Positions 1-64,000 of a stretch of 64,000 nt of DNA are shown here, one piece after another. The position numbers and the translations under genes are program-made. The notes under the pieces were generated by a model, which made no database searches, was not told where the DNA came from, and was given only the letters and a program-made list of their open reading frames with translations. Source of the DNA: Oxalobacteraceae bacterium. Its GTDB lineage: Bacteria; Pseudomonadota; Gammaproteobacteria; Burkholderiales; Burkholderiaceae_D. The stretch is taken from NCBI GenBank assembly GCA_947374865.1, contig CANCDR010000002.1:124001-188000 (forward strand), read 5' to 3'. The stretch's first letter is position 1. Every line of letters starts with the position of its first letter.

Positions 1-928
1 TGATCTGGCCCTGTGAGCGCATTTTTTCGGTCGCGGTACCGAGCATGCGAACCTGATCGAGCACCTCCTGCACAACGTCACCGGAACCAGATAAAGCGGC
101 TTTATCAGACTCAGCTGCCTGCGCAGCAGTCATCAGCGTTTGTTTGGCAATATCGGTAATTTCATGCACCCGTTTGCCGATCCGCTTTCCGCTATCAGCA
201 GATTGGACGGAGAGTTTACGCACCTCCCCCGCCACGACTGCAAAGCCACGACCTGCCGGACCAGCACGGGCGGCCTCGATGGCGGCATTAATGGCCAGCA
301 TATTGGTATGCGCAGCAACCAGGCTCACGTCTTCGGCCATACCGGTCATTTCATTGACCGCAGCACCCAGCGTGCGCACACTCTGCAGCAAGGCATCCTT
401 ACTACCGATGAGCTGCTCGAGTGAGCCGATGACCGGACCCAGTTCACGTTCGCACATCGCCATCAAGCCAAGCGCGGCATTTTCATGCCCAGCTTCTGTT
501 TGCCAGCCCACGTTACCAAAGCCGGCAGCATCAAACTGATCAATCATGGAAGAGAAACTGGTAATGAGCTGTGAGACAGCGCCTTCTGTTTGCTCCCTGA
601 CTGTATGCAGATGACGCTGCCAGACTGGCAGCACTGCAACGAGTAATACACGCAGCGTGTCGTTAGCTGACGAAACATCCTGAGGAGTTTGCGTAAGCGA
701 AGCAGGGGCTGGTCGGTACTGAAGCAATGCAACGCCAGTCGTCAGCAAAAAGACGCCTGCCAGACTCATAAACTCCACCCAGCCAACATGCCTAAAGAGG
801 GGTAATGCCGCACATATCGTCGCCGCGATTGGCAAGAAGCATGCGCGCAAAAATTCCGCACGACGCTCACCTGTAGCGTCCGGCTGAAGGTGAAAAGAAT
901 TAGAAGAGGAAGTGGAGGCGATCATCAT
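1..928 (-). CDS. methyl-accepting chemotaxis protein, partial (3' end outside window)
   Basis: The frame is open from ATG at 928 to base 2 (309 codons) and leaves the window, so the gene is 3'-truncated here. After a short cytoplasmic start come two closely spaced hydrophobic segments (about residues 30-47 and 51-66) with almost no periplasmic loop. A cytoplasmic signalling domain follows. It carries the conserved hairpin region of MCPs ([15 protein letters not shown] followed by [14 protein letters not shown], about residues 208-240). By family knowledge such proteins form trimers of dimers and control CheA kinase through CheW. With no ligand-binding domain between the membrane segments it may sense energy state or membrane change rather than an external ligand; that is inference. 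It follows the flagellar-type cluster in the same orientation, separated by a repeat element. Confidence 0.9.
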
Positions 929-1210
929 GCGCTGACGATTCTATAAGCAAAAAAAATGACCATGAACATGTCAGCAATGGATGTTTCCGCATCACGATAC
1001 GAAGCAAAAACATTGAATTTAATTTTCATGAAAAATTTTTCGCTGATTAATTATTCATCACAACCAGCGAACAGATTACTGCGGAAATTCTGCGAAGTGT
1101 GCAGTCAATCAATAATTTATTTTACTTTTGCAACAGTGGGGTCAGGTCTTGACATGACAGTTTTTAAAATTGAACGGAAGAAATGATTATTTATCGCTTC
1201 ATAAAATGTG
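929..1210. other. AT-rich intergenic region with MCP promoter region and repeat
   Basis: This stretch has no convincing gene. It should contain the promoter of the downstream minus-strand chemoreceptor and most of the palindromic element described separately (1136-1232). The remainder (about 940-1130) is AT-rich, and I could not identify a clear -35/-10 pair. A 76-codon plus-strand frame crosses the region but is built partly from the repeat and has no family resemblance. Confidence 0.5.
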
Positions 1211-1232
1211 TCATGTCAAGACCTGACCCCAC
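1136..1232. repeat. REP/MITE-like element with 24-bp perfect inverted repeats
   Basis: The left arm 1136-1159 (starting GTGGGGTCAGGTCTTGACAT) and the right arm 1209-1232 are exact reverse complements over 24 nt. They flank a 49-nt AT-rich core. No transposase is present. The right arm overlaps the 3' end of the TPR gene and encodes its final residues WGQVLT and its TGA stop. Terminal palindromes of this kind are typical of REP or MITE elements mobilised in trans, for example by REP-associated tyrosine transposases; assignment to that class is inference. No second copy was noticed in the window. Confidence 0.8.
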
Positions 1233-2125
1233 GCGTATTTTCCGGTGAGGCTGTTGGGGTCGAGCTTGAGTGCGCGGGTGATGTGTGCTTTTGCTTCGGT
1301 GGGGTGATCTTGCATCAGCAGGACGACTGCTAGCGCGCCATGACTATCTGCGAAATTATGATCTAGCGCTAAGGCATTTTCGAATGCGATGCGCGCTGCG
1401 GACAGATCGTTTTGTAACTCGCACCAGCCGAGCGCATGCCAGCTGCCGATATGCCTTGGCATGAGCTCGGTAGCTTTACGTAGCTGATTACGCGCTTCTT
1501 CGAATTTGTGTTCCATCATCGATGTCACCCCAGCGACCGACCAGGCTCGACCCTCTTGTGGGTAGTGATTGACTGCTTTTTCACTTAGCTTTTTTGCCTG
1601 CTGCAGATTCTTCTCAGCGAGCGCTGCAGTAGCACCGGCAACGAGTGCTTCGCGTTGCTCCGGCAAACTGCTGAGCGCCTGTTGGGACCACAGGCTGGCT
1701 AAATCCATTCGGTTCGCATCGACCGCCAGCAGACTGGCAACACCATAGGCATGATCGTTGATTCCATCCACATTGTTTGATGACACCAAACTTTCGAAGA
1801 GGGCCAGCGCTGCATCAATGTGACCTTGGCGGTGCATGCTGCGTAGGAGTAGGGGTAAGACCTTTTGTGATGTACCGTCCGTCTGCATTAGGCGCTGCAA
1901 AATAGTACAGACCGTTTCATCATGGCCGGCGAGGAAAGCGCTTTGTGCATACGCCAACAACAATCCTTGCGTATCCTGCGCATCCGTTTGCAGCGCGGTC
2001 TGCCATTCATGCAGATCCAGTGCCAGCGTCACAATATCTCTTTTTAAGGCGACGTTAAACGGATCGCTGGCCAGATAAATGCGGTAATTTTTTAAGCGAG
2101 CCTGTCGATGATCATTGGCGTCCAT
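1211..2125 (-). CDS. tetratricopeptide repeat protein with repeat-derived C-terminus
   Basis: This encodes 304 residues with several degenerate 34-residue TPR units. The clearest are around residues 185-290 (GRAWSVAGVTSMMEHKFEEA, then WHALGWCELQNDLSAARIAF, then DSHGALAVVLLMQDHPTEA). There is no signal peptide or membrane segment, so it is probably a cytoplasmic protein-interaction scaffold. An AAGGAAA ribosome site precedes the ATG. It follows the sigma-factor gene of the flagellar-type cluster in the same direction and may be its last gene; its role there is unknown. The last six residues and the stop codon come from a repeat arm, so the ancestral protein was probably longer or ended differently. 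Confidence 0.75.
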   Translation of the reverse strand: MDANDHRQARLKNYRIYLASDPFNVALKRDIVTLALDLHEWQTALQTDAQDTQGLLLAYAQSAFLAGHDETVCTILQRLMQTDGTSQKVLPLLLRSMHRQGHIDAALALFESLVSSNNVDGINDHAYGVASLLAVDANRMDLASLWSQQALSSLPEQREALVAGATAALAEKNLQQAKKLSEKAVNHYPQEGRAWSVAGVTSMMEHKFEEARNQLRKATELMPRHIGSWHALGWCELQNDLSAARIAFENALALDHNFADSHGALAVVLLMQDHPTEAKAHITRALKLDPNSLTGKYAWGQVLT

Positions 2126-2215
2126 GGGATTTTCCTTTCACTTCGTGGATTACTGGGTTGAGTACTACCTTGTTCAAGGCTTGACGAATTATCTCGAGTG
2201 CTAGCTTGCTGACTG

Positions 2216-2275
2216 CCTTGAATACCACCTTAAATACCGCCTTGAATACTACGTTTATTACAGCGTTTATTTTCT
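2216..2275. repeat. degenerate 12-bp tandem repeat
   Basis: Three consecutive 12-nt units (CCTTGAATACCA, CCTTAAATACCG, CCTTGAATACTA; 2216-2251) are followed by two related CGTTTATT-type units to 2275. The block sits between the sigma factor gene and the TPR gene. No function can be assigned. Confidence 0.5.
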
Positions 2276-2283
2276 CAACCGCT

Positions 2284-3009
2284 TTACCAACGAATAAACA
2301 GGGGATCCGGTTTCTCCAATAGTCGTCGCAAATGTATCAGCCCCTGATAATGTAATTGCGACACACGCGGTCGGCTGATGGCGAGCTGTTCGGCGATTTC
2401 ATCAAATCGTATACCTTGAAGGTAGTAGCGTTGGATGACCTGTCGTTCGCGTTCGGATAACTGCTCGATGAGGCTCACCAGCCGACGTTTAAATCGTTTG
2501 AGTTCAAATTGCTCACCCTGCTGATCTGGCAGACTTTGTCCCAGGTCGATGAGTCCCTGTGCGCCGTCCAGCAAAGCACCCAAGGCGAGACTGATGCCGA
2601 CTTCTGCCAGACAGGCAAACCAATGGCCGATATTTGTTGCGGCAGGTGAATTCGCCTCCTCTGGCACCGTCAGGCGCTCACCGCTGTGTCGCTGCTGGGC
2701 TGAAATTTGCTGCTGTCTTTCGGTCTGGCGCGCTAATCCGCTGCGAATTGCACCGATCATCCGCTGCAACGCAAAAGTACGAAATTGCGCGCCGCGCTGC
2801 GGGTCATATCGATCGAGCGATTCGAGCAATGCCACGGATGCGATCTGTAGGTAATCATTAAACTCCACCGCATCATGGCGACGCACAGCATACAGTCTGG
2901 CTGCGACGATCCTGGCATACGGCAGATGCATGCGGATCAAGGCAGCACGGGCAGCCTGATCCCCTTGGGTGCACAGTCCCTGCCACAGCATATGTTCGCG
3001 AGTGTCCAT
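2284..3009 (-). CDS. fliA: flagellar-type RNA polymerase sigma factor (FliA/sigma28-like)
   Basis: This 241-residue sigma-70 family protein has the FliA layout. Region 2 lies around residues 25-95 (EFNDYLQIASVALLESLDRYD, then FRTFALQRMIGAIRSGL). Region 4 lies near the C-terminus (LSERERQVIQRYYLQG, then the helix-turn-helix AEQLAISRPRVSQLHYQGL). The segment between them (about residues 97-165) is longer and more divergent than in typical FliA, so region 3 is poorly recognisable. It sits 15 nt after fliP at the end of the basal-body cluster, which suggests a dedicated sigma factor for this system or its substrates. No flgM-like anti-sigma gene is nearby. Identity as the only FliA of the cell is unlikely to be decidable from this window. 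Confidence 0.8.
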   Translation of the reverse strand: MDTREHMLWQGLCTQGDQAARAALIRMHLPYARIVAARLYAVRRHDAVEFNDYLQIASVALLESLDRYDPQRGAQFRTFALQRMIGAIRSGLARQTERQQQISAQQRHSGERLTVPEEANSPAATNIGHWFACLAEVGISLALGALLDGAQGLIDLGQSLPDQQGEQFELKRFKRRLVSLIEQLSERERQVIQRYYLQGIRFDEIAEQLAISRPRVSQLHYQGLIHLRRLLEKPDPLFIRW

Positions 3010-3024
3010 GCTGTGTTAGCAGCG

Positions 3025-3876
3025 CTAGTGAAACGAACCGACTAAGGCCTTCAGTATCAGGCTCCAGCCGTCAATCAAAATGAATAGTAAAATTTTCACC
3101 GGCAGGGAAATCGATACCGGCGGCATCATCATCATGCCCAGCCCCATCAGGATGCTCGAGACGATCAAGTCAATCAGCAGAAACGGTAAAAAAATGACGA
3201 AGCCAATCTGGAAGGCCGCGCGCAATTCCGAGAGCATGAAGGCCGGCACCAGCTGTACATTACGGATGTCTGCCATACTTTTTGGCGGTGGGGCTTTTGC
3301 CAGTTCAATCATCAGCGCCAGGTCTTGCTCGCGCGTTTGCCGAACCATGAATTCACGCAGCGGTTGAACGCCCTTTTCGTATGCTGTTTGCATGGGCATT
3401 TTTCCTTGCATGAAGGGCGCAAAAGCTGATTCGTCAATTTGTTTGAGTACCGGTGACATGGTGAATAGGGTCAGAAACAACGCTAGTCCGATGAGCACCG
3501 TATTGGGCGGCGTTTCCTGCATGCCGATCGCATGGCGCAGCATCGACAGCACAATGATGATGCGTAAAAATGATGTTAGTGATACCAATAATGCCGGCAG
3601 AATTGTCAGCAAACTCAAGCCGATAATGATGCGCATGGCCAGCGCGGTGTCCTGACTGGTGGCGCTGACTGGAGGCCTTTCAGAAGATTGAACCAGCGCA
3701 GATTTGACCAGCGCAGGTTCGGCCAGCGATGCGGTCAAGGACTCGACCGATGCGTTGATCACGCTGACAGGATCAGTCTCAGCGCCAGACGGCGCTACCG
3801 GACGCGCGATTGCGCAGGCGCTCGCCAGCGCGATCGCACAAAATAGCAATGCCGAGCGTAAGAGAGCGTATGTCAT
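3025..3876 (-). CDS. fliP: flagellar-type export gate protein FliP
   Basis: The protein has 283 residues. A cleavable-looking signal sequence (residues 1-24) and a variable segment lead into the conserved FliP core from about residue 75. Hallmarks are LTILPALLVSLTSFLRIIIV and LRHAIGMQETPPN, followed by the paired C-terminal helices (PAFMLSELRAAFQIGFVIFL, then MGLGMMMMPPVSISLPVKIL). FliP forms the core pore of the type III export gate with FliQ and FliR in the inner membrane. It overlaps fliO by 4 nt, as is usual for fliO-fliP. The length is at the long end for the family because of the N-terminal extension. Confidence 0.95.
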   Translation of the reverse strand: MTYALLRSALLFCAIALASACAIARPVAPSGAETDPVSVINASVESLTASLAEPALVKSALVQSSERPPVSATSQDTALAMRIIIGLSLLTILPALLVSLTSFLRIIIVLSMLRHAIGMQETPPNTVLIGLALFLTLFTMSPVLKQIDESAFAPFMQGKMPMQTAYEKGVQPLREFMVRQTREQDLALMIELAKAPPPKSMADIRNVQLVPAFMLSELRAAFQIGFVIFLPFLLIDLIVSSILMGLGMMMMPPVSISLPVKILLFILIDGWSLILKALVGSFH

Positions 3877-4397
3877 CGACCGTCTGCCTGATTTTTTTCA
3901 GCGGGATGACGATTGGTCACGGCATCGATATCGAGTGCAACATCAGATAGATGCTTCGCCGCCGATTGCGCATCACTTCCCTCCCGCGCTAATAAGCGCA
4001 CACCCTGCGATGAACAGGACAGCAGCAAACGTTCACCCTCCCATTCAACGCTGTGCAAGCTGGCACCTTGCGGCAATTGGCAGCTCGCTACGATTCGCAA
4101 TCGGGCATCAATTTTCTGGGTGAACCATGACCGCCAAGGAGTACGCCATGAAACTACCGCACTGGTGTGCAGCCCCTTGGAGCGAACGAACAATCGCAGC
4201 ACACACCCACCGAGCAGCAGCACACACAGTGCACCAATGATCCAGGGAGAAAAGATCAATGCTTCTTGCGCACTCTCACGCTTGAATGGCAACTCAGCAG
4301 GCAGCGCGCTTGCCTCGGCCTGGCAGACACGCACGATACCGGTGAGGAGACCTCCCACCACAAGATAATCAAATGATCGTTTCAACATAGTAGGCAT
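3873..4397 (-). CDS. fliO: FliO-like export gate assembly protein
   Basis: This 174-residue protein has an N-terminal hydrophobic segment that may be a signal sequence. One clear transmembrane helix follows (about residues 49-71, SPWIIGALCVLLLGGCVLRL), then a soluble domain of about 95 residues. Sequence conservation in FliO is weak. The call rests on topology, size and its place between fliN and fliP with a 4-nt overlap to fliP. In well-studied systems FliO is a scaffold that helps FliP ring assembly. An internal ATG four codons in is an alternative start. Confidence 0.75.
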   Translation of the reverse strand: MPTMLKRSFDYLVVGGLLTGIVRVCQAEASALPAELPFKRESAQEALIFSPWIIGALCVLLLGGCVLRLFVRSKGLHTSAVVSWRTPWRSWFTQKIDARLRIVASCQLPQGASLHSVEWEGERLLLSCSSQGVRLLAREGSDAQSAAKHLSDVALDIDAVTNRHPAEKNQADGR

Positions 4398-4877
4398 TCA
4401 GGTCTGGAGCGCTATAGGCAGCTCAGTGATACGCACACCGAAGCAGTCATCGACTGCCACCAGCTGCCCACGCGCGATGACCTGACCATCCAGGAGCAGA
4501 TCGACCGGCTCTTCAATACCCTGATCCAGCGTCAGTACCTGATGCGCACGTAGAGCGAGTAATTCACCAACGCTGATGACTGCCGTGCCGGCGCAGACCT
4601 GAATCCGTGCTTTGATTTGATGTAGCGGATTGAGCGAGGTGATCAGTGCATCGGCAGGCGCCATGGCAGTATCTATGGTGGTGGCGTTAGCTTTGCTTAA
4701 TTCAGTTTGCAGTTCAGGCAAGCTCAGTGTCTGAACTACGGCGGCAGTGCCCGCGACCTTAGCGGCATGTGCAGAGATGGCTGGATTAGTCGCAGTGGTA
4801 TTCGCAGCGTTGGCGTTGACCGACGTTGCACTTACCGCTGCGATAGCATTAACAGCTGATATTGAATGACGATACAT
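4398..4877 (-). CDS. fliN: flagellar-type C-ring protein FliN (SpoA domain)
   Basis: This encodes 159 residues. The first 65 or so are a low-complexity Ala/Asn/Thr/Val region. The C-terminal 75 form a typical SpoA domain, with VISVGELLALRAHQVLTLDQ, then PVDLLLDGQVIARGQLVAV and FGVRITEL. FliN-type SpoA proteins build the base of the cytoplasmic ring and dock the FliH-FliI ATPase complex. The gene lies 3 nt after fliM. The SpoA core looks intact, unlike the heavily changed FliG and FliM of this cluster. Confidence 0.9.
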   Translation of the reverse strand: MYRHSISAVNAIAAVSATSVNANAANTTATNPAISAHAAKVAGTAAVVQTLSLPELQTELSKANATTIDTAMAPADALITSLNPLHQIKARIQVCAGTAVISVGELLALRAHQVLTLDQGIEEPVDLLLDGQVIARGQLVAVDDCFGVRITELPIALQT

Positions 4878-4880
4878 AAT

Positions 4881-5723
4881 TTAATCCTGTGATTTTGACG
4901 AAGTAGAAACGCTCAGCAGACCCAACGCGCGATGCGCAGCTGACTGACCCAAATAGCCAGTGCATACGATGCTGCCATCGGCCGTGCAGACATCGAAGGG
5001 CTGCTCAAGTGCGTGGGTCAGACGCACCACAGCACCGGGAGTGAGTGACTGCAGGCTGCCAAGATCGAGTTTGATGTCGGCCAAGCTGACATAGAGCGGT
5101 ACCGCGATGGAATCGATTGCGTGAATAATGGGCGTGCGTTGACCGGCGCTTTGACCCTGCTGCCTAGCTGCCTTATGCGCTGGCTCGGCTGCCGGTTCCT
5201 GCGTAGGGGTCGCAAGCCATGCCTGCACTCGCTGCGACACCAGCTGCGGCGCCAAATGCAGCACCATTCCCTGCCATACGCCGTCAAATACCATCTGCAC
5301 CGAACCCGACCAGGCTTGCGCGTGATCGGCGGGCGGCGTGGATAGAATGAGCGTAGTGAGCTTATTCGAGGTCTTCTGCGTTGGCATTGACAGCAAGCCG
5401 CGCAAGGCAGCGCTGACCCGTAACAGCGCTTGCTCGACCACCTGCCGGGACAAGGCCGCGCCATCGGCATCATCAAACAGCGCAGTACTCAGATCCTTGC
5501 GTAATTGCGCGGAATAGCCCAGCCAGACTTGGTTCTCCAATCCCTGATCGGGCAATATGGCCTGCCATGCAAGCGTCGGATCAATCCAGCAGCAGGCATG
5601 CACAGTCGGCTTGGGCATAGGAAGTCCCCAAGCCTCACCGCATGACGAAAGCCCTGCCTCGACCGCTCGTGCAAGGGCATCGCGCTGTGTTTCACGCCAC
5701 CAGAGCAAGTTACGTACGGCCAT
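4881..5723 (-). CDS. fliM: divergent FliM-like C-ring protein, lacks CheY-binding N-terminus
   Basis: The protein has 280 residues, against roughly 330 for typical FliM. A recognisable SpoA domain occupies about residues 205-270 (AVPLYVSLADIKLDLGSLQS, then LTPGAVVRL). The preceding 200 residues occupy the place of the CheC-like middle domain but are strongly divergent. The N-terminal EIDALL-type peptide that binds phospho-CheY is absent, and the GGXG motif implicated in FliG contact is not seen. The start cannot move far upstream because flgE ends 2 nt away. The call rests on the SpoA domain and the gene order flgE-fliM-fliN-fliO-fliP. The layout also recalls injectisome SctQ proteins. Confidence 0.75.
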   Translation of the reverse strand: MAVRNLLWWRETQRDALARAVEAGLSSCGEAWGLPMPKPTVHACCWIDPTLAWQAILPDQGLENQVWLGYSAQLRKDLSTALFDDADGAALSRQVVEQALLRVSAALRGLLSMPTQKTSNKLTTLILSTPPADHAQAWSGSVQMVFDGVWQGMVLHLAPQLVSQRVQAWLATPTQEPAAEPAHKAARQQGQSAGQRTPIIHAIDSIAVPLYVSLADIKLDLGSLQSLTPGAVVRLTHALEQPFDVCTADGSIVCTGYLGQSAAHRALGLLSVSTSSKSQD

Positions 5724-5725
5724 CC

Positions 5726-6919
5726 TTATTTACTCTTCATGGCAAACAGTTCTTGCAGCATGTCGTTAGCAGTCGAGATTATTTGCGACGAGGCCTGATA
5801 TCCGCGCTGCAGGATCACCAGTTCACTAAAGGCCTGAGACAAATCGACATTCGACGTTTCCAGTGTGCCGCTACTGATGTCGCCAAAGCCGCCATCACCG
5901 GCCGCGCCACTGTGCCAGGCATGCGCATCGATGGCGTCAAATTCATTACCGCCTGCCTGGGCGATCGCATCGCTTGAATCAAAGCGGCCGAGCGCCAGTC
6001 GTATGCCCTTGACGGTCTGGCCGTTGGTATAGTTCAGAATCAGCGTGCCGCTGGCATCAAAGCTGGTTTTGCTTAAGTCGCCCGCTGCAAAGCCATCCTG
6101 ACTAATCACTTCCAGCGTCGACGCATTACCAGCCGCAAAGGACGTCACGTTATGACTAAAGTCGAGCGTGAGTTTTTGCGCTGCCTGACCGGCCGGTGTG
6201 TAGGTCAGATTCACCAGGGCCGATGCAGCAGTCGGCGTCGCGTCCGTAAAAATTAATGTGGCTGTGCCGGTACTGACTGCACCTTCCATGAGCGTCAGAT
6301 CCCAGCTATTCGGATTGGCAGCGCCGCTGGGTTTGAGATTAAGCGTCAGGTCATGCTTTACACCGGCTGCATCCAATACACTCAGACCACTGATATTCTG
6401 CTCGGTGGCTGTACTGGAAAGATTACCGCTCAATGCCACATTTTCAGTCGGCTTACCTGGCTGCATACGCAGTGCATTCAGGCTGATGGCAGACAGCTTG
6501 TGCGCTGAATCCATGCCCATCACCTGCGCACCATCGCTACGATTGACCAGCTGTCCGCTCTGATCAAACGCAAACTGGCCGGCCCTTGTGTAATGCAGTT
6601 TGCCTTGACTATCCTTGAGCGTGAATAACCCTTCACCATTGACAGCCAAGTCCAGCGCATTACCCGTCTGGCGCATTTCGCCCTGCTTAAAATTGAGACT
6701 GGTGCCATTCATCGTCAGGCCATTGCCGCCCTGCCCGGCCGATGCAGCATTCATGCCGGAGCTACCCTGGCCGCCGCCATGGGCAAACATGTCGGCAAAC
6801 TGTTGGGTCGATGCCTTGAATCCGGGGGTATTGAGATTGGCGGTATTGTTGGCGATAACGCGCAGTCCCTGAGCATAGCCATTCAGACCGGTCATGCCGA
6901 TATTAATTGAATCTAACAT
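5726..6919 (-). CDS. flgE: flagellar-type hook protein FlgE
   Basis: This 397-residue protein starts with the rod/hook signature (GMTGLNGYAQGLRVIANNTA, then NLNTPGFKAS). It ends with the matching C-terminal helix (SNVDLSQAFSELVILQRGYQ, then ASSQIISTANDMLQELF). Between them are the D1/D2-type beta-rich segments expected of a hook subunit (GEGLFTLKDSQGKLHYTRAG). FlgE is exported through the type III gate and polymerises on the distal rod under the FlgD cap. Length and both terminal coiled segments are normal, so a hook of ordinary type should be made. Confidence 0.93.
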   Translation of the reverse strand: MLDSINIGMTGLNGYAQGLRVIANNTANLNTPGFKASTQQFADMFAHGGGQGSSGMNAASAGQGGNGLTMNGTSLNFKQGEMRQTGNALDLAVNGEGLFTLKDSQGKLHYTRAGQFAFDQSGQLVNRSDGAQVMGMDSAHKLSAISLNALRMQPGKPTENVALSGNLSSTATEQNISGLSVLDAAGVKHDLTLNLKPSGAANPNSWDLTLMEGAVSTGTATLIFTDATPTAASALVNLTYTPAGQAAQKLTLDFSHNVTSFAAGNASTLEVISQDGFAAGDLSKTSFDASGTLILNYTNGQTVKGIRLALGRFDSSDAIAQAGGNEFDAIDAHAWHSGAAGDGGFGDISSGTLETSNVDLSQAFSELVILQRGYQASSQIISTANDMLQELFAMKSK

Positions 6920-6940
6920 TCTTCAACTCCTCTCATTGTC

Positions 6941-6985
6941 ATTGGTATCATCGGTATCATTGGTATCATTGGTATCATCGGTATC
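6941..6985. repeat. 9-bp tandem repeat, five copies
   Basis: Five exact-length 9-nt units, ATTGGTATC or ATCGGTATC, fill the gap between flgD (end 7000) and the flgE start codon at 6919. They lie in the position of the flgE leader, upstream of its ribosome site. Copy-number change could alter spacing between the two genes; that is inference. Confidence 0.85.
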
Positions 6986-6999
6986 GTCCTACGAAAAAC

Positions 7000-7425
7000 T
7001 CAGCGGATCAGCGTAATCTGGCTCGGCGTAATACCTGTCAAACTTGCACCAGATTGTGTACTGATCGTTAAGCGCGGGCTGCCGCTGTCGAGCGCCAATG
7101 CGACCACAGTGCCACTCGCCGGTCCACCGGCGAGCGACACATCGACGCTTTTCCCCAGCAAACCCACCGAGAGCAAAGTAGCTTGCGAAGCGATCAGTGC
7201 ATCGAGCTTGGCGTTCCCCTCCTGTCCTTGCTGAACCAGGGTGGTCTGCATCATCTGCGTCATGAACTGCTGACTATCCATCGGCTTCATGGGATCCTGA
7301 TAGCTCAGCTGGGTAAGCAAGACCTTGAGTAAATCCTGCATGCCCATACCATTGGCTTGCAGACTTTGGGCTGCGCTGGGCGCGCTGGTGACATTGGTGA
7401 CATTAGCGATGCTATCGATGCTCAT
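7000..7425 (-). CDS. flgD: hook cap/assembly protein FlgD, short form
   Basis: This 141-residue protein carries the conserved FlgD N-terminal signature (LLKVLLTQLSYQDPMKPMDS, then QQFMTQMMQTTLVQQGQEGN). A short C-terminal part follows (residues 95-141: LGKSVDVSLAGGPASGTVV and so on). Typical FlgD has about 220 residues with a Tudor-like and an Ig-like domain, so most of the C-terminal module is missing or reduced. FlgD caps the growing hook. It overlaps fliK by 4 nt and precedes flgE, as in standard hook operons. Confidence 0.85.
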   Translation of the reverse strand: MSIDSIANVTNVTSAPSAAQSLQANGMGMQDLLKVLLTQLSYQDPMKPMDSQQFMTQMMQTTLVQQGQEGNAKLDALIASQATLLSVGLLGKSVDVSLAGGPASGTVVALALDSGSPRLTISTQSGASLTGITPSQITLIR

Positions 7426-8252
7426 ACAAACTCCTCTGGATTAAATTGAACGCGGGGGAACTCCTGCGGACTCTGCATGGCGTCGCGACTTTCGATATGC
7501 CGTGCTGGTGTATGTTCTTCGGGGTCGGCGTAAATTGCGCGACCATTACAAACCAGGGTGAGAAGTCGCACACCTTGCTCATTCAAACTTCGTACGAGCT
7601 GCGGCGCCAATTCGGTCGCTGATGCAGGATGCGACGAATCCATGCCACACCAAAGCCGCACACCTTCGAGGCCCCATTCAGCATGAATGCGTAATGTTTG
7701 CGCACTACCGGCTAGCGCGACTGGCTGCGAAACACGTAAGGCCGTGACTTCACCCGCGCGAATACTGTCCGCTACACTTGAATGATGCGCAGATAAACCT
7801 TGTGCAGTCGTCGCCGCTTGCGGAATCTGTGAACAAGCCGGACGCGGCACAATGGCCGGTAATGCGAAGCTGATGTGATCTATCGAACGCTGTTTTTTTT
7901 GCAGCGGCCATGCAGAAGATGCCGTCGAAGGAGACGCTAGGGTTGAATTAAAACGAGGATGGTCACCTGCCGCGACTGTTGCGACTGTTGCGACTGTTAA
8001 TGCCGTTGCGACCGATGAATCATGTATGACTAGCGGCGCTGGACATAAGGCCTGCAGCAGTGCATCTTGCCAGGCCTTGTCGAAGGCAGGTTTGTCTTTT
8101 TCACCTGGGGTAAATAAGGGCGCAGGCGTCACCGACATGCCAGGATCGCTCCCCACGGTAATCGCAGGCTCAGCAGTGGCCTTCAAAATAGCAGGTGACT
8201 GAAAATTTCCGCATCCCATGTTCGCGAGTCCGGCCATCAGTGCTTCCATCAT
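7422..8252 (-). CDS. fliK: FliK-like hook-length control protein
   Basis: This 276-residue protein is poorly conserved, as FliK proteins are outside their C-terminal domain. A strong AGGAGG site precedes ATG 8252. The N-terminal two thirds are low in complexity and contain a TVATVATVA stretch encoded by three perfect 9-bp repeats (7972-7998). The last 100 residues (TLRIHAEWGLEGVRLWCGMD, then LAPQLVRSLNEQGVRLLTL) fit the substrate-specificity-switch domain only loosely. The call rests mainly on position between fliJ and flgD with 4-nt overlaps on both sides. Confidence 0.65.
   Translation of the reverse strand: MMEALMAGLANMGCGNFQSPAILKATAEPAITVGSDPGMSVTPAPLFTPGEKDKPAFDKAWQDALLQALCPAPLVIHDSSVATALTVATVATVAAGDHPRFNSTLASPSTASSAWPLQKKQRSIDHISFALPAIVPRPACSQIPQAATTAQGLSAHHSSVADSIRAGEVTALRVSQPVALAGSAQTLRIHAEWGLEGVRLWCGMDSSHPASATELAPQLVRSLNEQGVRLLTLVCNGRAIYADPEEHTPARHIESRDAMQSPQEFPRVQFNPEEFV
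7972..7998. repeat. 9-bp tandem repeat (x3) inside fliK
   Basis: Three perfect copies of GCGACTGTT lie in frame and encode the Val-Ala-Thr repeat of the FliK-like protein. Expansion or loss would add or remove three residues at a time. Confidence 0.8.
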
Positions 8253-8722
8253 GCTGTGCCCTCCTCGGCCAGCAGACGCTGCGCGCGCAGGATCGTCTCG
8301 CTGTCAGTTTCGCGCGCTGACTTTTGCTTTGCCAGCGATGTTTGCAGATTCTGGCGGCGCTGGACGTCTTGCTCGAAAAGGCGTAGCCGCTGCTGTTGAT
8401 ATACACTTTTTAGCTGAAGTGATGCGTGATGATCTGTCGCCTCGCACAAACGAAGTTCCGTTTTTAAAAGCACGTTTTGTAGCGCCAATAAATACACCAA
8501 TCCCTGCTGGTAAGCGGCACTATCCATGCTGTCAAGACGCTGCTGATTCAAGCGAGCAGCGTGCAGCGTGTGTTTATCCTGCAGTTGCGTCATTGTCTGC
8601 TGCTCGCTCATCACAAGGCGCATGGCATGCGCGCGCTCAAGATCGAGCGCATCGCACTGCCAGCGCTGCCGGCGCTGCAATGCCTCAAGCAGATCTGCTC
8701 TACGCTGTGCCGTGGTCTTCAT
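8249..8722 (-). CDS. fliJ: FliJ-like export chaperone
   Basis: The protein has 157 residues from ATG 8722, a start that gives the ATGA overlap with the end of fliI. It is almost entirely helical and rich in Gln, Arg, Glu and Leu, consistent with a long coiled-coil hairpin (QRRADLLEALQRRQRWQCDA and LFEQDVQRRQNLQTSLAKQK). FliJ is the stalk-like component at the FliI ATPase that helps engage the FlhA gate. Sequence identity in this family is low. The assignment uses coiled-coil character, size and the fliI-fliJ-fliK order. Confidence 0.75.
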   Translation of the reverse strand: MKTTAQRRADLLEALQRRQRWQCDALDLERAHAMRLVMSEQQTMTQLQDKHTLHAARLNQQRLDSMDSAAYQQGLVYLLALQNVLLKTELRLCEATDHHASLQLKSVYQQQRLRLFEQDVQRRQNLQTSLAKQKSARETDSETILRAQRLLAEEGTA

Positions 8723-10053
8723 ACGGATTGCTCTGGAACGGCGGCCAGGATGTGCGACAGTTCTTGCCACGCCTGGGTGGTCAAAACGCCGCCCTCGACC
8801 TGGCTCAACCAGCGCAGCAGCGCCGGTTCCAGTGCCAGGGCCACATCGAGCACAGGATTCGATCCTGCCAGATAGGCACCGATATCCACCATGGGCCGAT
8901 GCCGTGCCAACAAAACTAGGTGTCGTCTTACCGTGGCTGCCAGCGCGTTTTGTTCAGGCGTGACTAATTGCGACATCAGGCGGCTGACGCTTTGTAATAG
9001 ATCGATCGCTGGATACTGTCCCTGATGTGCCAACTCTCGCGTAAGTACAATGTGACCATCCAACGCGGCGCGTAGATGATCGGCGACCGGTTCATTGAAG
9101 TCATCGCCCTCTACTAGCACCGTCAATAAACCGGTGATGGAGCCACCTCCAGCATCCGTTCCACAGCGCTCGCACAATTCGGGTAACTCAGCAAACACGG
9201 ACGGCGTGTAAGCGCGCGCACTAGGCGGCTCGCCCGCTGCTAAGCCGACTTCGCGCCGCGCCATGGCAAAGCGGGTCACCGAATCCATGGTCAGCAATAC
9301 CTGCTTGCCTCTGGCGCGAAAAAAATCGGCAATAGCCAAAGCAGCATACGTTGCGCGAACTCGCGCCAAGGCCGGCTGATCGGCAGTCGCGACCACCACC
9401 ACCGAGCGCGCCAGTCCCTCTGAGCCAAGCTGCTGCTCAATGAATTCACGCACCTCACGACCACGTTCACCGATCAGGGCAATCACGTTCAAATCCGCCT
9501 GCGCATGGCGGGTGATCATGCCCAGCAGGGTACTTTTTCCAACGCCACTACCGGCGAAAATGCCGATACGCTGTCCTTGGCCGAGCGTGAGCAGGCAGTC
9601 AATACTGCGCACACCAGTCTGAAAAATATGTCGAATCGGTGGGCGCTGCAGAGGATTGATGGGGGCGCCTTTGAGTGATCGGGTAGCCGTAGTGTGTGGC
9701 GCCGGCAGACTATCAAGCGGGCGACCAAATCCGTCGATCACGCGACCGAGCAAGGCTTCGCCGACACCGATGGTATCGGCTGCACCATCGGCTACTACCC
9801 GACAGCCGGCCCGAATACCTTGCAGTGGACCATACGGCATCAGACTCAACTGACTACCCGCCACACCGACGACTTCTGCGACGACTGCTGCAGCATTCTG
9901 CTCGCTCGGCCAGATACGGCACAGCTCACCGATCGCAGCGGCGGGGCCGGTCGATTCGATGCACAGGCCGCGAATACGGCTAACAACGCCGACTCTTTGG
10001 CGCAGCTTAGCCGAGGCGAGTGCGTGACGGTAGTCGGCGAATTTGGTCAGCAT
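8719..10053 (-). CDS. fliI: flagellum-specific type III export ATPase FliI
   Basis: This 444-residue ATPase resembles the F1 beta subunit. The Walker A motif is GSGVGKSTLLGMI (about residues 167-179), followed by GERGREVREFIEQ, the Walker B region KQVLLTMDSVTRFAMARREV, and the DGHIVLTRELAHQGQYPAID stretch typical of FliI/SctN. It hydrolyses ATP at the cytoplasmic face of the export gate to unfold and release substrates. All nucleotide-binding motifs look intact, so active export is expected. It overlaps fliH by 7 nt. Confidence 0.95.
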   Translation of the reverse strand: MLTKFADYRHALASAKLRQRVGVVSRIRGLCIESTGPAAAIGELCRIWPSEQNAAAVVAEVVGVAGSQLSLMPYGPLQGIRAGCRVVADGAADTIGVGEALLGRVIDGFGRPLDSLPAPHTTATRSLKGAPINPLQRPPIRHIFQTGVRSIDCLLTLGQGQRIGIFAGSGVGKSTLLGMITRHAQADLNVIALIGERGREVREFIEQQLGSEGLARSVVVVATADQPALARVRATYAALAIADFFRARGKQVLLTMDSVTRFAMARREVGLAAGEPPSARAYTPSVFAELPELCERCGTDAGGGSITGLLTVLVEGDDFNEPVADHLRAALDGHIVLTRELAHQGQYPAIDLLQSVSRLMSQLVTPEQNALAATVRRHLVLLARHRPMVDIGAYLAGSNPVLDVALALEPALLRWLSQVEGGVLTTQAWQELSHILAAVPEQSV

Positions 10054-10979
10054 GATGGGCCCATGTTGGCGCTCGCTACTTGCGTCGCTGACGTAGTAGG
10101 AGCGGTAGAGGTCGTAGGCGTTGCTGGAGTCGCGCTCATTGTTCGCACTAACAGCAGACTATCGCGCAAGGCCTCAAGCTGAATCTCAAAGCGGGCATCC
10201 AGACTGCCGGCAGGCGTATCAATGATGCAGCCGCCGAGCGCGATGCGCGCATCGGCCAGAAATGACATGCTGCTCTCGACACCGAGCTGCTGCAACATAG
10301 CCGCCGTATGCGGATCGTCCTGCAAACAGGCGATATCCTGCGGATGCAGACGAATCACCGCGACTGGCCGCGCACCCAGTTCAATGAGGGCCTGCTGAAC
10401 TTGGCCACGCACGGCTTGGGCCGACACACATATCTGACCGAGCATACGACACAGACTGGTGAAGACCAGATCGAGCATATCGTCTTCGACCAGTTCAAGC
10501 CGCTGGGCGATGGCAGCCGGCAGCTGCTGCAATAAGTGTTCGACCTGTTTGACGCGCGTTTGCCATGCCTTTTCGGCGCCTTGTTCGCCTGCTAAAAATC
10601 CTGATTGATAACCTGCTGCATGGCCTGCTTCATTGCCTGCTTCATTGCCTGCTTCATTGCCGGCTTCATAGCCGGCTTCATAGCCTGCTTCATAGCCTGC
10701 TTCATAGCCTGCTTCATAGCCCTCATCGTGACCTGTTTTATAAGCTACTTGGTAGTCGTCTCGATAGCCTGATTGGTAGCCTTCTGCATGCGCTGTTTGA
10801 GCATGCAGCGACATCGATCTACCTCCAGCCGGGTCTGCCATAGATGCCACTGATGCACCAGATGGAATCAGTAGTTCACGCCGGCCTTGCATAAGGACTG
10901 CATGCAATACCGCGGCATGGCTTGACTGACCATGCAACAGAATCGCCGGCTGTGACGATCGTTTCTGCGTTGGCTTCAT
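10047..10979 (-). CDS. fliH: FliH-like ATPase regulator with extended GxxxG repeat
   Basis: This 310-residue protein has three parts: a variable N-terminus, a long central glycine-repeat helix, and a C-terminal domain resembling the V/F-type ATPase E subunit (about residues 165-280, DDMLDLVFTSLCRMLGQICV). The repeat (about residues 72-120) contains GYEA five times, then GNEA three times, then related units. Glycine at every fourth residue is the known FliH packing motif, but here it is unusually long and regular. FliH dimers bind FliI and link it to FliN. It overlaps both neighbours (fliG by 4 nt, fliI by 7 nt). Confidence 0.85.
   Translation of the reverse strand: MKPTQKRSSQPAILLHGQSSHAAVLHAVLMQGRRELLIPSGASVASMADPAGGRSMSLHAQTAHAEGYQSGYRDDYQVAYKTGHDEGYEAGYEAGYEAGYEAGYEAGNEAGNEAGNEAGHAAGYQSGFLAGEQGAEKAWQTRVKQVEHLLQQLPAAIAQRLELVEDDMLDLVFTSLCRMLGQICVSAQAVRGQVQQALIELGARPVAVIRLHPQDIACLQDDPHTAAMLQQLGVESSMSFLADARIALGGCIIDTPAGSLDARFEIQLEALRDSLLLVRTMSATPATPTTSTAPTTSATQVASANMGPSC
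10629..10724. repeat. 12-bp tandem repeat, eight units, inside fliH
   Basis: Eight consecutive 12-nt units of the type TTCAT(T/A)GCC(T/G)GC encode the GYEA/GNEA repeat of FliH on the minus strand. Several units are identical at the DNA level, which points to recent slippage or unequal recombination rather than old protein-level selection only. Confidence 0.9.
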
Positions 10980-11746
10980 GATTCTTCCTTCATTTTTTCG
11001 CGTGTACGTATCAGACGAAAAATGTGACGCTGTGTCAGCGCCAGTGTCCAGCGCAGACGATCAAGATAGGCTAGGCATCTCGACCTGGTCGCTGCAAAAT
11101 ACGATGCCGTTCTATCAGCGACAGCGTTCGGGCCAGCATTCGTATCAGCATCAACTTTAGTTCTACCATCCGCTTCCGCATGAGGCTTCGTATCCAACGC
11201 GGTTTTGGATGCCATCATCAACCTGACCTGTTCCGACAGCGCAGCCAGGACCGCCGATTTTATCGCCGCGGGAAAATCCTCAGAATCAGCCAATCGCTTT
11301 TCCAGCGCACTTCTTTTACTCGACTCCAGCCGCTGCAGCAGCGCCGCCTGCCAATGCCAGCTGGTACAGCGCAAGACCAGAGCGATCAGCAGCACCGGCT
11401 CGGCCTGCAGAATGCGCATCAGGTAGTGCCCCGGCGCCTGCTGTAAATAGGCGAGGTGACGTTGATCTTCATTGCAGGATTGAGTCGCCGACAGCGATTG
11501 CGCATTGAATTGTGCTTCGAATTCCGACGCTAATTTCCCCTGCAATGGCGCTTCAGGCAGATTGGCGGCAAGTTCTAGCAGCCGTGCATCGGCAGGCAGC
11601 CCGAGTCGCGTGAGCTCATCGAGCAAGACGGCTAAAGCATCTCGCTCACGCTGTGCAAGCTGCGCCAGTAACCAGCAACGTTCAGCCGGCGCAGTGGCAT
11701 GGAGTAGTAAGGCCGCCTGACGCAGACCTGTATCGCCGGTCATCAT
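10976..11746 (-). CDS. fliG: divergent, truncated FliG-like protein without torque domain
   Basis: The protein has 256 residues; ordinary FliG has about 330. Residues 6-50 (GLRQAALLLHATAPAERCWL and onward) resemble the FliG N-terminal FliF-binding domain. Residues 108-170 (YLMRILQAEPVLLIALVLRC, then LLQRLESSKRSALEKRL) match the FliG middle domain, whose usual core is EHPQTIALIL. The remaining 75 residues are a hydrophilic linker and a basic helix. No FliG C-terminal domain with its charged torque helix is present. The gene sits between fliF and fliH with 4-nt overlaps at both ends, the normal FliG position, so truncation by a neighbouring insertion is not the cause. The same slot holds sctK in injectisome clusters. 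Confidence 0.7.
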   Translation of the reverse strand: MMTGDTGLRQAALLLHATAPAERCWLLAQLAQRERDALAVLLDELTRLGLPADARLLELAANLPEAPLQGKLASEFEAQFNAQSLSATQSCNEDQRHLAYLQQAPGHYLMRILQAEPVLLIALVLRCTSWHWQAALLQRLESSKRSALEKRLADSEDFPAAIKSAVLAALSEQVRLMMASKTALDTKPHAEADGRTKVDADTNAGPNAVADRTASYFAATRSRCLAYLDRLRWTLALTQRHIFRLIRTREKMKEES

Positions 11747-13296
11747 GACGGCCTCTGCTGAAGTGGTGTCTGGAGCGGAGACTGGGATGAAGCGTGAAGT
11801 GAAGGCTGCGCAGGCTGAGATGCAGCCTGCGGTGGGTGCTGCATGCTCTGCTGAATGTCATTCTGCGCTACATGAGAATCCCCCGCAGATGCAGTATCAC
11901 TTCGCAGCCAGCAACGCAGCTGCGCCAAGACAGCCTTACGTTGTGCTGCAGATAAGTTCGTTCGACGTTTGCGCTGCAAAATAATCAAACTAACGAGGAT
12001 TATCACGATTGCCATCACGCTCAACAAACCCGTCATAATTTTTGCCGAGTCCGTGGGCAGCATCACCGGCCGATCTAATTCAATCGGCAACGCAGAAGAA
12101 CGCACCTGGGCCGGGATGTCACTAACATCCTCAGCCCGAACCAGCGGATGTGCCATCGCCTGCACCACCACCGTATCGCCGCGTTCGGGTACTGCGCCGG
12201 CCGCTGCCGCCAGCGTGTCACAGAGTTGCGTGATCTGCCCGGCATCTAGCGCATGCCACACCACCGCCACCACATGCAGTCGCCGAATGGCACCCGGCGC
12301 AGAAACGACCTGTTCGATGCGCCGGCCAGTCTGATAATCTACCTCCCGCTGCGAACTACCATTTTTTGCTTTGCCATCATCGGGTGCTGCATCATGTAGT
12401 GTCTCGCGTTCGCGTACCATGACACCGGTCGGAATCTGTCCCTGCGACACCGGCGTGCCCAGCACTTCTTCGGTCGTAGTACGCACCTGATCCATATTCA
12501 AGCTCACATCCACACTGGCCATGGCCTGCGCTTCGCCAAAGGTTCGCGTAAGGACCAGATCAAGTTTATGGCGCAGATAATTTTCAGTTTCCTTCTGCAG
12601 ATCCAAGCGATGCGAACTAGCCGCGCCATCGCCGTCTGCCTGTGCTGCGCGTGTGAGCGCCACGCCCTGCTGATCGACGATCGTGACATCCGACGCGCTA
12701 ATGCCGGGAACTGCGGCAGCGACCAGACCCTGAATACCCGCCACCTGCTCACTGCGCAGGCTTTGATGGTGTTTCATGTTCAGGGTGATGGCGGCCTTGG
12801 CCTTGCTATTGGCGCGCTTGAACAAACCTTCTTCTGGCAGCGCCAGATGAACCCGTACATCCGCTACTTCCGCGAGCGACAAGATGGTTCGCGTCAACTC
12901 GCCTTGTAAAGCACGCTGATAATTAATTTTTTGGGCAAATTCCGTCATGCCAAAGTCGGCGTTATTGAATAATTCAAAGCCGACCGTACCGTGCAAGGGA
13001 ATGTCCTTACCCATGAGTTTGATGCGGGTCTGATGCAGAATATCTTTTTCGACCAGAATGACCGTGCCAGAAGCACCCGGTGCCAATTTATGCGGGATCT
13101 TCATCCGCTCGAGTTCTGCCACCATGGCCGCCGTATCTTGCGCTGTCAGGTCAGAAAATAAGGCTTGATAATCGGTACTGAATAGCCACACACTCAGTCC
13201 GATCACCATTACAAGGATCAGCCCCAGTCCGCACACGAGGCCAGCACGCGCCGCTCGCGAGAGTCCTTGCCAAAATTCTGCACACACCTTCAACAC
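11743..13296 (-). CDS. fliF: MS-ring protein FliF
   Basis: This 517-residue protein starts at GTG 13296, six nt after an AGGAG site; no in-frame ATG lies close by. It has an N-terminal transmembrane helix (residues 19-39), ring-building motifs (DYQALFSDLTAQDTAAMVAE, then GTVGFELFNNADFGMTEFAQ and YQRALQGELTRTILSLAEV), and a second transmembrane helix around residues 420-442 (MTGLLSVMAIVIILVSLII). The cytoplasmic tail includes LRCWLRSD, similar to the FliG-binding motif, and then a Gln/Ser/Pro-rich end of about 45 residues. FliF forms the inner-membrane ring that houses the export gate. Confidence 0.93.
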   Translation of the reverse strand: MLKVCAEFWQGLSRAARAGLVCGLGLILVMVIGLSVWLFSTDYQALFSDLTAQDTAAMVAELERMKIPHKLAPGASGTVILVEKDILHQTRIKLMGKDIPLHGTVGFELFNNADFGMTEFAQKINYQRALQGELTRTILSLAEVADVRVHLALPEEGLFKRANSKAKAAITLNMKHHQSLRSEQVAGIQGLVAAAVPGISASDVTIVDQQGVALTRAAQADGDGAASSHRLDLQKETENYLRHKLDLVLTRTFGEAQAMASVDVSLNMDQVRTTTEEVLGTPVSQGQIPTGVMVRERETLHDAAPDDGKAKNGSSQREVDYQTGRRIEQVVSAPGAIRRLHVVAVVWHALDAGQITQLCDTLAAAAGAVPERGDTVVVQAMAHPLVRAEDVSDIPAQVRSSALPIELDRPVMLPTDSAKIMTGLLSVMAIVIILVSLIILQRKRRTNLSAAQRKAVLAQLRCWLRSDTASAGDSHVAQNDIQQSMQHPPQAASQPAQPSLHASSQSPLQTPLQQRPS

Positions 13297-13360
13297 ATCA
13301 TGCTCCTGTTATTTGTACGCCGCACATGCGACGCAAGCAGCCACTCAAATCCTTGAATAT

Positions 13361-13657
13361 TTAAATCGACATCTTCATGACATCCTGGTACGCCTCCAGC
13401 AGTCTGCTGCGCACTTGTAAGATCAGCTGTAATGCCGTGCGGGTCTCCTCCATCTGGATCATGGTTTGATGCAGGTTCTGCGTCTCGCCCAGTGCCAGCG
13501 ACTGCAGCGTGGCTTGGCTTTGCATGAGCTGCGAATTAACCTGTTCCAGCCCCTGCGTGACCATGTTGCCAAAGCTCGAAGCGGGCGCTGTCAGCAGGCG
13601 GATGACGCTCGGATCAGCCTCAATAGCGGCGATGCTGGCGATCGCTTGCGGGCTCAT
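13361..13657 (-). CDS. fliE: MS ring-rod junction protein FliE
   Basis: This encodes 98 residues, the normal FliE size. The C-terminal helical region (LHQTMIQMEETRTALQLILQ, then VRSRLLEAYQDVMKMSI) carries the family signature, including the final YQDVMKM segment. FliE connects the MS ring to the proximal rod and is an early export substrate. It overlaps flgC by 4 nt in the common flgBC-fliE arrangement. Confidence 0.9.
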   Translation of the reverse strand: MSPQAIASIAAIEADPSVIRLLTAPASSFGNMVTQGLEQVNSQLMQSQATLQSLALGETQNLHQTMIQMEETRTALQLILQVRSRLLEAYQDVMKMSI

Positions 13658-14070
13658 GTCGCACCACCGATCTCGAGCGCCTTTTGTGCCATCGTCCGCG
13701 CTGCATTCATGGCGGCGATATTGGCCTCGTAGGCACGCAAGGCGCTCATCATGGTCAGCATTTCATTTGCAGTATCGATGCCCGGATAAGCCACCAGGCC
13801 GCGCGCATCGGCAAACGGATGACCCGGCTCTTGCACCATGCGCGGTGCAGCACCGCTGGGCTCAATCGTGACTTGCGCAGCATTCGGCATACCGTTCGCC
13901 ATCAGCGCACCGAAACTGCTGCGTGCAATCACGCGCATGGGCGCATACGCCGTTGCCCCGGGCTCAGCCACGGTATGGGTATTGGCCAGATTGAGCGCCG
14001 TTACTTCTAGCCGCAGCCGCTCGATGTCCATGCCGGCGGCACTGATGGCAAATGCCTGTCGATAATCCAT
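13654..14070 (-). CDS. flgC: proximal rod protein FlgC
   Basis: The protein has 138 residues. The N-terminal rod motif is present (FAISAAGMDIERLRLEVTAL, then NLANTHTV), as is the C-terminal motif (YPGIDTANEMLTMMSALRAY, then EANIAAMNAARTM). These termini pair as the coiled coil found in rod and hook subunits. Size and both signatures are normal. It lies between flgB and fliE. Confidence 0.93.
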   Translation of the reverse strand: MDYRQAFAISAAGMDIERLRLEVTALNLANTHTVAEPGATAYAPMRVIARSSFGALMANGMPNAAQVTIEPSGAAPRMVQEPGHPFADARGLVAYPGIDTANEMLTMMSALRAYEANIAAMNAARTMAQKALEIGGAT

Positions 14071-14114
14071 TCTGTATGTCCTTAAAATAGTGGGTAAAGC
14101 CTGATGCCCCGAAC

Positions 14115-14150
14115 TTACTTAAGCTGACCTTACTTAAGCTGACCTTACTT
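14115..14150. repeat. 15-bp tandem repeat between flgB and flgC
   Basis: Two perfect copies of TTACTTAAGCTGACC (14115-14129, 14130-14144) and a partial third (TTACTT) reach into flgB. The third copy supplies the TAA stop codon of flgB (14145-14147). Confidence 0.85.
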
Positions 14151-14528
14151 CTTGCCTTCACTGATCGCGCTCGATAAAAGTGCAAAATGTTTGTTGAGCC
14201 CCTTGATTAAGGCCTGATAATGCAAGGTGTTTTGTGCCAGTTTTGCCACTTCAGCATCCAGCGGACTTGGCCCCTGTTGGCGGGGAAAATTCGCCATTGG
14301 CGTCATCTTTAGCTGCACATCGGCGAGCGAAAAGGCATCCACCGATCCATTCCTGCGCAAGCCATCCCGGGCTTGCAATAATTGCGTCTCGAATGCCACT
14401 TCCTGCGGCTGGTAATCGATCACATCGGCATTGGCGATATTGCTGGCGATTGCCTGCTGGCGCAGACTGGCGGCATCCAGCGCGAGTGACAGCGTCGCGG
14501 TCGTCATCGCTTCGATTCCTGCAAACAT
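14145..14528 (-). CDS. flgB: proximal rod protein FlgB
   Basis: This encodes 127 residues and has the FlgB signature (SLRQQAIASNIANADVIDYQ, then PQEVAFETQLLQARDGL). The C-terminal helix (DAEVAKLAQNTLHYQALIKG, then LNKHFALLSSAISEGKK) is also typical. Length is normal. It starts a flgB-flgC-fliE-fliF run. Its stop codon is formed by a short tandem repeat. Confidence 0.92.
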   Translation of the reverse strand: MFAGIEAMTTATLSLALDAASLRQQAIASNIANADVIDYQPQEVAFETQLLQARDGLRRNGSVDAFSLADVQLKMTPMANFPRQQGPSPLDAEVAKLAQNTLHYQALIKGLNKHFALLSSAISEGKK

Positions 14529-14589
14529 GTCCTGCTCCTATTCAAAAGTAGTGCTGAAAAATTGTGCTAAAAAATAGGCCCAAAGCCCG

Positions 14590-15726
14590 CTACTGAATTC
14601 GCAGTTCGGCATGCATGGCGCCGGCTGCCTTGAGCGCACGCAGGATGGAAATCATGTCGCGCGTATTGATTTTCATCTTCGCTAATACCTGCATCAAATC
14701 GGCGACCGTGGTCTGGCCAGGCGCGACGAATCCAGGCACCTCCTGTTCTTCCACCTTGATCTGACTATTCGCCAAAATCGCCGTGCGCACACCCTCTCCT
14801 GTGTGGCTCACCAGAATGGGTTGAGAGGCGGTGTTTTGCGTTGTAATGGCAATTTTCAAGTCCCCATGCGCGATGGCGACCGGCGCAATGCGTACATCAC
14901 CGCCAGCCACCACGGTCCCGGTGCGTTCATTGATGACGACGCGTGCGCGGCGATCCGGATCGACCTGAACGTTTTCTATGCGCGCTAAAAATTCCACCAT
15001 GTGTGGCTGATTTTTCTGTGGCACCTGAATCAGAATGCCGCTTGCATCGTGGGCTTCGGCCAGTGTTTCACCGAACTGGCTATTGATCGCCTGCGCTACT
15101 TTGCTGGCGGTGCCATAATCAGCTTCGGTGAGCACGAACATGACGCTCTGCTCAGGGGTCAACATCTGCGCCGTAACGCCTACCTCCACCACGGCACCGC
15201 CAGGAATCGTGCCAACCGTCGGATGATTTTTTTGCACCACATTGCCGTTCGCGTCATACCGATAGCCGCCGACCGACAAAGCCCCCTGTGCCAAGGCATA
15301 CACCCGTCCGTTGGCCGCCTTGAGCGCTGTTTGCAGTAGCGTGCCGCCGACCAGACTGCGCGCATCGGCACTGGAACTGACGCTCACATCCACCACATCG
15401 CCTTCCCGTGCAAAGGGCGGCAAGGAAGCCGACACCATCACGACAGCCACGTTACGACTTTGAATTTGCTCGGGTGGCAAACTTAAATTGAACTGTGCCA
15501 GCACATTTGACAAGGCCTGACGCGTAGCGCGATTCGTAGAGGTGTCGCCAGTGCCAGCAAGACCACTCACCAGACCGTAGCCGACCAGCGCGTTCTCGCG
15601 CCAGCCCTGCAGTTTGCCCAGGTCTTTGACGCGCATGCTCTGCCCGGCAGCAGCGCTCAAAGAAAATACGAGCCCAAGAAGCATGACATAGCGCTCAAGA
15701 CGGATGAACGTAAACAGATTCGCCAT
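14590..15726 (-). CDS. flgI: P-ring protein FlgI
   Basis: The protein has 378 residues from ATG 15726, chosen because it overlaps the flgH stop and gives a signal peptide (MLLGLVFSLSAAAGQSMRVK region). Family motifs include GYGLVSGLAGTGDTSTNRAT, NVAVVMVSASLPPFAREGDV and the C-terminal DLMQVLAKMKINTRDMISIL, then RALKAAGAMHAEL. FlgI is secreted by the Sec route and forms the periplasmic bushing around the rod in peptidoglycan. The P-ring chaperone gene flgA is not in this window. Everything visible looks intact. Confidence 0.95.
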   Translation of the reverse strand: MANLFTFIRLERYVMLLGLVFSLSAAAGQSMRVKDLGKLQGWRENALVGYGLVSGLAGTGDTSTNRATRQALSNVLAQFNLSLPPEQIQSRNVAVVMVSASLPPFAREGDVVDVSVSSSADARSLVGGTLLQTALKAANGRVYALAQGALSVGGYRYDANGNVVQKNHPTVGTIPGGAVVEVGVTAQMLTPEQSVMFVLTEADYGTASKVAQAINSQFGETLAEAHDASGILIQVPQKNQPHMVEFLARIENVQVDPDRRARVVINERTGTVVAGGDVRIAPVAIAHGDLKIAITTQNTASQPILVSHTGEGVRTAILANSQIKVEEQEVPGFVAPGQTTVADLMQVLAKMKINTRDMISILRALKAAGAMHAELRIQ

Positions 15727-16328
15727 CAGAAGCCCATCCAGTCGGCAAATCGGCGCCACCAGCTGCGCCTTTGACGTTCACTCAAATCGCCATCTCCCAA
15801 ATAGGTAATCCGCGCATCGGCCAGCCGATTCGATAGCAGCAGATTGCCATCCGAAATATCCTGCGCGCGTACCCGCCCTTCCAGGCTGATGCGCTGTCGT
15901 TCTTCGTTTAAGATGAGGAGCTGTTCCCCGGCGACGCGCAGATCGCCATTGGCCAACACTTCCGTTACCGTCACGCTCAGTTGCGCGAGTAATTTGCCAT
16001 TGCGCTGGGTCCGTCCACCGCCATCGAAATCGCCAGCTACGCTTAGGTCTGCTGCTGCGCGATGGTCGCCATGCTGCAGCGCGCCGGCTAAAGAATTTTT
16101 ACGCCGGGTGCTGGTATCTGAATTGGTCGATGCGCTGGCGCTCTCGAGTACCTGCACCGTCAGAACGTCTCCCACACGATAAGCCTTTTGGTCGGCAGTC
16201 AGGGGTCGGTAGGATTTTTCATCGTACAGGCTGGTGCCGGGCGCATTCAGCGCGAGCACGGGTGCACCCAGACCCAGCGTCAAGGACAAAAGAGTATCCA
16301 ACAAAAATAAAATGAAATAGGTACGCAT
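15726..16328 (-). CDS. flgH: L-ring protein FlgH
   Basis: This encodes 200 residues with an N-terminal hydrophobic export signal. Family motifs are YRVGDVLTVQVLESASASTN, FDGGGRTQRNGKLLAQLSVT and VRAQDISDGNLLLSNRLADA, then RITYLGDGDL. FlgH is normally a lipoprotein of the outer membrane ring. A canonical lipobox cysteine is not obvious in the first 30 residues, so lipidation is uncertain. It ends by overlapping the first base of the flgI start codon. Confidence 0.92.
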   Translation of the reverse strand: MRTYFILFLLDTLLSLTLGLGAPVLALNAPGTSLYDEKSYRPLTADQKAYRVGDVLTVQVLESASASTNSDTSTRRKNSLAGALQHGDHRAAADLSVAGDFDGGGRTQRNGKLLAQLSVTVTEVLANGDLRVAGEQLLILNEERQRISLEGRVRAQDISDGNLLLSNRLADARITYLGDGDLSERQRRSWWRRFADWMGF

Positions 16329-16354
16329 AGTGAATCGATGGGCTTAGGGGCTTC

Positions 16355-17134
16355 CTACTTACGCAGGTTATTAATCAGCGACGCCATTTCGTCTGCCGCC
16401 TGCACTGCCTTGACACTAGCTTCGTAGGCACGCTGGGCAATCATCAGGCTGACCATTTCATCGACCATCTTGACGTTCGACGATTCCAACATACCCTGCA
16501 CAATGTTGCCGGCACCGTCCTCACCCGCCCGCACGGCCGTCGGTGAGCCCGATTCCTGACTGGCGCGGTACAGGTTGGCGCCAATTTCCGTCAATGCGCC
16601 GGGGCTGGCAAAGCGCACCAATTCGAGCTGACCGAGTTCGGTTTGCTGCGTTTGTCCGGGCAGGGATACCCGTACTCGCCCCTGGCTATCGATGCTGAGT
16701 GCCTGGGCGTTTTCAGGGACTAAAATTTCTGGCCGCATGATCTGCCCGGTCTGTGTTGTCAGCAGACCATCCGCACTACGCTTTAAGCTGGCGCCGCGGG
16801 TATAAGCCAGTGATCCGTCTGCTAACACTACCTCCAGCATGCCTTCGCCCTGAATTGCCACATCCAAGGCTGATCCGGTTTGTTTGAGTTCTCCGCCGTC
16901 GAATATTCGTCCACCTTGAATACCGCGCACACCGAGTCCAATGCTGGTGTTATGGATGCTGCCCTCACTACCGACAGCCTGACTCACGCTGGTTTGCATA
17001 AGCAGATCAGAAAAATGCACGCTTGATTTTTTGAATCCCGGCGTATTGACGTTCGCCAGATTATTGGCGATGGTCTCGACCTGTAACTGCTGGCTTTGCA
17101 TGCCGGTGGCACCGATGTAAAACGCATTATTCAT
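16355..17134 (-). CDS. flgG: distal rod protein FlgG
   Basis: This encodes 259 residues, the usual FlgG size. The N-terminal signature is YIGATGMQSQQLQVETIANN, then LANVNTPGFKKS. The central part contains GEGMLEVVLADGSLAYTRGA, and the C-terminus GMLESSNVKMVDEMVSLMIA, then QRAYEASVKAVQ. FlgG builds the distal rod that crosses the P and L rings. Its presence with FlgE, FlgH and FlgI means the structure should cross the outer membrane. Confidence 0.95.
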   Translation of the reverse strand: MNNAFYIGATGMQSQQLQVETIANNLANVNTPGFKKSSVHFSDLLMQTSVSQAVGSEGSIHNTSIGLGVRGIQGGRIFDGGELKQTGSALDVAIQGEGMLEVVLADGSLAYTRGASLKRSADGLLTTQTGQIMRPEILVPENAQALSIDSQGRVRVSLPGQTQQTELGQLELVRFASPGALTEIGANLYRASQESGSPTAVRAGEDGAGNIVQGMLESSNVKMVDEMVSLMIAQRAYEASVKAVQAADEMASLINNLRK

Positions 17135-17167
17135 GGGAGTGGATCCGTTTAAAATAGGGGGAATTTT

Positions 17168-26300: not shown

Positions 26301-26579
26301 ATGCAATATGAAAATGTGCAGATCGAAGTCGTCGCTCAAGGCAAAGGCCCACTGATCGTACTGCTGCCATCGCTGGGACGCACCGCAGTTGACTACGACA
26401 CGGTCGCCAAGGAACTGGTACAAGAAGGATTCAAAGTCTTACGATCAACGCCGCGTGGCATTGGTGACGCACGCCCCGGCGGACTTTGCCCCGGCGGACT
26501 TTTTCAGGGATGCACATCCTCCAGAAACCAGTCGGTGGGGATTTCGCGGCCTATTTTTCGCGCTAGTGCAGCTTTGTAA
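26301..26579 (+). pseudogene. alpha/beta-hydrolase N-terminal fragment
   Basis: The frame encodes a normal hydrolase start for about 56 residues (MQYENVQIEVVAQGKGPLIV, then LLPSLGRTAVDYDTVAKELV and STPRGIG, the oxyanion-loop and second-strand region). It then runs into unrelated sequence copied from the opposite-strand gene. The nucleophile elbow and all of the catalytic core are missing. The break is near 26465-26475, where a perfect 15-bp duplication (GCCCCGGCGGACTTT, 26473-26502) marks the junction with the cyclodeaminase-like gene. It is interpreted as the stump of a gene cut by insertion or deletion. Confidence 0.75.
26473..26502. repeat. perfect 15-bp tandem duplication at hydrolase/cyclodeaminase junction
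   Basis: GCCCCGGCGGACTTT occurs twice without a gap, immediately before the stop codon of the minus-strand cyclodeaminase-family gene (26504-26506). It lies where recognisable hydrolase homology ends, so it may be a scar of the event that joined the two segments. Confidence 0.7.
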
Positions 26580-27577
26580 ATAACGTAGCCTACTGCCGCA
26601 AACTGGATACCAAGGCCAGAACTGCCGCCGCTGCCACTGCCACCAAACACGGTGATTTGTTGGTCATTGCTGCGTCCTTCCACCTGCCCCACCATCATGG
26701 GACCGAGTTCGCGAATCTTGGCATCGAGCTCGGGACTGGCATCCGCGATCATTTTGGTCTCTGCTGGCGTGTGTCCCGGCATCATCCAGTGGGTCGATCT
26801 TTCTTTGGCGCGCACCGCCACCACATCACTTCGACGTAATGTCAACGCATCGAGCTCTCCGTTTTGCAAAGAATTCACATGCATTCCGGGTGCCAGCCAA
26901 TGACCATCAAACACCGGCTGCAGTGAGTTGGTGGCACAGACGACGATGTCCACATCACGGATCACGGCTTCGGGTCCACTCATGGGAATGACCGCGATGC
27001 CTAACTGCGCCGACATCTTTTCTGCAAACGCATGTCGATTCACTTTGTTGGGACTAAAAACCCGCACTTCTTCGATTGCACGCACCGCACATAAGGCCGT
27101 CAGCTGTGCGTCGGCCTGCCAGCCGGTGCCAACCATCCCGACCAGTTTGCTGTCAGGCCGAGACAAAAATTTGGCTGCCAGACCGCTGGTCGCACCGACC
27201 CGCATTTTCTGCAAATAGCCATCTTGCATGATGGCCAGCAGCTCGCCCGTTTCAATACTAAACAGCTGCACTAAACCCAAAAATTTGTTACCGGGTGCGC
27301 GCGGTATTTTTTCGCGCCGGGCACGGCCATCGACGACATGTTCACGAACGATATCCGAACTCAAGCGGATTGCGTGTACGCCAAATCTGGGCAGCGCACC
27401 ATCCATCGATTTAAACGAGTAATAATGCTCTTTATCGAGCGGCGAATAGGTATGCGATCTGGGCCGGTTTAAGGCCTTGCCATTAGCTAAATCGGAAAAC
27501 GCTAACTCCATCGCTGCAAGGCACTGGGGCATGTCCAGAATGGATTCGATTTCCTGATTATTCAGTATGATGGTCAT
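26504..27577 (-). CDS. ornithine cyclodeaminase/mu-crystallin family protein (copy 1)
   Basis: This encodes 357 residues of the OCD/mu-crystallin fold. The N-terminal substrate domain contains MDGALPRFGVHAIRLSSDIV and the loop GYLQKMRVGATSGLAAKFL. The Rossmann domain has the NAD(P)-binding motif KLVGMVGTGWQADAQLTAL, then VRVFSPNKVNRHAFAEKM. Members deaminate or reduce cyclic and linear amino-acid derivatives with NAD(P). The sequence alone does not give the substrate. The C-terminus carries a Gly/Ser-rich loop and ends DWFLEDVHP, matched by the second copy (DWFSETVHP). The two genes are separated by 57 nt and are likely co-transcribed. Confidence 0.85.
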   Translation of the reverse strand: MTIILNNQEIESILDMPQCLAAMELAFSDLANGKALNRPRSHTYSPLDKEHYYSFKSMDGALPRFGVHAIRLSSDIVREHVVDGRARREKIPRAPGNKFLGLVQLFSIETGELLAIMQDGYLQKMRVGATSGLAAKFLSRPDSKLVGMVGTGWQADAQLTALCAVRAIEEVRVFSPNKVNRHAFAEKMSAQLGIAVIPMSGPEAVIRDVDIVVCATNSLQPVFDGHWLAPGMHVNSLQNGELDALTLRRSDVVAVRAKERSTHWMMPGHTPAETKMIADASPELDAKIRELGPMMVGQVEGRSNDQQITVFGGSGSGGSSGLGIQFAAVGYVIYKAALARKIGREIPTDWFLEDVHP

Positions 27578-27634
27578 AGTGCCTTTGTTGGTTTCATTAC
27601 CGATGAAGTGGCAATGCGAGGAAAATTCAAACTA

Positions 27635-28708
27635 TCAAGGATGTACCGTTTCCGAGAACCAGTCGTCAGGCAGCTCGTGGCCCAATCCGGCGGCACGCGC
27701 TTTGTCTAACACCAGCGCGCCAGCGGCAGCAAACTGCAAGCCTATACCAACGTTATTAACAAAACAGGTGATATCGTCAGGACTGGTCCGCCCAATAGCA
27801 CGGCCGGCGACTACCTGCGCGAGATCGGGATAGTCGGCAAATTTATCGCCCAACTTACTCCACCAGCCGTTTTTTGGTCCCGCGTAGATATTCGGCGTGC
27901 CTTCCATGATGTTGTCGTAGTGTTTAGGCTGGGCGGTGACGTGCATGACCACCCGATCGCAGCCATCGATCACTTCTTGGTCGACTTCCTGCGCCTTGAT
28001 GCAGCTCACGTGCACGCCAGGTTTGAGCCATGCCGGCTCCAAAACACGCACCATTGACGAGGTTGCCGACATGATGACGTCGGCGCCATTGACGCATTCT
28101 TCGGCATTGTCGATGTTGTGGAAGTTGACTGTCGGGTGACGCAACTTCGCTTCTGCGATGAACGCATCCCGGCTTGCAGAGCGTGGACTAAATACCCGTA
28201 TATCGCTAAAAGGTCGAACGGCGAGCGCGGCCATGACCTGCCCGCCTGCCTGCCAGCCGCTGCCGATGAGCGCCAAGGTGCGGGCATTCGCGCGCGCCAG
28301 ATGATTGAGTGCGATCCCATTTGCTGCGCCAACGCGCAGACGTTGCATGGCGCCGTCTGGGAAGATTGCCAGCAAAGCGCCGGTCTCGCTACTAAATAGG
28401 AACACCAAGCCGACCCAACGCCCGTTTGCCTTGGGCTCTTTGACGCGCCGTGGTTTTCCGGCGATCACCGGGTGGGTAATAATGTCGGAGTTAATGCGCA
28501 AAGCCTGCACACGGCGGCGTGGCCATGCGCCACCCATTTGTTTGAAGCCGTAGTAAGCGCCTTCTTCCGTCGATGGGGATAGATTATCGATACGCGGTAC
28601 CAGCAGCGCTTGACCGACAGCATAATCACGATACATTTCTTCGAGCACACCAATACATTCTGGCATGGTGAGTAATTGATCGATATCTTCGTTACTTAAT
28701 ACGTGCAT
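27635..28708 (-). CDS. ornithine cyclodeaminase/mu-crystallin family protein (copy 2)
   Basis: This 357-residue paralogue is identical in length to copy 1 and shares its architecture, though the sequence has diverged clearly. Motifs are MQRLRVGAANGIALNHLARA for the substrate loop and TLALIGSGWQAGGQVMAALA, then IRVFSPRSASRDAFIAEAKL for the dinucleotide site. GADVIMSATSSMVRVLEPAW follows. Equal length, shared ends and tandem placement suggest gene duplication with specialisation, or a two-subunit or two-step enzyme. A binding-protein gene upstream on the same strand suggests that the pathway uses an imported compound. Confidence 0.85.
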   Translation of the reverse strand: MHVLSNEDIDQLLTMPECIGVLEEMYRDYAVGQALLVPRIDNLSPSTEEGAYYGFKQMGGAWPRRRVQALRINSDIITHPVIAGKPRRVKEPKANGRWVGLVFLFSSETGALLAIFPDGAMQRLRVGAANGIALNHLARANARTLALIGSGWQAGGQVMAALAVRPFSDIRVFSPRSASRDAFIAEAKLRHPTVNFHNIDNAEECVNGADVIMSATSSMVRVLEPAWLKPGVHVSCIKAQEVDQEVIDGCDRVVMHVTAQPKHYDNIMEGTPNIYAGPKNGWWSKLGDKFADYPDLAQVVAGRAIGRTSPDDITCFVNNVGIGLQFAAAGALVLDKARAAGLGHELPDDWFSETVHP

Positions 28709-28781
28709 GAATCGTCTCCTGTTTCGGATGTGCTGCGGGAATGCAGTAAGCGCCGATTTTATTAAAATGATAGATGCGCAA

Positions 28782-28808
28782 GGTTTAACTAGTCCGACTA
28801 GCTTTACC
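28782..28808. promoter_or_regulatory. 27-nt dyad, candidate operator
   Basis: CTAGTC-C-GACTAG (28789-28801) is a perfect 6-bp palindrome. It extends imperfectly to GGTttAa on the left and cTttACC on the right. It sits in the 138-nt gap between the binding-protein gene and the second cyclodeaminase-like gene, about 80 nt before the latter's start. It could bind a dimeric regulator; no regulator gene is adjacent. Confidence 0.4.
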
Positions 28809-28846
28809 GAATACGCAAACCTTTTTACTCCATCATATTACAGAAC

Positions 28847-29899
28847 TCATCGTGCATTTTTGGTGATGATTTCTTCATACGTTTTTAGCCATTGATCACC
28901 CAAATCGAGTGTTTGTACTGGGTCGATGAATTTGAGTGGTAAATTTTTCAGAGGCACATCAATCTTATTACTTGTCGGGATCACTGAACGGTCCGCCAGA
29001 ATTTTTTGTCCCTCATTGAGGACGAAGTCGTAAAACAGGATTGCCGCATACGGATGCGGCGCTTTTTTCAGCATGCCAATCCCTTTAAACGATGCAACGG
29101 TCGGCTCCAAGGTGAACCAGTCGACTGGCGCGCCCTTTTGCTTTAAGGGATCCAGCGTGTAGTTATAAATGGATAAGCCCAGTGGAATTTCTCCGGAACC
29201 AACAAGATTGACGAGTAGCGTATGACCTTTGCGTACCGTAATACCATTTTTAGCGACGATATCTTTAAATAATTTGGTTCCCTTTTCTTGTCCCAGTCCT
29301 TGTATGAGCGTGGCAAACCATGGGTAGTCGTCGGCTTCTACCGCTAGCCGGCCTTTCCATCGAGGGTCGAGCAAGTCCTGATAGGTTTTCGGTAAGTCAT
29401 CCTTGCTCATCTTTTGCGTATTGTAGGCCTGGACATACACGTCCATCGAGGTGCCGACCCATTCTCCGTGACCAACGATTGCCTGCGGCATTAAGTCACT
29501 GAAATACGGCGATTTGACGCGCTGCAGCAGTTTTTCTCTATGCAACGCCTCCATGCCCATGGATTCGTTGCCAACGAGATCAACCTCAAATCGTCCGGCG
29601 CGAGCCTCCGTAATCACTCTCTGCAAAACGTTTTCACCGCTCGATTTCCACGTTTTGACTTTGATCCCATATTTTTTCGTAAATGCCTCGACCACCGGCA
29701 TTAAGTCGCGCGCGCTAAAGTACATCGACAGTTCGCCTTCGGCTAGCGCCCTAGCAACCAAAATTTGCTGTCGATCGGGTTTGTCATATAAGGCAATCTC
29801 TGCGTTACGCAGAGTCGGCTTGGGAGATTGGGCAAAAACAGGCAACATGATGCTTAGCATTAAAAGGCAGCAAATCTGTTTAAAACGACGATTCATCAT
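28847..29899 (-). CDS. ABC transporter periplasmic substrate-binding protein (iron(III)/spermidine type fold)
   Basis: The protein has 350 residues with a signal peptide (CCLLMLSIMLPVFAQS). The body follows the extracellular solute-binding family seen for Fe(III) and small organic ligands (ELSMYFSARDLMPVVEAFTK, then RVITEARAGRFEVDLVGNES, and LPKTYQDLLDPRWKGRLAVE). The ligand cannot be fixed from sequence. No permease or ATPase gene lies nearby, so it is an orphan that must share a membrane complex encoded elsewhere, or act in sensing. It is upstream of, and co-oriented with, the two cyclodeaminase-like genes. Confidence 0.85.
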   Translation of the reverse strand: MMNRRFKQICCLLMLSIMLPVFAQSPKPTLRNAEIALYDKPDRQQILVARALAEGELSMYFSARDLMPVVEAFTKKYGIKVKTWKSSGENVLQRVITEARAGRFEVDLVGNESMGMEALHREKLLQRVKSPYFSDLMPQAIVGHGEWVGTSMDVYVQAYNTQKMSKDDLPKTYQDLLDPRWKGRLAVEADDYPWFATLIQGLGQEKGTKLFKDIVAKNGITVRKGHTLLVNLVGSGEIPLGLSIYNYTLDPLKQKGAPVDWFTLEPTVASFKGIGMLKKAPHPYAAILFYDFVLNEGQKILADRSVIPTSNKIDVPLKNLPLKFIDPVQTLDLGDQWLKTYEEIITKNAR

Positions 29900-30031
29900 T
29901 CTGGCTCCTAGCGCGCTATGACTTCATCCCAACAAAGAATTCCCATGATTAGCTCTTCAGAAAAAGTAGATTGTACCTATGCTAAAGTTATGCACAATAA
30001 AGCAAAAGTCGTGGATGTCCCAGAGTTTTGA

Positions 30032-30553
30032 TCGATAGGAGGAATTGTCGCCTTAGCGATGTGGCGTCAGGCACCTGAGCGCATCGTCGCCCTCGGCCTG
30101 TGCGGCACCAATCCGGGCGCCGATACCATGGAAAGAAAAAATGCCCGTGCTAGCCAATTAGCCATCGTCGATTTCGATGGTTTGCAGGCGCTAGCAGAAC
30201 AGCGACTGGCACCCGCCTATTTCGCCGCTGACAGCGCGCAACGAGCCCAATTAACACACACCGTCACGCAGATGACGCTCGACGCCGGCAAAGCCAGACT
30301 CACTGCACAATTTTCCGCGCTCAGTTCACGCACGGACTCCTGGCCCACTCTGCCAACGATTACGGTTCCGACACTGGTGATATTTGGCGCCAACGACATG
30401 GTTTGTCCGCCCCAGGATCAACAACGCATGGCAGTGCAGATTCCGCGCGCCTGTGTGCATGAAATCCCCCAGGCTGGCCACTTAGCCCCGCTGGAGCAAG
30501 CCAACAGCACAGCCGTGCTGATACGCGAATGGCTTCATCTCCTCCAAGATTAG
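30032..30553 (+). pseudogene. alpha/beta-hydrolase C-terminal fragment
   Basis: The reading frame opens directly after a stop (TGA 30029-30031) with SIGGIVALAMWRQAPERIVA, which is the second half of a GxSxG nucleophile elbow and its following helix. It continues through the lid region to the catalytic aspartate (PTLVIFGANDMVCPPQDQQR) and histidine (IPQAGHLAPLEQ). The N-terminal third, including the oxyanion strand, is absent. Translation from ATG 30059 would give a 164-residue protein without the serine. It is therefore interpreted as a broken gene. It may or may not be the partner of the fragment at 26301. Confidence 0.75.
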
Positions 30554-30563
30554 CAAGAATTCA

Positions 30564-30649
30564 GAACGGTGGGCGTGCACCGCGTGTGCACAAAAAACTG
30601 TGCTCACTCTACAAACCATGATGAACGGTGGGTGTGCACCGCTTGTGCA
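30564..30649. repeat. two 27-nt direct repeats, 59-nt period
   Basis: Copies at 30564-30590 and 30623-30649 share GAACGGTGGG-C/T-GTGCACCGC-G/T-TGTGCA with two differences. They lie between the hydrolase fragment and the toxin gene. Each contains the near-palindrome GTGCACCGCGTGTGCAC. Function is unknown; they could be relics of a duplicated end of a mobile segment. Confidence 0.65.
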
Positions 30650-30760
30650 ATACATCTGCGGTCGAAAAAACTATTCACTCCTAATGCGTTGATGTAAAAA
30701 TGAGTCAGTGCTAAATTAAATTAACTTGAAACTCGAAACGCCACGCTATACACTTTTAGC

Positions 30761-31033
30761 ATGATCAAATCATTCGGGCACAAAGGCTTGCAAGCATTCT
30801 TTGAGAAGGGTAGTGAGGCTGGCATTCAGCCAAGCCATGCCTCCAGACTCAAACGGCAATTGACGAGACTTGAAGAAGCCAAGTTAGCAGAAGATATGAA
30901 CACCCCCGGCTGGGGCTTACATCCATTGCATGGCGACTTGGTGCATCATTATTCAGTCACCGTGAACGGAAACTGGCGCTTAACTTTTAAGTTTGATAAT
31001 GGCGATGCCGTGCTGGTTGATTACCAGGACTAA
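30761..31033 (+). CDS. higB: HigB-like type II toxin (RelE/ParE superfamily)
   Basis: This 90-residue protein fits the HigB/killer-protein family of ribosome-dependent mRNA endonucleases. It shows KSFGHKGLQAFFEKGSEAGI at the N-terminus and LHPLHGDLVHHYSVTVNGNW, then RLTFKFDNGDAVLVDYQD at the C-terminus. Toxin-first order with the antitoxin 17 nt downstream is the hallmark of higBA. The expected RNase would act on translated mRNA when the antitoxin is lost. It lies in an accessory pocket next to tRNA genes. Confidence 0.88.
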   Translation: MIKSFGHKGLQAFFEKGSEAGIQPSHASRLKRQLTRLEEAKLAEDMNTPGWGLHPLHGDLVHHYSVTVNGNWRLTFKFDNGDAVLVDYQD

Positions 31034-31050
31034 CACTAAGAGAGATAAAT

Positions 31051-31368
31051 ATGAGCAGAATGCATAATCCACCCCACCCAGGGGAAACCCTACGCGAAGA
31101 CGTCTTGCCAGCGCTTGGTGTAAGCGTCACGCAAGCCGCCGAGCAACTCGGCGTTACCCGCGCGGCCTTGTCACGCGTACTGAATGGTCGCGCCGCAATT
31201 TCGCCAGTCATGGCCTTACGGCTCGAATCTTGGTTAGGTGTTGAACGTGGTGGACGGGCTGACCTGTGGATCGCAGAACAGGCCGCTTACGATCTTTGGC
31301 AGGCGAGGAAAGCAGGAGCGCCGAAAGTAAAGCGTGCCGTAAATCGTGATTTGTTAAAGGCTGCCTGA
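31051..31368 (+). CDS. higA: HigA-like antitoxin (XRE helix-turn-helix)
   Basis: This 105-residue protein has an XRE-type helix-turn-helix in the HigA pattern (HPGETLREDVLPALGVSVTQ, then AAEQLGVTRAALSRVLNGRA and MALRLESWLG). HigA neutralises HigB by direct binding and represses the shared promoter. It is translated right after higB in the same operon. The usual C-terminal basic tail is present. Confidence 0.9.
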   Translation: MSRMHNPPHPGETLREDVLPALGVSVTQAAEQLGVTRAALSRVLNGRAAISPVMALRLESWLGVERGGRADLWIAEQAAYDLWQARKAGAPKVKRAVNRDLLKAA

Positions 31369-31446
31369 TTTAAAGGCTTTAAATAAGCCATACTGAGCTA
31401 CCCGCGCGCCTGTGCGGAAAAGATGGCCAAATGACCAGAGTTTGAT

Positions 31447-31523
<77 letters not shown>

Positions 31524-31540
31524 GAAGAAGGTTTTTGACA

Positions 31541-31575
31541 ATAAAAAAAGGGTTAGCGATTAAGCTAACCCTTTT
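31541..31575 (-). terminator. intrinsic terminator between the two tRNA genes
   Basis: AAAAGGGTTAGC (31546-31557) pairs perfectly with GCTAACCCTTTT (31564-31575) around a 6-nt loop. Read on the minus strand the stem is followed by a run of seven T. It should end transcripts of tRNA-Pro before tRNA-Arg, so the downstream tRNA would need its own promoter or read-through. Confidence 0.85.
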
Positions 31576-31582
31576 GCAATAC

Positions 31583-31659
31583 TGGTCGGAGTACAAGGAT
31601 TCGAACCTTGGACCCCCTGGTCCCAAACCAGGTGCGCTACCGGGCTGCGCTACACTCCG
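31583..31659 (-). tRNA. tRNA-Pro (anticodon TGG)
   Basis: A 77-nt minus-strand tRNA with acceptor CGGAGTG/TACTCCG, anticodon stem CCTGG/CCAGG with loop TTTGGGA (anticodon TGG), T-arm GTTCGAATC and encoded CCA. It reads CCA/CCG proline codons. It lies 65 nt after the pseudouridine synthase gene. Confidence 0.97.
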
Positions 31660-31723
31660 AGAGCCAAGACTATAGCGAATATGGCCCGAGTCGTCAATGA
31701 TTAATTCACAAACCGCTGTTCAT

Positions 31724-32659
31724 TCAGTCTGACAGCGGCAGGGGAAAAGCCAGGTTCCGCTCGCTCTCGAAGCGACGCTCGAGCCCGTTGAGTGGATCAA
31801 CAAAAGTAATCTGCTTGGCCAATAGCTGCAGGGGCCGGGAAACATCGTCCTGCTTACACGGCAAAGCGTGCGGATAAAAGTCATCATTCAAGATCGGCAT
31901 GCCGAGCGCCGCCATGTGCACCCGTAATTGATGCTGCCGTCCGGTGTGCGGGCGCAGCGCGTACAGGCCAAGGCCGTTGTGTTGTTCGAGTAGGGCGATC
32001 TCGGTTTCAGCGTTGGTCGGACCAGCACACTCCGCCATACGAAAAAAAGGTTCGCCCTTCTCGATGCGGCTATGGCGAGTAAGCGGCAATACCAGGCTAG
32101 GAACGACGGGCGCCAAGGCATGATAAAGCTTGCGCATGGCGCGCTGCTGGAACATCGACTGGTAAAGCCCACGCGTAGCTGGATTATGCGAAAAAATGAC
32201 GACGCCGGCGGTTTCTCGATCCAGCCGGTGGATCGGTACCAGATCGCTCAGGCCGGTACTGTGCTTGAGCCGCACCAGCAGCGTCTCCTTGACAAAGCGA
32301 CCTCCCGGCGTCACCGGTAAAAAATGCGGCTTGTCCGCCACCAGCACATGCGCATCCTGATACAAAATCGAGGCAGCAAACGGAATCGGCGTTTCGTGGG
32401 CAATTTCACGGTAATAAAACATGCAGTGACCACGACGGTAGGCAGACGCAGGCAGGATCTCCGACCCATCGGCAAACCGGACTTCGCCACGCTGCATGCG
32501 GTCGATCCATGTGGCGGCATCGACATGGCGGAAGTGTTCGGTCAGAAAACCCAACATGTCTGGCCACGACCCTGGTGGCAGCCACAGATAACTCGGCGCG
32601 ACCCCGTCACGAATCGGCAGCGGCGCGAGCATTCGGCCTGGCGAAACAGGCGCACTCAT
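31724..32659 (-). CDS. RluA-family pseudouridine synthase
   Basis: This 311-residue protein carries the RluA catalytic motif with its aspartate, VPIHRLDRETAGVVIFSHNP (about residues 146-165). It also has DAHVLVADKPHFLPVTPGGR and the late motif YALRPHTGRQHQLRVHMAAL, then GMPILNDDFYPH. These enzymes isomerise uridine in rRNA or tRNA. The exact target cannot be read from sequence. The N-terminal 90 residues are not a typical S4 domain. It lies downstream of glmM in the same direction. Confidence 0.88.
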   Translation of the reverse strand: MSAPVSPGRMLAPLPIRDGVAPSYLWLPPGSWPDMLGFLTEHFRHVDAATWIDRMQRGEVRFADGSEILPASAYRRGHCMFYYREIAHETPIPFAASILYQDAHVLVADKPHFLPVTPGGRFVKETLLVRLKHSTGLSDLVPIHRLDRETAGVVIFSHNPATRGLYQSMFQQRAMRKLYHALAPVVPSLVLPLTRHSRIEKGEPFFRMAECAGPTNAETEIALLEQHNGLGLYALRPHTGRQHQLRVHMAALGMPILNDDFYPHALPCKQDDVSRPLQLLAKQITFVDPLNGLERRFESERNLAFPLPLSD

Positions 32660-32697
32660 ACCGCTTGGTCATTCAGTAATGTGCACTGCCCCTGCAT

Positions 32698-34035
32698 CTA
32701 GTGAGTCAGATGATCTGCAATCCGGCGCGCCGACTGTTCCGCCAGCACGGCATCGTGCGCCTCGACCATCACGCGGATCAGCGGTTCGGTACCAGAAGGC
32801 CGGATTAATACCCGACCCGTTGCGCCGAGCTGCGACTCCACAGCCTGCATCTCTGCCACCATGGCCAGATTATCCTGCCACCTGGTGCCGGGCGCGACTT
32901 TGACGTTGATCAGCGTTTGTGGATACAGCGTCACTGCCCGGGTGGCGTCGGCCAAGCTTTGACCGCTGCGCTTTAATCCCGACAAGACCTGCAAGGCCGA
33001 GACAATGCCGTCGCCCGTCGTGTGCTTATCCAGACACAGCAGATGGCCGGAACCCTCGCCACCAAACAGCCAGCCGCGCTCGCTCAACTGCTCCAGTACA
33101 TAGCGGTCACCCACTTTGGCGCGCACAAATGGCAGCTGCAGTTCTTTAAAGGCGACTTCGACTGCCATATTCGTCATCAGCGTGCCGACCACACCATCGA
33201 CCTTACTCACGGCCAGGCGGTCCATCACCATGACGTACAATAATTCATCACCGTTATACAGCCGGCCGGCGGCATCGACCATCAACAGCCGGTCGGCATC
33301 ACCATCGAGCGCAATCCCCAGATCAGCGCCATGTTCGACGACAGCAGCGATGAGAGCCTTAGGTGCGGTCGCGCCAAAGCCATCGTTAATGTTGAAGCCA
33401 TTGGGCTGATTACCGATCGCGATGACTTCCGCGCCGAGCTCATGGAAGACGTCCGGCGCGATGTGATAGGCCGCGCCGTGTGCGCAATCGACCACGATGC
33501 GCATACCGCGCAGGTCGAGTTCGTTGGGGAAGGTACTTTTACAAAATTCAATATAGCGTCCGCGCGCATCGTCAAGGCGCTTGGCCTTGCCGAGCTTGTC
33601 AGAACTCACGCACAGCATGGGCTGTTCGAGCGCGGCTTCAATCGCTTCTTCCACCGCGTCCGGCAGCTTATTGCCGTGGCTGGAAAAAAACTTGATGCCA
33701 TTATCCTGATACGGATTATGCGAGGCCGAGATCACCACGCCCGCCGAGAGCCGCAAGGCGCGCGTCAGATACGCCACCGCCGGGGTGGGAATCGGCCCGG
33801 CCAGCATCACGTCCACGCCCGCGGCGGCAAAGCCGGCTTCCAGTGCCGCTTCGAGCATATAGCCGGAGATCCGCGTATCTTTACCGATCAAGACCACCGG
33901 CTTGGTGCCGCCACTGGCGTCGCCCGCCAGGACTTTACCCGCCGCATAGCCGAGCCGCATGACGAAGTCGGGGGTAATCGGGCTTGTGCCAACCGTGCCA
34001 CGAATGCCATCGGTACCAAAATATTGTCGCGCCAT
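32698..34035 (-). CDS. glmM: phosphoglucosamine mutase GlmM
   Basis: The protein has 445 residues from ATG 34035 ([20 protein letters not shown]); upstream in-frame codons overlap folP. The active-site phosphoserine lies in [20 protein letters not shown]. The metal loop is [15 protein letters not shown], and the sugar-binding [18 protein letters not shown] and C-terminal phosphate loop [15 protein letters not shown] are intact. It converts glucosamine-6-phosphate to glucosamine-1-phosphate for UDP-GlcNAc, peptidoglycan and LPS. It lies 4 nt after folP, the classic ftsH-folP-glmM order. Confidence 0.97.
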
Positions 34036-34039
34036 GTGT

Positions 34040-34903
34040 CTATTCTCCTGACGAATGTAATTGTCGCGCGGCCTGCCATACCTTGAGCGCATCGACGGTC
34101 TCTGCCACATCGTGTACCCGAATGATGCGTGCGCCCTGCTCTGCTGCGACCAAGGCCGCTGCCAGACTGCCGGCGAGTCGTCCTTCGACAGGTTTGCCGG
34201 TCAGCGCACCGATCATGGTTTTACGGGACAGGCCGGCTAATACCGGCAAACCCAGCGCCTGCTGAAAATGACGCAGATTCTGCAGCAGTGCCAGATTTTG
34301 CGGCAAGGTTTTACCAAAGCCAAATCCGGGATCGATGCACAGCCGCCGTTGGGCGATGCCGGCCAGACTGCATTCAGCCACGCGCGCCTTAAAATACTGT
34401 GTGAGTTCTGTCACCACATCCTCATACTGCGGATGATGTTGCATGCTGCGCGGTTCACCCAGCATGTGCATGATACATAAAGCCACCTCGCTGTCACTGA
34501 CGGCGGCCAAAGCACCCTCAGCACGAAAGCCGTTGATGTCATTGATCATATCCGCGCCGGCGGCGATGGCTTCGCGCATGACCAGCGGCTTGCAGGTATC
34601 GACCGATAGTGGCTTGCCGCAGTCACGCAGGGCATATAGCACCGGCATGACGCGTTCCAGTTCTTCTTCATCCGACAGGGGGAGTGCGCCGGGACGACTC
34701 GATTCACCGCCAATGTCGATGATATCAACGCCTTCGGCCATCATCTGCTCGGCATGAGAAATAGCGCTATCGAGCGTAGGGAATTTTCCGCCGTCAGAAA
34801 ACGAATCCGGGGTCAGATTGAGGATGCCCATGACCAGCGGTGGGTGCGCCGGATCGAGTGAAAAACGGAACCGGCCAAACAAAAGATGCGGATGCTTCGT
34901 CAT
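34040..34903 (-). CDS. folP: dihydropteroate synthase FolP
   Basis: This 287-residue TIM-barrel enzyme shows the pterin-binding signatures [20 protein letters not shown] and [20 protein letters not shown], as well as [20 protein letters not shown]. It condenses p-aminobenzoate with the dihydropterin pyrophosphate in folate synthesis and is the sulfonamide target. A GGAAG site lies 8 nt before the start. An intrinsic terminator ends only about 12 nt upstream of the start codon, between ftsH and folP. Confidence 0.96.
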
Positions 34904-34914
34904 GCGCGACTTCC

Positions 34915-34947
34915 ATAAAAAAAGAGTGGAGATTACTCCCCACTCTT
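34915..34947 (-). terminator. intrinsic terminator/attenuator between ftsH and folP
   Basis: On the minus strand AAGAGTGG pairs with CCACTCTT around a 10-nt loop and is followed by a run of seven T. The T-run ends about a dozen bases before the folP start, leaving little room for a separate promoter. It probably sets a partial stop between ftsH and folP-glmM. Confidence 0.75.
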
Positions 34948-35019
34948 CATGTCGATCGATTTACCCATACCCATTTGCCAATGAGGACAAGGCAAACCGC
35001 AATGCGATGTCGCCTGTAC

Positions 35020-36909
35020 TTAGGCCGGAGCTGGTGCGCTTGGTGTGACGCCACCACCAGATGAGCTATCCGACGACGGACGTTTGACCGGAATACCTGC
35101 TTTGGGCAAACGCACTTCGCGCCCTTCCATGATGTCGTTGATCTGATCGGCGTCGATGGTTTCCCAGTCGAGCAAGGTCTTGGCCATCAGGTCAACCTTG
35201 TCGCGATTGGCTTCCAGCAGTTCGCGTGACAGTTTGTACTGTCCATCGAGGATGCTGCGAATTTCCTGATCTACCTTCTGCTGCGTGGCTTCAGAGACGG
35301 TCTTGGCCGACATACGGCCGAAGTAGGCGTCCTGCTCGGTATCTTCATACACCATGGTGCCGAGGGATTCCGACATGCCGTAGCGCGTTACCATGGCCCG
35401 TGCGAGCTTGGTGGCGCGTTCAAAGTCATTCGAGGCGCCGGTCGACATCTGGCCCATGAAAATCTCTTCTGAAATACGGCCGCCGAACAGGATGGCGATT
35501 TCTTCCAGCATTTTGTCTTTGTACATATTCACCCGGTCGTGTTCCGGCAGCTGCCAGGTCAGACCCAATGCCCAGCCACGCGGCATGATGGTGACTTTAT
35601 GCACCGGATCCGCTTTAGGCAACAGCTTGGCGACCACGGCATGACCCGACTCGTGATATGCCGTATTGCGGCGTTCTTCTTCGCGCATGACAGCCGATTT
35701 ACGCTCCGGGCCCATGACGATCTTGTCCTTGGCGTCCTCGAAATCCTGCATTTCTACCAGACGTTTATTGCGCCGCGCAGCAAACAGCGCCGCTTCATTG
35801 ACCAGGTTGGCCAGATCAGCACCTGAAAAGCCCGGTGTACCACGCGCCAGAATATCGGCCTTGACGTCGGGTGCAATCGGCACCTTACGCATGTGCACAT
35901 ACAAAATCTGTTCGCGACCACGAATATCGGGCAGACCGACCATCACCTGGCGGTCGAAGCGACCCGGACGCAGCAGCGCTTTATCGAGCACATCGGCACG
36001 GTTGGTCGCGGCGATGACGATGACACCGGAATTAGGTTCAAAACCGTCCATCTCGACGAGCATCTGATTAAGCGTCTGTTCGCGCTCGTCGTTACCACCG
36101 CCCATGCCGGCGCCGCGATGGCGGCCCACAGCATCAATCTCGTCGATAAAGATAATACAAGGCGAATGCTTCTTGGCGTTTTCAAACATGTCACGTACGC
36201 GCGATGCGCCCACGCCGACAAACATTTCCACGAAATCCGAACCGGAGATGGTAAAGAACGGCACCTTGGCTTCGCCGGCAATGGCGCGTGCAAGCAGCGT
36301 TTTACCAGTACCTGGAGGACCTACCATCAGAACACCGCGCGGAATACGGCCGCCGAGCTTTTGAAACTTGGTTGGATCGCGCAGAAATTCGACGATTTCC
36401 TGAACTTCTTCCTTGGCTTCGTCGCAGCCTGCGACATCCGCAAAGGTGACGTTATTGCTGGTTTCATCGAGCATGCGGGCTTTGGATTTGCCAAACGAGA
36501 AAGCACCACCCTTGCCGCCGCCTTGCATCTGGCGCATGAAAAACACCCACACGCCGATCAGCAGCAGCATCGGGAACCAGGAAATGAATACCTGTGAGAG
36601 GAAGGACTGTTCTTCGGGCTGCTTGACGTCGAATTTGACACCGTTATTGACCAGGTCACCGACCAGACCACGATCCAGGTAGGTAATCGCCGCCTTGATC
36701 TTTTTACCATCTTGCGTGGTCGCGATGATGACGCGGTCCTCGATGGTGGCATCTTTGATGTGCTTGGATTTCACTTCTTCCAGGAAGTCCGAGTAGGCGA
36801 TCGTCTGCGCACCGCTACCCATGCCAGGGCCGCCGAACTGCTTGAACACCGTAAACAGCACCAGTGCGATGACTACCCAGATGGCAGCTTTGGAAAACAT
36901 ATTATTCAA
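35020..36909 (-). CDS. ftsH: ATP-dependent membrane zinc metalloprotease FtsH
   Basis: The protein has 629 residues. TTG 36909 is taken as start because AAGGAG lies 7 nt before it; the ATG three codons later is too far from that site. Two N-terminal membrane helices (residues 8-25 and 105-125) flank a periplasmic domain. The AAA module has Walker [19 protein letters not shown], Walker [19 protein letters not shown] and the SRH region [20 protein letters not shown]. The protease site is HESGH. FtsH degrades membrane and regulatory proteins such as LpxC. It follows rlmE as in many proteobacteria. Confidence 0.97.
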
Positions 36910-37063
36910 TTGAAGAACTCCTTGGACGCAAAAACGTCGTCTTTATACAGCTATCTCTCGGATTTTACCCGGAATGTCAGGGGATTGCTCGCTGGCGCAC
37001 GATAAATAATAAGCCCTGTTTAATAGGGTGAATGTCGGGCCATTCGGCCGATAATCAAGTCAA

Positions 37064-37708
37064 TCACACGGAATTTTTCAGGCCACGGCCAAAGAGGAAG
37101 ATTTCCGAGGACTTATCCTTGCTGGCCTTGGGTTTTTTCGAGGCGACGGTTTTAAACGTGGCGCGAAATTTCGCCAGATTTTCATTGTAGCCGGTCCCAT
37201 TGAAGCATTTGACGAGCAAACAGCCAGAAGGTTTCAGGTGGTCCTTGGCGAATTCCAGTGCCAATTCGATAATATGCTCGACGCCGGCGGCATCGACAAA
37301 GGCGATGCCGGACAAATTTGGTGCGATATCTGATAACACGACATCGACCTTGCGCCCGGCCAGTACCTGTTCGAGCTCGGCCAACATTGCCGCTTCACGA
37401 AAATCACCGAGGATGAAATGCACGTCGGCGATCGGCTCCATGGGCAGCAGATCGAGTCCGATGATGGTACCGTTAATACCGCCGCCAGCCGCGCCAGCAA
37501 GCTTGTTACGCACATATTGCGACCAGCTGCCGGGAGTGGCGCCAAGGTCGACGATCACCTGTCCAGGCTTGATGAGCTTTTCCTGTTCGTCGATCTCTTT
37601 GAGCTTGTAGACCGCCCGCGCACGGTAGCCTTCCTTGTGCGCGAGTTTGACAAAAGGATCGTTGATATGATCGTGCAGCCAGTTTTTGTTTAATTTGTTC
37701 TTTGCCAT
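37064..37708 (-). CDS. rlmE: 23S rRNA 2'-O-ribose methyltransferase RlmE (FtsJ)
   Basis: This encodes 214 residues with the SAM-binding motif [20 protein letters not shown]. The catalytic K-D-K-E residues are spread through [32 protein letters not shown] and the C-terminal part. It methylates U2552 of 23S rRNA late in 50S assembly. It is divergent from yhbY and 154 nt upstream of ftsH, the conserved rlmE-ftsH pairing. Confidence 0.96.
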
Positions 37709-37740
37709 TGGCGTAGAATACCGGTTTTTAGAGGAACATT

Positions 37741-38205
37741 ATGTTGAAATTAACGCCCGCCGAACGTGCCGACTTGCGCGCAGAAGCGCATGCTTTAAAA
37801 CCGGTCGTCATGATCGGCGATGACGGTCTCAAACCGACCGTGATGAAAGAGATCGATGCTGGCCTGAAAACCCACGGCCTGATTAAGATTCGTGTCTTTG
37901 GCGATGACCGCGAAGCCCGGGTCGCCATGTATGACACCATTTGCAGCCAGCTGCATGCAGCCCAGGTACAGCAGATCGGCAAACTGCTGGTGGTTTATCG
38001 CCCCAAGGTCGAGCAAGAAAAGACGCATAGTATCAAGGTTGGCCGCGGAATGCGCGAAGTCACCATCGTCAAGCCTAGCCCAAGCGGCACTAAACGGCCG
38101 ACGGTTTCCAAGGTGATCTTGAAAGGGAACGAGCGCGTGACAGCAGGCGGCAATATCAAACGCGCCAAGCCCCGTCAAACCAGCGCCAAGAAAAATCGCG
38201 AATAA
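37741..38205 (+). CDS. yhbY: YhbY/CRM-domain RNA-binding ribosome assembly factor
   Basis: This 154-residue protein contains a CRM (CRS1-YhbY) domain in residues 1-95. It includes LTPAERADLRAEAHALKPVV, then the GxxG-type loop MIGDDGLKPTVMKEIDAGLK and THGLIKIRVFGDDREARVAM. The last 60 residues are basic and lysine-rich, longer than the 97-residue E. coli protein. YhbY binds pre-50S particles. It is transcribed divergently from rlmE with only 32 nt between start codons, the standard arrangement. Confidence 0.93.
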   Translation: MLKLTPAERADLRAEAHALKPVVMIGDDGLKPTVMKEIDAGLKTHGLIKIRVFGDDREARVAMYDTICSQLHAAQVQQIGKLLVVYRPKVEQEKTHSIKVGRGMREVTIVKPSPSGTKRPTVSKVILKGNERVTAGGNIKRAKPRQTSAKKNRE

Positions 38206-38273
38206 ACTCTGGGTCCTGACAGGCTGAGCGACGGACAACTATGATCGACTTAAAAGCTGGCACATATGCTGGC

Positions 38274-38807
38274 TCATGAGCTTGTTGAGTCAATGTCCTT
38301 TGTATCGATATTTTTGTTACTGACACCCTCACCGACCAATCCCGTGCGAAACATCAGCAGCGCTGCCAGCAGGCTCTGGAACAGGTAAATCGCACTGGCC
38401 AATCCGTGCAGCATGCCAAAGCGCGCCTTGATGTCTGCCGCCATCACCCCATCGGGGCCGGCCAAGCTGCGCAAGCCGGCCATCAGGGGCTGGATAGCAA
38501 AATAGCCAATCAGCGTACACAGAAGCATGCCCAGTACCAGTGCCAGCCAGGCCTGGTGCAGGCGCAGGCGCAGCCTCAAAGGCTGGTCACGCACAGCAAA
38601 TACCTGCAGAACGATCAGCGCACCGGCACAAAACAGCGACAGCCAGGCTTCGACGCGGAACAGGCTGCCGGCGATGCTGCCGGCCAGTACACGGTCAGTG
38701 AGGGTGGCAAAGAGGGTCGGTGCGGCCAGATAGCCGATCGTCCACAGACTGCCGACCCAGAGGGTGACGATCAGCAGGCGCAGGCGCGCCAGAATGATGG
38801 GATTCAA
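38274..38807 (-). CDS. DUF4149-like integral membrane protein
   Basis: This encodes 177 residues with four predicted membrane helices (LIVTLWVGSLWTIGYLAAPT, LFCAGALIVLQVFAV, AWLALVLGMLLCTLIGYFAI and LASAIYLFQSLLAALLMF). It matches the small membrane family found beside greA in betaproteobacteria. Function is unknown. TTG 38807 is the only reasonable start. It lies 26 nt after greA and is probably co-transcribed with it. Confidence 0.75.
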   Translation of the reverse strand: MNPIILARLRLLIVTLWVGSLWTIGYLAAPTLFATLTDRVLAGSIAGSLFRVEAWLSLFCAGALIVLQVFAVRDQPLRLRLRLHQAWLALVLGMLLCTLIGYFAIQPLMAGLRSLAGPDGVMAADIKARFGMLHGLASAIYLFQSLLAALLMFRTGLVGEGVSNKNIDTKDIDSTSS

Positions 38808-38833
38808 GCTCAGCTTCAGACTCAGTTTCAGAT

Positions 38834-39310
38834 TCAGATATACCGCACGTCGAGAATTTCGTATTCACGCACGCCGGACGGCGCCTGCACGCCGACCACA
38901 TCACCGGCCGATTTGCCGATCAGGGCGCGCGCGATGGGCGAGGTGATCGAGACTTTCTTTTCTTTCAGATCAGCTTCATCGATGCCGACGATCTGGTAGC
39001 AGACTTTTTCACCGCTTTCGAGATCTTCAAGATCAACGGTGGCGGCAAACACGACCCGGCCTTCGGCGTCGAGCGTGGTGGGGTCGATGATCTGCCCGGC
39101 GCCTAATTTGCCTTCAATATCGGCGATCCGACCTTCGATAAAGCTCTGCTTTTCTTTGGCTGCATCGTACTCGGCGTTTTCCGACAGATCGCCCTGCGCA
39201 CGCGCCTCGGCGATGGCGTTGACGACTTCGGGACGGTCTTTGTATTTCAGACGATGCAATTCATCTTTAAGCAATTGCGCGCCAAATTTGGTAAGAGGAA
39301 CTGAGCTCAT
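38834..39310 (-). CDS. greA: transcription elongation factor GreA
   Basis: This 158-residue protein has the normal GreA length and both domains. The N-terminal coiled coil has the acidic tip ([20 protein letters not shown], then [16 protein letters not shown]), and the C-terminal FKBP-like domain has [20 protein letters not shown], then [10 protein letters not shown]. GreA enters the RNA polymerase secondary channel and stimulates cleavage of backtracked RNA. It lies downstream of carB. Confidence 0.97.
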
Positions 39311-39333
39311 GATTTTATAGTCGTCAAATGAAA

Positions 39334-39388
39334 ACCACAGAGGTCACGGAAAACACCGCATCGCGGCATTCACTGCGACCCCTGTGGT
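39334..39388. repeat. REP-like inverted repeat between carB and greA
   Basis: ACCACAGAGGTC (39334-39345) pairs with GACCCCTGTGGT (39377-39388) with one mismatch around a 31-nt loop. ACCACAGAGG-type inverted repeats are widespread dispersed elements in proteobacterial genomes. It could also act as a weak processing or termination site between the two genes. Confidence 0.55.
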
Positions 39389-39406
39389 CGGGAGGTTCTG
39401 TTCAGA

Positions 39407-42400
39407 TCAGTGTAAAGACTTATGCAGTCCTTGTAAATCATAGACGTGCAATTCTTCCAGGTGGCGCATGCCTTCCACGGCGGCCTCAGCACCGGCAATC
39501 GTGGTAAAGGTGGTCACGCGGTTGCCCAACGCCGAGGTCCGAATCGCACGCGAATCATTAATGGCGTTACGCTTTTCTTCGACCGTATTGATGACCAGCG
39601 CAATCTCGTTATTTTTAATCATATCGACAATGTGCGGACGCCCCTCAGCCACCTTATTGACTGCCGCCACAGCAATGCCGGCAGCCGCGATGGCCGCTGC
39701 CGTACCCTTGGTCGCGACGACCGTAAAGCCCATGCCCACCAGTGCGGCGGCGACTTCAACGGCGCGCGGTTTATCGTTGTGTTTTACCGACAGAAAAACC
39801 TTGCCTGCGGTCGGTAACTTCACTCCGGCACCCAATTGGGATTTGACGAAAGCTTCGCCGAAGGTTTTACCGACACCCATGACCTCGCCAGTGGATTTCA
39901 TTTCCGGACCAAGAATCGTATCAACGCCAGGGAACTTCACAAACGGGAAGACCGCTTCCTTAACACTAAAATAATGCGGCACGACTTCCTTGAAGATGCC
40001 CTGGCTGGCCAGTGACTGACCGACCATGCAGCGGGCAGCGATTTTTGCCAGCGGGAGTCCGGTAGCCTTGGAAACGAACGGCACGGTGCGCGATGCACGC
40101 GGATTGACTTCCAGCACAAAGACGATGTCTTCCATCTTGCCGTCGACTTCTTTTTGCTGAATCGCGAATTGCACATTCATCAGACCGACGACATTTAATC
40201 CCTTGGCCATGAGCGAAGTCTGGCGCTTCAATTCATCGATCGTGGCTTGCGAAAGCGAATACGGCGGCAGTGAGCAGGCTGAATCACCCGAATGCACACC
40301 AGCCTGTTCAATATGTTCCATCACCCCGCCGATGAAGGTGGTGATGCCATCGGACAGACAGTCAACGTCGACTTCAATCGCATCATTGAGGAAGCGGTCG
40401 AGCAGCACCGGTGAGTCGTGCGATACCTTGACCGCTTCGCGCATGTAGCGCTCCAGATCGCGCTGTTCGTGGACGATTTCCATCGCCCGGCCACCTAGCA
40501 CATACGAAGGACGTACCACCAGCGGATAGCCGATTTCCTGCGCCAGACGCAGTGCATCCTCTTCGGTGCGCGCCGTGCGGTTCGGCGGCTGACGCAGGTT
40601 CAGGTCATGCAACAGTTTGGAGAAACGCTCGCGGTCTTCGGCTGCATCGATCATGTCGGGTGAAGTGCCGACGATGGGTACGCCATTGGCCTCCAGATCG
40701 AGCGCCAGCTTCAAAGGCGTCTGACCACCGTACTGCACGATCACGCCGACCGGCTTTTCGAGGTCGACGATTTCGAGCACATCTTCGAGCGTCAGTGATT
40801 CAAAATACAGACGGTCAGAGGTGTCGTAATCGGTCGAGACGGTTTCCGGATTACAGTTGACCATGATGGTTTCATAGCCGTCTTCACGCATGGCGAGCGC
40901 GGCATGTACACAGCAATAATCAAATTCAATACCCTGACCGATACGATTCGGGCCACCGCCCAAAACCATGATTTTTTTCTTATCGCTGGGCTTGGATTCG
41001 CACTCTTCATCGTAGGTTGAATACATATACGCAGTATTGGTGGCGAATTCGCCGGCGCAGGTATCCACCCGTTTATAGACCGGTCGTACACCCAGCGCGT
41101 GACGCTTTTGCCGCAATGCGGTGTCGGTCGTCTTGAGCAGCTTGGCCAGACGACGATCAGAAAAACCTTTTTGCTTGAGCTTGAACAGGAGCGCCTTATC
41201 GATACTGTCGAGCTGCTGCGTTTCGAGCCAGAGTTCGATCTTGACGATCTCTTGGATCTGGATCAGGAACCACGGATCAATGTGCGTGAGCTGCTGCACT
41301 TCGTCGAGGGAAAATCCTTCGGCAAAGGCGTCGCCAACATACCAGATACGTTCCGGACCCGGATGACCGAGTTCACGCTCAATGACTTCACGATCCTTGG
41401 TTTTTTCATTCATGCCATCGGCGCCGACTTCCAGACCACGCAAGGCTTTCTGGAACGACTCCTGGAAGGTGCGGCCAATCGCCATCACTTCGCCGACCGA
41501 CTTCATCTGCGTTGTCAGGTGGCTGTCGGCAGTGGGGAATTTTTCAAACGCAAAGCGCGGGATCTTGGTCACGACATAGTCGATCGACGGCTCAAATGAC
41601 GCTGGCGTATTACCACCGGTGATTTCATTGCGCAGTTCGTCGAGCGTAAAACCGACCGCCAGTTTGGCGGCGATTTTGGCGATCGGGAAACCGGTCGCCT
41701 TGGACGCCAGCGCCGAGGAACGCGAGACGCGCGGATTCATTTCAATCACGATCATCCGGCCATCGGCCGGGTTGATGGCGAACTGAACGTTCGAGCCACC
41801 AGTATCGACACCGATTTCACGCAGCACGGCCAGTGAGGCGTTGCGCATGATTTGGTATTCTTTATCGGTCAGCGTCTGCGCCGGCGCGACGGTGATCGAG
41901 TCGCCGGTATGCACGCCCATTGGATCGAGGTTTTCAATCGAACAGACGATGATGCAATTATCTTTTTTGTCGCGCACGACTTCCATCTCGAACTCTTTCC
42001 AGCCGATCAGTGATTCTTCGATCAGCAGTTCCGAGGTCGGCGAGGCTTCCAGGCCGCGTTTGCAAATGGCTTCAAATTCTTCTGCGTTGTAGGCAATTCC
42101 ACCACCGCTGCCACCCATGGTGAAAGAGGGACGGATGATGGTCGGGAAACCCAACTCCTTTTGCACTGTCCAGGATTCTTCCATCGAATGCGCCACGCCT
42201 GAGCGGGCCGAGCCGAGGCCGATCTTGGTCATCGCGTCCTTGAACTTGGAGCGGTCTTCTGCCTTGTCGATGGCTTCCGGCGATGCGCCGATCAGTTCGC
42301 AATTGTATTTTTTGAGTACACCATGGTGATGCAGATCGAGCGCGCAGTTAAGCGCCGTCTGGCCACCCATGGTCGGCAAAATCGCATCTGGACGTTCTTT

Positions 42401-42637
42401 GTCGATGATGCGTTCAACGACCTGCCAGGTGATCGGTTCAATATAGGTTACATCGGCCATGTCCGGGTCGGTCATGATGGTGGCCGGATTGCTATTGACC
42501 AGAATGACTTTGTAACCCTCTTCACGCAATGCCTTACAGGCTTGCGCACCGGAGTAGTCGAATTCGCAGGCCTGGCCGATGATGATGGGGCCAGCACCGA
42601 TGATCAGGATACTTTTAATGTCGCTACGTTTAGGCAT
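39407..42637 (-). CDS. carB: carbamoyl-phosphate synthase large subunit CarB
   Basis: This 1076-residue protein has the full CarB length. The two homologous ATP-grasp halves are present ([20 protein letters not shown] in the first, [20 protein letters not shown] in the second). The C-terminal allosteric domain starts near residue 940 ([20 protein letters not shown]). It makes carbamoyl phosphate from bicarbonate, ATP and ammonia channelled from CarA, for arginine and pyrimidine synthesis. Its start overlaps the end of carA by 8 nt. Confidence 0.98.
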
Positions 42638-43796
42638 TTTTTTGTTTCTCCATCATCGCGGTATTCATCAGGGCGATGAAGCGATCAAACAGGGGGGCAA
42701 TATCGTTCGGGCCTGGCGAGGCTTCAGGGTGGCCCTGGAAGCAGAAGGCCGGCTGGTCGGTGCGCGCAAAACCTTGCAGCGAACCGTCAAACAGCGACAC
42801 ATGCGTAACGCGGCAGTTCGCCGGCAGGGACGCCGCGTCGACGGCAAAACCGTGGTTTTGCGAAGTGATCATGACTTCCTTGGTATCGACATCCTGCACC
42901 GGATGATTGGCGCCGTGATGACCAAACTTCATCTTCAGTGTTTTAGCACCCGAAGCCAGCGCCATGATCTGATGACCGAGGCAGATGCCAAAAGTTGGGA
43001 TCCCGCGCTCGATTAATTCCTTGGCAGCGGCGATGGCGTAATCGCAGGGCTGCGGATCGCCCGGCCCGTTGGAGAGAAACACGCCATCCGGCTTGAGCGC
43101 GAGTACTTCTGCTGCGCTCGACTGGGCTGGCAACACCGTGACCTTGCAGCCGCGGGAAGCGAGCATGCGCAAAATATTACGTTTGACGCCGAAATCGAAG
43201 GCCACCACATGGAACTGCGGCTTGGTCTGCTCGCCATAACCCTGGCCGAGCGCCCATTCGGTCTCGCGCCATTCGTAGGCCTGCTTGGTCGATACCACTT
43301 TGGCCAGATCCATACCGGACAGGCCGGGGAATTCACGTGCCAATGCCAGAGCCGCCGTCACATTATGTTCGCCGGCGATGATGGCGCCATTTTGCGCACC
43401 CTTTTCACGCAGAATGCGCGTGAGCTGACGGGTGTCGATGCCGGCAATACCGACAATATTTTCCGCCTGCAGGTAGTCACTCAGCGTTTGGGTCGAACGA
43501 AAGTTCGACGCCAATAAGGGCAAATCCTTAATAATCAGTCCAGCGGCATGAATCTGGCCGGCTTCCATATCTTCGGGATTAATACCGGTATTGCCGATAT
43601 GCGGATAAGTCAGGGTGACGATCTGCCGGCTGTAGCTTGGATCCGTGAGGATTTCCTGATAGCCGGTCATGGAGGTATTGAAAACGACTTCGCCGCTCGT
43701 ATGGCCTGCAGCGCCAATGGCGATGCCGCGAAAGAGTGATCCATCGGCAAGCGCGAGAATGGCTGGAACGGTGTGGCCAGAGAAAAATGGCAGCAA
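42630..43796 (-). CDS. carA: carbamoyl-phosphate synthase small subunit CarA
   Basis: The protein has 388 residues from TTG 43796. GGAG lies 6 nt before this codon and the product begins [20 protein letters not shown], in line with the family; the longer open frame has 18 extra poor residues. The glutaminase triad is visible as the cysteine in [17 protein letters not shown] and the histidine and glutamate in [13 protein letters not shown]. CarA releases ammonia from glutamine for CarB. A perfect TATAAT lies at 43955-43960 on this strand but without a good -35, which would give a leader of about 150 nt. Confidence 0.96.
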
Positions 43797-44013
43797 GGGT
43801 AACTCCTGAATGGTTACCGCCGCTGCGTTGCACCAAATTACCGCCTGCACTGATCAATCTCGCCGCAGAGTCTGCGCAAGAAGGGTGAAAAGACGGTCTT
43901 AAGGGGCGAAAAGGGTGAGGATGTACGCTACGACGGTATAAATTGACCGCCCAGATTATAGCCTACAAGTCCCCCTCCCCGCCAGTCTTACAGGTAGCTC
44001 AGGCAGACTTAAT

Positions 44014-44418
44014 TCAACCCAGAGCCGCAATGCCTGCCTTGGCGATCTGCGCATCTTCCGCCGATTTCACGCCCGACACGCCTACTGCGCCCACCGTATG
44101 GCCATCGACGACGATCGGTACGCCACCTTCAAGCATGCCTTCGATGGCTGGCGCCGAGAGAAAGGATACCCGACCGGTATTGATCATATCTTCGTACACC
44201 TTGGTCTCACGACGACCCATGGCAGCGGTATGGGCTTTGGCCGGTGAGATATGGGCCGAGACCGGTGCTGCGCCATCGAGCCGCTGCAGCCAGAGTAAGT
44301 GACCGCCATCGTCAACGATGGAAATCGTTACGGCCCATTGATTGGCGAGCGCTTCGGCTTCAGCAGCGGCAGCGATTTTTTTAACGTCGGCGTGCGACAG
44401 GCAGGGCTTGGATAACAT
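44014..44418 (-). CDS. GlcG/HbpS family protein (DUF336)
   Basis: This 134-residue protein belongs to the heme-degrading/GlcG-type family. It shows VTISIVDDGGHLLWLQRLDG, AAMGRRETKVYEDM and the closing segment EGGVPIVVDGHTVGAVGVSG. Members are small octameric proteins, some of which bind heme; the cellular role is mostly unknown. There is no signal peptide, so it should be cytoplasmic. It stands alone between carA and the divergent NlpC/P60 gene. Confidence 0.85.
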   Translation of the reverse strand: MLSKPCLSHADVKKIAAAAEAEALANQWAVTISIVDDGGHLLWLQRLDGAAPVSAHISPAKAHTAAMGRRETKVYEDMINTGRVSFLSAPAIEGMLEGGVPIVVDGHTVGAVGVSGVKSAEDAQIAKAGIAALG

Positions 44419-44560
44419 CAGGACTCCTTATTTGCAAAGGCCAGATTGTACGTCAAGCGCCGCGCGAAGCGTTTTGCTGCCCACACATTTTTCACAACAG
44501 GTTTTGACAAGCGACCGCGTTTGACTTAAAGTCCGCCTTCCCCGGTACAAACAGGCTTTC

Positions 44561-45112
44561 ATGTTAAAAAGAAAAGAAATAGCGCAATTTTGTCAGCACG
44601 GTATTTTACTCACCGCCTTATTGCTGGGCGCTTTATCGCCTGCACAGGCAGCAGAAGTCGCTACCCCAGCCCCGCTAGCCGAGCAATCCGACCTGCGCGA
44701 CAAACTGCAAAATTTCACGCTGCGCGCCTCCGATCTGGCGCTGGCGGCCATTGGTATGCTGGGGATTCGCTATCAGATGGGCGGCAGTACGCCCGAAGGC
44801 GGACTCGATTGCAGTGGGCTGGTACGTTACGTCTTCAAGCAGGCCTGGGGTGCCGAACTACCACGCACCTCGGAAGAAATCAGCCGCATGGGCAAACAAG
44901 TCGCCCCCAAAGACTTACAGCCTGGGGACCTGGTGTTTTATAACACTGTGCGGCGCGGTTTTTCCCATGTCGGGATTTATCTGGGCGACAGTAATTTTAT
45001 TCATGCCCCGGCCCGCGGTGGCGAAGTGCGCATTGAAAGCATGAACGTTGGTTACTGGCGGCAGCGCTTTAATGGCGCACGGCGGATGACTGAGCCAACG
45101 ACGCAAGAGTAA
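44561..45112 (+). CDS. NlpC/P60 family peptidoglycan endopeptidase
   Basis: This 183-residue secreted protein has a signal peptide (ILLTALLLGALSPAQAAE). The NlpC/P60 papain-like fold occupies residues 65-175. The catalytic cysteine is in GGLDCSGLVRYVFKQAWG and the histidine in FSHVGIYLGDSNFIHAPARG. These enzymes cut the D-Glu-mDAP bond of stem peptides. No binding module (LysM or SH3) is present. Confidence 0.92.
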   Translation: MLKRKEIAQFCQHGILLTALLLGALSPAQAAEVATPAPLAEQSDLRDKLQNFTLRASDLALAAIGMLGIRYQMGGSTPEGGLDCSGLVRYVFKQAWGAELPRTSEEISRMGKQVAPKDLQPGDLVFYNTVRRGFSHVGIYLGDSNFIHAPARGGEVRIESMNVGYWRQRFNGARRMTEPTTQE

Positions 45113-45161
45113 CCGGCCCGCACACTGCTGCGCACCCTGCCCACTCCCTGATTTAGCGCTT

Positions 45162-46091
45162 TTACAGCGCCCGTTTCAACTTCAGCTTCTGCTTGATTTC
45201 TGCCATCGCGTCCAACGCAGCCTGCTCACCAGCCAAAATAGCCAGATTACGGCCGGCGAAGTCGGTACCCTTCATGGTCGACAGCTTGGGCTGCAATACG
45301 ATGTCGGCATCTTTTAATTCCATCTGATTGATCCGTTGGCCCATGATGGAAAAAGTCTGCAGCATCACATCGATGGAACTGGCGGCGGCCTGAATATCGG
45401 GGGCACTCGAAATATTCACGGCGATAACAAAATCAGCGCCCATTTCGCGTGCAAAGCGCACCGGCACCGGCGCGACTAATCCGCCATCCACATAATTACG
45501 GTCACCGATTTTTACCGGCTGGAAGATGCCCGGTACGGACGATGATGCGCGCACAGCGATCCCGGTATTACCGCGCTGAAAAAGGATGGGCGCGCCGGTT
45601 TTCAGATCGGTCGCCACAGCACCGAAAGGCATCTTGAGCTTTTCCATGGGCTGATTATTCACGATGCGATTGACGTAATTTTGCAGGGCCTCGCCTTTGA
45701 GGATGCCGCTGGCTTTGGCAAACATGGGCAAGGTCCAGTCAGAGATAGTGGTTTCGTCCATTTCCAGCGCCAGACGGTTTAAGGCCATGCCACTGTTTCC
45801 GGCGGCATAAAGCGCCCCGACCACGCTGCCAGCGCTGGTACCGACGACGATATCAGCCATGATGCCCTGCGCCTCGAGTGCCTTAATGACGCCAATATGC
45901 GCAAAGCCGCGCGCTGCACCACCGCCGAGCGCTAAACCAATGCGTATCGGTTTGGCCTGTTTGACTGGCTCTGGCTGGGCGACGACGGGCGGCGGTGGCG
46001 TGGCGCAGCCGGTGAGGAATGCCAGACAGCACAGCAGAAGCGGCAAAAAACGGGACGAAGTAAAAGGCGAAAAGCGAGACGAAAAGCGCAT
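45162..46091 (-). CDS. patatin-like phospholipase, RssA-type lipoprotein
   Basis: This encodes 309 residues. A lipoprotein signal (LLLCCLAFLTGC, cysteine about residue 28) is followed by a proline-rich linker. The patatin domain has the oxyanion motif IGLALGGGAARGFAHIGVIK, the serine elbow GTSAGSVVGALYA and the aspartate in YVDGGLVAPVPVRFAREMGA. Such proteins are serine lipid hydrolases; this one should be anchored in the cell envelope. Its substrate is unknown. It is convergent with the NlpC/P60 gene and downstream of phoR. Confidence 0.9.
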   Translation of the reverse strand: MRFSSRFSPFTSSRFLPLLLCCLAFLTGCATPPPPVVAQPEPVKQAKPIRIGLALGGGAARGFAHIGVIKALEAQGIMADIVVGTSAGSVVGALYAAGNSGMALNRLALEMDETTISDWTLPMFAKASGILKGEALQNYVNRIVNNQPMEKLKMPFGAVATDLKTGAPILFQRGNTGIAVRASSSVPGIFQPVKIGDRNYVDGGLVAPVPVRFAREMGADFVIAVNISSAPDIQAAASSIDVMLQTFSIMGQRINQMELKDADIVLQPKLSTMKGTDFAGRNLAILAGEQAALDAMAEIKQKLKLKRAL

Positions 46092-46177
46092 GCGGTGCCT
46101 GAACGAAGTAAAAGAAGGAAAAGAATCTGACGCGATTCTATCGCACTCCAGGCAGTCTCTGCTATTTGCGCCAAAGC

Positions 46178-47473
46178 TTAGTCCTGCACCACCGCATTCA
46201 TGGGAAAGCGCACAGTAAATGTACTGCCGCGCTGCGGTACCGAGTCGACCACCAGCGTTGCGTGATGGCGGATCAGTACATGCTTGACGATCGCTAGTCC
46301 GAGCCCGGTACCCTTGGTTTCCCGCGAGCGGCCCTTATCGACCCGATAAAAACGCTCCGTCAGACGGACAATGTGCTCTTCACTGATACCAATGCCGTTA
46401 TCGATCACCGAAAACTCAGGGCCAGCGTCCTTGAGGGACCAAACCAGCTGGATGTCACCTTTGTCCGGCGTATAGCGCACGGCATTGAGAACCAGGTTAC
46501 TAAATGCGCTGCGCAGTTCTTCTTTACCGCCACGAATATTCGGGCCGTCGATGTGCAAGTTGATGGTATGACGATGATTCGATAAGGCGCGCGCTTCGTC
46601 CAGAATCTGCTCCAGGAGCGCTGGAATGGCGATTTGTTCCGGACGCAGCGGCGTCTCAATCGATTCGAGGCGCGTGAGGGTGAGCATGTCTTCGACCAGA
46701 TTTTGCATGCGCTGACCCTGCTCGATCATCAGCTTCAGATGCCCTGCGCGCGTCGTCGGATCGAGATTGGGTTGGCCTTGGGCGATTTCGAGAAAGCCGT
46801 TGATCACCGTGAGCGGCGTGCGCAGTTCATGCGATGCGTTGGCGACAAAATCGCGTCGCATCATATCGATCCGGTCGGCGTCGGTGACGTCGTGGGTCAC
46901 CATGATCTGGCGTCTGGCCTCAAAGGGAATAATTTGCACGATCAATTTGCGTGCTTTAACTTTAAGCGTGAGCGGCACATCGTAACGCCCCAACACGATG
47001 TAGTCGATAAAGTCAGGGTTGCGTACCAGGTTGGTCACGCGCATGCCTTTGTCGCGCTGTTCATCGAGGCCAAGATGCGCGGCAGCGGCCGGGTTACACC
47101 ATTCGAGGTGTAACACATCGTCCATGATCACCACCCCATCGGGCAGTAAGCGCATGGCCTGACGAAAACGCGCTAGCCATTCGACCAGTTCGGCACGGTT
47201 TTTTTCGTCGACACGGTGAAATTTGTACAGTCTTGAAAACACTTCCGACCAGGCGCCCCAGCCATCGGGCAGGCGGGTTTTTTCAGGATGATTAAGCCAG
47301 TCAGCCAGGCTTTTGAGGTAGTGCAGCTGCATGACGACCAGCACTGTCAATACCATTACTGCAGATCCGAGCGCGACTTCCATGCCAAAGAATAACCACA
47401 GCAATCCTGACGCCAGCAGCACCATCGCCATGCGCAGACTGGCAGGAATCCAAAACAACAGAGAAGCGTTCAT
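46178..47473 (-). CDS. phoR: phosphate regulon sensor histidine kinase PhoR
   Basis: This 431-residue protein follows PhoR layout. Two N-terminal membrane helices (residues 8-48) come first, then a PAS-like domain (VVIMDDVLHLEWCNPAAAAH). The phosphoacceptor helix is DFVANASHELRTPLTVINGF, and the ATPase domain has its N-box and G-boxes (LVLNAVRYTPDKGDIQLVWS, FSVIDNGIGISEEHIVRL, TKGTGLGLAIVKHVLIRHHA). It phosphorylates PhoB when phosphate is scarce. It starts 14 nt after phoB. Confidence 0.96.
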   Translation of the reverse strand: MNASLLFWIPASLRMAMVLLASGLLWLFFGMEVALGSAVMVLTVLVVMQLHYLKSLADWLNHPEKTRLPDGWGAWSEVFSRLYKFHRVDEKNRAELVEWLARFRQAMRLLPDGVVIMDDVLHLEWCNPAAAAHLGLDEQRDKGMRVTNLVRNPDFIDYIVLGRYDVPLTLKVKARKLIVQIIPFEARRQIMVTHDVTDADRIDMMRRDFVANASHELRTPLTVINGFLEIAQGQPNLDPTTRAGHLKLMIEQGQRMQNLVEDMLTLTRLESIETPLRPEQIAIPALLEQILDEARALSNHRHTINLHIDGPNIRGGKEELRSAFSNLVLNAVRYTPDKGDIQLVWSLKDAGPEFSVIDNGIGISEEHIVRLTERFYRVDKGRSRETKGTGLGLAIVKHVLIRHHATLVVDSVPQRGSTFTVRFPMNAVVQD

Positions 47474-47487
47474 CTTACAGAGGGACT

Positions 47488-48177
47488 TTATTTTTCCGAC
47501 AACATGTAGCCTACGCTACGCACTGTCTTGATCAGGTTATCGGCTTCTTTGAGCGCCTTGCGCAGCCGCAGCACGTGCACATCGACCGTCCGCTCTTCGA
47601 TGGCGACATGATCGCCCCACACTTTATCGAGCAGCTGGTCACGAGAGAATACACGATCCTGGTGTGCCAGAAAAAATTTCAGTAATTTGAATTCAGCATG
47701 GCCGATCTCGATCCGCGCACCGTGCAGGCTGACTTCGAAGCTGACCGGATCGAGCGACACCGGTCCGGCCGTCAGGGTTGCCTGACCATGTTCGGGTAAT
47801 TTACGCCTCAGCAAGGCATTAATACGGGCCGTGAGCTCACGCGGGGAAAAGGGCTTGGTCACATAATCATCGGCGCCGTTATTAAGGCCAGCGATTTTGT
47901 CTTCTTCCATGCTTTTGGCGGTCAGCATAATCACCGGCAAGGCCGCGAACTGGCGATCGGCACGCAAGCGCGATAACAGACGTAAGCCGGACTGATCCGG
48001 CAGCATCCAGTCGAGCAGAATCAATTGCGGCATTCGGGCCTGGATTTCGTCCCAGGCATCTTGTGAGTTACTGACGATAACTGGAAGCCAGCCTGCTTCA
48101 CGCAAGGTATAGCTCACCAGTTCGGCAATGGCAGGTTCGTCTTCGACGACTAAAATACGGACTTTATCATTCGACAT
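47488..48177 (-). CDS. phoB: phosphate regulon response regulator PhoB
   Basis: This encodes 229 residues, the standard PhoB size. The receiver domain has the phosphoacceptor aspartate in LILLDWMLPDQSGLRLLSRL and the switch residues in VIMLTAKSMEEDKIAGL. The winged-helix DNA-binding domain is in the C-terminal 100 residues (HAEFKLLKFFLAHQDRVFSR, then VHVLRLRKALKEADNLIKTV). PhoB binds Pho boxes; three such sites are visible in this window. It lies 12 nt after phoU. Confidence 0.97.
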   Translation of the reverse strand: MSNDKVRILVVEDEPAIAELVSYTLREAGWLPVIVSNSQDAWDEIQARMPQLILLDWMLPDQSGLRLLSRLRADRQFAALPVIMLTAKSMEEDKIAGLNNGADDYVTKPFSPRELTARINALLRRKLPEHGQATLTAGPVSLDPVSFEVSLHGARIEIGHAEFKLLKFFLAHQDRVFSRDQLLDKVWGDHVAIEERTVDVHVLRLRKALKEADNLIKTVRSVGYMLSEK

Positions 48178-48189
48178 GAGATGGTAATA

Positions 48190-48897
48190 CTAGGGAGTTT
48201 TATCCAGAATCGTGCTCACGTAATCGCTATGACGAATATCTTTGCCTTCCACCACATACACCACATATTCGGCGATATTCTTGGCATGGTCGCCGATCCG
48301 TTCAATCGCTTTGGCGACCCACAAAGTATCAAGGGCGACAGAAATCGTGCGCGGATCTTCCATCATGAAGGTAATCACATTGCGAATGATGGAACGGAAT
48401 TCATGATCCACCAAACGGTCAAGGCCGATCAAACGAATCGCCTGATCCTTGTCGAGACGAGCAAAGGCGTCCAGTGAATCATGCAGCAAATCGGCCGCCT
48501 GCTGGGCGATCACACGTACCGTTTCAAAGTGTTTGAGTTCACCGATCAGACCGCGTTCGTGCAGGGTCTTGGAGATGCGGGCAATCTTGGCCGATTCATC
48601 GCCGATACGCTCAAGGTCAGTGATGGCCTTGATGGTCGCCATGACGGTACGTAAATCATTTGCCGCAGGCTGGCGTTTGACGATCAGGTGGCTGCAGGCG
48701 TCATCGAGTTCAATTTCAAGTTGATTGACGTTGTCGTCCGTAGCGATCACCTGGTCAGCCAGTGCTTCATTACCGGAGCGAAAACAGCTCATCGCATCGC
48801 GCAACTGGTTTTCTACCAAACCGCCCATGAGTAATACCTTGGAGCGGATCGTTTCGAGGTCGTCGTCGTATTGCTTGGATGAGTGTACGGTTTGCAT
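48190..48897 (-). CDS. phoU: phosphate transport regulator PhoU
   Basis: The protein has 235 residues from ATG 48897, with AGGA eight nt upstream; an earlier TTG is less likely. It is all helical with the two PhoU repeats and metal-binding ExxxD motifs (LIVKRQPAANDLRTVMATIK, AITDLERIGDESAKIARISK in the first; LWVAKAIERIGDHAKNIAEY in the second). PhoU couples Pst transporter state to PhoR and keeps the regulon off in high phosphate. It sits between pstB and phoB. Confidence 0.96.
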   Translation of the reverse strand: MQTVHSSKQYDDDLETIRSKVLLMGGLVENQLRDAMSCFRSGNEALADQVIATDDNVNQLEIELDDACSHLIVKRQPAANDLRTVMATIKAITDLERIGDESAKIARISKTLHERGLIGELKHFETVRVIAQQAADLLHDSLDAFARLDKDQAIRLIGLDRLVDHEFRSIIRNVITFMMEDPRTISVALDTLWVAKAIERIGDHAKNIAEYVVYVVEGKDIRHSDYVSTILDKTP

Positions 48898-48987
48898 GGT
48901 CAATTTCCTGGATCAGTCGGGGTGCAAAATAAGTCGAATCGAAGTCGAGTCGTTAGTTCTTTCTGGCGTGTATCTTGGTTTGGGGGC

Positions 48988-49764
48988 TTAGCCAAAACGC
49001 CCGGTAATGTAATCCTGTGTTTCTTTGCGTGATGGGTTCATGAAGATCTGGTCTGTTTCACCAAATTCCATCAATTCCCCCAAATACATGTAGGCGGTAA
49101 AGTCGGAACAACGCGCAGCCTGCTGCATATTATGCGTCACGATGGCAATCGTGTAGTCTTGTTTGAGTTCATGGATCAGCTCTTCGATCTTGGCGGTCGA
49201 AATTGGATCGAGCGCTGAGGTCGGTTCGTCGAGCAGCAAAATGTCCGGCTTCACCGCCACACCGCGCGCAATGCACAGACGCTGCTGCTGACCACCCGAC
49301 AAGGATAAACCGCTCTTATTGAGTTTGTCTTTCACTTCGACCCACAGTGCGGCTTTGTTGAGCGCCCACTCTACCCGTTCATCCATTTCACCTTTGGATA
49401 AATCTTCATACAGACGTACACCGAAGGCGATATTGTCATACACCGACATGGGAAACGGCGTTGGCTTTTGAAAGACCATACCGATTTTAGCGCGCAGCAT
49501 ATTCACGTCCTGACCAGGATTGAGAATATTTTGTTTGCGATACATGATCTGTCCTTCGGCCCGCTGGCCGGGATACAAGTCATACATCCGATTCATGGTA
49601 CGTAACAAGGTCGACTTACCGCAGCCGGACGGACCAATAAACGCGGTGACTTTTTTTTCATTCACACGCAGGTTGACGTCCTTGAGGCCTTGAAAGCTGC
49701 CGTAGAAAAAATTCAGCCCGATGATGTCAATGATCGGCTCGACTGCAGATGTAGAAGTTGGCAT
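48988..49764 (-). CDS. pstB: phosphate ABC transporter ATP-binding protein PstB
   Basis: The protein has 258 residues from ATG 49764; GTG two codons upstream is possible. It has Walker [21 protein letters not shown], signature [20 protein letters not shown], Walker [21 protein letters not shown] and the H-loop [20 protein letters not shown]. It powers uptake of phosphate by PstC-PstA. It lies downstream of pstA and upstream of phoU. Confidence 0.98.
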
Positions 49765-49791
49765 GGTCACAGTTTGAAATTAGTTCGAAAA

Positions 49792-50652
49792 TTAGTTTTG
49801 AATTTTTTGACTGAACACACTACGCGAAAGAATATTCAAGCCCAGCACAGCAAGCGTCACCAACAAGGCACCGCCCCAGGCGAGTGACCGCCAGTTATCG
49901 TAAGGACTCATCGCAAACTGATAAATCACGACCGGTAAATTGGCCAGCGGCGCGTTCATATCGGCAGAGAAGAATTGGTTATTCAAGGCCGTAAATAAGA
50001 GTGGTGCTGTTTCGCCCGAAATGCGCGCCAAGGCCAGCAAAGCACCCGTCAAGACACCAGCCCGTACTGCACGCAAACGCACCATGGTGGCGACTTTCCA
50101 GCGCGGCGTGCCGAGTGCAAAGGCAGCCTCAAGCAGACTATTCGGTACCAGGCGCAGCATGTTATCGGTGGTGCGCACAACGACTGGCACCGCGATCAAA
50201 GACAAGGCCAGCGCGCCGGCCCAGCCAGAAAAATGCCGTACATTGGCGACATAAATCGCATACACAAACAGGCCGACCACGATCGACGGGGCCGACAACA
50301 TGATGTCGGTAACAAAGCGGGTAATTTGGGCGATCTTGCTTTGCTCGCCATATTCAGCAAGATAAATGCCCGCCAGGATACCGACCGGTGTACTGACTAA
50401 AGTCGCGCTGCCGACCATCATGATACTGCCCGCGATGGCATTCATCAGGCCACCGCCGTCACTGCCAGGCGCCGGCGTGGTTTGGGTGATCAGCGCCAGA
50501 CTGAAGGCGCCGAAGCCTTTAAGGAATAGCGTGACAAGAATCCACAGCAGGAAAAACAAGCCCACTGCCATCGCCAAAAACGACAGCGTGATACCGATAT
50601 TGTGGACCAATAAACGTTTTCGATAGACCGGATTGATGGGTGCGCGATTCAT
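49792..50652 (-). CDS. pstA: phosphate ABC transporter permease PstA
   Basis: This 286-residue protein has six membrane helices and the permease coupling motif [20 protein letters not shown], then [20 protein letters not shown]. The helix segment [20 protein letters not shown] is also typical. It forms the phosphate channel with PstC. Its start overlaps the end of pstC by 4 nt. Confidence 0.96.
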
Positions 50653-51695
50653 TTCAGGCCCTCCTGGCGCGACATACTCGCCAACATGATTTTGGCAGCC
50701 GCCAGGACGATGAAGGTAATGCCAAACAGGATCAGGCCCAGTGCAAACAGGGAGGACACATGCAGCACCGATTCGGCTTCTGCAAATTCGTTGGCCAGGG
50801 TCGATGCGATACTGTTACCCGCAGCGAAGAGCGACCACGAGAGCTGATGGGCATTGCCGATCACGAAGGTCACGGCCATGGTTTCGCCAAGCGCCCTGCC
50901 CAGTCCCAGCATCACGCCGCCGACCACACCATTTTTGGTATAAGGCAGGACAATCTTGCGTACGACTTCCCATTTGGTGCAACCTAAACCATAGGCTGAT
51001 TCCTTGAGCACGGCAGGCACGACTTCAAACACATCGCGCATGACGGAAGAAATAAAGGGCACGATCATAATCGCCAAGATCAGACCGGCGGTCAAAATGC
51101 CGATGCCCATCATGGGCCCTTTAAAAAGCTGGCCAATCAAAGGCAGATGGCCTAGCGTACTTTTTAAGACAGGCTGAACCACATCGGCAAAAAAAGGCGC
51201 AAAAACAAACAGTCCCCACATGCCATAAATAATACTCGGCACACCAGCGAGTAATTCGACCGCCGTGCCCAGCGGCTGACGCAGCCAGGAAGGGCAAATC
51301 TCGGTGAGGAACAGCGCGATACCAAAACTTAAGGGGAAAGCAATCGCTAGCGCAATGAACGACGTCGACAAGGTGCCGACGATGGCGATCAAAGCGCCGT
51401 ATTCATTATTGACCGGGTCCCACTCTACACGTGTGAGAAAGCCGAAACCAAACGCCTTGAAGGCGGGGGCTGAACCAATAATGAGTGAAATAATAATAGA
51501 CATCAGCACCAGCAAAACACTGATGGCAAAAAAGAGCGTCACTTTATGAAAGAAGAAGTCCTGCAGCCGCTGCGTGCGCATACGCTTACCGAGGGCGAGG
51601 TGCTCCTGCGCCAGTAAAGTCCGATGAGCGGCATCTACGGTATCAAGGGATTCGGCGGGTAGTGGCAGAGTAATCATAGTGGCGTGATTGGGCAT
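50649..51695 (-). CDS. pstC: phosphate ABC transporter permease PstC
   Basis: The protein has 348 residues from ATG 51695 (a TTG two codons upstream is an alternative). It has six membrane helices after a longer N-terminal cytoplasmic region. Family motifs are [20 protein letters not shown] and the coupling loop [20 protein letters not shown], then [18 protein letters not shown]. It pairs with PstA. Upstream lies a strong hairpin separating it from pstS. Confidence 0.96.
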
Positions 51696-51747
51696 GTTCA
51701 AGCTAAATACCGTTTAAAAACCTGATGATTCAATGAAGCTTTCGCAG

Positions 51748-51781
51748 CAAACTGCCCCTGAAAACCTCCAGGGGCAGTTTG
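51748..51781. terminator. strong hairpin between pstS and pstC
   Basis: CAAACTGCCCCTG and CAGGGGCAGTTTG form a perfect 13-bp stem with an 8-nt loop. It lies 19 nt after the pstS stop on the minus strand. No U-run follows, so it is better read as an mRNA-stabilising or partial-termination element. Such an element would explain higher PstS than PstCAB levels, a known pattern for binding-protein operons. Confidence 0.65.
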
Positions 51782-51799
51782 TCAGCAAAAATACAGCAA

Positions 51800-52840
51800 T
51801 TACATGACCGACTTACCGGATGCATCTTTAATCTGCTTCCAAGCATCTTCGATCAACTTGACCACAGGGGCTGGCATCATGACGTAATCCAGATCCTCCG
51901 CCATGGCGCCACCATTTTTGTAGGACCATGCAAAGAATTTCAAGACTTCCCGAGCTTTGGCAGCGTCAGCCTGCACCTTGTGCATTAAAATAAACGAGGC
52001 ACCCGTGATTGGCCAGCTGGCCTTACCTGGCTGATCGGTCAGAACTACACCGAAGCCTGGGGTTTTGGCCCATTCAGCACCTGCAGCAGCAGCTTTAAAA
52101 TTGATGTCGTCAGGCGTGATGAAAGCGCCTTCCTTATTTTTCAGCTGGGTATACGTCATTTTGTTTTTCTTGGCATAAGCGTACTCAACGTAGCCGATCG
52201 AATTCTTGATCCGCTGAACGTTGGCAGCAACGCCTTCGTTGCCTTTACCGCCCACGCCCAGTGGCCACTTGACCGCTGTACCAGCACCGACCGTGGTTTT
52301 GAAATTGGCGTTAACTTTGGAGAGGTAGTCGGTGAACAGGAACGATGTACCCGAACCATCCGCACGATGCAGGACCGTGATCTCTTCTGCTGGAAGTTTG
52401 ACGCCAGGGTTGAGGGCGGCGATTTCTGCAGCATTCCATTGGGTGATTTTGCCCAGATAGATATTGGCGATTACGTCACCTGTCAGTTTCATTTGACCTG
52501 GCGCGACACCGTCCAGATTCACAACAGCCACGACGCCGCCCATAATGGCCGGAAATTGGATCAGGCCTTCGGCATCCAATTCAGCCGCCGTCAAAGGCAT
52601 GTCTGAGGCACCGAAATCCACGGTTTTGGCTTTGATCTGCTTAATACCACCGCCAGAACCAATCGATTGATAGTTCAAGCCAGTATCCGTGGCTTTTTTG
52701 TAGGACTCAGCCCATTTCGAATAAATCGGATACGGGAAAGTCGCGCCAGCGCCAGTGATGTCAGCCGCTTGGACAGAAGAAAAGGCTACCGCTACACCGG
52801 CAGCCAGCACTACGGATTTGAGAATTTGATTCAGTCGCAT
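51800..52840 (-). CDS. pstS: phosphate-binding periplasmic protein PstS
   Basis: The protein has 346 residues from ATG 52840, with GGAG at suitable distance; the longer frame starts with a non-signal extension. The signal peptide is LKSVVLAAGVAVAFSSVQAA. The phosphate-binding segments are clear: ITGAGATFPYPIYSKWAESY, SIGSGGGIKQIKAKTVDFGA, then SDMPLT and HRADGSGTSFLFTDYLSK. It delivers phosphate to PstCA. A Pho box lies about 55-70 nt upstream of the start codon. Confidence 0.97.
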   Translation of the reverse strand: MRLNQILKSVVLAAGVAVAFSSVQAADITGAGATFPYPIYSKWAESYKKATDTGLNYQSIGSGGGIKQIKAKTVDFGASDMPLTAAELDAEGLIQFPAIMGGVVAVVNLDGVAPGQMKLTGDVIANIYLGKITQWNAAEIAALNPGVKLPAEEITVLHRADGSGTSFLFTDYLSKVNANFKTTVGAGTAVKWPLGVGGKGNEGVAANVQRIKNSIGYVEYAYAKKNKMTYTQLKNKEGAFITPDDINFKAAAAGAEWAKTPGFGVVLTDQPGKASWPITGASFILMHKVQADAAKAREVLKFFAWSYKNGGAMAEDLDYVMMPAPVVKLIEDAWKQIKDASGKSVM

Positions 52841-52876
52841 ATAGACTCCGTTGGTTAGCAATTAACTACACTCTCC

Positions 52877-52910
52877 ACTTTAGCGGCCAAGTATGACAGC
52901 TTTATGACCG
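52877..52910 (-). promoter_or_regulatory. Pho box and -10 of the pstS promoter
   Basis: On the minus strand CGGTCATAAAGCTGTCAT (52893-52910) contains two GTCAT repeats with an 11-bp period, matching the PhoB-site consensus. Ten nt further downstream is TAAAGT (52877-52882), a TANNNT -10. No -35 is needed in Pho promoters. This predicts PhoB activation of pstS. Confidence 0.85.
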
Positions 52911-52952
52911 ATCTAAATCTTTGTCATAAATTATCAAAATCACACTATTTTG

Positions 52953-52986
52953 AGGTCATAAACATGTCATATTAAGACCCTAGACT
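52953..52986 (+). promoter_or_regulatory. Pho box and -10 of the ppk promoter
   Basis: AGGTCATAAACATGTCAT (52953-52970) contains two GTCAT repeats 11 bp apart. After exactly 10 nt comes TAGACT (52981-52986), a TANNNT -10. The geometry is the same as at pstS, in the opposite direction within the shared 180-nt region. A further lone GTCAT lies at 52923-52927. Confidence 0.82.
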
Positions 52987-53020
52987 CTTGATATTCATCA
53001 AATTATGGTCCCTGATTACC

Positions 53021-55102
53021 ATGCTAAAAAAACCTGTATCAGTTAAAGCTTCGTCGCACAATAATAAACTGAGCTTCTTGGACCGGGATCTATCACAGCT
53101 GGCGTTTAACAAGCGTGTCTTGGCGCAGGCTGAAGACGCCAGTGTGCCTTTGCTTGAACGGCTGCGCTATCTATGTATTGTCAGCAGCAATCTGGATGAA
53201 TTTTTCGAAGTACGGATCGCCAGTCTGATGGCCAAAAATCATGACGCCGGCGGCAAGGCGTCGACCTTTGCCGACGAAATGGAAGCGACCGATCAGGAAT
53301 GCCATGCCATCGTTGAACGGCAATATGCCATCCTGAATCAGGAAATCCTGCCGCAATGTGCCAGCCACGGTATTCACCTGCTGCGTCATCAGGACCGCAC
53401 ACCGGCCCAGCGTGCCTGGGTCAAGGCCTATTTTGATCGTGAAGTACGACCCCTGCTCACGCCGATCGCGCTCGATCCGGCCCATCCCTTCCCGCAGGTG
53501 ATGAACAAGAGTCTCAACTTTATCGTTGAACTGTCGGGCAAAGACGCATTCGGTCGTGGCAGTTCAATCGCCATTATTAAAGCGCCGCGCGTTCTGCCGC
53601 GCGTGATTCAACTACCAGACAATACCAAGAGCGGCATTTCGCTGTGCCTGCTGTCGTCTGTAATCCATGCCAATATTACCGACATGTTTTCCGGCCGCGA
53701 AGTACTGTCTTACTCGCAGTTCCGGGTGACCCGCAATAGCGATCTGTGGGTCGATGAGGAAGAAGTCAAGAATCTGCGCCAGGCCCTCAAGAGTGAATTA
53801 CAGGGTCGGCAGTTTGGCGTTGCGGTGCGGCTGGAAGTGGCCAAGGGCTGTCCGGCGAATTTGTCGGATTTCTTGCTCAAGCAGTTTTCGATTCATAAAA
53901 ACCGCCTTTATCAAGTCGATGGTCCGGTTAATATGGTGCGACTTAACGAGCTGGTGGATCTCGCCAGCCAGCCAGCCTTGCGCTTTCCTTCATTTCAGCA
54001 GACGCTACCGGCAAAATTAGCGAACGAAAATATTTTTAGTGTGCTGACCAAATCGGATGTGTTACTTCACCATCCGTATCAAAGTTTCCAGCCCGTGATT
54101 GACTTCATCCGTGCCGCCGCCGATGATCCGAAAGTCGTCGCAATCAAGCAGACCATTTATCGCACCGGCATGAATTCCGACCTGATGGAAGCCCTGATCT
54201 CGGCCGCCACGCATGGCAAAGAAGTCACGGTGATCGTTGAACTGATGGCGCGTTTTGACGAAGAAGCCAATATCAATTGGGCCGATCGTCTCGAGCGGGT
54301 CGGCGCCCAGGTCGTGTATGGCATCGTCGGTCTGAAAACCCATGCCAAGCTGGCACTGGTGATCCGCCGCGATAACAAGGTGTTGCAGTACTTCGCCCAT
54401 CTCGGCACCGGCAATTACAATCCGGCTACCACGCGTTTTTATACCGACTTTGGACTGCTGACGGCCAACCGGGCCATCACACTGGAAGTCAATGAAGTCT
54501 TTATTCATCTCACCAGTCTGACCAAGCCCAAAAGGTTAACGCAGCTTTGGCTGGCGCCGTTTGCCATGCAAAAGGAATTTATTAAGGCCATTCGTAATGA
54601 AGCGCGGATTGCCCGCGCCGGCCGGCCTGCCCGCATCATCGCCAAGATGAATGCCTTAATCGATGATTCGGTGATTCAGGCCCTGTATCTGGCCTCGCAA
54701 GACGGCGTCAAGATTGATCTTATCGTGCGTGGCGCCTGCACCCTCAAACCGGGTGTACCGGGTATGTCGTCCAACATCAAGGTGCGTTCCATCGTTGGAC
54801 GTTTTCTTGAGCACAGCCGGATCTATTACTTCCGCAATGATCTTGCCCACGACGTCTACCTGGCATCGGCTGACTGGATGAACCGTAATCTGTTCCGCCG
54901 TATCGAGGTCGCTTTCCCGGTGCTCGACAAACAGCTCAAGCAGCGGGTCATCAATGAAGGTCTGAATCCCTACCTCAAAGATAACCTCAATGCCTGGGAA
55001 CTCGACGCCGACGGAACCTACACCAAACGCAAACCGCGCAGCAAACAGCCGAGCTTCGGCGCGCAGCAGTATTTGATGAACACCTTGGGTACGTCCGACT
55101 AA
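53021..55102 (+). CDS. ppk: polyphosphate kinase Ppk1
   Basis: The protein has 693 residues from ATG 53021; a TTG 33 nt earlier would sit at the predicted transcription start. It shows the PPK1 N-terminal motif SFLDRDLSQLAFNKRVLAQA, then SSNLDEFFEVRIASLM. The two catalytic histidines lie in GLKTHAKLALVIRRDN and RFLEHSRIYYFRNDL. The phosphate loop LGTGNYNPATTRFYTDFGLL is also intact. It polymerises the gamma-phosphate of ATP into inorganic polyphosphate. It is divergent from pstS and preceded by a Pho box. Confidence 0.97.
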   Translation: MLKKPVSVKASSHNNKLSFLDRDLSQLAFNKRVLAQAEDASVPLLERLRYLCIVSSNLDEFFEVRIASLMAKNHDAGGKASTFADEMEATDQECHAIVERQYAILNQEILPQCASHGIHLLRHQDRTPAQRAWVKAYFDREVRPLLTPIALDPAHPFPQVMNKSLNFIVELSGKDAFGRGSSIAIIKAPRVLPRVIQLPDNTKSGISLCLLSSVIHANITDMFSGREVLSYSQFRVTRNSDLWVDEEEVKNLRQALKSELQGRQFGVAVRLEVAKGCPANLSDFLLKQFSIHKNRLYQVDGPVNMVRLNELVDLASQPALRFPSFQQTLPAKLANENIFSVLTKSDVLLHHPYQSFQPVIDFIRAAADDPKVVAIKQTIYRTGMNSDLMEALISAATHGKEVTVIVELMARFDEEANINWADRLERVGAQVVYGIVGLKTHAKLALVIRRDNKVLQYFAHLGTGNYNPATTRFYTDFGLLTANRAITLEVNEVFIHLTSLTKPKRLTQLWLAPFAMQKEFIKAIRNEARIARAGRPARIIAKMNALIDDSVIQALYLASQDGVKIDLIVRGACTLKPGVPGMSSNIKVRSIVGRFLEHSRIYYFRNDLAHDVYLASADWMNRNLFRRIEVAFPVLDKQLKQRVINEGLNPYLKDNLNAWELDADGTYTKRKPRSKQPSFGAQQYLMNTLGTSD

Positions 55103-55121
55103 GTTAGCTTACTTATCTCGC

Positions 55122-55775
55122 TTAGCCCTTGGTGCCAAACAGCCGGTCGCCGGCGTCGCCCAGGCCCGGCATGATGTAGGCGTTTTCATTGAGGCGATCA
55201 TCGAGTGCCGCCACATACAGTTTGATATTGGGCTGCAGCTGCTGGAATGTCGCTACCCCCTCAGGCGCCGCCACCAGGGCCAGAAAAATAATTTGTTCGT
55301 CCGTCACACCGCGTTTTTTCAGGACATCGACCGCGTGCGCGGCCGAATTTCCGGTCGCGACCATCGGATCGCACAAAATAAACAGACGGGCCGACAGATC
55401 CGGCAGGCGCACCAGATATTCGACCGGCAGATGGGTTTCATGGTCACGATAGACACCAATATGGCCGACTCGGGCCGAGGGCACCAGTGCCAACAATCCG
55501 TCACACATCCCCATGCCAGCACGCAGAACCGGCACCACGGCAAGTTTTTTACCCGCGATCACCGGGGCTTGCATGGTCTGCATCGGCGTCTCGATGGTGG
55601 TCGTCGTCAGCGGTAAATCGCGCGTGACTTCATAGCCCATTAACAGCGTGATCTCGCGCAGCAGCTCGCGAAAACGGTGCGTGGAAGCCTTGATGTCACG
55701 CATGTGCGATAGCTTATGCTGGATCAGCGGATGGTCGAGGATAAATAAATTGGGAAAACGCGGATCTTGCCTCAT
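55122..55775 (-). CDS. upp: uracil phosphoribosyltransferase Upp
   Basis: The protein has 217 residues from ATG 55775; the open frame upstream runs through a dispersed repeat and is not Upp. It has the PRPP-binding motif [20 protein letters not shown] and the uracil-binding end [19 protein letters not shown], as well as [20 protein letters not shown]. It salvages uracil to UMP. It is convergent with ppk, 19 nt apart. A TACAAT -10-like hexamer upstream (55814-55819, minus strand) lies inside the repeat. Confidence 0.96.
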
Positions 55776-55794
55776 GGTGGACGTGGCCTTAATG

Positions 55795-55875
55795 GAATCA
55801 AATGGTGTTCGAATTGTAGCGTAATCCTCCCGGGGGAAACATTCGCGCGCAGGTTTGATCCGTCGCAGGGAGTAC
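55795..55875. repeat. dispersed repeat type A, copy 1
   Basis: It shares with copy 2 (56362-56450) the blocks GGTGTTCGAATTGTAGCGTA and GCGCAGGTTTGAT, then CGCAGGGA. It lies immediately upstream of upp and carries its possible -10 hexamer on the minus strand. Confidence 0.8.
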
Positions 55876-55898
55876 GTCGGACATCTAGGACATTGATA

Positions 55899-55987
55899 AT
55901 TTTCCATTTATTACATGTTAGCCAACGAATGCATTTCGTCACAAGAGCATTGGTAAGTTGAGATGTGGATGCCCCAGATTTTCCTTT
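55899..55987. repeat. dispersed repeat type B, copy 1
   Basis: Shared blocks with copies at 56257 and 63921 are TTTTCCATT, TACATGTTAG, CGAATGCAT, GAGATGTG and AT-GTCC-like ends. It is separated from the type A copy by about 25 nt. Confidence 0.75.
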
Positions 55988-56097
55988 CCGCCCAATGTAT
56001 CTACTCACTTGAGCATAGGCATGAAGCAATTTGGATATCCGAGATTTTCCTTTTATCTTTTTGAATTTATTCTTCGCCACCTTCTTTATTGCTAACC

Positions 56098-56175
56098 CGC
56101 GTCAGCGCTGGGGTGGCATCGCCGGAAGGAATGTGTGAGCCTGAGTGCAGGCGATGCCACCCCAGCGCTGGCGCG
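56098..56175. repeat. long GC-rich palindrome (26-nt arms)
   Basis: The left arm 56098-56123 and right arm 56150-56175 are reverse complements with a single mismatch. The core is CGCTGGGGTGGCATCGCC. The loop is 26 nt. It stands between two AT-rich repeat clusters and contrasts with them in composition. It could be a REP doublet, a structured RNA or a strong bidirectional terminator; no U-run is present. Confidence 0.8.
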
Positions 56176-56256
56176 GATTAACACGACAAATGGTCGCAAT
56201 AAACAAAAATAAACGAAGAAAGAAAACTTTCCGGAAACTTTCTGAGACATCCCATG

Positions 56257-56340
56257 ATTTTCCATTGCCTACATGTTAGTCACCGAATGCATCTCGTTAC
56301 ATGAGCATAGCGAATGAGAGATGTGAATGTCCAAATTTTT
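56257..56340. repeat. dispersed repeat type B, copy 2
   Basis: Contains TTTTCCATT, CTACATGTTAGTCACCGAAT, GCATCTCGTTACATGAGCAT and GAATGAGAGATGTGAATGTC. It is the closest match to the copy at the right window edge. Confidence 0.78.
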
Positions 56341-56361
56341 TATTACAAATTTTTTATTAAT

Positions 56362-56450
56362 GAAATCAAAAGGTGTTCGAATTGTAGCGTAATCCACTAG
56401 CGGAAAGCCGGCGTGCGCAGGTTTGATGCGCCGCAGGGAAAGCATGAATA
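56362..56450. repeat. dispersed repeat type A, copy 2
   Basis: It matches copy 1 over most of its length in the same orientation, with the order relative to its type B partner reversed (B then A here, A then B at 55795-55987). Confidence 0.8.
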
Positions 56451-56605
56451 GACGTAACTTGTACTGAAATTGAAGCCATACGATGAATCGTCGTGCATTT
56501 ATAAGTGTCGAAGGAGCATATCGACGCAGACCATCAACGAAGTACAGCAAACTAGCCAGTTTTCACTTCGCCGTTACGGTATAGATACGAGGCAAATTCG
56601 ATCAA

Positions 56606-58147
56606 ATGGAAACCGAACTAAAGTTAGCAATCTTGCCAGAGCATGCAAGGCAATTACAGCGACATCACTTACTCAAGCAACTAGCTACTGAAAAGCCGCA
56701 ACATGAAGCTTTAGAAAGCACCTACTTCGATACGCCTGATTTATATTTTAGACGTCACGGCGCATCCCTGCGGGTAAGGCATTCTGCGTCCAAAGGATGG
56801 CTGCAAACACTCAAGGGAAGTGCCACGCCCACAGCAGGCTTGCAAGAGCGCGATGAATGGGAAACCAGTCTGACAGGAAGCACGCCGGATCTGGCCGCAC
56901 TGCGTGCCTTGCTCAAGGATGATCGCCATTGGAATCGATTACTCCGCCGCGCACGTGATCAATGTCTGGTGCCGCTCTTTGTCACGCAGGTAAAACGCCA
57001 TAGTTGGATGCTACGTCTGCCAAAAGGCGATCTGGTCGAGCTGGCGCTGGATCGGGGAAAAATCGTCCATGCAAATCTTGCTACCGATATTAGCGAGCTC
57101 GAACTGGAACTCAAATCTGGCACTGCCGCCCATCTGTTTGATTTTGCCTTGACCCTGCAAGAATTGGTTCCGCTGCGGATTGATAACACGAGCAAAGCGG
57201 AGCGTGGATTTTCGCTCTGTGTGCCGCAGCCGCCAGCGATCGTCATGGCAGATCGCTGTGATCTCAACCTCAGCATGACGACCGAGCAGGCATGTCAAAC
57301 GATACTCTTAAATTGCTTACATCAAATCGAGGGCAATGCAGACGGCGTCGTGCACGGACATGATCCAGAAAGCGTCCATCAAATGCGCGTCGGGGTAAGG
57401 CGTCTTAAATCTGCGCTGATACTGTTTAAAAAAGTTATCCAGCTACCAGAACCGCTGCAAAATGACTTGACGCATATAACCCATGCACTGGGCGAAGCGC
57501 GTGATTGGGAAGTCCTGCGCGATACAAGTTTGGCTGAAGTCGTCAAAAATAATCAGAATGGCACGGCTCTACAAGGCCTTCAAGAAACTGTCGCATTGAT
57601 AACGCGGCAAAAGCATCAGGCTGCTGCCCGTACCATCCTGTCGCCGCGCTATACGCATTGGCTATTGGCCTTTGCCGGCTGGGTCAAAGCAGCCCGTTGG
57701 CGCGCATCGCTGACATCGGCGCAGCAAGATGGCCTCGCAGCGCCGATTACAGGATATGCTGAGCTGGAACTGAAAATCCGGTATCAGCAATTACGCCGTC
57801 AAGGAAAAAATATCAGCCAATTAAATGCCGAGCAGGTGCATCAACTACGTATCACAGCTAAAAAACTGCGTTACACATTGATGTTTTTTTCACCGCTTGC
57901 AGCAAATGGCACAATGTCTCGTCCGATAAAAAAATTAAGCGCGCTACAAGATATCCTTGGCAAAATGAATGATCTCAGCGTGGCCAGCAATTTACTCGCG
58001 CAGATCAAGCAGCACCATCCTGAATTGGCGTCTTTGAGTGATGCAAGCCTGACTTATCTGGCAGCTAGCGCACAAGAACATCGACGCCAGCTCAACAGAG
58101 AATGGAAACGATTCAGTCAATCCAAGTTAAAATTTGACTCCCCATGA
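56606..58147 (+). CDS. CYTH-CHAD protein (triphosphate tunnel/polyphosphate-associated)
   Basis: This encodes 513 residues. The N-terminal CYTH domain begins with the ExExK motif (METELKLAIL) and continues with STYFDTPDLYFRRHGASLRV and LELELKSGTAAHLFDFALTL. The C-terminal CHAD domain (residues 225-505) has two histidine/arginine helices, ESVHQMRVGVRRLKSALILF and EQVHQLRITAKKLRYTLMFF. CYTH enzymes hydrolyse triphosphates and CHAD domains bind inorganic polyphosphate, so a role in polyphosphate metabolism or granule targeting is likely. Location near ppk supports this. The region upstream is full of repeats and its promoter is not evident. Confidence 0.9.
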   Translation: METELKLAILPEHARQLQRHHLLKQLATEKPQHEALESTYFDTPDLYFRRHGASLRVRHSASKGWLQTLKGSATPTAGLQERDEWETSLTGSTPDLAALRALLKDDRHWNRLLRRARDQCLVPLFVTQVKRHSWMLRLPKGDLVELALDRGKIVHANLATDISELELELKSGTAAHLFDFALTLQELVPLRIDNTSKAERGFSLCVPQPPAIVMADRCDLNLSMTTEQACQTILLNCLHQIEGNADGVVHGHDPESVHQMRVGVRRLKSALILFKKVIQLPEPLQNDLTHITHALGEARDWEVLRDTSLAEVVKNNQNGTALQGLQETVALITRQKHQAAARTILSPRYTHWLLAFAGWVKAARWRASLTSAQQDGLAAPITGYAELELKIRYQQLRRQGKNISQLNAEQVHQLRITAKKLRYTLMFFSPLAANGTMSRPIKKLSALQDILGKMNDLSVASNLLAQIKQHHPELASLSDASLTYLAASAQEHRRQLNREWKRFSQSKLKFDSP

Positions 58148-58206
58148 TTCACCGACGCGATCCTCCAAGATCGATCATTCATGAATGTGCGCATAAAGGA
58201 AGCAAC

Positions 58207-58704
58207 ATGGATCTTATATTATGGCGTCATACCGAAGCAGAGCCAGGCACGCCAGACAGCGCACGCAAGCTCACCCCCAAGGGACGCCGGCAAGCAAAGT
58301 CAATGGCCACCTGGCTGACGCAGTATCTACCTGAAGACGTCGTGATCCTCGTCAGTCCGGCGTTGCGCTGCACCCAGACCGCAGATGTCTTGCCGCGCAA
58401 ATACCAGATCAGTAACGCCTTATCCTTGGACGGCGACCCCGAAAGCATACTGACGACGATCGGCTGGCCCAAGGCAGCGCGCCCTGTCCTCATCGTCGGA
58501 CATCAACCCACCCTGGGCCAAATTGCCGCACTCTGCTTGACTGGGACTGCTGCTGATTGGCAGATCAAAAAGGGCGCTGTGTGGTGGCTGGGACAGCGGG
58601 TCGATGATGCTCAACGGCGGACGACATTGATCGCTGCTATGGAGCCGTCCTTATTGCACAATAAAGTATCAATGCGTGACGTGGTGGCGCCACTTCCACT
58701 CTGA
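58207..58704 (+). CDS. sixA: SixA-type histidine phosphatase
   Basis: The protein has 165 residues from ATG 58207, with AAGGAAG just upstream; the open frame from 58144 lacks this. It is a small histidine-phosphatase-superfamily protein with the motif LILWRHTEAEPGTPDSARKL and second histidine in PVLIVGHQPTLGQIAALCL. SixA removes phosphate from phosphohistidine proteins, for example of the nitrogen PTS or phosphorelays. It follows the CYTH-CHAD gene by 59 nt on the same strand, a pairing known in other proteobacteria. Confidence 0.9.
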   Translation: MDLILWRHTEAEPGTPDSARKLTPKGRRQAKSMATWLTQYLPEDVVILVSPALRCTQTADVLPRKYQISNALSLDGDPESILTTIGWPKAARPVLIVGHQPTLGQIAALCLTGTAADWQIKKGAVWWLGQRVDDAQRRTTLIAAMEPSLLHNKVSMRDVVAPLPL

Positions 58705-58754
58705 TGGTTCGACGTGTGGCGACGAACAAAAAGTATTCTGCAAGCGATAATTTT

Positions 58755-59831
58755 TTATGGGTGAACAGCAATTTGAATCATGGGCAAATGGGGCGCCGGG
58801 GGGGCCAGATGTAAATTCACGACCGGGTGTTCATACTCATCGTAGGCAAACGCGCCCAAATTGCGCATATAGGATTCTGCCGGCGAGGTCCACAAATGCT
58901 GCATTAAAAAAGAACTGATCACATCATTTGTGAGAATGAATTTTTCTTCTTCCCAAAATAACTTTTTTTGCTTTTCCCAATCGACAGCATCTTGACTGGC
59001 CATGTAACGCAGTCCATATCGCGTACCTAATCGGGCGCCCAGTCGCACGAGGTAACAAGGAATGCGGGTTCCAGGCAGCGTTGCAGCTAGGGGGAATGCA
59101 TAGGTCATTGCAGTCGCGCACACAGCCGAGCTCAAGGAACCTGCAGCTGCAGGAGCGTACTGCATTAAAACATAATGGAGAAAATTATCGTGCTGTCGGA
59201 ATAAGTCATCGCCAGCATCCGTATTTGGCGCGATCAGGCCAGCAGCGATGTAACGCAGCCCCCCCATCAAGGCAATCGAAGATAATTCCAACGTTGCACT
59301 TGAAACTTGATTCGCCATCCAAATGGGCGCTAAATTTTGCAATGTAGGGAGATGAAGTGGATGCGCCACAAACTCGCGCACACTCCCAAAATTGCGATCG
59401 ATCGCATAAGGTAGCATGCCCCCAAAACTGGCCAGATAACTCGCCGAATTTTCTATACTGAAGTTGGCAGGATTGTGATAAATCTGCGCACCAAGATACA
59501 TCATTCCCCAAGCAAATCTGGCATTCGCCGTCGATGCGTATTGTTCGAAGTCTTGACGCATTGCTGGAAGTATCCTCCCATGCACGGGAATGGCCGCCGC
59601 CAAGAGGCCCGACCCTAAATAGATCGGCATGGGATTCGCGTAGGTCTGGTTCTCACTTTCACGGCGGGCAAACGAATAGCTCATCAATCCAGCCGCGGCA
59701 AGACCGGTCGCAATGACTGCCCGCGTAGGCGCGCTGACGGCGCGCTGAACAAGGCTAGTCGCCAAAACGATGCTTACCAGTACATAGATATACCGAGGGC
59801 GTTGCAGCGATATGTGAAGTTTAATTCGCAT
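58755..59831 (-). CDS. unknown membrane-associated protein
   Basis: This 358-residue protein is not recognised. The N-terminus has two hydrophobic stretches (about residues 14-32 and 36-53) and further Ala/Gly-rich helices follow (YLGSGLLAAAIPVHGRILPA, SSIALMGGLRYIAAGLIAP, YAPAAAGSLSSAVCATAMTY). The C-terminal 80 residues are more polar and include EKQKKLFWEEEKFILTNDVI. The glycine/alanine helices recall membrane-active or pore-like proteins, but no family signature is seen. It is convergent with sixA and divergent from the PlcP-like operon, and its base composition is slightly lower in GC than its neighbours. Confidence 0.6.
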   Translation of the reverse strand: MRIKLHISLQRPRYIYVLVSIVLATSLVQRAVSAPTRAVIATGLAAAGLMSYSFARRESENQTYANPMPIYLGSGLLAAAIPVHGRILPAMRQDFEQYASTANARFAWGMMYLGAQIYHNPANFSIENSASYLASFGGMLPYAIDRNFGSVREFVAHPLHLPTLQNLAPIWMANQVSSATLELSSIALMGGLRYIAAGLIAPNTDAGDDLFRQHDNFLHYVLMQYAPAAAGSLSSAVCATAMTYAFPLAATLPGTRIPCYLVRLGARLGTRYGLRYMASQDAVDWEKQKKLFWEEEKFILTNDVISSFLMQHLWTSPAESYMRNLGAFAYDEYEHPVVNLHLAPPAPHLPMIQIAVHP

Positions 59832-60045
59832 GATTAATTAGTCCATGAATCCAAGGATACATTAGTATTGTTGCCATATAGATAACATCTTATGATGGAA
59901 TTATCACCGGCTGATGACATCGCATTTGCGCAACACAATTTCGAAAAAAACAAAATTTACTGTGTCATGCCTCTGAAACAATGGCTCGTTACTATCTTGG
60001 AAAATTTGACGAACTTTGAATGCAGGTTCCCACAAAGGAGTAGCG

Positions 60046-60915
60046 ATGAAGCCAGGTGATCAATTCTTATCCAACGAGCTTCCACCACTCCACGAAAAAA
60101 AGCCTGACCCGATTCACTTCCGTACGATTTGGATCTCCGATATCCATCTCGGCACCACCGGCTGTCAGGCTGGCCGGTTACTCGAATTTCTGCAAAATAC
60201 CGATTCTGAAACGCTCTATCTGGTCGGCGATATCATCGATGGATGGCAGCTCAAACGGCGCTGGTTCTGGAACCAGAAACACAATAATATTGTCCAGGCC
60301 GTCTTGAAAAAAGCGCGCAAAGGGACCAACGTCATTTTCGTACCTGGTAACCATGACGAATCGATTCGTCAATTTATCGATCTGGATTTAGGCGGCATCA
60401 AAATCCGTGACGAGCTCATTCATATCACCGCAGATGGTAAAAAAATGCTGGTACTGCATGGGGACCGTTTCGATGGCGTGATTATGTGCGCAAAGTGGTT
60501 AGCCTATGTGGGTGACAATATGTACACCGTCATTCTCAAGTTCAATCAGATCCTCAATAGCTGGCGCGCACGGGCAGGCCTGCCCTACTGGTCGTTGTCA
60601 CAGTATTTAAAACTGAAGGTTAAAAACGCGGTCAGCTACATCACTTCGTTTGAAAACGCGCTGGCCGACGAAGCCAAAAAACGCGGGTTGGATGGTGTGA
60701 TCTGCGGTCATATTCATAAGCCGGAAATTCGCCAGATCGACGGTATTACCTACTGCAATGACGGCGATTGGGTCGAGAGTCTGTCGGCACTGGTGGAAGA
60801 CCCCTGCGGCACATTACGTCTGGTTTACTGGGAAGAACTGATTGCGCCGCGCATCGAACTCAAACGCCGGCGTAAAGCACACATCAAACGTGAAGACGCA
60901 ATCCTTGTCTCCTAA
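60046..60915 (+). CDS. PlcP/LpxH-like metallophosphoesterase
   Basis: The protein has 289 residues from ATG 60046, preceded by AAGGAG. The binuclear metal site motifs are complete: WISDIHLGTTGCQAGRLLEF, YLVGDIIDGWQLKRRWFWNQ, VPGNHDES, LHGDRFDG and VICGHIHKPEIRQ. Many databases would name it UDP-2,3-diacylglucosamine diphosphatase. However, length, the segment LPYWSLSQYLKLKVKNAVSY and the end YCNDGDWVESLSALVE fit better the PlcP group of phospholipases C that remodel membranes under phosphate limitation. That identification is from family memory. Coupling to a glycolipid-synthase-like gene immediately downstream supports it. Confidence 0.8.
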   Translation: MKPGDQFLSNELPPLHEKKPDPIHFRTIWISDIHLGTTGCQAGRLLEFLQNTDSETLYLVGDIIDGWQLKRRWFWNQKHNNIVQAVLKKARKGTNVIFVPGNHDESIRQFIDLDLGGIKIRDELIHITADGKKMLVLHGDRFDGVIMCAKWLAYVGDNMYTVILKFNQILNSWRARAGLPYWSLSQYLKLKVKNAVSYITSFENALADEAKKRGLDGVICGHIHKPEIRQIDGITYCNDGDWVESLSALVEDPCGTLRLVYWEELIAPRIELKRRRKAHIKREDAILVS

Positions 60916-62041
60916 GGTAAAACGCATTTTAGTCTTGAGCGTCTCTGCTGGTGCCGGACATGTTCGCGCTGCCGAAGCCTTGTGCCAAAATGCGAATGCC
61001 TTGCATGATGTTGAGGCCAAACATATCGACGTCATGCGCTTGGTATCACGTAGTTTTCGCATGATCTATGTCGACTGGTATCTGGCGCTGGTTAGTCGTT
61101 TTCCACTGGTGTGGGGCGCACTCTATGCGTTCATGCAAAGAACAGATAGTCAAAGTCCCTTGCAAAAAATACGCCGCTTCGTTGAGCGGCGGGGAACGCG
61201 TGCGCTGCGGGCAGAAATCGACCGATATCAGCCAGATGCCATCGTCTGTACCCATTTCATGCCGGCAGAACTGATCTCGAATCTGATCGCCCAAGGCGAA
61301 CACCACTGCCCGGTATATGTCCAGGTCACTGATTTCGATTTACATCCGATGTGGGTGCATGCGGGAATGGCAGGCTACTTTGCTGCCAATGATGAAGTGG
61401 CCTTTCGCATGCGAGCGCAGCAGATTGCAGCACAGACGATTTTGGTGACGGGGATTCCCGTCATGCAGGCGTTTTCCCCAGCAATCTCTCGAACCGACTG
61501 CGCGCAGTCACTCGGCCTTGATCCGCACCGCACGACCCTGTTACTCATGGGTGGCGGTGCAGGACTGGGAAATTTACAGCAAATCGCCGCGCGGCTGCTG
61601 AAAATGAATCGTGACTTTCAGCTCATCGTCATGGCAGGAAAAAATCCCCATCTGCTGGCAGATTTACAAAATCTGGCACTTGCATATCCGGGGCGCTTGC
61701 TGGCCCAAGGCTTCACTCAACAAGTGGCGCGCATCATGGCCTGTGCCGACCTGGTCATCACCAAACCAGGTGGACTCACGACCTCCGAATGTCTGGCCAT
61801 GGGACTGCCCATGATTATCAATTCCCCGATTCCCGGTCAGGAAGAGCGTAATGCCGATTACCTGCTCGAACAAGGCGTGGCACTCAAAGCCAGTGATGCC
61901 GATACGCTCGACTATCGGATTCATTATTTACTCGACCATCCAGAAAAACTCGCATTGATGAAAGCGCGCGCTCTCGCGATCGGTAGGCCTTCGGCTGCGA
62001 CAGCAGTAATCACCCACATACACCAACATCTGTACTCATGA
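60890..62041 (+). CDS. MGDG-synthase-like glycosyltransferase (GT28/MurG fold)
   Basis: This encodes 383 residues from GTG 60890 (start uncertain; it overlaps the upstream gene by 26 nt, and TTG 60905 is another choice). The N-terminal domain resembles monogalactosyldiacylglycerol synthases (RILVLSVSAGAGHVRAAEAL, then PDAIVCTHFMPAELI and VQVTDFDLHPMWVHAGMAGY). The C-terminal nucleotide-sugar site is MGGGAGLGNLQQIAARLLKM and ITKPGGLTTSECLAMGLPMI, then PIPGQEERNADYLLEQG. It should transfer a hexose to a lipid acceptor such as diacylglycerol at the inner membrane. Translational coupling to a PlcP-like enzyme, which would release diacylglycerol, gives a coherent two-step route. Confidence 0.82.
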   Translation: MKTQSLSPKVKRILVLSVSAGAGHVRAAEALCQNANALHDVEAKHIDVMRLVSRSFRMIYVDWYLALVSRFPLVWGALYAFMQRTDSQSPLQKIRRFVERRGTRALRAEIDRYQPDAIVCTHFMPAELISNLIAQGEHHCPVYVQVTDFDLHPMWVHAGMAGYFAANDEVAFRMRAQQIAAQTILVTGIPVMQAFSPAISRTDCAQSLGLDPHRTTLLLMGGGAGLGNLQQIAARLLKMNRDFQLIVMAGKNPHLLADLQNLALAYPGRLLAQGFTQQVARIMACADLVITKPGGLTTSECLAMGLPMIINSPIPGQEERNADYLLEQGVALKASDADTLDYRIHYLLDHPEKLALMKARALAIGRPSAATAVITHIHQHLYS

Positions 62042-62529
62042 AACCACCCGTTCTGGAAAACCATCCCCGTCAACTGTTAGCGACCATCGCGTGGGTACTG
62101 TTAGCAGGATTTTTTTTCGCCCAGATTGAAATTCACACCGAAGGTGGCGCAGGTTGGGCCATGAATTTGCCAACCTGGCGCATCGAACATCATTGGCTAC
62201 TCGATCTCTTCTGGGGCGGACGGGCCATGACGGGTTACCACGCCTGGGTGTTTCCCTTCATCGCTCTGTTATTCCATTTTCCGTTGATCTTTTTTGGCCA
62301 TTGGTCGTGGCGTGCCCAAGCACGGGTCGCCAGCTGCCTGATGATATTTTGGCTGAGTGAAGATTTTCTTTGGTTTATTTGTAATCCGCTGTTTGGCTTT
62401 GCCCACTTCAGCCCCGAGTATGCTACCTGGCATAAGCACTGGTTATGGGGCGCGCCGACTGATTACTGGATATTTTCACTTATTGCGATTGCTTTGTTTG
62501 TCACTTCCTGCAAAAACCCACAGCGGTAA
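62038..62529 (+). CDS. unknown small integral membrane protein
   Basis: This 163-residue protein has about four membrane helices (LLATIAWVLLAGFFFAQIEI, HAWVFPFIALLFHFPLIFFG, ARVASCLMIFWLSEDFLWFI and YWIFSLIAIALFVTSC). It is rich in Trp, Phe and His; the motif IEIHTEGGAGWAMNLPTWRI lies in the first loop. No family is recognised. It overlaps the glycosyltransferase gene by 4 nt (ATGA), so it is translated with it and is probably part of the same envelope-lipid function. Confidence 0.75.
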   Translation: MKPPVLENHPRQLLATIAWVLLAGFFFAQIEIHTEGGAGWAMNLPTWRIEHHWLLDLFWGGRAMTGYHAWVFPFIALLFHFPLIFFGHWSWRAQARVASCLMIFWLSEDFLWFICNPLFGFAHFSPEYATWHKHWLWGAPTDYWIFSLIAIALFVTSCKNPQR

Positions 62530-62609
62530 TGTTCGGACGCATCAATCAAACAAATTTAATGGCGCTTAAGGTTGTCGGCTTAAGCAAACTGACTAGATTC
62601 TCAATTGCC

Positions 62610-62663
62610 ATCACGCAATTGTCACGGAGAGGTCATTCGCTTGTCATGATGTGTATCTACACT
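62610..62663 (+). promoter_or_regulatory. multi-repeat Pho box and -10 of the porin promoter
   Basis: GTCAC (62621), GTCAT (62632) and GTCAT (62643) are spaced exactly 11 bp apart, and a fourth, weaker unit ATCAC lies at 62610. Ten nt after the last unit is TACACT (62658-62663), a TANNNT -10. Start to porin ATG is then about 50 nt. The spacing is the same as at pstS and ppk. Confidence 0.75.
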
Positions 62664-62717
62664 AGCAAAGCTTTTTAATTAACAAAGCTTTATCAACCAT
62701 TCACTGGAATATTTACA

Positions 62718-63776
62718 ATGAAAAAATCAAGCCTCGCTGCAGCACTGCTCATAGCATTTGCCGGCACTGCCTCAGCACAATCCAACGTCACGATCTACGG
62801 TCTGTTAGATGTCGGCCTTGCCTCTGTGTCGAACGCAACAGCTAGCACAAGCACAGCCACTGGTGTTGCTCCTTACAGCAATGGCAATGAATTCAAAATG
62901 ACCAGCGGAATTCAACAAGGTTCACGACTCGGTTTTAAAGGAACAGAAGAACTGGCCCCAGGCCTGTCCGCTGTGTTCCTGCTCGAGTCTGGCATTTTGT
63001 TCGACACAGGCGCATCTGATCAAGGCGGTACACTGTTCGGCCGTCAGGCATTTGTTGGCTTGAAAAGCACCAGCCTTGGTAGTATCACTATGGGTAATCA
63101 ATATGCCCCACAATATTTGGCATGGAAAACCATCGATCCAATGGACGACGGCATGGCTGCCAATGCAGGTTCAATCATCAATACTTCAAAGATCAAGCGT
63201 GTCAGCAATTCGGTTCTGTACACCACGCCAACCTTTGCTGGCTTTACAGCTGACCTGATCTACGGTTTAGGCGAAGTTACTGGCCTGACATCTGGCTCAC
63301 GGAATATCGGTGGTTCGCTGATCTACAAAGAAGGCCCGATCACCGTTAAGCTGGCTTACAACGAACTCAACAATGCAACGGCATTGGATGCCGCTAAAAA
63401 TACCTTGATCGGCGGCATCTACGATCTGGGCATGCTCAAATTGCACGGCACCTATGGCACGACCAAGGGTCTGGGAACTGTCGATTCAACAGAAACTTTG
63501 TTGGGCATGACAATTCCATTTGGTCCGCACACGATTTTGGGTTCCTACATCCAGAAGGATGACAAAACGGTCGCCAATAAAGATGCTAGTCAAGTCGGTT
63601 TGGGCTACACTTACTCGTTCTCCAAGCGTACTAACCTGTACACATCGTTCGCTAAAATCAGCAACAACAATGGTTCAAACTATCGTACGCTGAGCGCGAC
63701 TGCACCGATCACCGGTCAGAATGGCGCTATCGGTGGCACACAGGAAGTCAACGTAGGTATTCGTCACATTTTCTAA
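62718..63776 (+). CDS. outer-membrane general porin (Burkholderiales type), probably phosphate-regulated
   Basis: This 352-residue protein has the betaproteobacterial porin start, a signal peptide (SLAAALLIAFAGTASAQ) followed by SNVTIYGLLDVGLASVSNA. Beta-strand motifs include GSRLGFKGTEELAPGLSAVF, QAFVGLKSTSLGSITMGNQY and the closing strand GGTQEVNVGIRHIF with terminal phenylalanine. It should form a 16-strand trimeric channel. A Pho box upstream suggests induction under phosphate limitation, like PhoE- or OprP-type channels. Anion selectivity cannot be judged here. Confidence 0.93.
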   Translation: MKKSSLAAALLIAFAGTASAQSNVTIYGLLDVGLASVSNATASTSTATGVAPYSNGNEFKMTSGIQQGSRLGFKGTEELAPGLSAVFLLESGILFDTGASDQGGTLFGRQAFVGLKSTSLGSITMGNQYAPQYLAWKTIDPMDDGMAANAGSIINTSKIKRVSNSVLYTTPTFAGFTADLIYGLGEVTGLTSGSRNIGGSLIYKEGPITVKLAYNELNNATALDAAKNTLIGGIYDLGMLKLHGTYGTTKGLGTVDSTETLLGMTIPFGPHTILGSYIQKDDKTVANKDASQVGLGYTYSFSKRTNLYTSFAKISNNNGSNYRTLSATAPITGQNGAIGGTQEVNVGIRHIF

Positions 63777-63822
63777 GACTAGCGCCGGTATCAAGGCACT
63801 ATTGTCATAGACCGCAACATAG

Positions 63823-63864
63823 AAAACCCTACGAGTGGATGTTCAGCTTGTAGGGTTTTTTTTC
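63823..63864 (+). terminator. intrinsic terminator of the porin gene
   Basis: AAAACCCTAC (63823-63832) pairs with GTAGGGTTTT (63850-63859) and is followed by further T residues to 63863. It lies about 47 nt after the porin stop codon. Confidence 0.92.
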
Positions 63865-63920
63865 GTCTAAAAAAATAATCATGTTCGTAGTCATCCATAC
63901 ATTTCTGAAGCATCCATACG

Positions 63921-64000: not shown

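What the first reader, a model, noticed from the sequence alone, without database searches (positions are those of the whole stretch)
10976..11746. FliG-like protein lacking the torque-generating C-terminal domain
Residues 6-50 and 108-170 resemble the FliG N- and middle domains. The last 75 residues are a hydrophilic linker and basic helix rather than the charged FliG C-domain that meets MotA. The reading frame is intact and overlaps both neighbours, so this is not a simple mutation. A rotor without this domain should not generate torque. The slot fliF-X-fliH is the one held by SctK in injectisomes.
Basis: partly seen in the sequence, partly recalled or inferred. Interest (0 to 1): 0.7.

Follow-up and report, generated by a model that had tools for sequence, protein, structure and literature searches.

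The report
Motor-less flagellar machine with truncated FliG
The gene encodes a FliG rotor protein reduced to its two scaffold domains, part of a complete flagellum-like apparatus found in many Burkholderiales that cannot rotate and is linked in the genome to giant RHS-repeat toxins, so it is probably a flagellum turned into a secretion machine.

Summary
Window 10976-11746 (minus strand) encodes a 256-aa protein, X, overlapping fliF and fliH by 4 nt each. Profile, BLAST and structure comparisons show FliG N and middle domains and nothing resembling the FliG torque domain. X is a fixed family: it follows fliF in 79 of 80 related loci (the other ends at a contig edge), at 156-236 aa. The FliM partner is cut to match: it keeps its middle and SpoA domains but lacks the N-terminal CheY-binding segment (motif in 0 of 75). 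Five species with this cluster have no FliG_C, flagellin or MotB anywhere in their assemblies, so the machine survives where no flagellum can exist. Rod, hook, L/P-ring and export genes are retained. Genomes with X almost always encode giant (about 4-6 thousand aa) RHS/YD-repeat proteins with a conserved start (40 of 43), often within 30 kb (17 of 34). One ends in an HNH/EndoVII nuclease followed by an overlapping SUFU-family (immunity-type) gene. Best reading: X is the static adaptor between MS ring and C-ring of a non-rotating, filament-less flagellar type III secretion machine that probably exports these toxins. The cargo step is inferred. SctK kinship is not supported. No published description found, in a limited library.

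The parts
10976..11746 (-). X: FliG reduced to N and M domains (256 aa), no FliG_C
11743..13296 (-). fliF, MS-ring protein; conserved C-terminal L..(V/L)R.W segment, the presumed X-binding end
10047..10979 (-). fliH, stator of export ATPase
8719..10053 (-). fliI, export ATPase
8249..8770 (-). fliJ-like (by position)
   Evidence: position only; no Pfam hit
7422..8252 (-). fliK-like (by position; relative in L028)
7000..7425 (-). flgD, hook cap
   Evidence: conserved in related clusters
5726..6919 (-). flgE, hook protein
4881..5723 (-). FliM': FliM middle domain + SpoA domain, lacking the N-terminal CheY-binding segment
4398..4877 (-). fliN (SpoA)
3873..4397 (-). fliO
3025..3876 (-). fliP, export gate
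   Evidence: 48% to canonical FliP
2284..3009 (-). sigma factor of the FliA/WhiG type (below NCBIfam cut-off)
1211..2125 (-). TPR protein conserved at the cluster end; possible chaperone
13361..13657 (-). fliE
13654..14070 (-). flgC, rod
14145..14528 (-). flgB, rod
14590..15759 (-). flgI, P ring
15726..16328 (-). flgH, L ring
16355..17134 (-). flgG, distal rod
17168..18046 (-). flgF, rod
18027..20069 (-). flhA, export gate
20070..21161 (-). flhB, export gate with NPTH autocleavage motif
21164..22018 (-). fliR, export gate
21945..22211 (-). fliQ, export gate, first gene of the cluster

Best explanation
X is a FliG that has kept only the two domains needed to build a ring: the N domain, which in flagella clamps FliF, and the middle domain, which binds FliM. 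It acts as a static adaptor between the MS ring and a C-ring made of FliM' and FliN. The domain that meets the stator is gone, and so is the CheY-binding end of FliM, so the ring can neither make torque nor be switched. What remains is its other job in flagella: docking the FliH-FliI-FliJ export ATPase under the FlhA/FlhB/FliPQR gate. The machine is a filament-less hook-basal body used as a type III secretion apparatus. Its most likely late substrates are giant RHS/YD-repeat polymorphic toxins with a conserved non-Sec N-terminus. Shown: domain content, conservation, matching loss in FliM, persistence without any flagellar motor or filament genes, co-occurrence and linkage with the giants. Inferred: ring assembly, export of the giants, antibacterial use.
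For: FliG homology limited to N+M: hhalign aligned FliG 3-184 only, prob 90%, E 1.5e-6; BLAST of one member to canonical FliG residues 2-155, E 4e-9, with EPPQ in place of EHPQ; PDB profile search finds FliG as the best hits, 2.4e-4; model matches FliG 5-196. No FliG_C Pfam hit in 79 members. Short form in 79 of 80 loci, 4-nt overlap with fliF in 67. FliM' = FliM 44-230-like domain + SpoA, CheY-binding motif in 0 of 75, control positive. FliG_C, flagellin and MotB all absent genome-wide from the same five X-bearing genomes, and found in the five comparison genomes. No FlgK, FlgL, FliD, FliS, FliL, FliC or FliG_C by tblastn in over 100 cluster loci. Giants in 40 of 43 distinct X-bearing genomes, within 30 kb on the same contig in 17 of 34. 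In 399 Burkholderiales 10 genomes carry both against 3 and 4 with one only, Fisher p 1e-14, uncorrected for kinship; two of those four proved to carry the cluster beside the giant. Ramlibacter pallidus giant: RHS repeats, LysM, C-terminal HNH/EndoVII nuclease, next gene SUFU family. FlhB keeps NPTH in 51 of 62.
Against: No secretion, expression or interaction data. Not every X-bearing genome has a giant (G083, G389, G478), and in several the giant is on another contig or about 100 kb away, as in this genome. Whether a 4,000-6,000 aa RHS protein can pass a type III channel is unknown. No sigma-28-like promoter was found before the giants. The resemblance of the giant's start to flagellin was not tested statistically. 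Assembly completeness of the five flagellum-less genomes was not reported by the tool.
Confidence: 0.7

Rival explanations
1. A motor-less hook-basal body used for something other than the giants (adhesion, nanotube-like conduit, export of small proteins), with the RHS proteins leaving by another route.
For: Loss of motor and filament is shown independently of any cargo. A few X-bearing genomes lack a clear giant.
Against: Giants are present in 40 of 43 X-bearing genomes and often adjacent; two genomes first scored giant-only carry the cluster next door; the giant's start has no obvious Sec signal (sequence).
Confidence: 0.2
2. A second flagellum that still rotates by borrowing canonical FliG and MotAB in trans.
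For: The window's own genome has canonical FliG, flagellins and MotB elsewhere.
Against: Five genomes keep the same cluster with no FliG_C, flagellin or MotB at all; FliM' has no CheY-binding segment; X already fills the FliG place in the ring.
Confidence: 0.04
3. A decaying flagellar cluster whose fliG has been truncated by mutation.
For: The protein is shorter than FliG and the motor genes are missing.
Against: All cluster genes are open; the same short form, mostly with the same 4-nt overlap, recurs in dozens of genera at 18-38% identity to the window protein with conserved motifs.
Confidence: 0.03
4. X is a true SctK and the cluster an injectisome.
For: Same gene slot (between the MS-ring and FliH/SctL genes) and a similar adaptor role.
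Against: Structural and profile matches are to FliG; FliF, FlhA and FliI score higher as flagellar than as SctJ/SctV/SctN; rod, hook, FliE and L/P-ring genes are present. No direct SctK comparison was made.
Confidence: 0.03

Closest known systems
FliG (flagellar rotor/switch protein)
   Same: N and middle domains, gene place between fliF and fliH, recognisable remnant of the EHPQ motif
   Different: No C-terminal torque domain; 156-236 aa in relatives instead of about 330; short basic Trp-containing tail
Flagellar switch complex (FliG-FliM-FliN)
   Same: FliM middle and SpoA domains and FliN retained
   Different: Torque domain of FliG and CheY-binding segment of FliM both missing
Non-flagellar type III secretion system (injectisome); Abby and Rocha, PMC3459982
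   Same: Flagellum-derived export machine with motor functions lost; X sits in the slot of SctK
   Different: Keeps rod, hook, L and P rings; export proteins score as flagellar; apparently a separate loss of motility (no tree built here)
RHS/YD-repeat polymorphic toxins (Zhang et al., PMC3482391)
   Same: RHS repeats, variable C-terminal toxin domain, overlapping immunity-type gene (nuclease + SUFU in R. pallidus)
   Different: Conserved start MVAIVSGNSLGL; linked to a flagellar-type export cluster instead of T6SS, T7SS or two-partner systems

Membership tests
FliG | N domain (FliF-binding) | tested here: met
   hhalign from FliG residue 3; FliG_N structure 5wuj aligned to residues 3-66, Z 6.7, rmsd 3.5
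FliG | Middle domain (FliM-binding) | tested here: met
   Residues 103-177 on FliG_M 4qrm, Z 9.5, rmsd 2.7 over 75; Pfam FliG_M below cut-off in the window protein, hits in 14 of 79 members
FliG | C-terminal torque domain (FliG_C) | tested here: not met
   No Pfam FliG_C hit in 79 members; none by tblastn in cluster loci; no confidently folded domain after residue 186
Motility flagellum | Flagellin and hook-filament proteins | tested here: not met
   None in cluster loci; none genome-wide in five hosts
Motility flagellum | Stator MotAB | tested here: not met
   MotB plug absent genome-wide in the same five hosts
Motility flagellum | CheY-binding N-terminus of FliM | tested here: not met
   0 of 75, canonical control positive
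Motility flagellum | Rod, hook, L/P rings and flagellar export gate | tested here: met
Injectisome (NF-T3SS) | Lacks flagellum-specific fliE, flgB, flgC | tested here: not met
   fliE, flgB, flgC present
Injectisome (NF-T3SS) | Secretin (SctC) | not tested
   No dedicated secretin search was run; flgH/flgI fill the outer-membrane role
SctK | SctK fold or sequence | tested here: inconclusive
   No SctK among Pfam, PDB-profile or structure hits, but no direct comparison was made
Polymorphic RHS toxin (linked giant) | RHS repeats, C-terminal toxin domain, adjacent immunity-type gene | tested here: met
   R. pallidus: RHS repeats, HNH/EndoVII nuclease, SUFU; in the window's genome RHS repeats and an overlapping downstream gene only

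The most novel reading that the evidence does not exclude
A separate, widespread class of type III secretion system: a flagellum that lost motor and filament independently of the injectisome, with a FliG and FliM trimmed to ring-building parts, and that delivers giant RHS polymorphic toxins in bacterial competition.
Probability: 0.5. Interest if true: 0.9.

Novelty: new variant of a known kind. Interest (0 to 1): 0.77.

Why it matters
It would be a natural example of a flagellum stripped of exactly its torque and switching parts yet kept as a working export machine, in dozens of genera and in species with no flagella at all. It makes testable which C-ring parts serve export alone, offers a second flagellum-to-secretion conversion to compare with injectisomes, and gives a candidate export route for a large family of RHS toxins.

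Tried and rejected
First profile (8 sequences) against PDB gave only chance hits; the 79-sequence profile gave FliG. The search for related loci could not use the X alignment, so FliF was used. Sigma-28-like promoter before giants or the fliQ operon: no better than shuffles. Ten paper searches found no description of the system; the inner-membrane 'hat' structure (PMC9380563) was considered and set aside, as it is reported in ordinary flagellar species. The C-termini of three other giants, the window genome's among them, were not recognised by Pfam. No SctK chain appeared among structure matches, which excludes nothing. No phylogenetic tree of export proteins with injectisomes was built.

Full report
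What is there. Window 1211-22211 is a single minus-strand cluster of flagellar genes: fliQ, fliR, flhB, flhA, flgF, flgG, flgH, flgI, flgB, flgC, fliE, fliF, X, fliH, fliI, fliJ, fliK, flgD, flgE, fliM', fliN, fliO, fliP, a sigma factor and a TPR protein (fliJ and fliK mainly by position). The genome has another, canonical flagellar set elsewhere, including a FliG with its C domain, FliF, flagellins and MotB. The finding, X, is 256 aa at 10976-11746, overlapping fliF and fliH by 4 nt each.

X is a FliG without its motor domain. A 79-sequence alignment of X compared with a FliG alignment gives 90% probability, E 1.5e-6, over FliG residues 3-184 and no further. One member (Ralstonia sp. A12) matches canonical FliG by plain BLAST over residues 2-155, E 4e-9, with EPPQ where FliG has EHPQ. 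A profile search of solved structures returns FliG as the best hits. The predicted structure has two confident domains that align to FliG residues 5-196, then a linker and a lone low-confidence helix. None of 79 members hits Pfam FliG_C even at E 0.1. NCBIfam has no family for X. The window's long C-terminal stretch is peculiar to it; what relatives share is a short basic tail with a tryptophan.

X is a conserved family. A FliF-based scan of one genome per species gave 336 relatives, of which the best 80 were kept, nearly all Burkholderiales (Variovorax, Ramlibacter, Paracidovorax, Massilia, Pandoraea, Paraburkholderia and others) plus one Marinobacterium. All 80 FliF proteins are closer to the window's FliF (median 50%) than to this genome's canonical FliF (29%). 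X follows in 79; the remaining locus ends at a contig edge. Lengths are 156-236 aa and 67 have the 4-nt overlap. In a sample of 399 Burkholderiales about 3% carry it.

The rest of the switch is trimmed to match. FliM' (4881-5723) models as a FliM middle domain (residues 6-175 on FliM 44-230) followed by a SpoA domain. It begins where the N-terminal CheY-binding segment of FliM ends; the motif is absent from all 75 relatives checked, including upstream in-frame sequence, while canonical FliM scores. So the machine lost the part of FliG that meets the stator and the part of FliM that receives the switching signal, and kept the parts that hold the ring together and (by knowledge of flagella) bind the export ATPase.

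The machine outlives the flagellum. FliG_C is missing from the whole assembly in 5 of 40 X-bearing genomes: Ramlibacter sp. WS9, Caenimonas sp. SL110, Variovorax sp. 770b2, Ramlibacter pallidus, Lacisediminimonas profundi. The same five lack any flagellin-type protein and any MotB; both searches succeed in the five comparison genomes. Their clusters are otherwise complete. FlgK, FlgL, FliD, FliS, FliL, FliC and FliG_C were not found by tblastn in over 100 cluster loci, with a positive control for all but FliC. This rules out, for these species, torque from a FliG supplied in trans.

A candidate cargo. Beside several clusters lie giant ORFs of 4,600-5,200 aa with a conserved start (MVAIVSGNSLGL...). 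A profile of that start finds such proteins in 40 of 43 distinct X-bearing genomes, including all five flagellum-less ones and the window's genome (a 5,752-aa protein about 85-100 kb away on the same contig). In 17 of 34 genomes a giant starts within 30 kb of X. In 399 Burkholderiales 10 carry both, 3 X only, 4 giant only (Fisher p 1e-14, not corrected for kinship); two of the four giant-only genomes proved to have the same cluster next to the giant with a divergent short gene in the X slot (94 and 200 aa). The R. pallidus giant has RHS repeats, a LysM domain and a C-terminal HNH/EndoVII nuclease and is followed by an overlapping SUFU-family gene, an immunity family of polymorphic toxins (Imm-SuFu, PMC3482391).

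Mechanism and limits. The parsimonious reading is a non-rotating hook-basal body that exports giant toxins, with X as the adaptor between MS ring and C-ring. Domain content, conservation, gene absence and linkage are shown; ring assembly, export and toxicity are inferred. A flagellum-derived system without motor is not new in principle: the injectisome is one (PMC3459982). What appears new is this lineage, which keeps rod, hook and outer rings, has a trimmed FliG and FliM, and travels with RHS giants. No description was found in ten searches of an open-access library, which is not proof of novelty. SctK kinship was not shown.

Noticed in passing
C2:115620-123790 of the genome (L002 11620-19790), left of window 1: A complete chemotaxis cluster (cheY, STAS, cheA, MCP, cheW, cheR, cheD, cheB) lies directly downstream of the flagellar cluster on the same strand, although FliM' lacks a CheY-binding segment.
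   Followed up: partly
G000:C2:219380-237225 (L164/L165): A 5,752-aa RHS/YD-repeat protein starting MVALVSGLGLGLN, with an overlapping 195-aa downstream gene (possible immunity gene, no Pfam hit).
   Followed up: partly
L027 3-437, L030 5319-5780, L055 21074-21412 and about 25 other loci: A conserved small gene (about 130 aa, IDPxxQLAALIRxQV... DDPxRxRKAFxxFLExVLL) accompanies many related clusters but was not found in the window or its nearest relative.
   Followed up: partly
window 1211-2125: TPR protein at the cluster end has weak, sub-threshold hits to LcrH/SycD and SctY type III chaperones.
   Followed up: no
window 16328-16355: A flgA-sized gene, present between flgG and flgH in several related clusters, is absent here.
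   Followed up: no
window 10620-10760: FliH carries a run of near-perfect YEAG/NEAG repeats in its N-terminal part.
   Followed up: no
L168 5814-6098: In genome G232 the gene in the X slot is only 94 aa, an even more reduced form next to a giant RHS gene.
   Followed up: partly
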